Part shown: positions 1 to 33,797 of the stretch, piece after piece
Layout of the letters: each line of letters starts with the position of its first letter
Position numbering within the stretch: position 1 is the first letter of the stretch
Assembly: GCA_021205095.1 (NCBI GenBank)
Contig: JAJPYE010000061.1
Span: 1-33,797, forward strand
Direction of reading: 5' to 3'
Origin: Oscillospiraceae bacterium
GTDB taxonomy: Bacteria > Bacillota > Clostridia > Oscillospirales > Oscillospiraceae
Length of the DNA: 33,797 nt
Program-made: the position numbers and the translations under genes
Notes under the pieces: generated by a model
What the model was told of the DNA's origin: nothing
Database searches by the model: none
The model's input: only the letters and a program-made list of their open reading frames with translations

Positions 1-162
1 GCACTGATACAAGAAACTTTAACAAGTTTACACAAAACTATTGACACAATCCATACTAATAGCGCATAAAAATCAAAATATCGGCGCAAATATAGCGAGC
101 GATGTATCGTTCGGATGAACGCCAATCCGCGTCCTCCCTGCCGCCTTATACTGAAAAAATAT

Positions 163-294
163 TTATAACGCGTTTCTCTCGAAATATACCCGCGCGCAAT
201 CGATAAAGCGTTCCGCCGCGGGAGTCAGTCTCCGCCCTCGTTCATAGCTGATGCACAGATCCGGGGAAAAGCCCTCCGTGTGGATACGAAAGGT
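163..294 (-). pseudogene. Displaced C-terminal end of the upstream LysR regulator
   Basis: Directly after the TGA at 295-297 the same reading frame stays open for 43 more codons to a TAA at 163-165. The translation includes ISYERGRRLTPAAERFID, which matches the usual end of LysR effector-binding domains (a Y-x-x-G-R-x-L-[ST]-x-x-A-x-x-F-I-D pattern). With this piece the protein would be 312 residues, a normal LysR length. I therefore read it as the detached tail of the gene at 295-1101. It has no start codon or ribosome site of its own. Confidence 0.75.
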
Positions 295-1101
295 TCATAG
301 ATCCGCAGGAACCGCTCCCATCTCTTCCTTCATATGGCAAAGGATGCCGCAGGGCGCGATCATCCCGCCCACGCCTGAACAGCAAAGGGAAAAATTCACA
401 CTGTCGTTGGCAGAGGTAGCCACTACCTCCGGGGCAAAGCCCGCAGCGGCAAAGGTCTGCTCCCGTCCCAGGCCCTGCGGGATGCTTGGGTCATCCAGAA
501 GCACGAAAGGAATACCCTTCATCAGATGCAAATCTCCCGTCTTCTCCATCTCTTCCGCAAGAGACGGCCACACCGGCCCGAAGGCTGCGGACAGCACGCT
601 CTCCCGCACGACCAGGGCCATATCGTCATGACACAGCACGATTGATTCCATGTCCCGCGCCCCGGAATAGGTCAGAAAATGGAGATCGATCCTGCGCATA
701 TCCTCCGGCCTCATGCCATATTCCCGCTCAATAATCTGCACCTGACAGTCGGAATTTTCTGTGACAAAGGCGCGTATCAGCCCGGACAGAAAGGGCGGCG
801 CGCCGATTTTGGATATACCAATGCACAACCGCTGCCGCCGTCCTGTTTTGATCTGCTCCAAATCCCAATCCAGGCAATTCTTGGCGGACAGGATCTCCTC
901 CGCACCCAGCATAAGGCGTTCCCCCGCCTCCGTCGGCGTCAGCGGACGCGTTCGGTTGAAAAGCTCCACGCCCAGCTCCTCCTCCAGGCGGCGGATATGC
1001 TCCGAGAGTGTTTGCTGGGAAAGATTCAGCCGCCCAGCCGCCCCCTTAAAGCTCCGCTCCTGAGCCACCACTTGAAAATAACGCAATGTAAGGAAATTCA
1101 T
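295..1101 (-). CDS. LysR-family transcriptional regulator, truncated by an in-frame TGA
   Basis: The N-terminal winged helix-turn-helix (residues about 1-60, with FKGAAGRLNLSQQTLSEHI and the following LEEELGVELFNRT) is typical of LysR, followed by most of a type-2 periplasmic-binding-like effector domain. ATG at 1101 is chosen because GGGGGAG lies about 6 bases upstream and a good promoter sits at 1142-1170; the longer reading frame to 1221 would cross that promoter. The protein stops at 268 residues, but the frame continues with a recognisable LysR C-terminus to position 163. The missing segment forms part of the effector domain, so the product is probably impaired. The ligand and targets are unknown. 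The next gene on the same strand (PepSY lipoprotein) ends in a terminator, so this gene is transcribed separately. Confidence 0.8.
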   Translation of the reverse strand: MNFLTLRYFQVVAQERSFKGAAGRLNLSQQTLSEHIRRLEEELGVELFNRTRPLTPTEAGERLMLGAEEILSAKNCLDWDLEQIKTGRRQRLCIGISKIGAPPFLSGLIRAFVTENSDCQVQIIEREYGMRPEDMRRIDLHFLTYSGARDMESIVLCHDDMALVVRESVLSAAFGPVWPSLAEEMEKTGDLHLMKGIPFVLLDDPSIPQGLGREQTFAAAGFAPEVVATSANDSVNFSLCCSGVGGMIAPCGILCHMKEEMGAVPADL

Positions 1102-1141
1102 GGTATTCTCCCCCATTAGGACAAGGTATATTCTGTTATGT

Positions 1142-1170
1142 ACTATACCACATACAGCAAAAACATGCAA
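1142..1170 (-). promoter_or_regulatory. Sigma-A-type promoter of the truncated lysR gene
   Basis: On the minus strand TTGCAT (1165-1170) is followed after 17 bases by TATAGT (1142-1147). Transcription would begin near 1135, about 34 bases before the ATG at 1101. Confidence 0.65.
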
Positions 1171-1188
1171 CGCCTCTATATAGAAACA

Positions 1189-1211
1189 GGGGCCGCGCAA
1201 TGCGCGGTCCC
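1189..1211 (-). terminator. Terminator-like hairpin after the PepSY lipoprotein gene
   Basis: GGGGCCGCGC (1189-1198) pairs with GCGCGGTCCC (1202-1211) across a 3-base loop: a 10-bp stem with one G-U pair. On the minus strand the stem is followed by TGTTTCTATATA, a weak U-rich tail. It lies about 50 bases past the PepSY stop and just upstream of the lysR promoter. Confidence 0.6.
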
Positions 1212-1262
1212 TGCCGTTCACGGGTTTTATTGTGTTATGTCCCGCTGAATTCGTTCATTGCA

Positions 1263-2660
1263 TCAATCGGCCCGCTCAGCCTCCCAACTGCGGATCGCAC
1301 CGCTGTAGCCGTCGATCTCGAACTCGTACTCCATGCCGTTGTAGACAATCTTGCCTTCATACTGGAGGCGTCCATCGTCGTAATCCGTCTCGAATTCGCG
1401 AATGTTGCTGGCTGAAGCGCCGGGAACCTGCGCCAAGGCAACGGCTTTTGCCTCGTCCGCCGTAATGGTTGTGGTGCTGGTGCTGGTGTTGCTGGTGGAG
1501 GAAGTATACTTGGCCTCGTAATCAGAGTCCAGCACAGCCCCGGTGGTCGCGTCTATTTCGTATTCATATTCTGCGTCTGCGGTATAGAACTCCACGTCAT
1601 AGACCTTCCGACCGTCGTCTGTATCCAGCTTGGTTTTGGTGAAGGTAGCGTCTGCGGAGCTCACGCCTGCACTGGACAGAGCGATGCTGCGGGCCTCGCT
1701 TTCGCTTATCAGCGAGCTGGTAGTGCTAGTGGCACTGGTGGTGCTGGTATTCGTGTCCGTATTGGTGCTGCCAGTAGTGCCAGAGCTGCTGGTAGTGCTT
1801 GAGGTGTTGCCGGTGCTGGTGCTACTAATGCTGGTAGAGGATGTTTTGGCCGGCTCGTAGTCGTAGTCCACGATAGCCCCTGTCGAGGCGGAAATCTCGT
1901 AGTCGTACTCGTCATAGCTGGCGGTATAGAACTCGACATCATAGACCTGCTGGCCGTTATCATAGTCCAGCTTCAGCTTCGTGATGGTAACTTCCCCTTC
2001 GGACAGGCCCGCATCTGCCAAGGCAATGGCTTTTGCCTCATTCTCTGTGATGATGGCGGCAGCAGTGCTACCGGAGTCGGCATTAGCGTTAGCGCTGGTG
2101 CCGGTGCTGGAGTTGGTGCTGTTACTGCTACTGGCGTTGGAGCTGGTACCAGAGCTGGCACTGGTGCTAGTCCCAGTGTTGGCGCTGCCGGTGGAGGTGG
2201 CCGAAGAAGCGGCGGCAGTATCACTTCCGGCGCTGCCGGTGTTCGGTTCCTCTGCGGTGGTTTCCTGCTCCGCAGCCACTGTGGTGACGGTCGTTGTCTC
2301 ATTTTCCAGCGTGGCGGCTACCTGGGCAGCCACCTGCTCGGCCTGCTCGGCGACGGATGCGGGGGTCTCCCCTTCAATGATCACGCCGGTCAGAGCGTCC
2401 ACGGCGATTTCATATTGAGCGCCGTCTACTGTCAGCTCTACCTCGTAGTAATCCACGCCGTTTTTTGTGGTAAGCTCGGCGCTGATGCGTTCCACCTGGC
2501 TTGAGGTAAGTCCGGCTGCTTCCAGCGCCAGCGAGCTGGCATTTTCCACTCCGATATATTCCAGGGATGCGGTATCTGACGAACATCCCGACAGCAGGAG
2601 GGCGGCCAGGGCCAGCGCGCAGATGGTGACGATGAGAGATTTTCTTTTCAGGGTTTTCAT
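1263..2660 (-). CDS. Secreted lipoprotein with four PepSY domains joined by Ser/Thr-rich linkers
   Basis: The 465-residue product begins with a lipoprotein signal (KR-rich start, hydrophobic run, lipobox LLSGC, Cys26), so it should be anchored on the outer face of the membrane. Four PepSY-type repeats follow at about 36-96, 204-268, 318-382 and 399-461. Each has an EAxxIAL-type helix, a YDVEFYT-type strand and a DxxTGAI/V-type end. Repeats 2 and 3 are the most alike, suggesting internal duplication. The linkers at about 101-203, 271-317 and 385-398 are almost wholly Ser, Thr, Gly, Ala and Asn, look flexible and could be glycosylated. PepSY domains in general are linked to inhibition of secreted peptidases; no peptidase gene is next to it. 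The ribosome site AAAGGAG lies 7-8 bases before the ATG. The target is unknown. Confidence 0.88.
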   Translation of the reverse strand: MKTLKRKSLIVTICALALAALLLSGCSSDTASLEYIGVENASSLALEAAGLTSSQVERISAELTTKNGVDYYEVELTVDGAQYEIAVDALTGVIIEGETPASVAEQAEQVAAQVAATLENETTTVTTVAAEQETTAEEPNTGSAGSDTAAASSATSTGSANTGTSTSASSGTSSNASSSNSTNSSTGTSANANADSGSTAAAIITENEAKAIALADAGLSEGEVTITKLKLDYDNGQQVYDVEFYTASYDEYDYEISASTGAIVDYDYEPAKTSSTSISSTSTGNTSSTTSSSGTTGSTNTDTNTSTTSATSTTSSLISESEARSIALSSAGVSSADATFTKTKLDTDDGRKVYDVEFYTADAEYEYEIDATTGAVLDSDYEAKYTSSTSNTSTSTTTITADEAKAVALAQVPGASASNIREFETDYDDGRLQYEGKIVYNGMEYEFEIDGYSGAIRSWEAERAD

Positions 2661-2796
2661 GGGTCGTTCTCCTTTCAGAATTTAAGATTGAGATTTTGTT
2701 TTTGGAACCCCGTTCCTTGTTTCTGATGTCAGTTTACGGCCCAAACCTTTCACGGACATGAAATTTTTAGAAATTTTTGAAAAAATTTTTTCGGTC

Positions 2797-3393
2797 TTAT
2801 AAAATACCGTATTTCTCTCGCAGCGCACGCCGCACCGACTGAAACGGCTTCACCGGGGACGGAGGCGACGGATGGACGCCAATGTGCTTTTCCATCCATA
2901 TCATATCGTACCAACGGCCAAACTTATAGCTGCACTGATGAAACCGGCCCACAAGCTGAAAGCCCATATGCTCGTGAAACTCCGCGCTGCTGCGGGTGAG
3001 AAACTCGTCCTCCTCCGGGGGATAGGCGATGCAGGCGTTCATGCTGACAAACCCCTGCTCTTTCAGAGCCTGCTCCAGGGACTGATACAAAAGCCGCCCC
3101 AGGCCCCGGCCCTTTTGCTCCTCCCGGACATAGATGGAGGTCTCCACTGCCCAGTCGTAAGCCGCGCGGGGATGGAAGGATCCGGCATAGACATAACCCA
3201 ATATCTCCCCATCGGATTCCGCCGCCAGATAGGGATATTTTTCCAGCGTGTGGGCAATGCGCTCCGCAAACTCCTCCATTGTGGGGGAAGTATATTCATA
3301 GGAAATGCAGGTGTTTTCCACATAGGGTGCATATATGGTGCGCAGCGCCGCCGCATCGGACTCGGTCACAGCGCGAATGACAACGCCCTCCAT
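2797..3393 (-). CDS. GNAT-family N-acetyltransferase (phosphinothricin-acetyltransferase-like)
   Basis: A 198-residue GCN5-related acetyltransferase. The acetyl-CoA pyrophosphate loop QKGRGLG is at residues 93-99, after the core strand ETSIYV. The early IRAVTESDAAALRTIYAPYVENT and the later FHEHMGFQLVGRF and YDMIWMEK segments match the bar/pat-like branch that acetylates amino groups of small molecules; the real substrate cannot be told. ATG at 3393 is chosen over a TTG at 3399 because AGGGAG sits 8 bases before it. It starts two bases after the rqcP stop, so the pair is translated together. The C-terminal tail of about 25 residues (PSPPSPVKPF...) extends past the usual fold. Confidence 0.85.
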   Translation of the reverse strand: MEGVVIRAVTESDAAALRTIYAPYVENTCISYEYTSPTMEEFAERIAHTLEKYPYLAAESDGEILGYVYAGSFHPRAAYDWAVETSIYVREEQKGRGLGRLLYQSLEQALKEQGFVSMNACIAYPPEEDEFLTRSSAEFHEHMGFQLVGRFHQCSYKFGRWYDMIWMEKHIGVHPSPPSPVKPFQSVRRALREKYGIL

Positions 3394-3395
3394 GC

Positions 3396-3635
3396 TCAAA
3401 GCTCCCTGTACATGGCGGGGGCGTCCGCCTTGGAGGTATTCTCCGATATGGATACCACCTCCACCTTCACGGTTCTCGCCCCAGTGCGAAGCTCAATCAC
3501 GTCCCCCGGCTTGACCTCTCTGGACGCCTTGGCCGGTGCGCCGTTTACCGTGACCCGCCCGCCGTCGCAGGCCTCGTTCGCCACCGTGCGTCGCTTGATA
3601 AGTCTTGATACCTTCAGATATTTATCCAGCCTCAT
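3396..3635 (-). CDS. rqcP: S4-domain ribosome quality-control protein RqcP
   Basis: This 79-residue protein is almost entirely one S4 RNA-binding domain: MRLDKYLKVSRLIKRR at the start, then ANEACDGGRVTVNG and KPGDVIELR. RqcP (YabO in Bacillus) helps RqcH add alanine tails to nascent chains on split 60S-like (50S) subunits. The identification rests on the size, the S4 signature and the position next to HU, mazG and a SpoVB-like gene, as in the yabM-yabN-yabO order of Bacillus. A strong TAAGGAGGAG lies before the ATG. A hairpin at 3661-3687 separates it from HU. The yabP and yabQ genes that normally follow are absent; a GNAT gene is there instead. Confidence 0.9.
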   Translation of the reverse strand: MRLDKYLKVSRLIKRRTVANEACDGGRVTVNGAPAKASREVKPGDVIELRTGARTVKVEVVSISENTSKADAPAMYREL

Positions 3636-3660
3636 CGCTGCTCCTCCTTATAAAATAATG

Positions 3661-3687
3661 ATGCGGCGCAGAAATCCCGCGCCGCAT
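3661..3687 (-). terminator. Hairpin between HU and rqcP
   Basis: ATGCGGCGC (3661-3669) pairs with GCGCCGCAT (3679-3687): a perfect 9-bp stem with a 9-base loop. On the minus strand it is followed by the T-rich CATTATTTTATAA, then the rqcP ribosome site. It could end most HU transcripts and let a fraction pass into rqcP. Confidence 0.65.
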
Positions 3688-3722
3688 AGTTTGTTCATCC
3701 AAGTATTTTTCGAGCCTGGCAA

Positions 3723-3998
3723 TTATTTCGCAACAGCGTCCTTCAGAGCCTTGCCAGCCTTAAACTGAGGAACCTTGGACGCAGGGATCTCAATCTCCTC
3801 CTTGGTCTTGGGGTTGCGTCCAATGCGGGCGCTCCGCTCCTTCACCTCGAAGGCGCCGAAGCCCACAAGCTGAACCTTGTCACCTTTTCCCAGTGCTTCA
3901 GTAACAGCATCCAGAGTGGCGTTGATCGCCTTCTCACAATCCTTCTTGGACAGCTCAGACTTTTCTGCAACTGCCGCCACAAGCTCCGCTTTGTTCAT
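3723..3998 (-). CDS. hup: HU-family DNA-binding protein
   Basis: A 91-residue histone-like protein starting [20 protein letters not shown], with the HU core [19 protein letters not shown] and the DNA-contacting beta-arm region [28 protein letters not shown] binds and bends DNA without strong sequence preference and compacts the nucleoid. ATG at 3998 is chosen because TAGGAGG lies 7 bases upstream; the longer frame adds 48 residues that look nothing like HU. HU sits between mazG and rqcP, an order common in Clostridia. A near-perfect palindrome at 4018-4031 lies just upstream of its ribosome site. Confidence 0.95.
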
Positions 3999-4017
3999 AA
4001 TAAACCTCCTAAAATTT

Positions 4018-4031
4018 GACGGGCACCCGTC
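4018..4031. promoter_or_regulatory. Palindrome upstream of HU
   Basis: GACGGGCACCCGTC has 6-base arms around a two-base centre and lies about 20 bases before the HU start, in the leader. It could be a small operator or an RNA hairpin close to the ribosome site. No function can be assigned. Confidence 0.3.
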
Positions 4032-4092
4032 TCTTTGGTATATAGAATTTGCTTCATAGTGGGATTCCGCGATAGCAAAGTTCTCACAAAAG

Positions 4093-4890
4093 TTATGATT
4101 TTTCCTCCGCCTTGGCCTGCTGCCAAAGCTTGTCCTGCTCATCCAGGGACAGCGCAGGCAAAGCCTGTCCCTGTTCTGCGGCCAGAGCCTCCATCCGGGT
4201 ATACCGGCGGATAAAACGATTGCAGGAGCCGTTCAGCGCCTTCTCCGGGTCTATTTTCAGCAGCCGCGCCAGATTCACCGCAGCAGCCAGCAGGTCGCCC
4301 AGCTCCTCCTCCACGCCTTCGCCGGAGGCGATGGCCTGATCCAGCTCGCCCAGCTCCTCCGACAGCTTCTCTCTCGCTCCGTGCCAATCCGGCCAGTCGA
4401 AGCCGTCCTTTCGGGCCTTGGACTGAATTTTTTCCGCACGCCAAAGGGCGGGCAGCGCATCGGCAACGTCGGCCATAGCGCCAGCGGTGGACGCCTGGTG
4501 CTTTTCCTGCCGCTTCACGTCGTCCCAGCTCGAAAGAGCCTCCTCCGCATCTGCGGCCTGGCGTTCTCCAAACACATGGGGATGGCGGCGAATCAGCTTT
4601 TTGCAGGCCATGTCGCACACGTCGTCAAAGGTGAATCCACCCTGTTCCTCTTCCATCTCCGCATGGAACAGCACCTGCATTTGCAGATCGCCCAGCTCCT
4701 CCTGGAGGTTCTCCATGTCCTGGTGGTCGATGGCAGCAACCGCTTCATAGGCCTCCTCCAGCAGATTCCGCCGGATGCTCTCGTGGGTCTGAACCCTGTC
4801 CCAGGGACAGCCGCCCTCGCCGCGAAGCAGCTTCATGATGGCGCGATAGTCATCAATGTCGTATTTATCCTTATACTGAAAATTTACCAT
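4093..4890 (-). CDS. mazG: Nucleoside triphosphate pyrophosphohydrolase MazG
   Basis: This 265-residue protein carries two MazG domains. The first has [19 protein letters not shown] and the metal-binding E-E-x-x-E (45-49) plus E-E-L-G-D (64-68); the second, near the C-terminus, has [12 protein letters not shown] and [11 protein letters not shown]. MazG hydrolyses (d)NTPs to the monophosphate and pyrophosphate, clearing abnormal nucleotides and affecting stringent-response signalling. In Bacillus the equivalent YabN has an extra methylase-like N-terminal domain, which is absent here. The gene lies 68 bases after the SpoVB-like gene. The ribosome site (GTGGAAG) is weak. A possible TTGAAA-17-TTTACT promoter in the preceding gap is not convincing. 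Confidence 0.93.
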
Positions 4891-4958
4891 ACTTTCACTT
4901 CCACTGCAATAGTAAAACGCAAAAAACTTGATTTTTCAACGGTTTCCACAAAATTATA

Positions 4959-6584
4959 TCAGCGAATATGGAGCCGTCTTGCCAGCTTTTCCCCTTTTGG
5001 TATCAGCTTCATATCCTCCAGGGTGATGGCCCGTGTGGCAATAATCATGACCGCGTAAACCACCACGCCCGCCAGCACTGCCGCCACAAACGGCACCAGC
5101 ACGTTAAGGGGACGGTTGATAATCGTCACGTCCACGCCGCTCATCAGCCCGTGGAGAAGAGACCAAACCGCCCAGGCCGCCACGCCCATCACGCCGGCGC
5201 TCAGCCCGGCACGGCCAAATATCCGGCCCAGATTCATGGGGCGAGCCATATGCTTTGCCATAAAAATCAGGTTCATGGTCAGCATGACAAGATAGCAGCA
5301 AAGGGTGCCGATGGGGCCACCATAGACGTTGATGTTGGGATTTCCCACCAGCACATAGGTAACGATGACCTTCACCGTTCCGCCGCACAGGATGGAGATC
5401 AGGGGCAGCCGCTCGTTCCCATTGGCCGGAAGAATGGAGTTTGTCATAACGCTCATGGTCATAAAATAGCAGGTAATGCCAAGCTCCACCAGCAAAATGG
5501 TTCCCTGGCTGGCCGTGTTGGGATACAGCACCTGCATGCACGGCCCGGCCAGCACCGCCATACCCACGGCCATGGGCAGACACAAAAGGGTACACATGCG
5601 CATCCCACTCTCTGCGGTATCGCACACTGCCTTTCGATCGCCCTTCATTCGCGCGGCGGATATGGCCGGCATAAGACTGGCCACAAAGGGCGTCACGAAG
5701 GCGGAGGGAACGTTATATATCGTCATGGCCTTGCCATAGGCTCCGTTGAGAACATAGGCGGCCTGGGCCGTGTATCCGGCAGAATTTTGAAGCTGATTGA
5801 GTGTAATGGCTGAGTCCGCCAATTGAACCAGACTCATCACAGAGGTGGACAGCGTGATGGGAATTCCGATACGCAGCAGATCCCATAAAATTTTCTTATT
5901 GGAATCTGGAACGTCCCCGGCCTCTGGCATGGGCTTGACCTGATACCTGCGGTGAACGGTGATCTGCATGTACAGCATGGCCGCCAAGGAACTGACTGTA
6001 GTGCCAAGGATGGCTCCGGCAGCGCATATCTCCAGGCTCATGCCCATTCTGTACAGAACGATGGCGCAGGCCAGGCCCACAACCACCTTCACGCCTGTCT
6101 CTACGACCTGGGACACAGTGGAGGGGATCATATCCGAGTGGCCCTGGGCATAGCCACGGTAAGCCGCCGTCACACACACAAGCACCACAGAGGGGGCCAT
6201 AACAAAAATACACTTGGACGCCTGCACATCCCCCACCAGGGAGGCCAGTCCCGTGGGGAACAGCAGCATAATCAGCGTACCCGCCGCGCCAAGGCCCAGG
6301 AAGGTGGCGACGCCCACCCGGAAGACCCGATAGACCTGCTGATCCTTATTCAGCGCGTCCGCCTCGGAGATCATGCGGCTCATGGCCACGGGGATACCCG
6401 CCGTGGAGATGGTCAGAAAAACGTTATATACCCGATAAGTCAGCTCAAAGTGGTTATAACCCTCATCGCCCAGAATATTACCCAGGGGAATCTTGTAGAT
6501 GGCTCCCAGGATCTTGACGATGACAATGCCGATGGTATAGATGGCTGCGCCATGCAGAAAGTTTTGGCCTTTTTTCTCAGACAT
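4959..6584 (-). CDS. SpoVB/MurJ-type flippase of the MOP superfamily
   Basis: A 541-residue polytopic membrane protein with about 14 hydrophobic segments. It opens with FLHGAAIYTIGIVIVKILGA and contains the GDEGYNHFELTYRVYNVFL and STAGIPVAMSRMISE segments typical of SpoVB/YabM-type polysaccharide or lipid-linked precursor exporters. Such proteins flip undecaprenyl-linked sugars across the membrane for spore-cortex or wall synthesis. Its place before mazG-hup-rqcP matches Bacillus yabM. GAAGGAG lies 5 bases before the ATG. Calling it spoVB rather than murJ or yabM is not possible from sequence alone. No convincing sigma-E promoter was seen upstream. Confidence 0.88.
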   Translation of the reverse strand: MSEKKGQNFLHGAAIYTIGIVIVKILGAIYKIPLGNILGDEGYNHFELTYRVYNVFLTISTAGIPVAMSRMISEADALNKDQQVYRVFRVGVATFLGLGAAGTLIMLLFPTGLASLVGDVQASKCIFVMAPSVVLVCVTAAYRGYAQGHSDMIPSTVSQVVETGVKVVVGLACAIVLYRMGMSLEICAAGAILGTTVSSLAAMLYMQITVHRRYQVKPMPEAGDVPDSNKKILWDLLRIGIPITLSTSVMSLVQLADSAITLNQLQNSAGYTAQAAYVLNGAYGKAMTIYNVPSAFVTPFVASLMPAISAARMKGDRKAVCDTAESGMRMCTLLCLPMAVGMAVLAGPCMQVLYPNTASQGTILLVELGITCYFMTMSVMTNSILPANGNERLPLISILCGGTVKVIVTYVLVGNPNINVYGGPIGTLCCYLVMLTMNLIFMAKHMARPMNLGRIFGRAGLSAGVMGVAAWAVWSLLHGLMSGVDVTIINRPLNVLVPFVAAVLAGVVVYAVMIIATRAITLEDMKLIPKGEKLARRLHIR

Positions 6585-6691
6585 AAACGCTCCTTCATTC
6601 AGTATACGGATAAACGAATATATGCCGGGACATCTTATAATAGACGCCGCTTGATAGAAGCCGCTTGGGATGCGCTCAGACGTATCAATGA

Positions 6692-6717
6692 TTTAGGGCG
6701 GCTTGCGCCGCCCTAAA
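6692..6717. terminator. Terminator-like hairpin downstream of GAPDH
   Basis: TTTAGGGCGGC (6692-6702) pairs perfectly with GCCGCCCTAAA (6707-6717) around a 4-base loop. The 11-bp GC-rich stem is 22 bases past the GAPDH stop. A true run of Ts after the stem is missing on the minus strand, so its strength is uncertain. Confidence 0.55.
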
Positions 6718-6739
6718 AATTCAAGAGGCAAGGTGTATT

Positions 6740-7753
6740 TTAGCAGGGATGACGAACCGTGTCAACATATTTCGTCAGATCCAGCATCTTGTTGGAATAG
6801 CCCCACTCGTTGTCGTACCAGGCTACCAGCTTCACAAACGTGTCGTTCAGAGCAATGCCAGCCTTGGCGTCGAACACGCAGGTATGCGGCTCTGTGCGGA
6901 AATCCTGGGAGACGACTTCCTCGTCGCAGTAAAGAATCTGGTCGGCCATGGGGCCGTCCGCCGCAGCCTTCACGGCGGCGCAGATTTCCTCATAGGTGGC
7001 GGGCTTCGCCAGCTTGCAGGTCAAATCCACCACGGACACATCCCCACAGGGGACGCGCATGGCCATGCCGGTCAGCTTGCCTTTCAGTTCCGGGATGACC
7101 TTTCCCACAGCCTTGGCCGCGCCGGTGCTGGTGGGAATGATGTTGTCAAAGCAGCTTCTGGCCAGACGCCAGTTTTTCTTGTTGAAGTTATCCACAATGT
7201 TCTGGCTGGCAGTGGCGGCGTGGATGGTGGTCATAAGTCCTTCCACAATGCCGAAGCTATCGTTGATAACCTTGGCCAGAGGAGCCAGGCAGTTGGTGGT
7301 GCAGGAGGCGTTAGACAGAACCTTGATGTCCGGAGTGATTTTCTCGTTGTTCACACCCATAACAAACATGGGAGTATCGTCCTTGGACGGGCCGGAGAGA
7401 ACTACCACCTGGGCGCCTGCGTCCAGATGATCCTGAACGGACTCGGCAGTCAGGAACTTTCCTGTACACTCCAAAACGTACTCAGCGCCCAGCTCTCCCC
7501 AGGGAAGCTCGGACGGCTTGCGGCTGTTCAGCAGCGGTACCCGCACGCCGTTGACGATGAGCGCACTCTCGTCGCTGGTCACTGTACCGGGAAACCGCCC
7601 ATGCACCGTGTCATATTTCAGGGAGTGAGCCAGTTGTTCCGGCGTCTTATCCGGGGCGTTGACGCCCACGAACTCCACGTCGCCCCGCTCGCACCCGGCG
7701 CGGAACACGAGACGGCCAATCCGTCCAAATCCGTTGATGCCAATTTTAACCAT
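6740..7753 (-). CDS. gap: Glyceraldehyde-3-phosphate dehydrogenase, type I
   Basis: A 337-residue phosphorylating GAPDH that converts glyceraldehyde-3-phosphate, phosphate and NAD(P)+ to 1,3-bisphosphoglycerate. The Rossmann start KIGINGFGRIGRL, the catalytic loop SNASCTTNC (Cys151), the activating His178 (MTTIHAAT) and the YDNEWGYSNK end are all present. ATG at 7753 is chosen because GGAGGG lies 7 bases before it. Two positions that favour NAD differ: the usual Asp after VN (Asp32 of the Bacillus enzyme) is Ala33, and the equivalent of Pro188 is Phe190. That suggests relaxed or NADP use (inference). It stands alone, with an extended -10 promoter at 7823-7828 and a hairpin at 6692-6717; no pgk or tpi is adjacent. 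Confidence 0.96.
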   Translation of the reverse strand: MVKIGINGFGRIGRLVFRAGCERGDVEFVGVNAPDKTPEQLAHSLKYDTVHGRFPGTVTSDESALIVNGVRVPLLNSRKPSELPWGELGAEYVLECTGKFLTAESVQDHLDAGAQVVVLSGPSKDDTPMFVMGVNNEKITPDIKVLSNASCTTNCLAPLAKVINDSFGIVEGLMTTIHAATASQNIVDNFNKKNWRLARSCFDNIIPTSTGAAKAVGKVIPELKGKLTGMAMRVPCGDVSVVDLTCKLAKPATYEEICAAVKAAADGPMADQILYCDEEVVSQDFRTEPHTCVFDAKAGIALNDTFVKLVAWYDNEWGYSNKMLDLTKYVDTVRHPC

Positions 7754-7822
7754 GATGTTGCCCTCCATTAAAAAAATTAGCGAATCATATAAAGCGCAGG
7801 ACTGTGTATCGTATCTGAATGT

Positions 7823-7828
7823 ATTATA
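7823..7828 (-). promoter_or_regulatory. Extended -10 promoter of gap
   Basis: The minus strand reads TGGTATAAT, a perfect -10 with an upstream TG. No good -35 is visible at 17 bases. It predicts a leader of about 60 bases before the gap start. Confidence 0.55.
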
Positions 7829-7962
7829 CCATCTTTGTCAAATTTTTCTACTACTCAAAGGCCCCTTTTAGTCAAAAATTTAAATTCTTTTTCCAAGAGG
7901 CTGCCGCTGTCAATCGCCGGGGATATTTTCCAATGAATTCAGCACTTCCCAAAGGCAAAGCA

Positions 7963-8829
7963 TCAAAGCTTATTCTGCCAATCAGAGGAATCGTCCGGCC
8001 TCCACGCGGTGTTATCACGGTTTACCTGCCCCCGCGTCCCGTATTTCTCGTAGGCCCTGGCCTGAATCGCCTCCTTCGCCGCTCGATCCGCCTGCTCTGC
8101 CGCCCAAGCCGCGTCAGACTCCGCCTGTCTGATTTTATGATCGGCGTAGGCCGCGCCAAACATCACAGCAGCGATCTGATCCGCGTCGCTTGGCTCTTCC
8201 GACGTCGTTCCAACCTTGCCCGGCATGGCGGATACAATGGAAAAGAACGCAACAAACACAAAAATCCCCAGCAGGACAGGGGCGGCCCCCCTGAATACTT
8301 TGTATAGTTTCTCGGAGGTTTCATACAGACTCGACCCAATCAGCAAGGAAGCCATCATCTCAATGATCCCAACCAGCGCAAACTGATAGAGTCCCCGAAG
8401 CAATCTTGGAATCCCCCAGGGGAAATCGTGACGCCCAATGAACTCGGAGAGAATCCATATCAGCGTAAACACGGCAAGCACGCCCAGCATTACAAAAACA
8501 ATCATGTCTTGCTGCTGAACGGACAGGGAGAGCATATCATTGCCGACGTCAGAACTGGAAATGAATCCCATAAGCAAAGGGATGAGCAGCATAATACGGT
8601 AGGCGCTGCGGCAGACTCTGTGTTCCAGGTGATCCTCATGGGACATATAATCCAGCCACAGAAAACGACACGCAAGCTGTGGAACCGCCCAACCAAGCGT
8701 CAGGACAGTCAGTCCTGCCAGAAAAGCAGTCTGGCCGGAGGATAACGTTGTACTCTCCCCCAACACCATCCAGAGGAAAAACGCCATGAGAAGTATACTG
8801 AAAATGGGAGGAATAAATTCTCTTTTCAC
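7963..8829 (-). CDS. Unknown six-helix membrane protein with an Ala-rich cytoplasmic tail
   Basis: I do not recognise this 288-residue protein. Six hydrophobic segments are visible: FSILLMAFFLWMVLG; FLAGLTVLTLGWAVPQ; IMLLIPLLMGFI; IVFVMLGVLAVFTLIWIL; LYQFALVGIIEMMASLLIG; and PVLLGIFVFVAFFSIVSAM. A polar tail of about 80 residues follows, rich in Ala, Asp, Glu and Arg (SDAAWAAEQADRAAKEAIQAR), likely helical or coiled. GTG at 8829 is chosen because AGGAGAGG lies 10 bases upstream; a TTG at 8859 would place that ribosome site inside the gene. A very good promoter stands at 8865-8893. It is divergent from the sensor gene at 9146, so the two might share control, but nothing shows this. Confidence 0.8.
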   Translation of the reverse strand: MKREFIPPIFSILLMAFFLWMVLGESTTLSSGQTAFLAGLTVLTLGWAVPQLACRFLWLDYMSHEDHLEHRVCRSAYRIMLLIPLLMGFISSSDVGNDMLSLSVQQQDMIVFVMLGVLAVFTLIWILSEFIGRHDFPWGIPRLLRGLYQFALVGIIEMMASLLIGSSLYETSEKLYKVFRGAAPVLLGIFVFVAFFSIVSAMPGKVGTTSEEPSDADQIAAVMFGAAYADHKIRQAESDAAWAAEQADRAAKEAIQARAYEKYGTRGQVNRDNTAWRPDDSSDWQNKL

Positions 8830-8864
8830 AATTCTTACACCTCTCCTATTATTGTTCAATGCGC

Positions 8865-8893
8865 ATTATAACAAGATTTACCCGGATGTGCAA
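8865..8893 (-). promoter_or_regulatory. Promoter of the six-helix membrane protein gene
   Basis: On the minus strand TTGCAC (8888-8893), a 17-base spacer and a perfect TATAAT (8865-8870) precede the gene. The start site would be near 8858, giving a leader of about 30 bases, consistent with the GTG start at 8829. Confidence 0.75.
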
Positions 8894-8995
8894 GTGGTCG
8901 GACGCTACTCAAACCCAACTTTGTTAAAGAAATATTGTTTTTGCTGAATTCCGTGAAGCCTTGTCGCAAAAATCTGCATTTTTCGCCAAAAACGA

Positions 8996-9024
8996 TTGTC
9001 CTTTCGTCCGAAATTTGCTATGAT
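8996..9024 (+). promoter_or_regulatory. Promoter of the PAS/HATPase sensor gene
   Basis: TTGTCC (8996-9001), a 17-base spacer and TATGAT (9019-9024) with an upstream TGC (extended -10). The predicted leader to the ATG at 9146 is about 115 bases. With 8865-8893 it accounts for the gap 8830-9145, in which I see no gene. Confidence 0.6.
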
Positions 9025-9145
9025 TACAGTAGCTGTAGACAGCCATTATGTTCTGCTCCTGCTCTTTAGGCAGACGCGCAAGGGTTGATTATAACGTTTA
9101 TGGCTTTCCGTGAATAGTAAAGGAGTCCCCTTCATAAAAATAAGT

Positions 9146-10210
9146 ATGACTATGAATATCCAGCCTGAAGCCCTTGGTTCGCTGTTTGAGATGAGCCGCG
9201 ACGCCGTATGGGGCATAGAAGACAACGTCATCTCCTTTGTAAACCCTGTCGCCGAGACCGTTCTGGCGCTTCGCCCCGGAATGTCGGTCAAAGGATTTCT
9301 GCCGGATTATATCCTCTCCGATACTTCAGAGCATATTACCGCCTTCTTAGACCTGAACGGGCAGCAGGCGAATGTGAGCATAAACCGTCAGGAGGGATTT
9401 TCTCTGGTCTGCGCAGTCTTTCCTGAGGAAAGCAGCTCCGTCTCCGGCTTTCCCCCGCCAGCCGAAGAGCTAGCTGCGTCCCTGATGGCCGCAAAAATTT
9501 CCATTGACACGATTATAGAGCAAACCAACGCAGAGGGAAGCCCTCCGCTTAAAGATTACGCCTGTGCCTTGTACCGCAGTTATTACCGCATGAAGCGGCT
9601 GTGCGAGCATATGGGCGCCGCCGCCAATATGCAGCGGGATATTTTGCCCTGCAACGACCGAGTCGAGGATTTAGAAGAACTATGCCGCGACCTGTGCGAC
9701 TCGGTTGATAAGCTCGTCGGCGAACGCATCTCCATACGCTTTCACGCCGAGCCTGGCGACTATTTCACCCAGTTGGATGCGGATCAGATCGAGGTCATGC
9801 TGCTGAACCTTATGTCCAACAGTATTGCTCATATGCCCTCCGGCGGTGTGATCGAAATCGCCCTTGCCCGGCATGGCAACCGCTTTGTCATATCCGTGAA
9901 GGACAACGGCGTCGGCATTGACCCCGCCAAGCTGTCTGGCCTTGCCCCCAGAAGTCTGACCGACACTACCTCCGGCGTTGGATTGGGCCTTCGTGTTGCC
10001 AGCGGCATTGCCAGACGCCACGGCGGCGCCCTGATCATAGACACCACGCCTGGCCGAGGCGCTTCTGTGCGCATTTCACTTCCCCTGCGCGTGTCCGATG
10101 TTTTAAAATCTCCCCCTGTCAGCTATCAAAGCAAGAGTATGAACAACATTCTGACCGAGCTATCCACAGTTCTGGACAAAAGTCACTACGAAAGAAAATT
10201 CAGGGAGTAA
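9146..10210 (+). CDS. Orphan sensor-kinase-like protein (PAS and HATPase domains, no clear phospho-accepting His)
   Basis: The 354-residue protein has a PAS-like N-terminus (about 6-92), a helical region (about 105-175) and a C-terminal histidine-kinase ATPase domain: N-box NLMSN at 221-225, G1 box VKDNGVGID at 251-259, G2 box GVGLGL at 277-282, then GRGASVRISLPL. The helix that should carry the phosphorylated His (ASLMAAKISIDTII) has no His; the only one in the helical region is His155. No transmembrane segment is seen, so it is probably cytosolic. No response regulator is adjacent. The start is uncertain: AAAGGAG at 9118-9124 is too far (21 bases) from ATG 9146 and lies inside the frame if GTG 9110 is used. 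A terminator follows. Confidence 0.8.
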   Translation: MTMNIQPEALGSLFEMSRDAVWGIEDNVISFVNPVAETVLALRPGMSVKGFLPDYILSDTSEHITAFLDLNGQQANVSINRQEGFSLVCAVFPEESSSVSGFPPPAEELAASLMAAKISIDTIIEQTNAEGSPPLKDYACALYRSYYRMKRLCEHMGAAANMQRDILPCNDRVEDLEELCRDLCDSVDKLVGERISIRFHAEPGDYFTQLDADQIEVMLLNLMSNSIAHMPSGGVIEIALARHGNRFVISVKDNGVGIDPAKLSGLAPRSLTDTTSGVGLGLRVASGIARRHGGALIIDTTPGRGASVRISLPLRVSDVLKSPPVSYQSKSMNNILTELSTVLDKSHYERKFRE

Positions 10211-10214
10211 TGCC

Positions 10215-10252
10215 AATAACGCCGTTCGTTGTCGGACGGCGTTATTATTTTG
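10215..10252 (+). terminator. Intrinsic terminator after the sensor gene
   Basis: AATAACGCCGT (10215-10225) pairs with ACGGCGTTATT (10236-10246) around a 10-base loop and is followed by ATTTTGTTT. It begins a few bases after the sensor stop codon. Confidence 0.85.
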
Positions 10253-10444
10253 TTTCCTATATATGCTCTACAGGCTGTCCGGCATACAAATCCATCAGCA
10301 GCTAAATACATCGACTCGTATAGGGTCGGGACTCTTTATCCCGCTCATACGGGTTCTTTTCGTCATTTTTCAATAAACCGTCACACGCATCCCGTCCAAA
10401 TTATGTCATTTTGACAAACCCACCTAGTAAACCTATTTTTCAGA

Positions 10445-10473
10445 TTGACTTAATGGGTAAATGGTGTTATATT
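10445..10473 (+). promoter_or_regulatory. Promoter of the ABC importer-metY operon
   Basis: TTGACT (10445-10450), a 17-base spacer and TATATT (10468-10473), about 65 bases before the first permease. ACCCA upstream (about 10420) and TGGGT in the spacer form a loose inverted repeat that a sulfur regulator could use (speculative). No SAM or T-box leader is seen between 10256 and 10537; only a small CCCG/CGGG hairpin with a T-rich tail at 10340-10360. Confidence 0.65.
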
Positions 10474-10537
10474 GCATCCATCGATTCCAATCGGGCAGCT
10501 TACAGAGCGGCAGACACGACAAAAGGGGGGCGCGGAC

Positions 10538-11197
10538 ATGAACTGGGAGTTTATAAAAACCTACCTTCCTCTCTATCAGGAGGCTGCACTGCTGACAGTT
10601 CGAATTGGCCTCGCGGGGATTGCCGTTTCCATTGTCGTTGGTCTTTTCTGTACTCTGGTGCAGTATTACAGGATTCCAATCTTTCGCCGAATTGTGAGCG
10701 CATATATTGAGGTCAGCCGCAACACACCGCTACTGATTCAACTGTTTTTCATCTATTACGGTCTGCCAAAAATCGGCATCATGACCGATGCGGCCTCCTG
10801 CGGGGTGTTCGGATTGGCCTTCCTGGGCGGCAGTTACATGGCTGAGACGTTTCGCAGCGGCATAGAATCCATATCCCCGATCCAGGAGGAAAGTGCATAC
10901 AGTCTGGGATTGAACCGCCTCCAGGCTATGCGCTATGTGGTTTTGCCTCAGGCGTTTTCCGTCAGCGTACCCGCCTTCATGGCAAACGTCATTTTCCTTC
11001 TGAAGGAGACAAGCGTATTCAGCGCCATCAGTCTGATGGATTTGATGTTCACCGCCAAGGACTTGATAGGGCTATATGCCAAGACAACGGAAAGCTTGTT
11101 TCTGCTGGTGGTATTCTATCTGCTGATTTTGCTGCCGGTATCCCTGCTGGGGCGGCTTCTGGAAAGGAGACTGCGCTATGCCGGATTTGGGTCTTGA
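10538..11197 (+). CDS. Amino-acid ABC transporter permease (HisM/GlnP family), first subunit
   Basis: This 219-residue inner-membrane permease has the family signature EVSRNTPLLIQLFFIYYGLP after the first helices and the ATPase-coupling EAA loop (ESAYSLGLNRLQAMRYVVLPQAF). It pairs with a second permease, an ATPase and a binding lipoprotein downstream to import a polar amino acid, probably cysteine or cystine judging by the binding protein and metY. ATG at 10538 is chosen because GGGGGG lies about 9 bases upstream and the longer frame would start inside the -10 element. Its end overlaps the start of the second permease by 20 bases, as in tightly coupled operons. Confidence 0.9.
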   Translation: MNWEFIKTYLPLYQEAALLTVRIGLAGIAVSIVVGLFCTLVQYYRIPIFRRIVSAYIEVSRNTPLLIQLFFIYYGLPKIGIMTDAASCGVFGLAFLGGSYMAETFRSGIESISPIQEESAYSLGLNRLQAMRYVVLPQAFSVSVPAFMANVIFLLKETSVFSAISLMDLMFTAKDLIGLYAKTTESLFLLVVFYLLILLPVSLLGRLLERRLRYAGFGS

Positions 11198-11851
11198 CGT
11201 TCTGCTGAAGGGCAGAAACTTTATTCGGCTTCTGGGCGGTCTGGGCGTTGCCCTGAAATCAGTCTGATTTCCGTAGCGCTCAGCATCCCGCTGGGTATTC
11301 TGCTGGGCGTGCTGATGACCTGGAAAAACCCGGTCTGTCGGGCGATCCTGCGGGTTTATCTGGAATTTATCCGCATTATGCCTCAGCTCGTGCTGCTGTT
11401 TCTGGTATATTTCGGCACCACGCGGGCGTTTGGGTGGAACCTGTCAGGGGAGCTGTCCTCCGTCATCGTGTTCACCCTCTGGGGTACCGCCGAGATGAGC
11501 GATCTTGTTCGTGGCGCACTGGAAAGTATTCCTGTTCACCAGTATGAAAGCGCCGCCGCCCTGGGCCTGACCCGCCCCCAGACCTATCGCTATGTTATCC
11601 TGCCCCAAACCGTGCGGCGGCTGATACCACTGTCCATCAATCTCATCACGCGCATGATAAAGACCACCAGCCTGATCGTAATGATCGGCGTGGTGGAGAT
11701 TTTGAAGGTGGCCCAGCAGATTATCGAGGCCAACCGCACCAGTAGCCCCAATGCGGCCTTCGGCGTCTACCTGGTAGTATTTCTGCTGTATTTTTTGGCC
11801 TGCTGGCCCATCAGTCTGCTTGCAAAATATTTGGAAAGGAAATGGGAATAA
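11178..11851 (+). pseudogene. Second ABC permease (HisM/GlnP family), broken by a one-base frameshift
   Basis: Translation from ATG 11178 (AAAGGAG 7 bases upstream) gives a good permease N-terminus, ending LLGGLGVALKSV at a TGA (11265-11267). The rest, in the -1 frame, continues as ISLISVALSIPLGILLGV and contains the family signature EFIRIMPQLVLLFLVYFG and the EAA loop ESAAALGLTRPQTYRYVILPQ, ending in KYLERKWE. Adding one A to the AAA at 11256-11258 restores a normal permease of about 224 residues. No classic slippery heptamer is present, so programmed frameshifting is unlikely. It is either a real null allele, which would disable the importer unless the first permease forms homodimers, or a base-call error. 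Confidence 0.85.
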
Positions 11852-11855
11852 ATCC

Positions 11856-12611
11856 ATGGCAGAACCGATTTTAACTGTGGAGCACCTGGTCAAGCGCTAT
11901 GAAGAGACAACCGTGCTGGACGGTCTGAGCTTTCAGGTTTATCAGGGCGAGGTCATTGTGATCGTGGGGCCAAGCGGCTGCGGAAAGAGTACGCTTTTAC
12001 GATGTATCAACGCCCTGGAGCCAATTCAAGGCGGAGAAATACGGCTGCGGGGCGAACTTGTTTCCGCCGAAAGCAAAAATCTGAGCGCCCTGCGCCAGAA
12101 AATCGGCATGGTATTCCAAAGCTATGACCTATTCCCTCACATGACAGTGCTGGACAACATTCTTCTGGCGCCAGTCAAGGTACAGAAGCGTCCTAAGGCC
12201 GAGGTCACGGCGGAAGCGCAGGCCCTGCTCGCACGGGTGGGTCTTTCAGAAAAGGCGGGCCAGTACCCCCGACAGCTTTCCGGCGGCCAGAAGCAGCGGG
12301 TGGCTATTGTCAGGGCTTTATGTATGCACCCGGAGATTCTTCTGTTTGACGAAGTGACCGCCGCTCTGGATCCGGAAATGGTGCGGGAGGTGCTGGAGGT
12401 CATTCTGGATTTGGCTGATCAGGGCCGCACAATGCTGATTGTAACGCACGAAATGCAGTTTGCAAGAGCCATTGCGGATCGGGTAATGTTCCTGGACGGA
12501 GGATGCTTTGTGGAGAGCGGCCCGCCCGATGCCTTCTTTACCGCCCCCCAGACGCTCCGAGCCAGGCAGTTTTTGCAAACCTTTACCTTCGAAAGAAAGA
12601 AACTATCTTAA
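11856..12611 (+). CDS. Amino-acid ABC transporter ATP-binding protein (GlnQ family)
   Basis: The 251-residue ATPase has Walker A GPSGCGKST (38-46), Q-loop MVFQSYDLFPHMTV, signature LSGGQKQR (141-148), Walker B ILLFDE (161-166) and the switch His198 (IVTHEM). All catalytic parts look intact, with the usual length for polar-amino-acid importers. It powers the two permeases. ATG 11856 is chosen since the conserved protein begins AEPILTVEHLVKRY; it lies four bases after the permease stop. That the ATPase stays intact next to a frameshifted permease argues that any lesion is recent or artificial. Confidence 0.94.
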   Translation: MAEPILTVEHLVKRYEETTVLDGLSFQVYQGEVIVIVGPSGCGKSTLLRCINALEPIQGGEIRLRGELVSAESKNLSALRQKIGMVFQSYDLFPHMTVLDNILLAPVKVQKRPKAEVTAEAQALLARVGLSEKAGQYPRQLSGGQKQRVAIVRALCMHPEILLFDEVTAALDPEMVREVLEVILDLADQGRTMLIVTHEMQFARAIADRVMFLDGGCFVESGPPDAFFTAPQTLRARQFLQTFTFERKKLS

Positions 12612-12656
12612 TTATATTATTTTTTAGGGCTAAGCCCGGAAAGAAGGAGTTTTCCC

Positions 12657-13529
12657 ATGAAAAAAATTCGCAGTCTGTTGTTTTTGCTGCTCACAGTCGC
12701 CCTTGTCCTCTCCCTGACGGCCTGCGGCTCCAGCAGCGCTTCCGCTGACGAGGATGCCGACGACGCGGTCTACCGCACGCTGGACGAGATTGTCGAAAGC
12801 GGCGTCATCAACATTGGCGTATTCTCCGACAAATCCCCCTTCGGCTATGTGGACGAAAACGGCGAGTATCAGGGCTATGACGTATACTTTGCCAACCGCA
12901 TTGGAGAGGATTTGGGCGTAGAGGTCAATTTCGTCTCCACCGAAGCCGCCAACCGCATTGAATACCTCCAGACCGGCAAGGTGGACATCATTCTCGCAAA
13001 CTTCACCGTGACCGAGGAACGGGCCGAGGAGGTCGATTTCGCCCTTCCCTACATGAACGTATCCCTGGGCGTTGTGTCCCCTGACAGCAACGTAATCACC
13101 AGCCTGGACGTCTGGAATGAGGAGGACGAAATCATCGTCATCTCCGGCACTACGGCGGAGACCTATCTAACCGAGAATTACCCCAACATTACGCTGCAAA
13201 AGTATGACACCTATGCCAACGCCAAAAATGCCCTTGAAAATGGCAACGCCGTAGCCTGGGCCAACGACAACACAGAGGTCATCGCCTTTGCTCTGGAAAA
13301 CGACGGCTATACCGTAGGTATCCCCTCCCTTGGCGGTCAGGACACCATCGCTCCCGCCGTAACGAAGGGCAACAGCACTCTGCTGGACTGGCTCAACGAG
13401 GAAATTGAGGCTCTGGGCGAGGAGCAGTTTTTCCATGCCGACTACGAAGCCACCCTGGCAGACACCTATGGCCTGGATTACGAGGAGACCCTGGTCGTCG
13501 AAGGCGGCATTGTAAGTACTGAGGAATAA
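12657..13529 (+). CDS. Amino-acid-binding lipoprotein of the ABC importer, CjaA-like (cysteine type)
   Basis: A 290-residue family-3 solute-binding protein with a lipoprotein signal (lipobox LTAC). The segments DKSPFGYVDENGEYQGYDV, LQTGKVDIILANFTVTEERAEEVDFALPY, IAPAV and GEEQFFHADYEATL closely follow the pattern I recall for Campylobacter CjaA, a cysteine-binding protein. Cysteine or cystine is therefore the leading guess; the neighbouring sulfhydrylase fits. It captures substrate outside the membrane and hands it to the permeases. AGAAGGAG lies 9 bases before the ATG. Composition is rich in Asp and Glu after the lipid anchor. Confidence 0.9.
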   Translation: MKKIRSLLFLLLTVALVLSLTACGSSSASADEDADDAVYRTLDEIVESGVINIGVFSDKSPFGYVDENGEYQGYDVYFANRIGEDLGVEVNFVSTEAANRIEYLQTGKVDIILANFTVTEERAEEVDFALPYMNVSLGVVSPDSNVITSLDVWNEEDEIIVISGTTAETYLTENYPNITLQKYDTYANAKNALENGNAVAWANDNTEVIAFALENDGYTVGIPSLGGQDTIAPAVTKGNSTLLDWLNEEIEALGEEQFFHADYEATLADTYGLDYEETLVVEGGIVSTEE

Positions 13530-13604
13530 TATCGGCGAAGCAGCCGTTCAATTCCCATTTTCTATAAAAATAAAAATATTATATTTTGAAAAGAGGTATA
13601 CCCC

Positions 13605-14888
13605 ATGAGTAACTATAAATTTGAGACGCTCCAGCTTCATGTTGGTCAGGAGCAGCCCGACCCCGCTACCGATTCCCGCGCCGTACCCATCTATCAGACG
13701 ACCTCTTATGTGTTCCACAACTCCGCCCACGCCGCCGCGCGCTTTGGGCTGACCGACGCAGGGAATATCTATGGCCGCCTGACGAACTCCACCCAGGACG
13801 TGTTTGAAAAGCGCATCGCCGCGCTGGAGGGCGGCGTAGCGGCGCTTGCCACCGCCTCCGGCGCGGCGGCCATCACCTATACCATCCAGGCACTTGCCCA
13901 GGCCGGCGGCCACATCGTCGCCCAAAAGACCATCTACGGCGGTAGCTACAACCTTCTGGCGCACACTCTTCCCCTGTATGGCATCACCACCACCTTTGTG
14001 GACATCCACAACCTTGTCGAGGTGGAAAACGCCATCCAGGACAACACCCGCGCCATTTTCATTGAGACGCTGGGAAATCCCAACTCAGACATCCCCGACA
14101 TCGACGCTGTCGCCGCCATCGCCCATAAGCACGGCCTGCCCCTGGCCATCGACAACACCTTCGGCACCCCCTATCTCATTCGCCCCATCGAGCATGGCGC
14201 CGACATCGTGGTTCACTCCGCCACCAAATTCCTGGGTGGTCACGGAACCACCCTGGGCGGCGTAATCGTGGACAGCGGCAAATTCGACTGGAAGGCCAGC
14301 GGCAACTACGCCCCCATCGCCGAGGCGAACCCCAGCTATCACGGCGTGTCCTTTGTGGACGCCGCCGGCCCCGCCGCCTTCGTCACCTACATCCGGGCCA
14401 TCCTCCTGCGGGACACTGGCGCGACGCTCTCCCCATTCAATGCGTTTTTGCTGCTCCAGGGCGTTGAGACGCTGTCCCTTCGGCTGGATCGCCACGCAGA
14501 GAACACCAAAAAGGTGGTGGAATACCTGGCAAATCACCCGCAGGTGGAACACGTCAACCATCCCTCCCTGCCTGACCATCCCCAGCACGCGCTGTATGAA
14601 AAATATTTTCCCAACGGCGGTGGCTCCATCTTCACGTTTGAAATCAAGGGCGGCCAAGAGGAGGCTCACAAATTCATCGACAGCCTGGAGATATTCTCCC
14701 TGCTCGCCAACGTGGCCGACGTGAAAAGCCTGGTCATCCATCCCGCTACCACCACCCACTCCCAGCTTTCCAAAGAGGAGCTGCTGGATCAGGGCATCAA
14801 GCCCAACACCATCCGTCTGTCCATCGGCACGGAACACATCGACGATATTATCGCTGACCTGGAAAAAGGTTTCCAGGCGGTTCGCTGA
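13605..14888 (+). CDS. metY: O-acetylhomoserine sulfhydrylase (Cys/Met-metabolism PLP enzyme)
   Basis: A 427-residue fold-type I PLP enzyme. HSATKFLGGHGTTLGG contains the cofactor Lys208; IYGRLTNST, SGAAAI, YGGSYNLL and AIDNTFGTPYLIRP are the other active-site segments. The length (about 430, against about 390 for cystathionine synthases and lyases) and the C-terminal ATTTHSQLSKEELLDQGIKPNTIRLSIGTEH fit MetY, which makes homocysteine or methionine from O-acetylhomoserine and sulfide or methanethiol. It follows the importer by 75 AT-rich bases and is closed by a terminator at 14918, so uptake and sulfur assimilation are probably co-expressed. A cystathionine gamma-synthase-like role is the alternative. 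Confidence 0.93.
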   Translation: MSNYKFETLQLHVGQEQPDPATDSRAVPIYQTTSYVFHNSAHAAARFGLTDAGNIYGRLTNSTQDVFEKRIAALEGGVAALATASGAAAITYTIQALAQAGGHIVAQKTIYGGSYNLLAHTLPLYGITTTFVDIHNLVEVENAIQDNTRAIFIETLGNPNSDIPDIDAVAAIAHKHGLPLAIDNTFGTPYLIRPIEHGADIVVHSATKFLGGHGTTLGGVIVDSGKFDWKASGNYAPIAEANPSYHGVSFVDAAGPAAFVTYIRAILLRDTGATLSPFNAFLLLQGVETLSLRLDRHAENTKKVVEYLANHPQVEHVNHPSLPDHPQHALYEKYFPNGGGSIFTFEIKGGQEEAHKFIDSLEIFSLLANVADVKSLVIHPATTTHSQLSKEELLDQGIKPNTIRLSIGTEHIDDIIADLEKGFQAVR

Positions 14889-14917
14889 CATCCTGCTGAC
14901 ACCTCTTCACATATAAA

Positions 14918-14962
14918 GCCCCCTGTGGACGGATTATCCCGCTCACAGAGGGCAAATTTTTA
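14918..14962 (+). terminator. Terminator after metY
   Basis: GCCCCCTGTG (14918-14927) pairs with CACAGAGGGC (14944-14953), one mismatch, followed by AAATTTTTATT. It lies between the convergent metY and tatD genes and its tail overlaps the tatD stop. Confidence 0.8.
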
Positions 14963-15724
14963 TTCAATTCCAAAAAAACGCCTGCCGTTTTCCATACACA
15001 CCTCCGCCACCAGCTCCGGGGTGGTTTTCAGCGTATCCGCCATCACCTGCGCCACCGGGGGCAGACGGCGGGAGTCGTTGCGGCGGCCATTTGTCCGGGG
15101 CATAGGGGCCAGATAGGGACAGTCAGTCTCCAGAAGCATACGGTCGCTGGGCATCATGGCCAGGGTTTCCAGGGCGCGCCTAGCCCCCTGCATGGTGATG
15201 GAGCCGTTAAAGCCCAGGTACCAGCCCCAGGACAAAATCTCCTTCGCCATTTCCGCGCTGCCGGAATAACAGTGAAACTCCCCCCGCACGTTGGGGTGGC
15301 GGCGCAGAATGTCCATGCAGTCTCCGTGGGCCTCCCGGTCATGGATGATGACGGGCAAATCCAGCTCTTCCGCCAGGCATAGCTGCTTTTCCAGCACCTC
15401 ATGCTGCAAGTCCTTCCAGTCCAGGTCATAGTGGTAATCCAGCCCAATCTCCCCGATGGCCACCACCTTGGGATCCTCCGCCCAACGGCGGAGCTTATCC
15501 GCGCTGGTATCGTCCCAGGTCTTCACGTCATGAGGATGCCAGCCCACCGCCGCATAGATAAAATCGTATTGATGGGCCAGGTCTACGGCGGCCTGGCTGG
15601 ATTTCTCGTCGCAGCCGCAGTTCACCACCAGGCTCACTCCCGCCTCCGGCAGGGAGCTCAGCACCTCGTCTCTGTCCTCATCAAACCACTCGTCGTCATA
15701 GTGGGCGTGGGTATCAAAATACAT
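14960..15724 (-). CDS. TatD-family metal-dependent hydrolase (DNase)
   Basis: A TIM-barrel amidohydrolase-like nuclease of 254 residues. The metal ligands are visible in order: FDTHAHYDD, GEIGLDYH, PVIIHDREAH, FHCYSG and LLETDCPYL. TatD enzymes are 3'-5' exonucleases for DNA or RNA and aid repair or degradation. ATG 15724 (MYFDTHAH) is preferred over 15733 since AGGAGG lies 11 bases before it but only 2 bases before the earlier ATG. It starts 16 bases after the DUF362 gene, so the two form one transcript from the promoter at 17012-17041. Confidence 0.93.
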   Translation of the reverse strand: MYFDTHAHYDDEWFDEDRDEVLSSLPEAGVSLVVNCGCDEKSSQAAVDLAHQYDFIYAAVGWHPHDVKTWDDTSADKLRRWAEDPKVVAIGEIGLDYHYDLDWKDLQHEVLEKQLCLAEELDLPVIIHDREAHGDCMDILRRHPNVRGEFHCYSGSAEMAKEILSWGWYLGFNGSITMQGARRALETLAMMPSDRMLLETDCPYLAPMPRTNGRRNDSRRLPPVAQVMADTLKTTPELVAEVCMENGRRFFGIE

Positions 15725-15740
15725 GGTATCCATTTCCTCC

Positions 15741-16895
15741 TTATCGGTTCAGCAGCCGGGCCACCGGGGGCCGGTACACCTTCATGGCCCCCTTGGGGCA
15801 AAATTCCTGGCAGCAGAAGCAGTGGATGCACACCCCCCGGTCGATGTGGGGCAGTTTATTTTTCATGGTGATGGCCTTGGCCGGGCATATGTCGGCGCAC
15901 TTGCCGCAGCCAACGCACTGGTCAGCCGTCACCTTGGGTACGGCACTCAGGCACTTCTGGACAAATTTTCCCGCCAGCTTCTTCACCGGGCCGCGGCTTT
16001 CGTTCCAGAAAAGAATGTCGCTTTTCGTCCGCACGTTATGGAAGTCCTTCACCACCATGGACTCCAGATCCCCGGCTATATCCAGCTCCTGCCAGTGGGC
16101 GGGTATCAGCCCCCGCTCATAGGCAGCCTCCAGGGTCGGCACATCCTCCCGATCCAGGCCGATTAATTGGGCGCAGGCCAAATCGACGGCGTGGGGGGAT
16201 TTGGAAGCCAGCAGCAGCCCCATGGGCTTTGGGTCGCCCGCCGTGGGGCCGTTGCCGTCCATTCCAATCACTCCGTCCACAATGGACAGAGTGGGCCGGA
16301 AATACTCGTCCAGATCGATAATCATCCGGGCGAAGTCAGCCGGGTTGGGATATTTATAATGGTATTCCGGCTTCATCGTGCCGGGGATAACGCCGAACAT
16401 ATTCTTTGCGGCGGCGGAAAGGCCCATCATGCCGTGGCTTTTCAGCTTACAGAAATCAATCAGCACGTCGCAGTCATCCAGCCAGGCGGTATACTGAAAG
16501 GTCTTTGCCACCCTCCCCTCCGGGAAAACAGCCTGCTTCTGGCTGAAATCCATATTCAGCGCCGCGCCCGCCGCCTCCGTCTCATACATCCCCGTGGCCC
16601 GGTAGACGGTTTTCACATAGGCCGCCGTATACACACCGCCGGGGCTGTCCCCGATAACGGCGGAAGCGCCACGCTCCCGGATAAGCTCCGCCAGGGCCGA
16701 CAACAGCGCCGGATGAGTAGTGGCCGCCGCCTCCGGCTTTAAAAAGGCTACCAGATTGGCCTTTATCCCCACCCGCATACCGGGCTTTATAAAATCCAGT
16801 CCGCCGACAGGCTCCAGCACCTCTAAAAGCGCCTGACGGCACACCGCCGGGTCATAGCTTTCACAGCGGACAATGGACACCCGCGCCATGCTCAT
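15741..16895 (-). CDS. DUF362 protein with two C-terminal 4Fe-4S clusters
   Basis: A 384-residue protein: an N-terminal DUF362 domain (IKANLV, THPALLSALAELIRERG, GDSPGGVY, DVLIDFCKLKSHGMMGLSAAAKNMFG) followed by a bacterial ferredoxin-like domain with Cys 327/330/333/337 and Cys 356/359/362/366, each followed by Pro. The clusters suggest an electron-transfer role; the function of DUF362 is not established. Cytosolic, no signal peptide. GGGAGGGG lies 7 bases before ATG 16895. It shares a transcript with tatD, an association frequent in Clostridia but unexplained. The leader of about 110 bases contains no ORF. Confidence 0.9.
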   Translation of the reverse strand: MSMARVSIVRCESYDPAVCRQALLEVLEPVGGLDFIKPGMRVGIKANLVAFLKPEAAATTHPALLSALAELIRERGASAVIGDSPGGVYTAAYVKTVYRATGMYETEAAGAALNMDFSQKQAVFPEGRVAKTFQYTAWLDDCDVLIDFCKLKSHGMMGLSAAAKNMFGVIPGTMKPEYHYKYPNPADFARMIIDLDEYFRPTLSIVDGVIGMDGNGPTAGDPKPMGLLLASKSPHAVDLACAQLIGLDREDVPTLEAAYERGLIPAHWQELDIAGDLESMVVKDFHNVRTKSDILFWNESRGPVKKLAGKFVQKCLSAVPKVTADQCVGCGKCADICPAKAITMKNKLPHIDRGVCIHCFCCQEFCPKGAMKVYRPPVARLLNR

Positions 16896-17011
16896 TTGCG
16901 TTCCCCTCCCGTTTTAAGGATGCACTGAATAAATCCGGCTTTTGCCCCGGCACTGCCTGCGCCGATTGGTTCAGAGCTTCCTTAAATGTTCATTCTCCGT
17001 ATTTTTCAATT

Positions 17012-17041
17012 ATTATAGCACTGACCGCCGCCCCCTGTCCA
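17012..17041 (-). promoter_or_regulatory. Promoter of the DUF362-tatD operon
   Basis: On the minus strand TGGACA (17036-17041), an 18-base spacer and a perfect TATAAT (17012-17017) with an upstream TGC. It stands back to back with the MATE promoter, the two -35 boxes being 3 bases apart. Confidence 0.6.
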
Positions 17042-17044
17042 CGA

Positions 17045-17072
17045 TTGCTTTTTCCCTTCGCCGTGCTATAAT
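17045..17072 (+). promoter_or_regulatory. Promoter of the MATE transporter gene
   Basis: TTGCTT (17045-17050), a 16-base spacer and TATAAT (17067-17072) with an upstream TGC. Transcription would begin near 17079, past the ATG at 17075, which rules that codon out as a start and supports TTG 17111. Confidence 0.7.
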
Positions 17073-17110
17073 CTATGGGAAAGAAAACTATACCTTGGAG
17101 GCGTTCTATC

Positions 17111-18499
17111 TTGACGAGGGAACAGGAAAAGAGCTTTCTTGGCACCGAACCCATCGGACGGCTGCTGTTTAAGCTGGCCCTGCCGACAGTGGCGGCCCAG
17201 CTCATCAATATGCTTTATAATATAGTAGACCGGGTCTACATCGGTCACATCCCGGAGACGGGAGCTATGGCTCTGACCGGGGTAGGGGTGTGTATGCCGC
17301 TGATTATGGTGGTTTCCGCCTTTGCCTGTCTGGTGGGCTACGGCGGCGCGCCCAGAGCCTCCATCGCCATGGGCAAGGGGGACAACGGCGAGGCGGAAAA
17401 AATACTGGGCAACTGCTTTTCCATGCAGATCATCATCTCCCTGCTGCTGACCGCCGCGCTGCTGGCCTTTAACCGGCCCATGCTGCTGGCCTTCGGCGCA
17501 AGCGAGGCTACCATTGAATATGCCGCCGCCTACATGAACATTTATGCTGCCGGAACCCTATTTGTGGAGTTGACCCTGGGAATGAACGCCTTCATCACCG
17601 CCCAGGGCTTTGCCAAGACCGGGATGCTGTCCGTCACCATCGGGGCGGTGTGCAACATTATCCTGGACCCTATTTTTATCTACGTCCTGGGCCTGGGGGT
17701 GCGTGGGGCGGCCCTGGCCACGGTGATTTCCCAGGGTGCCTCCTGTCTGTGGGTGATGTCCTTTCTCTTGGGAAAGCGGACGATTCTGAAAATCAAGCGC
17801 AAAAATCTGCGGCTTCACGCTTTGGTCATACGTCCCTGCATGGCGCTGGGGCTGGCTACCTTTATCATGCAGGCCAGCGAGAGCGTTATTTCCATCTGCT
17901 TCAACGCCTCTCTGCTAAAATATGGCGGGGACATGGCGGTGGGGGCCATGACCATTCTGACCAGCGTGATGCAGTTCGCCATGATGCCCCTCCAGGGGCT
18001 GGGCCACGGGGCGCAGCCCATTATGAGCTATAATTACGGCGCTGGAGATGGGAGGCGGGTGCGGGCAACCTACCAGATGCTTTTGAAGGCAAGCCTTGTG
18101 TACGCCGTGATTTTGTGGCTGTGCGTCATGCTGTTTCCCGGAGCCTTCGCCCGGATGTTCACCTCCGACGCTGCGCTGGTGGCCTATACGAAAAGCGCCC
18201 TGCGGGTTTATCTTGCGGTAATGCTTCTTATGAGTATTCAGACCGCCTGTCAAATGGCTCTCACAGCCCTGGGCATGGCAAAGGAATCCATTCTGGTGGC
18301 TGTCATGCGGAAATTCGTGTTGCTGCTGCCTTTTATCTATCTGATGCCCAACCTCTTCCCCGCCGACCCGGCCATGGCGGTGTATCTGGCGGAGCCTGCG
18401 GCGGACGTGCTGGCCGTGACCTTCACGTCGATTCTGTTCCGGGTGAAGTTCAGGAAGGTTTTAGCGCCTCTGGAAAAAGCCGCAGCCCCCGCGCCGTAG
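17111..18499 (+). CDS. MATE-family multidrug or cation efflux transporter
   Basis: A 462-residue membrane protein with 12 hydrophobic segments in two similar halves, each beginning with a LPTVAAQLINMLYNIVDRVYIG-like segment (first half) or a PCMALGLATFIMQASESV-like segment (second half). It belongs to the NorM/DinF-type MATE family, which exports drugs or metabolites with Na+ or H+. TTG at 17111 is the start: GGAGG at 17097-17101 lies 9 bases before it and the promoter's start site falls after the only upstream ATG. The substrate is unknown. No terminator is evident before secG, which has its own promoter. Confidence 0.92.
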   Translation: MTREQEKSFLGTEPIGRLLFKLALPTVAAQLINMLYNIVDRVYIGHIPETGAMALTGVGVCMPLIMVVSAFACLVGYGGAPRASIAMGKGDNGEAEKILGNCFSMQIIISLLLTAALLAFNRPMLLAFGASEATIEYAAAYMNIYAAGTLFVELTLGMNAFITAQGFAKTGMLSVTIGAVCNIILDPIFIYVLGLGVRGAALATVISQGASCLWVMSFLLGKRTILKIKRKNLRLHALVIRPCMALGLATFIMQASESVISICFNASLLKYGGDMAVGAMTILTSVMQFAMMPLQGLGHGAQPIMSYNYGAGDGRRVRATYQMLLKASLVYAVILWLCVMLFPGAFARMFTSDAALVAYTKSALRVYLAVMLLMSIQTACQMALTALGMAKESILVAVMRKFVLLLPFIYLMPNLFPADPAMAVYLAEPAADVLAVTFTSILFRVKFRKVLAPLEKAAAPAP

Positions 18500-18551
18500 G
18501 GTGCGTTTCTCTGAAAAAAACATAAATTTCACTGGAAATGGAAAAAAAGGC

Positions 18552-18580
18552 TTGCTTTCATTGGACAGGTATGGTATACT
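18552..18580 (+). promoter_or_regulatory. Promoter of secG
   Basis: TTGCTT (18552-18557), a 17-base spacer and TATACT (18575-18580). Transcription would begin near 18587, about 29 bases before the secG start. Confidence 0.7.
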
Positions 18581-18615
18581 TCTCTGGTGAAATTTTAAAG
18601 AGGTGGGTTCGAAAA

Positions 18616-18843
18616 ATGACTCTTGCTTTGACTATATTGCAGCTTATCGCCGGTATCTTTCTGGTCGTTGTCATCCTGTTCCAGAGCGGCAAGCGCTCCG
18701 GCCTGTCCGGCGCCATCGCCGGCGGCGCGGATACCTTCATGACCAAGACCAAGGCCAAGACATGGGACGCAAAGCTTGCAAAAATGACCAAGTGGGTCGC
18801 GATTGCTTTCGTGCTGCTGACCCTGATTCTGAATCTGATTTAA
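18616..18843 (+). CDS. secG: Preprotein translocase subunit SecG
   Basis: A 75-residue protein with two membrane helices (about 3-25 and 53-73) flanking the conserved cytosolic loop QSGKRSGLSGAIAGGADTF. SecG sits beside SecYE and assists SecA-driven export. ATG 18616 is chosen: it follows AGAGGTGGG by about 9 bases and gives the normal SecG N-terminus. In many Firmicutes secG precedes rnr and smpB; neither is here. A strong terminator follows at once, so it is monocistronic. Confidence 0.96.
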   Translation: MTLALTILQLIAGIFLVVVILFQSGKRSGLSGAIAGGADTFMTKTKAKTWDAKLAKMTKWVAIAFVLLTLILNLI

Positions 18844-18853
18844 CCTAGCTTCC

Positions 18854-18885
18854 AAAAGACGCCGTTTTGAACGGCGTCTTTTTTT
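18854..18885 (+). terminator. Intrinsic terminator after secG
   Basis: AAAAGACGCCGTT (18854-18866) pairs perfectly with AACGGCGTCTTTT (18870-18882) around a 3-base loop; the T run continues to about 18885. Confidence 0.95.
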
Positions 18886-18896
18886 GTTCTCAGTAG

Positions 18897-18927
18897 TTGA
18901 CATTCGCACAATTCCAAGGTTTATAGT
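18897..18927 (+). promoter_or_regulatory. Probable promoter of the thiolase-BKACE operon
   Basis: A perfect TTGACA (18897-18902) is followed after 17 bases by TTTATA and after 19 bases by TATAGT (18922-18927). It lies about 65 bases before the thiolase ATG and just after the secG terminator. No copy of the dyad found before the CoA-transferase is seen here. Confidence 0.55.
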
Positions 18928-18990
18928 AATACAGCATGAATAATAATGAGCGGTTTATCCGCCAGCGCGTTGAAGGAGATACAGTTCATC

Positions 18991-20241
18991 ATGGAAACCA
19001 AAAATGTAGTCATCGTAGATGCCTGCCGTACAGCCGTGGGCAAGATGGGCGGAGCCTGCCGTCCTTTGTCCGCCCTGGATATGGCCTGCGCCACCATCAA
19101 AGGGAACCTGGATCGCTCCGGCATTGACCCCAGCGAAATCGACGAGGTCATTCTGGGTCACTGCCGCCAGACCTCTGACGAGCCGAATATCGCCAGAGTG
19201 GCCGCGCTTAAGGTTGGTATCCCTGAAAAGTGCGCCGCCCACACGGTTATGCGCCAATGCGCTTCCGGCATGACCGCCGTGCAGAACGGCGCCATGAGCA
19301 TTATGGTCGGCGTAAACGATGTGGTCATCGCCGGCGGCACGGAGAGTATGTCCAACGCCGTCTTTTATGTGCGCAACGCCCGTTGGGGCGTAGGCACCGG
19401 CACCACTGAATTTGTAGACGCGCTGACCGAGGGCCAGTTCAAGAGCCAGCCGGAAGAGATTTATGGCCGCTATAATATGGGCGCTACCGCCGAGCGCGTG
19501 GCCCAGGAACTGGGCATTACCCGCGAGGAACAGGACGCTTTCTCACTGGAGAGCCAGCGCCGGGCCATCGCCGCCATTGATTCTGGCCGTTTTAAGGACG
19601 AGATCGTCCCCATGACCGTCCCCCAGGGCCGGAAGAAGGATCCCATCGTGTTCGACACAGACGAGTTCCCCAACCGCACCACCAACGAGGAGAAAATGGC
19701 CAAGCTCAAGCCTGTTTTCAGCATTGATGTCCATGACGACGGCAAAATGTTCAACTTTCCTTATCTGACCGGCACCGTTACCGCCGGTTCCTCCTCCGGG
19801 CGGAACGACGGCGCCTCCTCCCTGCTGCTGATGAGCGAGGAGAAGGCCAAGGAGCTTGGCCTCAAGCCTCTCGCAAAAATCATTGGCATGGGCGCTTCCG
19901 GCTGCGACCCCCAGCAGATGGGCCTCGGCCCCGTGTACGCCGTTCCCAAGGCACTGAAGCACGCCGGTCTTACCATGGACGACATCCAACTCATCGAGCT
20001 GAATGAAGCCTTTGCCGCCCAGAGCCTTGGTTGCATCAAACTCCTGGGCTGGGAGGATAAAATGGACATCATCAACGTAAACGGCGGCGCGATCGCCCTG
20101 GGCCACCCCGTCGGTTCTTCCGGCAGCCGCATCATCGTCACCCTGGTGCATGAGATGAAAAAGCGCGGCCTGAAATATGGCCTTGCCACCCTCTGCATCG
20201 CAGGCGGCATGGGCCAGGCAACGGTCATTGAAATGTGCTGA
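18991..20241 (+). CDS. Thiolase (acetyl-CoA acetyltransferase type)
   Basis: A 416-residue degradative/biosynthetic thiolase. The acyl-accepting Cys90 is in MRQCASGM, the catalytic His372 in GHPVGSSGSR and the second Cys402 in LCIAGGMGQA; NEAFAAQSL is also present. It interconverts acetoacetyl-CoA plus CoA and two acetyl-CoA. It is slightly longer than the usual 390-400 residues and has CIAGGMG where CxGGGxG is usual. ATG 18991 is chosen with GAAGGAGA about 11 bases upstream and the normal start KNVVIVDACRTAVGK. It is followed after 53 bases by the BKACE gene, so the acetoacetate-producing and acetoacetyl-CoA-using enzymes are paired. Confidence 0.94.
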   Translation: METKNVVIVDACRTAVGKMGGACRPLSALDMACATIKGNLDRSGIDPSEIDEVILGHCRQTSDEPNIARVAALKVGIPEKCAAHTVMRQCASGMTAVQNGAMSIMVGVNDVVIAGGTESMSNAVFYVRNARWGVGTGTTEFVDALTEGQFKSQPEEIYGRYNMGATAERVAQELGITREEQDAFSLESQRRAIAAIDSGRFKDEIVPMTVPQGRKKDPIVFDTDEFPNRTTNEEKMAKLKPVFSIDVHDDGKMFNFPYLTGTVTAGSSSGRNDGASSLLLMSEEKAKELGLKPLAKIIGMGASGCDPQQMGLGPVYAVPKALKHAGLTMDDIQLIELNEAFAAQSLGCIKLLGWEDKMDIINVNGGAIALGHPVGSSGSRIIVTLVHEMKKRGLKYGLATLCIAGGMGQATVIEMC

Positions 20242-20294
20242 TAAATGTGCTGATATTTATTAAATTTTAATACTTATATAAGAGGGTAGAGATT

Positions 20295-21221
20295 ATGTCT
20301 AAGTCCAACAAAATTATTATTCAGGCCTGCCTTTGCGGGGCTGGCACCAAGAAGTCCCAGGCTCCTACGGTTCCTTATACACCGGAGGAGATCGCCCGCC
20401 AGGTGGTAGCCGTGGCCCAAGCCGGCGCTTCCATCGCCCACATCCACGTCCGTGAGGACAAAATGGTGGACGGCGAAATGCAGATTGGCTACAAGTCCAT
20501 GAGCCTGCAAATGTTCACCGAGACGGTGGAGTTGTCCCGCAAGTACTGCAAGGAGGCCGGGGTTGACATTCTGATTAACCTGACCACCTCCGGCGGAGAG
20601 TATGAGGACGTAAAGCGTCTTCAGCACCTGGGTGCGCTCAAGCCGGAAATGTGTTCCTTCGACCCCAACACCATAAACTGGTCCAACAGCTACATCTTCG
20701 AGAACCACCCCCGCTTCCTGAACCTGCTGGCTCAGGAGGTCGTCAAAACCGGCGTGAAGCCGGAGTTTGAGGTGTTCGACACCGGCCATATCGACTCCGT
20801 CATGTACTATGTGAACAAGTGGAACATCCCCCAGCCGCCCCACATCCAGTTCATCATGGGCGTCGGCGGCTCCGCCCCCGGTACCGCCCAGTCCCTGGCC
20901 TGGATGGTAGATCACCTGCCCGAAGGCGCTACCTGGTCTGTCTCCGGCATTGGCAAGGCCCATATGCCTATGATGCTGGCCGGTCTGGCCCTTGGCTGCG
21001 ACGGCCTGCGGGTGGGCCTGGAGGACAACATCCTCTACGGCAAGGAGCCTGACGGCAAGAAGATTATCGCCACCAACGTCATGCTGGTGGAGCGGGCCGT
21101 GGAGCTGGCCCAGATCGCCGGTCGCACCATCGCCACGGCGGACGACGCCCGCGAGATTCTTGGCATCACCCGCCACTGCCTGCGGGACGGCAAGACCGAA
21201 CCGGTCTCCATTTCCCTGTAA
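20295..21221 (+). CDS. Beta-keto-acid cleavage enzyme (BKACE, Kce family), substrate unknown
   Basis: A 308-residue TIM-barrel enzyme of the former DUF849 family. BKACEs condense a beta-keto acid with acetyl-CoA and cleave it to acetoacetate and a new acyl-CoA, using Zn. The metal pair His49/His51 (IAHIHVRE), the Arg239 and Glu243-Asp244 of LRVGLEDN and the MGVGGSAPGT segment match positions shown to be catalytic in Kce. It is longer than the roughly 275 residues usual for Kce, and its substrate-loop segments (for example TINWSNSYIFENHPRF) look unlike lysine-pathway Kce as I remember it. No other lysine-fermentation gene is present. Dehydrocarnitine or another beta-keto acid is equally possible. 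AAGAGGG precedes the ATG. A strong terminator follows. Confidence 0.92.
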   Translation: MSKSNKIIIQACLCGAGTKKSQAPTVPYTPEEIARQVVAVAQAGASIAHIHVREDKMVDGEMQIGYKSMSLQMFTETVELSRKYCKEAGVDILINLTTSGGEYEDVKRLQHLGALKPEMCSFDPNTINWSNSYIFENHPRFLNLLAQEVVKTGVKPEFEVFDTGHIDSVMYYVNKWNIPQPPHIQFIMGVGGSAPGTAQSLAWMVDHLPEGATWSVSGIGKAHMPMMLAGLALGCDGLRVGLEDNILYGKEPDGKKIIATNVMLVERAVELAQIAGRTIATADDAREILGITRHCLRDGKTEPVSISL

Positions 21222-21240
21222 TTTAATTTGCAAAAACGCA

Positions 21241-21275
21241 CCGCGTCTGCTATCATCTTAGCAGACGCGGTTTTC
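21241..21275 (+). terminator. Strong terminator between BKACE and thioesterase
   Basis: CCGCGTCTGCTA (21241-21252) pairs perfectly with TAGCAGACGCGG (21259-21270) around TCATCT, followed by TTTTCTATT. The 12-bp stem should stop most transcripts from the thiolase promoter before the thioesterase gene 36 bases further on. Confidence 0.92.
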
Positions 21276-21310
21276 TATTATATGATATAAAGATTTTATG
21301 AGGTGAGCAT

Positions 21311-21724
21311 ATGACTGAAACAATCATACAGGTGCGCTATCCCGACCTTGACCCCATGGGCATTGTCCATCACGCCGTCTATCCCATCTGGTATGAGATG
21401 GCCCGGATGGAGCTTTTGCAAAACGCCAGTTTCCCCTGGCCTAAACAGCACGAGCTGGGCATTGACCCGGTGATGGTCAGCCTGAACCTGGAATACCTGG
21501 CCCCCGTCCGCTACCCCGGCGAGGTGGTAATAAAATCCCAAATCATCCTGGCCGAGCCGAAAAAGCTGAAAATACGCTACGAGTGCTTCTCCGAAAACGG
21601 CGCCGTCTGCAACAACCGCGCCGAAAGCTTCCACATCTGGTGCCGGGACATGAAAAGCCTGAACCTCCAGGAAGCCGAGCCGGAAATCTTCGCCGGATTG
21701 GTTGAGGCAATTGAGAATTTCTAA
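21311..21724 (+). CDS. Hot-dog acyl-CoA thioesterase (4HBT family)
   Basis: A single-domain 137-residue hot-dog protein: VRYPDLDPMGIVHHAVYPIWYEMARMELL carries the family active-site motif, with Asp12/Asp14 and the following Gly-Ile-Val-His. It hydrolyses an acyl-CoA to the acid and CoA. Directly after a BKACE it may release the acid from the acyl-CoA that BKACE makes, as betainyl-CoA thioesterases do in carnitine breakdown (inference). GAGGTGA lies before the ATG. A strong terminator separates it from BKACE, so its expression is probably lower or from a promoter in the AT-rich stretch 21271-21300. It ends 2 bases from the convergent lysR stop. Confidence 0.9.
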   Translation: MTETIIQVRYPDLDPMGIVHHAVYPIWYEMARMELLQNASFPWPKQHELGIDPVMVSLNLEYLAPVRYPGEVVIKSQIILAEPKKLKIRYECFSENGAVCNNRAESFHIWCRDMKSLNLQEAEPEIFAGLVEAIENF

Positions 21725-21726
21725 GC

Positions 21727-22629
21727 TTAAATCTCCTTCCAAATATTCCCCAGTCCCTCCTGCAGCTCGGGCAGTAGAGGATTGCCTTGTCCCTTGGGTG
21801 CCAGAAACGCCAGACGAAGGCGGGCATATTCTGTCGGGAGCGGCAGTGTTTGCAGGCGGGGATTTGCCAGCTTTGCCACCACCGAGGCAGGGAGGATGGC
21901 AGCGCTCTCGCCGGTCTCGATGGTTGTGGTCATATCTTCCAGACTTTCGCAAAAGCGAATCTGTGGCTCCAAGGCCAGGTCGCTTAGAATGCGAATAATA
22001 TGATACAGCCCTTGCGGTTCCCTGTCAACAAGGATAAGACCCCGATTCATGATAATATCGGCATGATCGCCGTCCCGGTGTGTGTTCCCGCTGCGGAAAG
22101 CAAGCAGCATCTCCTCCCCGCCCAAAATGGTTTGAGAAATGTCGCTCTTTGGCTCCATTTCCCTGTCCAATACCAGGGCACAGTCCAGCGTATGAGCGGA
22201 AAGCCCCTTTATCAGCTTCTGATATTCCTGCGTGTGCAGAAGAATACGTATGCCGGGATGACGCCGCCGCATTGCATACAGAAACTCGGTCACAGCCAGT
22301 CGTCTGTCGGGATTTGCCAGGGCGCGGGAATCTGTTCCAATGGAGAGCGTATGGCCCGCATTCGCATCCGGCGCAGCGTCCCGCACCTCTGGAAGGAGCT
22401 TTTCCCAGCGGGAAATCAAATCCTTGGCGCTGGCACGCAGGGCGCGGCCCGCTTCTGTCAGCTCCACCTTCCGGGTAGTGCGGGTAAACAGGGGCAGGCC
22501 CACCTCCTGCTCAAGCTCCATGATCTGCCGTGACAGCGCCGATTGGGACAGATAGACACTGTCCGCTGCCCGGCTGAAATTCAGCGTGTCCGCCACAGCG
22601 ATAAAATACCGAAGCTGCCGTATTTCCAT
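21727..22629 (-). CDS. LysR-family transcriptional regulator of the acyl-CoA cluster
   Basis: A complete 300-residue LysR protein: HTH at about 1-60 (MEIRQLRYFIAVADTLNFSR, SVYLSQSALSRQI, EVGLPLFTRTTRKVELTEAG) and an effector-binding domain to the end. ATG 22629 is chosen since GGAGG lies 10 bases before it; the longer frame runs through the promoter. It is divergent from the CoA-transferase gene with a dyad in the shared gap, and convergent with the thioesterase gene. It probably activates the CoA-transferase and represses itself, in the usual LysR way, with an acid or CoA-ester effector (inference). Confidence 0.93.
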   Translation of the reverse strand: MEIRQLRYFIAVADTLNFSRAADSVYLSQSALSRQIMELEQEVGLPLFTRTTRKVELTEAGRALRASAKDLISRWEKLLPEVRDAAPDANAGHTLSIGTDSRALANPDRRLAVTEFLYAMRRRHPGIRILLHTQEYQKLIKGLSAHTLDCALVLDREMEPKSDISQTILGGEEMLLAFRSGNTHRDGDHADIIMNRGLILVDREPQGLYHIIRILSDLALEPQIRFCESLEDMTTTIETGESAAILPASVVAKLANPRLQTLPLPTEYARLRLAFLAPKGQGNPLLPELQEGLGNIWKEI

Positions 22630-22650
22630 AAGTGCATCGCCTCCGCTATA

Positions 22651-22679
22651 AACATACCAGATCCTAGCATTAAAAACAA
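22651..22679 (-). promoter_or_regulatory. Promoter of lysR
   Basis: On the minus strand TTGTTT (22674-22679), a 17-base spacer and TATGTT (22651-22656). The -35 box touches the first arm of the dyad at 22678, so a bound regulator would block it. Confidence 0.55.
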
Positions 22680-22712
22680 GAAGATTTATGCACCAAAAGC
22701 ATAAATCTTCTT
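22678..22712. promoter_or_regulatory. Candidate LysR operator: perfect 14-bp inverted repeat
   Basis: AAGAAGATTTATGC (22678-22691) and GCATAAATCTTCTT (22699-22712) are exact reverse complements around a 7-base centre. The core ATGC-N7-GCAT contains T-N11-A, the LysR half-site rule. Its centre (22695) lies about 66 bases before the predicted CoA-transferase start site (about 22761), the classic LysR recognition-site position, and it overlaps the lysR -35. Confidence 0.65.
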
Positions 22713-22725
22713 TTCTCATGTGGAA

Positions 22726-22754
22726 TTGAGATTGCGAAAGGGCAGTTTTATAAG
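22726..22754 (+). promoter_or_regulatory. Promoter of the CoA-transferase gene
   Basis: TTGAGA (22726-22731), a 17-base spacer and TATAAG (22749-22754), about 36 bases before the ATG. Confidence 0.6.
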
Positions 22755-22790
22755 CTAAGATGAAGCCAGAAAAAACAGGGAGGCTTCACC

Positions 22791-24101
22791 ATGAACCAGT
22801 CTTTGCAGGCGCTGTATAATGAGAAAAAACGTACTATTGGGGAGATATTATCCACCATCCGCTCTGGGGATGTTATATTCACTACCAACAACTATTCCGA
22901 GCCAGCAGAAATTCTCTCCCATCTCCATGAAATAGCCCCTCAGGTGGAGGATGTAAAGGTCTGGAAGGGACGTTCCGGCCCTTTTCCCTTTATGGTAGAC
23001 CCCAGCATGAAGGGGCATATTGAGATGTATACCTATTTTTTCGGCCCCACGTTCTACCGCAACTCCAAGCCAATGGGGCTGGTAGACTTTGTGCCGGCAG
23101 ACTTGGCCAGCTATTTTACCGTGGCGGTGTCCGGCCATCCGGCCAATGTGAACATCGCAGCCGTCACTCCCATGGACGAAAACGGCAACTTCCATCTGCC
23201 CATGAACAATGCGGCAGACGGCCTCGCCATGCTGGATGCGGTGGAAAGACACAAGACCGTTATTCTGGAAGTAAACCCTAACCTCCACAAAATGCACGGA
23301 GCTGTGACTATCAATATCCAAGATGTAACCATGCTGACCGAGGTAGACCGACCGGAATTTATTCTTCAATCCATAGAACCGACGGCGCTGGAACGGCAGA
23401 TAGGTCAGGCCGTAGCGGAACTGGTACACGACGGGGACACCATTCAGCTCGGCATCGGCGGGATTCCCAACGCAGTGGGGATGTTTTTAAAGGAAAAGCA
23501 TGACCTGGGGATTCATTCGGAGATGTTCACCACCTCCATGATGGAGCTTATCCAGGCCGGAGCAGTCACCGGACGGAAAAAGACCTATGATAAAGGCCTG
23601 CACGTCTGCGCCTTCGCCGAGGGGACAAAAGAGCTGTATTCCTTCCTCCAATCCAGGGAGGACTGCGTCATTCGTGCCGGGGCTGAGGTAGTAGACCCTT
23701 TCAACATTGCCCGACAGGAGAACATGGTGTCTATTAACACTCTGGTGGAGATAGACCTGACTGGCCAGGTGTGCGCGGAGTCTGTAGGGCCAAAGCAAAT
23801 ATCCGGCTCAGGCGGCAGCTTCTGCTTTGCCTATGGCGCTTACCGTTCCAGAGGCGGCAGGAGCATACTTGCTTTCCCCTCTCGCACCGGCAAGGGCAAA
23901 AGCAAAATTTCCGCCAGCCTGACCCCTGGCGCTGTTGTCACCGTGCCGAGAAATTATGTAGATTATGTTGTCACGGAGTACGGCACAGCCCATTTGAAGG
24001 GCGCAACAATCTCCGAACGGGCCAGTCAGCTCATAGCCATCGCCCATCCCGACGACCGCCCCGCCCTGACCGAGCAGGCAAGAGCGTTGCAAATTCTATA
24101 A
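22791..24101 (+). CDS. Acetyl-CoA hydrolase/transferase-family CoA-transferase (Cat/AbfT type)
   Basis: A 436-residue CoA-transferase related to 4-hydroxybutyrate and butyryl-CoA:acetate CoA-transferases. LGIGGIPNAV (oxyanion loop, about 220-229) and the catalytic Glu244 in LGIHSEMF are present, as are IDLTGQV, DYVVTEYGTAHLKG and IAHPDDRPAL. The enzyme moves CoA between two carboxylic acids through a glutamyl-CoA intermediate. Where family members usually have GGQ-x-DF, this one has GGSFCF (341-346), so acid specificity may differ. In context it could give CoA to acetoacetate for the thiolase, or recover CoA from the BKACE product. The AGGGAGG site precedes ATG 22791. It ends 5 bases from the convergent MFS stop. 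Confidence 0.9.
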   Translation: MNQSLQALYNEKKRTIGEILSTIRSGDVIFTTNNYSEPAEILSHLHEIAPQVEDVKVWKGRSGPFPFMVDPSMKGHIEMYTYFFGPTFYRNSKPMGLVDFVPADLASYFTVAVSGHPANVNIAAVTPMDENGNFHLPMNNAADGLAMLDAVERHKTVILEVNPNLHKMHGAVTINIQDVTMLTEVDRPEFILQSIEPTALERQIGQAVAELVHDGDTIQLGIGGIPNAVGMFLKEKHDLGIHSEMFTTSMMELIQAGAVTGRKKTYDKGLHVCAFAEGTKELYSFLQSREDCVIRAGAEVVDPFNIARQENMVSINTLVEIDLTGQVCAESVGPKQISGSGGSFCFAYGAYRSRGGRSILAFPSRTGKGKSKISASLTPGAVVTVPRNYVDYVVTEYGTAHLKGATISERASQLIAIAHPDDRPALTEQARALQIL

Positions 24102-24106
24102 GTCTC

Positions 24107-25336
24107 TCAAGAAACGGAAGCCGGTCTTTTGCGAAACGCAACACACATAATTCCAGCCAGAACAACGAAGCAGGCGGCGGCAATTCGGTAGGCGGGGACA
24201 TAGCCTATGTACTCGATGAGGAACCCCCAGAACGCCGCGCCGAGGCCGATGGCGGCGTCGAAGGCGAGATAGAACGTGGCGTTTGCCATGCCCTTCCGCT
24301 CCTGGGGCGCAGTGCGGACGGCCTCATAGCCCATGGCCATCCAGACCAGGCCGTGGCCCGCGCCGTATAAAACGCCCATGGCAATCACCGCCGCCGCGCT
24401 TTCCGCGTGGGGCAGGCCAAGGCAGAGCAGAATCATCGCCCCATAAGCGGGCAGCAGAAAGGCCAGATGGGAGCATTTTCCCACAAATCGGGAAAATGCC
24501 AGCCGCAGCAGCACAATGACCACCGCGCTGACGGCAAAAAACACCCCCGGCACCCACGCCGCAAAGCCCTGCTCCACCTTTAAATATGGCGTAGCGAAGC
24601 ACATCATGCTCACAATGCAGAACAGGGATGCAAATTCAACGAGGGCGGCCCGCAGGGCCGTCTTTTCAATGATATTTTTCAGACCAGAGTGGGACTGCGC
24701 CGCCTTCAGTTTCTCCACCCTGGGCGTTTTTTTGCGCTTTTCATAGTTCACGCACAGCGCCATAATAACACCCAGCAGCCCGCAGACCGCCACGCCGAAA
24801 AAGGAAAGGCGGTTCCCGATCAGTCCCACAATGACCGAGGCCAGGGCAGGGCCTATAGCGCCAGCCACGGATTGGCTCATGCCAAAGTATCCAATGCCCT
24901 CCCCCAGCCGGCTGGGCGGTATCACATCCAGGGAGGCCGTGTTGTTTGCTGTAGAGGCCACAGAATAGCCCACACCCTGCAAAATACGCCCCAGAAACAG
25001 GGCCGCAAGAACGGGAACCAGTCCGCAAAAGGCGCTGGCCGCAAGAAAAATGACACAGCCTGTCACCATAACGGCCCGCCGGGGAAAACGGTCGGAGAGA
25101 TTCCCCGCCACAGGACGGGTCAGACAGGCCGCCAGGGTATACACCGTAGACAGCAGACCGGTTATGGCTGTATTACTGCCCAGATCCTCAATGACAAACA
25201 GCGGAACAATAACCGTGAGCATATTCATGCCCGTATACAGCATGAGCGCCATAGCGAACAGGAGGACGAAATCCTTTGTGACGATTTTGGGCGTGCCTCT
25301 GTCCGGCGCTGTGTTCACGGGTTTATCCATATCCAT
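24107..25336 (-). CDS. MFS transporter
   Basis: A 409-residue, 12-helix major-facilitator protein with the loop motif GNLSDRFPRR between helices 2 and 3 and QGVGYSVAST in helix 5. Such carriers of about 400 residues move drugs, sugars or organic acids; the substrate cannot be told. It follows gpsA by 32 bases on the same strand, so it is probably read from that transcript although by position it also borders the acyl-CoA cluster. Two ATGs (25336, 25330) are possible; AAGGGG lies 4 and 10 bases before them, favouring the second slightly. No terminator is seen between it and the CoA-transferase. Confidence 0.88.
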   Translation of the reverse strand: MDMDKPVNTAPDRGTPKIVTKDFVLLFAMALMLYTGMNMLTVIVPLFVIEDLGSNTAITGLLSTVYTLAACLTRPVAGNLSDRFPRRAVMVTGCVIFLAASAFCGLVPVLAALFLGRILQGVGYSVASTANNTASLDVIPPSRLGEGIGYFGMSQSVAGAIGPALASVIVGLIGNRLSFFGVAVCGLLGVIMALCVNYEKRKKTPRVEKLKAAQSHSGLKNIIEKTALRAALVEFASLFCIVSMMCFATPYLKVEQGFAAWVPGVFFAVSAVVIVLLRLAFSRFVGKCSHLAFLLPAYGAMILLCLGLPHAESAAAVIAMGVLYGAGHGLVWMAMGYEAVRTAPQERKGMANATFYLAFDAAIGLGAAFWGFLIEYIGYVPAYRIAAACFVVLAGIMCVAFRKRPASVS

Positions 25337-25368
25337 TTTGCCCCTTTCTCATGTCCCATTCCACGCAA

Positions 25369-26361
25369 TCAGAAAATGACCTCGCTTTTTCCTACTCTGG
25401 TCATAAGAGCGCGCAGCTCAGTTTCCGAGTCGGCGGCTTCGTAGAGAATTTCATATATGCACTGGCAGATGGGGGTCTCGGCCTCAAGCTTCATAGCAAG
25501 CTCCCGTATACTCCGGGCGGCGTAGTAGCCCTCTACCACCGCGCCAATCTCCTGCAATGCCTGCTCCGCCGGAGCGCCCTTGCCGATGAACAGACCGGCC
25601 CGGTAATTCCGGCTGTGGGTGGAGGTGCAGGTGACAATCAGGTCGCCCATTCCGGCCAGGCCGTAGCAGGTGACGGGGTCGGCCCCGGCTTTTTTGCAGA
25701 GAACGCTGATTTCAGCGAGGGCGCGGGTCATAAGCAGCGCCCTCGCGTTGTCCCCCAGAGCCAGTCCGTCGATAATGCCGCAGCCCAGGGCGACGATGTT
25801 TTTCGTGGCTCCGCACAGCTCCACGCCGGCTACGTCCCGGCTGCTGTAGACCCGGAACATTTCGCTCATAAAGACGCTCTGCACGAGCTCCGCTGTGGCC
25901 ATATCCTCGCAGGCGGCCACGCAGCCGGTGGCCATCCGGCGGGAGACCTCCTCCGCATGGGAGGGACCGGACAGCACCGCTACCGGGCAGTCCTTCCCCA
26001 CCTCCTGCCGGATAATCTGGCTCATGCGCAGATTCGTCTCCGGCTCCAGACCCTTGGTGGCGGAAACGATGACAGTTCCCGGCTGTATGTACGGAGCGGC
26101 AAGCTCTGCCGTCTGGCGCAGAGCATAGGACGGGGTAACAAAAACCACCATTTCCGCCCGCTCCGCCGCCGTTATGTCGGCAGTGATTTCCAACTCCGCC
26201 GGGAGCCGGACGCCAGCCAGGGAGGGATTTTTCCGCTTAGCCCTTAAAAGGGCCGCTTTTTCCTCCCGGCGGCTCCAAAGGGTAACGCGGTATCCGTTTC
26301 CATGCAGCAGCAGGGACAAGGCCGTGCCCCACGCCCCGCTGCCGAATATGATAATTTGCAT
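25369..26361 (-). CDS. gpsA: NAD(P)-dependent glycerol-3-phosphate dehydrogenase
   Basis: This 330-residue enzyme reduces dihydroxyacetone phosphate to sn-glycerol-3-phosphate for phospholipid synthesis. The nucleotide loop GSGAWGTAL (7-15), the SGPSHAEEV segment, the catalytic Lys in GATKNIVALGCGIIDGL and LAGMGDLIVTCTSTHSRN are all present, and the length is normal. AAAGGTG lies 4 bases before the ATG. It follows the ArsC-like gene across a 46-base gap that holds a 9-bp stem-loop. plsY and der, its common partners, are not in the window. Confidence 0.96.
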   Translation of the reverse strand: MQIIIFGSGAWGTALSLLLHGNGYRVTLWSRREEKAALLRAKRKNPSLAGVRLPAELEITADITAAERAEMVVFVTPSYALRQTAELAAPYIQPGTVIVSATKGLEPETNLRMSQIIRQEVGKDCPVAVLSGPSHAEEVSRRMATGCVAACEDMATAELVQSVFMSEMFRVYSSRDVAGVELCGATKNIVALGCGIIDGLALGDNARALLMTRALAEISVLCKKAGADPVTCYGLAGMGDLIVTCTSTHSRNYRAGLFIGKGAPAEQALQEIGAVVEGYYAARSIRELAMKLEAETPICQCIYEILYEAADSETELRALMTRVGKSEVIF

Positions 26362-26379
26362 ACTGCACCTTTCTGTCTT

Positions 26380-26404
26380 TCATCTGCGGTTTTATCGCAG
26401 ATGA
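26380..26404. other. Stem-loop between the ArsC-like gene and gpsA
   Basis: TCATCTGCG (26380-26388) and CGCAGATGA (26396-26404) form a perfect 9-bp stem with a 7-base loop. On the coding strand it is followed by AAGACAG, not Ts, so a processing or mRNA-stability hairpin is more likely than a terminator. Confidence 0.45.
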
Positions 26405-26407
26405 CGT

Positions 26408-26725
26408 TTATTCCCAGGTCTTCCAGACCTCCGGGCAATAGCCGACGGTGGCCTGCTTTCCGTTGCGGACAAGAGGCGTGTTCAGAAGCTCCGGGTCGTT
26501 ATACAGCGCCTCCAGCTTATCCTCCGCGTAGGCTAAATACGTCACCTCCGGGGCGCTGCTCATGGCATCGATGCCCACGGCGTTTTTCACGCTGTTCAGC
26601 TCGCCCCGGCTCATGCCGTAGCGCTGGATGTCCACATACTGAAACTTTATCCGCCGCTCCTTGAAATACCGCTGGGCCTTTTTTGTGTCAAAGCACTTGT
26701 TTTTCCCAAATATCTGTATATTCAT
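26408..26725 (-). CDS. ArsC/Spx-family thioredoxin-like protein
   Basis: A 105-residue protein of the ArsC/Spx/YffB fold: MNIQIFGKNKCFDTKKAQRYF, then FQYVDIQRYGMSRGEL and the cis-Pro region TPLVRNGKQATVGYCPEVW. Only one Cys (Cys11) stands at the active-site position; the CxxC of Spx is absent, and the arsenate-reductase Arg cannot be confirmed. Arsenate reduction is therefore unproven, and a thiol-redox or regulatory role is as likely. It starts 15 bases after the RNase J stop and so belongs to the same transcript. The ribosome site is weak. Confidence 0.82.
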   Translation of the reverse strand: MNIQIFGKNKCFDTKKAQRYFKERRIKFQYVDIQRYGMSRGELNSVKNAVGIDAMSSAPEVTYLAYAEDKLEALYNDPELLNTPLVRNGKQATVGYCPEVWKTWE

Positions 26726-26740
26726 GGGCTTACCGAAAAA

Positions 26741-28399
26741 TCAGACTTCCATAATGACAGGCAGAATCATGGGGCTGCGGCGCGTCACTTTGTAGAGATA
26801 GCCAGAGAGCTGGGTCTTCACCTTTGCCTTTATCTCCGACCAGTCGGTAATGCGCTGCCGCTCACAGGACTCAATGCTCTCATATACCACCCGGCGCATT
26901 TCCTCCATAAGCTGCGCGTTGTCCTTCACATAGACAAAGCCTCTGGTGATGATCTCCGGGTCGGAAATCATGGAACCGTCCTGGGTGGACATAGTCATGA
27001 CCACCACCAGCATACCATCCTGGGCCAGATGCTGCCGGTCACGGAGAACAATGTTCCCCACGCCGCCTTCGTCCGTCCCGTCAACCAGCACGCGGCCAGA
27101 GGGAACGGTTCCGTTTTTCTGCACCTTCTTTGGCGTCAGCTCGATGATCTCGCCGATACCGGCGATGACGATGTGGTTTTGGTCTATGCCCATCTCCTGG
27201 GCCAGCTCTGAATGGCGGCACAGCATACGATGCTCACCATGAACGGGGATGAAAAATTTCGGCTTCGTCAGGGCCATCATAATCTTCTGCTCCTGCTGGC
27301 AGGCGTGGCCGGACACATGAATGTCCATGGAGCGGTCATAGATGACCTCCGCGCCCTTCCAGAACAGCTCGTCTATTACCTTCGTCACCGTCCGCTCATT
27401 GCCGGGAATCGCGGAGGCGGAGATAATAACCCGATCTCCGGCGGTAATTTTCACCTGCCGATGCTCGAAAAAGGCCATGCGATACAGGGCAGACATATTC
27501 TCCCCCTGACTGCCGGTGGAGATAATAACCACCTTGGAGGGCGGCAGACCGTTTAAGCGGTTAATATCCACCAGAATATCCTTGGGGACGGTCATATATC
27601 CCTCCTCCACGGCAAGCTTCACAGCATTTTCCATACTGCGGCCCGTGATGCCTACCTTCCGCTTATAGCGGGCGGCGCAGTCGATAACCTGCTGGATGCG
27701 GTGGATATTGGAGGCAAAGGTGGTGACAATAATTCGCTTGTCACAGCCCCGGAACAGCTTGTCCATGCTCTCCCCCACGTGATGCTCAGAGTCGGAATAG
27801 CCGGGCCGCTCCACGTTGGTGGAATCGGACAACAGGGCAAGCACTCCCTCCTCTCCAAGTTGGGCAAAGCGATGGAAATCGAACACCCCACCCTCAATGG
27901 GCGTCAGGTCTATCTTGAAGTCGCCGGTGTGGATAACCGTACCCACCGGCGTTTTAATCGCCACGGCCACGCTGTCCGGGATGGAGTGGTTCACATGGAT
28001 AAGCTCACAGGTGAAGCACCCCACATGAAACACATCCCCGGCGGAGTGGGTAATCAGCTTCACCTTATCCGCCAACCGATGCTCCTCCAGCTTGAGGCGC
28101 ACCAGTCCCGCCGTCAGACGGGTGGCATAGACGGGGCAATCCAGCTTGCTCATCACATAGGGCATGGCCCCGATATGGTCTTCATGTCCATGGGTCAGCA
28201 CAATGCCCCGCACCCTGTCCTTGTTCTGGACGAGATAGGTGATGTCCGGGATGACCACGTCAATGCCGTACATATCCTCGTCAGGAAAGCCCATGCCGCA
28301 GTCTACGACCAGGATGTCCTTCCCGTATTCATAGACATACATATTCTTGCCGATCTCGTCCAGACCGCCAAGAGCAAATATTTTCAGTTTTTGTGCCAT
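26741..28399 (-). CDS. rnj: Ribonuclease J
   Basis: A 552-residue metallo-beta-lactamase/beta-CASP RNase. The start LKIFALGGLDEIGKNM, the metal-binding HGHEDH (70-75), SDSTNVERPG, SGHACQQEQ and FIPVHGEHRM segments are diagnostic. RNase J has 5'-3' exonuclease and endonuclease activity and is a main mRNA decay enzyme in Firmicutes. ATG 28399 (MAQKLK) is chosen because it gives the normal N-terminus; AAAGGAG is 14 bases upstream, rather far, so the TTG at 28411 is not excluded. An extended -10 promoter lies at 28439-28444. RNase J1 and J2 cannot be told apart. Confidence 0.95.
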   Translation of the reverse strand: MAQKLKIFALGGLDEIGKNMYVYEYGKDILVVDCGMGFPDEDMYGIDVVIPDITYLVQNKDRVRGIVLTHGHEDHIGAMPYVMSKLDCPVYATRLTAGLVRLKLEEHRLADKVKLITHSAGDVFHVGCFTCELIHVNHSIPDSVAVAIKTPVGTVIHTGDFKIDLTPIEGGVFDFHRFAQLGEEGVLALLSDSTNVERPGYSDSEHHVGESMDKLFRGCDKRIIVTTFASNIHRIQQVIDCAARYKRKVGITGRSMENAVKLAVEEGYMTVPKDILVDINRLNGLPPSKVVIISTGSQGENMSALYRMAFFEHRQVKITAGDRVIISASAIPGNERTVTKVIDELFWKGAEVIYDRSMDIHVSGHACQQEQKIMMALTKPKFFIPVHGEHRMLCRHSELAQEMGIDQNHIVIAGIGEIIELTPKKVQKNGTVPSGRVLVDGTDEGGVGNIVLRDRQHLAQDGMLVVVMTMSTQDGSMISDPEIITRGFVYVKDNAQLMEEMRRVVYESIESCERQRITDWSEIKAKVKTQLSGYLYKVTRRSPMILPVIMEV

Positions 28400-28438
28400 T
28401 ACAAATTCCAATTCTCCTTTATTATGTAGAAATAACGC

Positions 28439-28444
28439 ATTATA
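28439..28444 (-). promoter_or_regulatory. Extended -10 promoter of RNase J
   Basis: The minus strand reads CTGTTATAAT: a perfect TATAAT with an upstream TG. No clear -35 at 17 bases. The leader would be about 33 bases. Confidence 0.5.
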
Positions 28445-28499
28445 ACAGCGGGCCGGTTTATCCTGCCCGTTAAATCATACCCTTTTTCACGATAAATAA

Positions 28500-28516
28500 G
28501 ACCTGTCTGCAAGGTC
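28500..28516 (-). terminator. Weak terminator after recR
   Basis: On the minus strand GACCT-TGCAGAC-AGGTC is followed by TTATTTAT. The stem is only 5 bp, so read-through into RNase J is likely. Confidence 0.45.
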
Positions 28517-28523
28517 ATAAAGC

Positions 28524-29123
28524 TCACATATCCCGGCGGCCCTCCAGGGCCCGTACCAGGGTGGCGTCGTCCGTAAACTCCAGATTGGAGCCAACAGGGA
28601 TGCCGTAGGCAAGGCGCGTCACCCGAACGCCAAAAGGCTTCAGAAGGCGCGAGACATACATGGCCGTAGCGTCTCCCTCCGTATCGGGATTTGTGGCCAT
28701 AATGACCTCCTGGATTTCTCCCTCCGACACGCGCTTTACAAGCTCGGTAATGCGGATGTCGTCCGGCCCCACATGGCTCATAGGCGACAGAACGCCATGA
28801 AGAACATGATAAACGCCATTAAACTCCCGGCTCCGCTCCAGGCTTGCCACATCTCTTGGCTCCGCCACTACACAGACTACGGAGCGATCCCGCTTGCTGT
28901 CCGCGCAGATGGAGCAGATTTCCCCGTCCGTCAAATTCTGGCAGATAGGACAGGTATGAACAAGCTGTCTCGCCGTAAGGATTGCCTGGGCAAACGCCTC
29001 CGCCTCTCCCTCCGGCATACCAAGCACATGAAAAGCAAGCCGTTGGGCGCTTTTCCGGCCAATACCAGGCAGAGCCGCAAAGCGGTCAATCAGTTCTTCA
29101 AAGGACGCTGGAAAAAACGACAT
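28524..29123 (-). CDS. recR: Recombination mediator RecR
   Basis: A 199-residue RecR with every domain: helix-hairpin-helix ALPGIGRKSAQRLAFH, a four-Cys zinc site (Cys 58, 61, 70, 73), the Toprim segment VVCVVAEPRDVASLE and ATNPDTEGDATAMY, and the Walker-like end LAYGIPVGSNLEFTDDATL. RecR acts with RecO (and RecF) to load RecA on SSB-coated DNA. GAGGGAG precedes the ATG. It starts 9 bases after the rpe stop, so both are in one operon. The frequent partners dnaX and ybaB are not here. Confidence 0.97.
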   Translation of the reverse strand: MSFFPASFEELIDRFAALPGIGRKSAQRLAFHVLGMPEGEAEAFAQAILTARQLVHTCPICQNLTDGEICSICADSKRDRSVVCVVAEPRDVASLERSREFNGVYHVLHGVLSPMSHVGPDDIRITELVKRVSEGEIQEVIMATNPDTEGDATAMYVSRLLKPFGVRVTRLAYGIPVGSNLEFTDDATLVRALEGRRDM

Positions 29124-29132
29124 AACGCTCCC

Positions 29133-29795
29133 TCACCTGTTCCGCAGCGCCTGCATTTGCGCGGCACGGTCGGCAGCCCCAAACACAGCGCTGCCCGCCA
29201 CAAGGACATTCGCCCCGGCCTGCAGGGCCACAGGAGCCGTCTCCGGCCCAATGCCGCCATCTACCTCAAGGTCACAGGCAGGGTTAATCTCATCCAAACG
29301 CGCCCGCAGAGCGGACACCTTCTGCATTTGGTTCGCCATAAACTTTTGCCCGCCGAATCCCGGCTCCACCGTCATCACCAGAACCATGTCCAGCTCCGCC
29401 AGCCAAGGCTCCAACGCCTGCCAGTATGTGTTCGGCTTCACGGAAAGGCCAGTCTTGACGCCACAGGCTCTGGTTTCCGCAAGGGCGCGGGTGATGTTCT
29501 CCGGGGTGTCCGCCTCCACATGGAAGGTGAGAAGACTCGCGCCCGCCCTGCAAAAGGCTCCCACGTACCGCACAGGCTGGGTTATCATCAGATGTACGTC
29601 CAAAAACGCCGAGGGAAAGGCCCTCCGCAGACTCTCTACCACCGGCACGCCAATGGAGATATTCGGCACAAAAATGCCGTCCATCACGTCCACATGGACA
29701 TAATCAGCCCCGCCCCGCAACACCTCCGCCACCTCATCACCCAAACGGTTGAAGTCAGCCGACAGAATGGACGGCGCGATTTTTTCCGTTGTCAT
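29133..29795 (-). CDS. rpe: Ribulose-phosphate 3-epimerase
   Basis: A 220-residue TIM-barrel enzyme that interconverts ribulose-5-phosphate and xylulose-5-phosphate in the pentose phosphate pathway. Key segments: IAPSILSADF, the metal ligands in VHVDVMDGIFVPN and LDVHLMI, VMTVEPGFGGQKF and LEVDGGI. ATG 29795 is chosen because AAGGAG lies 6 bases before it; the TTG at 29813 would put that site inside the gene. It is first in the rpe-recR operon, read from a promoter about 200 bases upstream. Confidence 0.96.
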   Translation of the reverse strand: MTTEKIAPSILSADFNRLGDEVAEVLRGGADYVHVDVMDGIFVPNISIGVPVVESLRRAFPSAFLDVHLMITQPVRYVGAFCRAGASLLTFHVEADTPENITRALAETRACGVKTGLSVKPNTYWQALEPWLAELDMVLVMTVEPGFGGQKFMANQMQKVSALRARLDEINPACDLEVDGGIGPETAPVALQAGANVLVAGSAVFGAADRAAQMQALRNR

Positions 29796-30005
29796 ACAGC
29801 GCTCCTTATGCAAAGATGCTCCGCCGCACCGTGTACGGCAGAATTATATCGTTTCCCCGAATGGGGTATGATTTCATCATCATATAGACAAGACAATCAA
29901 AGGCGTCCGGCAGCTCCGCGATTTTTGAAGTCTGTCCTGCGTATCTATCCGACGGGCCGACGCCAGGCCATATTGACTAAGCAGTCTACAAAATGCAGTT
30001 ATATT

Positions 30006-30034
30006 ATAATACCATGTTTACAAAAAATAGTCAA
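30006..30034 (-). promoter_or_regulatory. Promoter of rpe-recR
   Basis: On the minus strand TTGACT (30029-30034), a 17-base spacer and TATTAT (30006-30011), with TATAAT overlapping three bases on. Confidence 0.7.
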
Positions 30035-30068
30035 CGCTCTAAAATCCCGGTTTCACAATATAAATATC

Positions 30069-30097
30069 TTGACGGCGTTTGTTTTTTAGCATAAAAT
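30069..30097 (+). promoter_or_regulatory. Promoter of the xpaC-telA operon
   Basis: TTGACG (30069-30074), a 17-base spacer and TAAAAT (30092-30097), about 55 bases before the xpaC start in an AT-rich stretch. Confidence 0.65.
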
Positions 30098-30159
30098 ATA
30101 TTTGTATGAGTGTACCACAATATTGACATTGACATCGCTTGATTCGCAGGAGGCATACT

Positions 30160-30834
30160 ATGCGAGAGATAAAGCGGCGCAGCGCCGTTCCTGTTTATAT
30201 CGCCGCCGGGGTTTATGCCCTATACGCGCTGATATTCCCCCTATACAACTCCTGGCACTTTCTTATTGCTGCCGTGGTGACAGCCGCCGCCTGGCTCATC
30301 GCCGACTGGCTTATAAAGCCTGTGGTGGAATATATCCCGGAGCCGGAGGAGCCGGAAGAGCCTGTTTCCTACGGGGCTGAAACGGACGCCATTCTGGCAG
30401 AGGCCCAAACCGCCCGCCGTGAGATGGAACGTCTTTCCGTCTCCATCGGAGATGAAACCGTCCGTCAGCGCATTGCCCGCCTGATCGCCCTGTCTGACCA
30501 GATCGCCCAGGACGCCATACAAGACCCCAGCGACATCCCCCAGATAAAAAAATTCCAGGGATACTTTCTCCCCTCCACCGTGCAGCTATTAAACGCCTAT
30601 GACCGCATGGCCGCCCTTGGCGCAGAGGGAGAGAATATCACCGCCACCAAACAGCGCATTGCGGAAATGCTGGACACGGAAATCACCGCCTTTGAAAAGC
30701 AGCTAGACGCCCTGTATAAAAACGACTATCTGGACATAGACGCGGACGTGCAGGTTATGCACAACCTCCTCCGCCGGGAAGGTCTTTTGCAGGACGATGA
30801 GCTTCAGCAACTCCTGAAAAAGACAAAGGAATAA
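30160..30834 (+). CDS. xpaC: XpaC-like membrane protein (5-bromo-4-chloroindolyl phosphate hydrolysis family)
   Basis: A 224-residue protein with two N-terminal membrane helices (about 10-27 and 29-46), an acidic Pro-Glu linker (EPEEPEEP) and a helical cytosolic domain ending in NDYLDIDADVQVMHNLLRREGL, typical of XpaC. The family name comes from an X-phos phenotype; its biochemistry is not established. In Bacillus xpaC is next to the telA homologue yaaN, as here, supporting the call. AGGAGG lies 7 bases before ATG 30160. It leads an operon with telA, a small lipoprotein and a TPM protein. Confidence 0.82.
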   Translation: MREIKRRSAVPVYIAAGVYALYALIFPLYNSWHFLIAAVVTAAAWLIADWLIKPVVEYIPEPEEPEEPVSYGAETDAILAEAQTARREMERLSVSIGDETVRQRIARLIALSDQIAQDAIQDPSDIPQIKKFQGYFLPSTVQLLNAYDRMAALGAEGENITATKQRIAEMLDTEITAFEKQLDALYKNDYLDIDADVQVMHNLLRREGLLQDDELQQLLKKTKE

Positions 30835-30935
30835 ACCCCGCCCCCTTCCTGGGAAGGCAACGGGGAGACCCCCTCCACCATGTTCCGCATGGTTCTCCTC
30901 CCCTTGTACCCGCAGGGCACTTCGCAGGGGAGGCA
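30835..30935. repeat. Palindrome-rich intergenic element between xpaC and telA
   Basis: Several inverted repeats are packed here: CTTCC/GGAAG within CCCCG/CGGGG (30838-30865), ACCATG/CATGGT (30877-30893) inside GGGGAG/CTCCCC (30862-30903), and CTCCCCT (30898-30904) with AGGGGAG (30926-30932). The last two share the CTCCCC arm, so they are alternative folds. The style resembles dispersed palindromic intergenic elements of gut Clostridia; only one copy lies in this window, so this is an inference. Confidence 0.45.
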
Positions 30936-30971
30936 ATAAGGAATAGATTATAAAACGAAAGGACAAACACT

Positions 30972-32183
30972 ATGGCAGACGAAGAAAAGGCCCTGGGCTT
31001 CACACTGACGCTTGACCCGGAGAATGAGGCATCCACCAATGCGGCGGCTGCCGCCGCAGCCGCCAGCGTTCCCACCCTGACGCTGGGGGAGCAGCCGACA
31101 GAAGAACAGGCAGCCCAAGCCCCCGCCCTTCCGGCAGAGGAACAGCTCACCATCGAATCTCTGTCCCCTGCGGAGCAGGCCGCTGTGCGGGAATTTGCAC
31201 AAAAAATAGACGTAACTGACTCAAAGCAGGTGCTGACCTATGGATCCGCCGCCCAGAAAAACATTGCGGACTTCTCCGCACAGGCGCTGGAAAAGGTTCG
31301 CACCAAGGATCTGGGCGAGGTTGGCGATATGCTCACCGATCTGGTGGCTCAGCTTCAGGGTCTCTCCCCCGCCGACCAGGAAAGCAGCAAGGGATTGAAG
31401 GGTCTGTTTCGCAAGGCGTCCCGCAGTATCAGCGACATGAAAACTCAATACGACAAAGCCGAAGTGAACGTGGACAAAATTACCGCCGCTTTGGATCAGC
31501 ACTGGATAACGCTGAACAAGGACATCGTGACCATGGATCAGATGTACGAGATGAACCAGGCCTACTATAAGGAGCTGTCCATGTATATTCTGGCGGGCAA
31601 GATGCGTCTCAAGGAGCTTCGGGAGACCGAGCTGCCCAAGCTCATCGCCCGCGCGGAGGAAACCGGCCTGCCGGAGGACGCTCAGGCCGCCAACGACTAT
31701 GCAAATCTTCTGGGCCGGTTCGAAAAGAAAATACACGACCTGGAACTGACCCGGATGATTTCCATCCAGATGGGTCCTCAGATCCGCATGATCCAAAACA
31801 ATGACGCCCTGATGGCGGAAAAAATCCAAACCGCTATTGTGAACACCATCCCCCTGTGGAAGAGCCAGATGGTTCTCGCCATGAGTATGTACCACTCCCA
31901 GCAGGCGATGGAGGCGTCTCACAGCGTCAGCGAGGTGACAAACGACCTGCTGAAGAAGAACGCCGCCGCCCTGCACTCCGGCTCCGTATCCGTGGCTCAG
32001 GAGGCGGAACGAGGCATTGTGGACATCGAAACACTGACCCAGACCAACCAGGAGCTTATCGCCACCTTGGAGGACGTCCGCAAGGCCCAAGACGATGGCC
32101 GCGCACGCCGAGCCCAGGCCGAGGTCGAGCTTAGCCGCATTGAGGGCGAGCTGAAGCAGAAGCTTCTGGAAATGCGGGGCTGA
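30972..32183 (+). CDS. telA: TelA-family protein (toxic anion resistance)
   Basis: A 403-residue cytosolic, mostly helical protein. After a variable Ala-rich start (about 17-60), the TelA core runs from SPAEQAAVREFAQKIDVTDSKQVLTYG to the end, with GLKGLFRKA, MDQMYEMNQAYYKELSMYILAG and IPLWKSQMVLAMSMY as recognisable blocks and a coiled C-terminus. The family is named for tellurite resistance but is now generally seen as an envelope or stress factor of unknown mechanism. GAAAGGA precedes the ATG. It lies between xpaC and two exported proteins. Confidence 0.9.
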   Translation: MADEEKALGFTLTLDPENEASTNAAAAAAAASVPTLTLGEQPTEEQAAQAPALPAEEQLTIESLSPAEQAAVREFAQKIDVTDSKQVLTYGSAAQKNIADFSAQALEKVRTKDLGEVGDMLTDLVAQLQGLSPADQESSKGLKGLFRKASRSISDMKTQYDKAEVNVDKITAALDQHWITLNKDIVTMDQMYEMNQAYYKELSMYILAGKMRLKELRETELPKLIARAEETGLPEDAQAANDYANLLGRFEKKIHDLELTRMISIQMGPQIRMIQNNDALMAEKIQTAIVNTIPLWKSQMVLAMSMYHSQQAMEASHSVSEVTNDLLKKNAAALHSGSVSVAQEAERGIVDIETLTQTNQELIATLEDVRKAQDDGRARRAQAEVELSRIEGELKQKLLEMRG

Positions 32184-32219
32184 GGTCTCCCCTGCTGAAT
32201 TTGCAGAAAGGCACAGCAC

Positions 32220-32789
32220 TTGGAATTTCTGAAAAAACGGCAAAATGCAATTATTGTCTTTATCGTGGTAGTCGTCCTTTTTACCCTCATCGGCTGCCAC
32301 AGAAGCCTGACCAAAGCCTGTGATAACATCGAGGGCGCTTTCTTCGACAAGTCTCAGCTCTCTGCCGAGGGATATTACACCTGCCCCGGCGACCAGCTTG
32401 AAAACTGCGTGAAATACGCAAATCGCCTTCTCAGCGTCATCAGCGGGGCGGATTGGTCGGATGATGTATACACCACGCTGTCGGAGGCCCGTCAGGGCCT
32501 TGCGGACGCATTGGACGACGGGGATATATCGGACATATACGACACGAATCAGGCGCTTATCGCGGCAGTGGAGGCGGTGGAGGAGTTGGTGGACGGCGGC
32601 GCCGTCCTGCCGGAGAGCAGCGACGACTATGACACCGTCCTGTCCGATTTCTATTCCGCTCAGTCCGTCGCAGCGAACGGCGCTTATAACGAATATGTGG
32701 ATGAGTTCACCAGCACCACCCTGCGCGCCTTCCCAACCAATATTTTGCGTCGGCTGGCCCTTGTGTCTGCCCCGGAAAAATTTGAGTGA
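32220..32789 (+). CDS. Small predicted lipoprotein, distantly LemA-like
   Basis: A 189-residue product starting at TTG 32220 (AGAAAGG about 9 bases upstream). The N-terminus has a basic start, a hydrophobic run and a lipobox-like LIGC (Cys26), so a lipid anchor outside the cell is likely. The C-terminal ANGAYNEYVDEFTSTTLRAFPTNI resembles the LemA ending (YN-x-V-x-x-[YF]-N-x-x-[IL]-x-x-FP-x-N), and LemA genes often sit beside TPM genes, but the middle is too divergent for certainty. The body is acidic and helical. It lies 36 bases after telA and 20 before the TPM gene, so all four genes look co-transcribed. Confidence 0.65.
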   Translation: MEFLKKRQNAIIVFIVVVVLFTLIGCHRSLTKACDNIEGAFFDKSQLSAEGYYTCPGDQLENCVKYANRLLSVISGADWSDDVYTTLSEARQGLADALDDGDISDIYDTNQALIAAVEAVEELVDGGAVLPESSDDYDTVLSDFYSAQSVAANGAYNEYVDEFTSTTLRAFPTNILRRLALVSAPEKFE

Positions 32790-32809
32790 TGGAGAAAGAG
32801 GGAAACCCG

Positions 32810-33797
32810 ATGAAAAAATGCAGAACGCTTCTAGCCCTGCTGCTGATGCTGGCGGTGCTGTCCGTTCCCGCCCTGGCCATCGAGCTGGAAGCAGGAACTG
32901 GCGATGGCTTTTACGTCCAGGATAACGCAAATGTCCTCTCCTCGGAGACGGAAAGTCTGATTGCCAGCTATAACGCCACCCTGGAGGAGCAGTGCGACGG
33001 GGCGCAGCTCGTGGTCGTCACTGTCAGCTATCTGGACGAGGACACCCAGATAGCCTCTCTTCAGCTTATGAACGACTGGGGTGTGGGCGATGAGACGGAG
33101 TCCAACGGTATGCTCCTTCTTTTGGTAGCGGAGGAATACCGCGGCTGGCTCTCCACCGGGGACGGCCTGGACGAGGTTTTTACCGACGACATGGTGGACG
33201 AATATCTGGACGACTACTTCTGGGACTACATCGACGCGGACGAGTACGATGAGGGCGTTCAGACTCTGGCCGGAATGCTGTATACCTGGTATCTGGACTA
33301 TTACGACGTGGATACCATAGACAGCGATACCGTGTATTACGAGGAGGACTATGACACAACCTACTACGATTCCAGAGCGGAATCGCTGGCCCGATCAAGT
33401 GGAGGTTTTTCTATGATTGTTACTATTATCGTTCTGCTGGTGGTCATATGGCTGCTGGTCTCCATGAACCGCTTTAACCGCATGCGCGGCTGGGGTTATA
33501 CCGGCGGCTTCTGGCCCATCTTCTGGTTCCGTGGGCCTGGCCTTTATCGGGACTGGTACCGCCGTCGCGGCCCTGGAGGGCCGGGCGGGCGTGGCCCAGG
33601 AGGCCCCGGTGGACGTGGCCCAGGCGGCCCCGGAGGAGGCGGCTTTGGCGGCGGTCCTGGGGGCGGTACGCCTAGAGGCGGCAGCGGCCCGCGCGGAGGA
33701 AGCGGTTTCGGCGGCGGCCCTGGAGGCGGCGGCTCCCGTGGTGGTGGCTTCGGTGGCGGCCCCGGAGGCGGTGGCTTCGGTGGCGGCCCCGGAGGCG
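32810..33797 (+). CDS. TPM-domain membrane protein with a Gly/Pro/Arg-rich tail (3' end outside window)
   Basis: Frame open from ATG 32810 to the window edge (329 codons seen); AAAGAGGG precedes it. It has a cleavable signal (about 1-23, ending PALA), an extracellular TPM domain (about 28-165; VQDNANVLSSETES, AQLVVVTVSYLD, GMLLLLVAEEYRGW), a very acidic Asp/Tyr-rich stretch (about 125-190), a membrane helix (about 202-218), a basic segment (FNRMRG, YRDWYRRR) and then, from about 250, a run of Gly-Pro, Gly-Arg and Gly-Phe repeats. TPM proteins are linked to envelope quality control and, in plants, photosystem repair; some are phosphatases. The Gly-rich end is common in this family, but the Pro- and Arg-rich form is unusual. 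Confidence 0.87.
   Translation, partial: MKKCRTLLALLLMLAVLSVPALAIELEAGTGDGFYVQDNANVLSSETESLIASYNATLEEQCDGAQLVVVTVSYLDEDTQIASLQLMNDWGVGDETESNGMLLLLVAEEYRGWLSTGDGLDEVFTDDMVDEYLDDYFWDYIDADEYDEGVQTLAGMLYTWYLDYYDVDTIDSDTVYYEEDYDTTYYDSRAESLARSSGGFSMIVTIIVLLVVIWLLVSMNRFNRMRGWGYTGGFWPIFWFRGPGLYRDWYRRRGPGGPGGRGPGGPGGRGPGGPGGGGFGGGPGGGTPRGGSGPRGGSGFGGGPGGGGSRGGGFGGGPGGGGFGGGPGG
33743..33796 (+). repeat. Two identical 27-base tandem repeats in the TPM gene tail
   Basis: The unit starting GGTGGCTTCGGTGG at 33743 is repeated exactly from 33770 to 33796, and looser copies lie from about 33570. Each encodes nine residues, mostly Gly with one Phe and one Pro. The array runs off the window. Confidence 0.85.

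Follow-up and report, generated by a model that had tools for sequence, protein, structure and literature searches.

What does the BKACE encoded in an Oscillospiraceae genome act on, and which of the genes around it belong to the same pathway? The window, the whole stretch of DNA that was analyzed, comprises 33,797 nt of contig JAJPYE010000061.1 (Oscillospiraceae bacterium, GCA_021205095.1), and the genes studied occupy positions 18991..24101. An earlier note described a thiolase, BKACE, thioesterase, LysR regulator, and CoA-transferase there as one compact cluster; all five genes were found as described (Table 1). Our main reading, which we hold at roughly two chances in three, is that the thiolase-BKACE operon carries out the final two reactions of an anaerobic ring cleavage of the phloroglucinol type, with the other genes located elsewhere in the genome. 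Two of the five genes would then probably help a gut bacterium to ferment phloroglucinol, a phenol of plant origin released from tannins, and the route to acetate and butyrate would be unlike the one studied in the laboratory so far.

Table 1. Features of the thiolase-BKACE region, in window positions
Feature	Position	Strand	Evidence or remark
Terminator-like hairpin ending secG	18854..18882	+	13-pair stem, then T run
Acetyl-CoA C-acyltransferase (thiolase)	18991..20241	+	PF00108/PF02803, TIGR01930
BKACE	20295..21221	+	PF05853, 266 bits, 308 aa
Rho-independent terminator of the thiolase-BKACE operon	21240..21271	+	Perfect 13-pair stem with T tail
4HBT (YbgC/MenI-like) thioesterase	21311..21724	+	PF03061/PF13279
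LysR-type regulator	21727..22629	-	PF00126/PF03466; divergent from CoA-transferase
Palindrome TTATGC-N7-GCATAA	22686..22704	.	Perfect, ATGC-N7-GCAT form; between LysR and CoA-transferase
Single-chain family I CoA-transferase	22791..24101	+	PF13336; 4-hydroxybutyrate/butyrate-acetate type

BKACE orthologues and their gene neighborhoods

The window BKACE keeps the Zn ligands H49, H51, and E243, which showed no variation across the 76 rows that make up the five groups counted. Its Gly17 occupies the position of Glu14 in Kce and Trp16 in CsTAL of Clostridium scatologenes. Across 57 close rows this position held Gly in 55 and Ala in two, while all four rows of a separate Trp-type set (set A) held Trp; these four were picked after the Trp motif had been seen, and one of them (L127) has no cyclase match beside it. 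A fifth row in the set A clade, L074, also has Trp and lies outside the four-row count. In the phylogeny, from which short fragments and one stop-containing row (L128) were left out, the BKACE belonged to a clade (support 98/86) distinct from the rows of Trp type, of Val type, and of Kce. A residue rule is suggested, in which BKACE subgroups are separated by whether a single position holds Glu, Trp, Gly, or Val.

Gene neighborhoods were counted at 65 close orthologue loci, with 14 of the 79 fetched named loci (31-52% identity) excluded; genes starting within 8 kb were included, and because contigs were often cut, the counts are lower bounds. A thiolase was present at at least 43 loci, a 3-hydroxyacid dehydrogenase at at least 41, and a PF04199 cyclase at at least 40, followed by CtfA (at least 36), CtfB (at least 33), MerR (at least 31), and an SDR gene (at least 25). 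The small subunit of a transhydroxylase-like Mo enzyme was found at at least 24 of the 65 loci and the large subunit at at least 15, and this enzyme adjoins the BKACE in L011, L051, and L062, among other relatives. An acetate/butyrate-kinase-family gene occurred at one locus (L010). We refer to the transhydroxylase-like Mo enzyme, SDR, cyclase, dehydrogenase, Gly-type BKACE, and CtfAB as set B.

This gene content is that of the C. scatologenes phloroglucinol pathway (PGR, DPGC, TfD, TAL), and on that correspondence we read the BKACE as likely being a triacetate acetoacetate-lyase with 3,5-dioxohexanoate as its substrate, of a Gly type and not of the C. scatologenes type. The suggestion in the earlier note that BKACE and thiolase chemistry yields acetoacetate plus an acyl-CoA is a sensible reading. 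Its view of the substrate as unknown and the route as undescribed finds no support here: relatives place the BKACE in a phloroglucinol-type set, and its own genome holds candidates for the rest elsewhere. Against the curated 3,5-dioxohexanoate model NF053538 the BKACE scored 143.3 bits (cut-off, 430), and none of 120 family genomes passed that cut-off.

BKACE and cyclase also occurred in the same genomes. At cut-offs of 64% (BKACE) and 70% (cyclase), which were chosen by the author, and with fragments counted, 30 of the 120 family genomes carried the BKACE and 31 the cyclase; both were present in 28, the BKACE alone in two, the cyclase alone in three, and neither in 87 (Fisher p 1e-21, a value that ignores shared ancestry among the 120 genomes from 106 genera). 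The two genes shared a contig in 18 of the 28 genomes. A phylum-wide search (398 genomes, E 1e-40) detected the set B cyclase in none beyond its own genome. The carriers of set B are gut Oscillospiraceae, many of them from herbivores by record title.

Candidate genes for the remaining steps and the proposed ring

Elsewhere in the genome, contig C22 encodes a cyclase, a dehydrogenase, CtfAB, MerR, and a symporter, without a BKACE. The C22 dehydrogenase is 78% identical to that of orthologue locus L019. In the cyclase of this contig, Trp35 and Phe37 correspond to the published DPGC residues Trp20 and Tyr22. Two different transhydroxylase-like enzymes are encoded, on contigs C26 and C17. In L051, the gene immediately upstream of thiolase-BKACE encodes a Mo enzyme with 93% identity to the C26 protein. 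The latter also gives a nearly full-length match (694 bits) to the pyrogallol hydroxytransferase of Pelobacter acidigallici, with conservation of His144, Asp174, and Tyr404, which we take to be the key residues of pyrogallol transhydroxylase. With the in-cluster SDR of L019 as the query, 12 places in the genome were found; the SDR on contig C32 aligned in two pieces (41% and 49%) and was not the best single match. This C32 SDR shares 76-77% identity with the SDRs of L056 and L122, the former, at 76%, from a complete cluster, and 40-46% with the next ten listed. Its assignment as a candidate phloroglucinol reductase is weak.

Under the main reading, gallate or pyrogallol would be converted to phloroglucinol by the transhydroxylase-like Mo enzyme (C26, with a second on C17), and phloroglucinol to dihydrophloroglucinol by an SDR, the best candidate being that on C32. 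The PF04199 cyclohydrolase of C22 would open the ring to give 3-hydroxy-5-oxohexanoate, from which the C22 3-hydroxyacid dehydrogenase would form 3,5-dioxohexanoate. The window BKACE would then act on 3,5-dioxohexanoate and acetyl-CoA, producing acetoacetate and acetoacetyl-CoA; CtfAB (C22) would activate the acetoacetate, and the window thiolase would convert acetoacetyl-CoA to acetyl-CoA, leading to acetate and butyrate. The analysis itself establishes the gene families, their conserved linkage and co-occurrence, the operon border, the clade, and the active-site residues; from these we infer all of the reactions in the organism itself, as well as the identity of the ring. Tannin and flavonoid breakdown converge on phloroglucinol, and the fermentation products are acetate and butyrate (PMC10470551). 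If the main reading is true, about a quarter of the sampled family genomes (30/120) ferment tannin-derived phenols via this version.

Several observations count against the main reading. The genome studied here carries an intact cyclase set on C22, to which the BKACE is unlinked; the BKACE has no counterpart of the CsTAL Trp and lies below the NF053538 cut-off; the SDR assignment is weak; and the Trp-type set is present in the same family and stands beside set B in 14 of 31 genomes, a redundancy if phloroglucinol were the substrate of both. It is conceivable, although we think it unlikely, that set B is a second, paralogous pathway on a non-phloroglucinol phenol, with a final 3-keto acid that exceeds 3,5-dioxohexanoate in size; if so, the retention of set A by those 14 carriers would be because set B acts on another phenol. 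Framed around the ring, this alternative is rather doubtful: the architecture would be the same, and some other reduced phenol, such as one with substituents or a different hydroxylation pattern made by the transhydroxylase-like enzyme, would supply a longer 3-keto acid to a roomier Gly-type BKACE. The presence of Gly or Ala, and not Trp or Glu, in 57/57 close BKACE rows is consistent with this, as are the co-occurrence of sets A and B, the low identity between them (28% for cyclases and 33% for dehydrogenases), a dehydrogenase Ser-His spacing one residue off the published one (20 versus 21), and the two different transhydroxylase-like enzymes in the genome. However, set B consists of the kinds of enzyme that make up the phloroglucinol route, its cyclase retains the DPGC Trp, and phloroglucinol is the product of the solved protein most closely related to the Mo enzyme.

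Operon borders and the neighboring genes

Thiolase and BKACE constitute an operon of two genes that ends at a strong terminator. The secG hairpin is its upstream border, and the hairpin after the BKACE folds at -26.2 kcal/mol (z -6.5), with 0/200 shuffles equally good. The thiolase, which scored 462 bits against TIGR01930 (cut-off, 240.6), starts at an RBS-preceded ATG, the mechanical open reading frame beginning at 18946. The thioesterase gene and the divergent LysR/CoA-transferase pair lie outside this operon and are separate, optional units. At locus L006, whose BKACE is 98% identical, the thioesterase gene leads directly to an MFS gene, without LysR or CoA-transferase, and the thioesterase cluster was seen at nine of the 65 orthologue loci, five of these being near-identical relatives.

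These layouts bear on the route proposed earlier, in which thiolase, BKACE, thioesterase, and CoA-transferase would be self-contained, controlled by LysR, and directed at an unknown beta-keto acid. The five genes are indeed adjacent, and L030, L039, and L054, which are more distantly related, likewise have a thioesterase gene after the BKACE. Yet the terminator and the L006 arrangement contradict a single functional unit and lend no support to the thioesterase and CoA-transferase as integral parts, a separate CtfAB is present on C22, and none of the five genes encodes a dehydrogenase to make the beta-keto acid, so that we give this route little probability. Solved relatives of the CoA-transferase are topped by 4-hydroxybutyrate CoA-transferases, and its TIGR03948 score of 248 bits lies below the cut-off of 675. 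The mechanical LysR reading frame extends to 22719. The palindrome between the two genes is the sole exact match to its pattern in the window and has what we take to be a form of LysR-type operator, making it a putative operator. Base composition (G+C 0.50-0.60) gave no sign of a foreign insert.

A carnitine-type system, with dehydrocarnitine cleavage and a thioesterase acting on the acyl-CoA, is very improbable. The thioesterase gene does stand beside the BKACE, and among NCBIfam models a C32 dehydrogenase matches L-carnitine dehydrogenase best (193 bits), but that score is under the cut-off of 414, the thioesterase gene lies beyond the terminator and at few loci, and this carnitine-dehydrogenase-like gene pairs with another BKACE, also on C32, which led us to reject the system. 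That the BKACE is the Kce of lysine fermentation is scarcely credible: the Kce model NF052387 is its best NCBIfam match (237.7 bits) and a Kce chain its best PDB match, but we rejected this reading on the score, which is under the cut-off of 382, and on the Gly at the Glu14 position, and the orthologues sit with cyclase and SDR genes.

The earlier note had correctly separated the BKACE from Kce and noted its greater length (308 aa versus 267 model positions). As to the grouping with Kce and the kam/kdd/kal genes that it had named as grounds for refutation, the BKACE did not group with Kce in the tree, where the Kce branch is long and its exact place unsure, and lysine aminomutase PF09043 had no match in the genome, a model that was also silent in all 14 control genomes. 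Curated models do not name the set B version, the best BKACE match being Kce under its cut-off and the cyclase having no NCBIfam match.

Comparison with known systems

The window BKACE has in common with Kce the fold family, Zn ligands, and active-site Arg and Asp, whose roles at the BKACE active site we assume. It differs in failing the Kce model cut-off and in missing Glu14, which binds the 5-amino group according to PMC10470551. Among the papers listed, the names of the lyase and the cyclohydrolase were found together only in PMC10470551, and no other description was recognized.

Judged from alignment, the C26 protein resembles the P. acidigallici pyrogallol-phloroglucinol transhydroxylase (PDB 4v4c) and may share its activity. 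The small subunit combines 4Fe-4S and carboxypeptidase-regulatory-like domains, as in the P. acidigallici system. Unlike the BKACE-adjacent Mo enzyme of relatives, the C26 enzyme is encoded apart from the BKACE.

The same enzyme kinds as in set B have been assayed in C. scatologenes as CsPGR, CsDPGC, CsTfD, and CsTAL (PMC10470551). The comparison was made through published residues. Shared families are the SDR, PF04199 cyclase, 3HCDH-type dehydrogenase, and BKACE, plus thiolase and CtfAB, and set B keeps the HxGTHxDxP-type motif in its cyclase and the catalytic Ser, His, and Asn in its dehydrogenase. We considered whether set B was simply the C. scatologenes set and dropped this once the separate set A, with the published Trp20/Tyr22 and Trp residues, was found in the same family, beside set B; a set A gene row is also present in Acetoanaerobium noterae. 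The residue numbering of set A agrees exactly with the published one for the cyclase alone, the dehydrogenase numbers being shifted with the same spacing and the BKACE Trp standing at 18 or 14 instead of 16. Every set B protein is of a different lineage from its counterpart in the C. scatologenes-like set A, with 28-33% identity for cyclase, dehydrogenase, and SDR. Relative to C. scatologenes, its cyclase keeps the CsDPGC Trp with Phe in place of Tyr22, its BKACE has Gly in place of the CsTAL Trp, it is often linked to a transhydroxylase-like Mo enzyme, and in the genome studied here its parts are spread over several contigs.

Predicted transcription units around the window BKACE

The five genes named in the earlier note, a thiolase, a BKACE, a thioesterase, a LysR regulator and a CoA-transferase, were all found in the window, with the places and families claimed. 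They do not form a single unit, however; because a terminator follows the BKACE, and because LysR and the CoA-transferase are missing in L006, a locus with a BKACE 98% identical to that of the window, the firm unit is the thiolase and BKACE only (spacing of 53 bp). None of 200 shuffles folded as well as the hairpin closing this pair, and the thioesterase starts 39 bp past it. LysR and the CoA-transferase are a divergent pair, with an exact TTATGC-N7-GCATAA palindrome, a putative LysR operator, in the gap. We infer at least three transcription units for the five genes. Elsewhere in the window (15741-16895), a gene for a DUF362 protein with 4Fe-4S domains neighbors that of a MATE transporter; nothing visible links it to the BKACE operon.

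Genes and terminator-like hairpins of the BKACE region
Feature	Position	Strand	Fold (kcal/mol)
Terminator-like hairpin ending secG, upstream of thiolase	18854-18882		
Thiolase	18991-20241	+	
BKACE	20295-21221	+	
Perfect hairpin, 13 pairs and T tail, closing thiolase-BKACE	21240-21271		-26.2
Thioesterase	21311-21724	+	
LysR	21727-22629	-	
CoA-transferase	22791-24101	+	

BKACE neighborhoods and co-occurrence in relatives

A BKACE scan of bacterial genomes gave 79 loci, and neighbors (genes whose start lies no more than 8 kb from the BKACE) were counted in the 65 with a close orthologue, which omits 14 loci at 31-52% BKACE identity. Many contigs end early, so that all counts are lower bounds. Most prevalent were a thiolase (at least 43 of 65 loci), a 3-hydroxyacyl-CoA-dehydrogenase-like protein (at least 41) and a PF04199 cyclase (at least 40), with CtfA in at least 36, CtfB in at least 33, a MerR regulator in at least 31 and an SDR in at least 25. 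A pyrogallol-transhydroxylase-like Mo enzyme was represented by its small subunit in at least 24 loci and its large subunit in at least 15. Locus L019 reads Mo enzyme, thiolase, SDR, MerR, cyclase, dehydrogenase, BKACE, CtfAB, symporter; L011 and L062 have the Mo enzyme, thiolase and BKACE in that order, followed by molybdenum-cofactor genes (products assigned from sequence). The L010 stretch holds an acetate/butyrate-kinase-family gene. Locus L070, from Lachnospiraceae, has two BKACE and two thiolase genes on its contig, and a CoA-transferase encoded on the opposite strand (L070:2262-3557) is 33% identical to that of the window.

We term the window-type genes set B and the C. scatologenes-like ring-cleavage genes set A. 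Across 120 genomes of the same family, close orthologues of the BKACE (≥64% identity) and the set B cyclase (≥70%) occurred in 30 and 31, respectively; 28 genomes had both, 2 the BKACE only, 3 the cyclase only and 87 neither (Fisher p = 1e-21, without correction for ancestry). Both genes share one contig in 18 of the 28, and two of the three cyclase-only genomes have a sister-group BKACE (51-54% identity) instead. The set A cyclase was present in 23 genomes, 14 with the set B cyclase and 9 with set A only; 17, including the genome under study, had set B only. None of the 120 passed NF053538, the NCBIfam 3,5-dioxohexanoate model, and set A genomes therefore fail it too.

Candidate pathway parts elsewhere in the genome

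The proposed ring-cleavage pathway looks complete but dispersed. The genome comprises 66 contigs, of which the window makes up C7 in its entirety, and has two BKACE genes, one of them in the window. Contig C22 encodes MerR, the cyclase, the dehydrogenase, CtfA and CtfB together with a sodium:solute symporter, and this stretch contains no BKACE gene. Both subunits of a Mo enzyme are encoded on C26. The large one shares 93% identity with its L051 counterpart, which lies directly upstream of thiolase-BKACE. Along almost its whole length, the C26 large subunit aligns with P. acidigallici pyrogallol hydroxytransferase (694 bits), and it keeps the key residues His144, Asp174 and Tyr404. A second, related Mo enzyme is on C17. 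The L019 SDR matched 12 places in the genome; the C32 SDR aligned to it in two pieces (41% and 49%) and was not the best single match, but we favor C32 as the candidate reductase locus because the SDR there shares 76% identity with the only SDR of that group in the L056 cluster. Small conserved genes (~150, 154-180, 100 and 171 aa) adjoin the transhydroxylase-like enzyme on C26 (L094:8957-10890) and in L011:2878-4896; one has a NUDIX domain and the other three have no Pfam match.

The second BKACE, on C32 (L003:5503-9010), has 336 aa and Val at the position of Glu14 in Kce, the BKACE of lysine fermentation; its neighbors are a carnitine-dehydrogenase-like gene, the SDR and a MarR regulator. 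Relatives of it in L116, L117 and L119 adjoin enoyl-CoA-hydratase- and 3-hydroxybutyryl-CoA-dehydrogenase-like genes (Pfam checked for L116), and this type is predicted from sequence to be part of a different BKACE pathway. Contig C40 (L096:2414-5812) has two closely similar adjacent HpaB/4-hydroxybutyryl-CoA dehydratase-type genes beside SDR genes, the second with Pfam HpaB_N and HpaB confirmed, and L117 has a gene resembling them beside its C32-type BKACE. The CoA-transferase of the window, which is related to 4-hydroxybutyrate CoA-transferases, might work with these enzymes.

Set B and the phloroglucinol pathway

Passages of PMC10470551 describe C. scatologenes PGR (SDR), DPGC (cyclase family), TfD (3-hydroxyacid dehydrogenase) and TAL (BKACE), which convert phloroglucinol to acetoacetate and acetoacetyl-CoA, with thiolase and CoA-transferase next. 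Among the papers searched, the lyase and cyclohydrolase names were found only there. Judged by title and abstract start, the matches listed for phloroglucinol, pyrogallol and BKACE held no other description; the PMC10470551 supplementary tables may list set B without commenting on it. The PMC12203004 passages on PGR and transhydroxylase treat these as two routes in catechin-amended microcosms, with no mention of a second gene set.

The set A row (SDR, dehydrogenase, cyclase, BKACE) occurs in the same family (for instance in L110 and L111) and in a named Acetoanaerobium noterae record (L133; NZ_CP154629.1), a 2.6-Mb record filed as a plasmid whose gene table has no annotated feature for the row. 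In the set A cyclase, Trp20 and Tyr22 stand at the very positions given for CsDPGC (3/3 sequences); the dehydrogenase keeps the catalytic Ser/His/Asn spacing of CsTfD (21 and 51 residues; 2/2, numbers shifted); and the BKACE, like CsTAL, carries Trp where Kce has Glu14 (4/4 rows), at residue 18 or 14 rather than 16. Because of these matches, set A is assigned to the C. scatologenes type, as judged against the residues published for its enzymes. Set B is only 28% (cyclase), 33% (dehydrogenase) and 30% (SDR) identical to set A. Its cyclase has Trp and Phe at the Trp20/Tyr22 positions (2/2 aligned), the Ser/His/Asn residues of its dehydrogenase are spaced by 20 and 51 (2/2), and its BKACE has Gly (55 of 57 rows) or Ala (2) at the Glu14 position. 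The window BKACE falls in a 66-row clade (98/86) separate from set A, the C32 type and Kce. A small cupin gene (L075:8253-8609 and cluster members) recurs beside clusters of both sets (for instance L110, L043 and L056).

Two facts above all cast doubt on a phloroglucinol route: some genomes carry both sets, and the sets diverge at the BKACE residue thought to set substrate choice. The ring opened by set B may therefore be another one, which we consider unlikely. The simplest account, at a probability of roughly two in three on these sequence comparisons, is that set B represents another phloroglucinol-route lineage, with a frequent link to pyrogallol and, through it, to gallate and tannins. 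The window operon would supply two of its enzymes, the BKACE acting as lyase and the thiolase as thiolase of the same route. In relatives, window-type BKACE genes adjoin the same gene content as that of the C. scatologenes phloroglucinol pathway.
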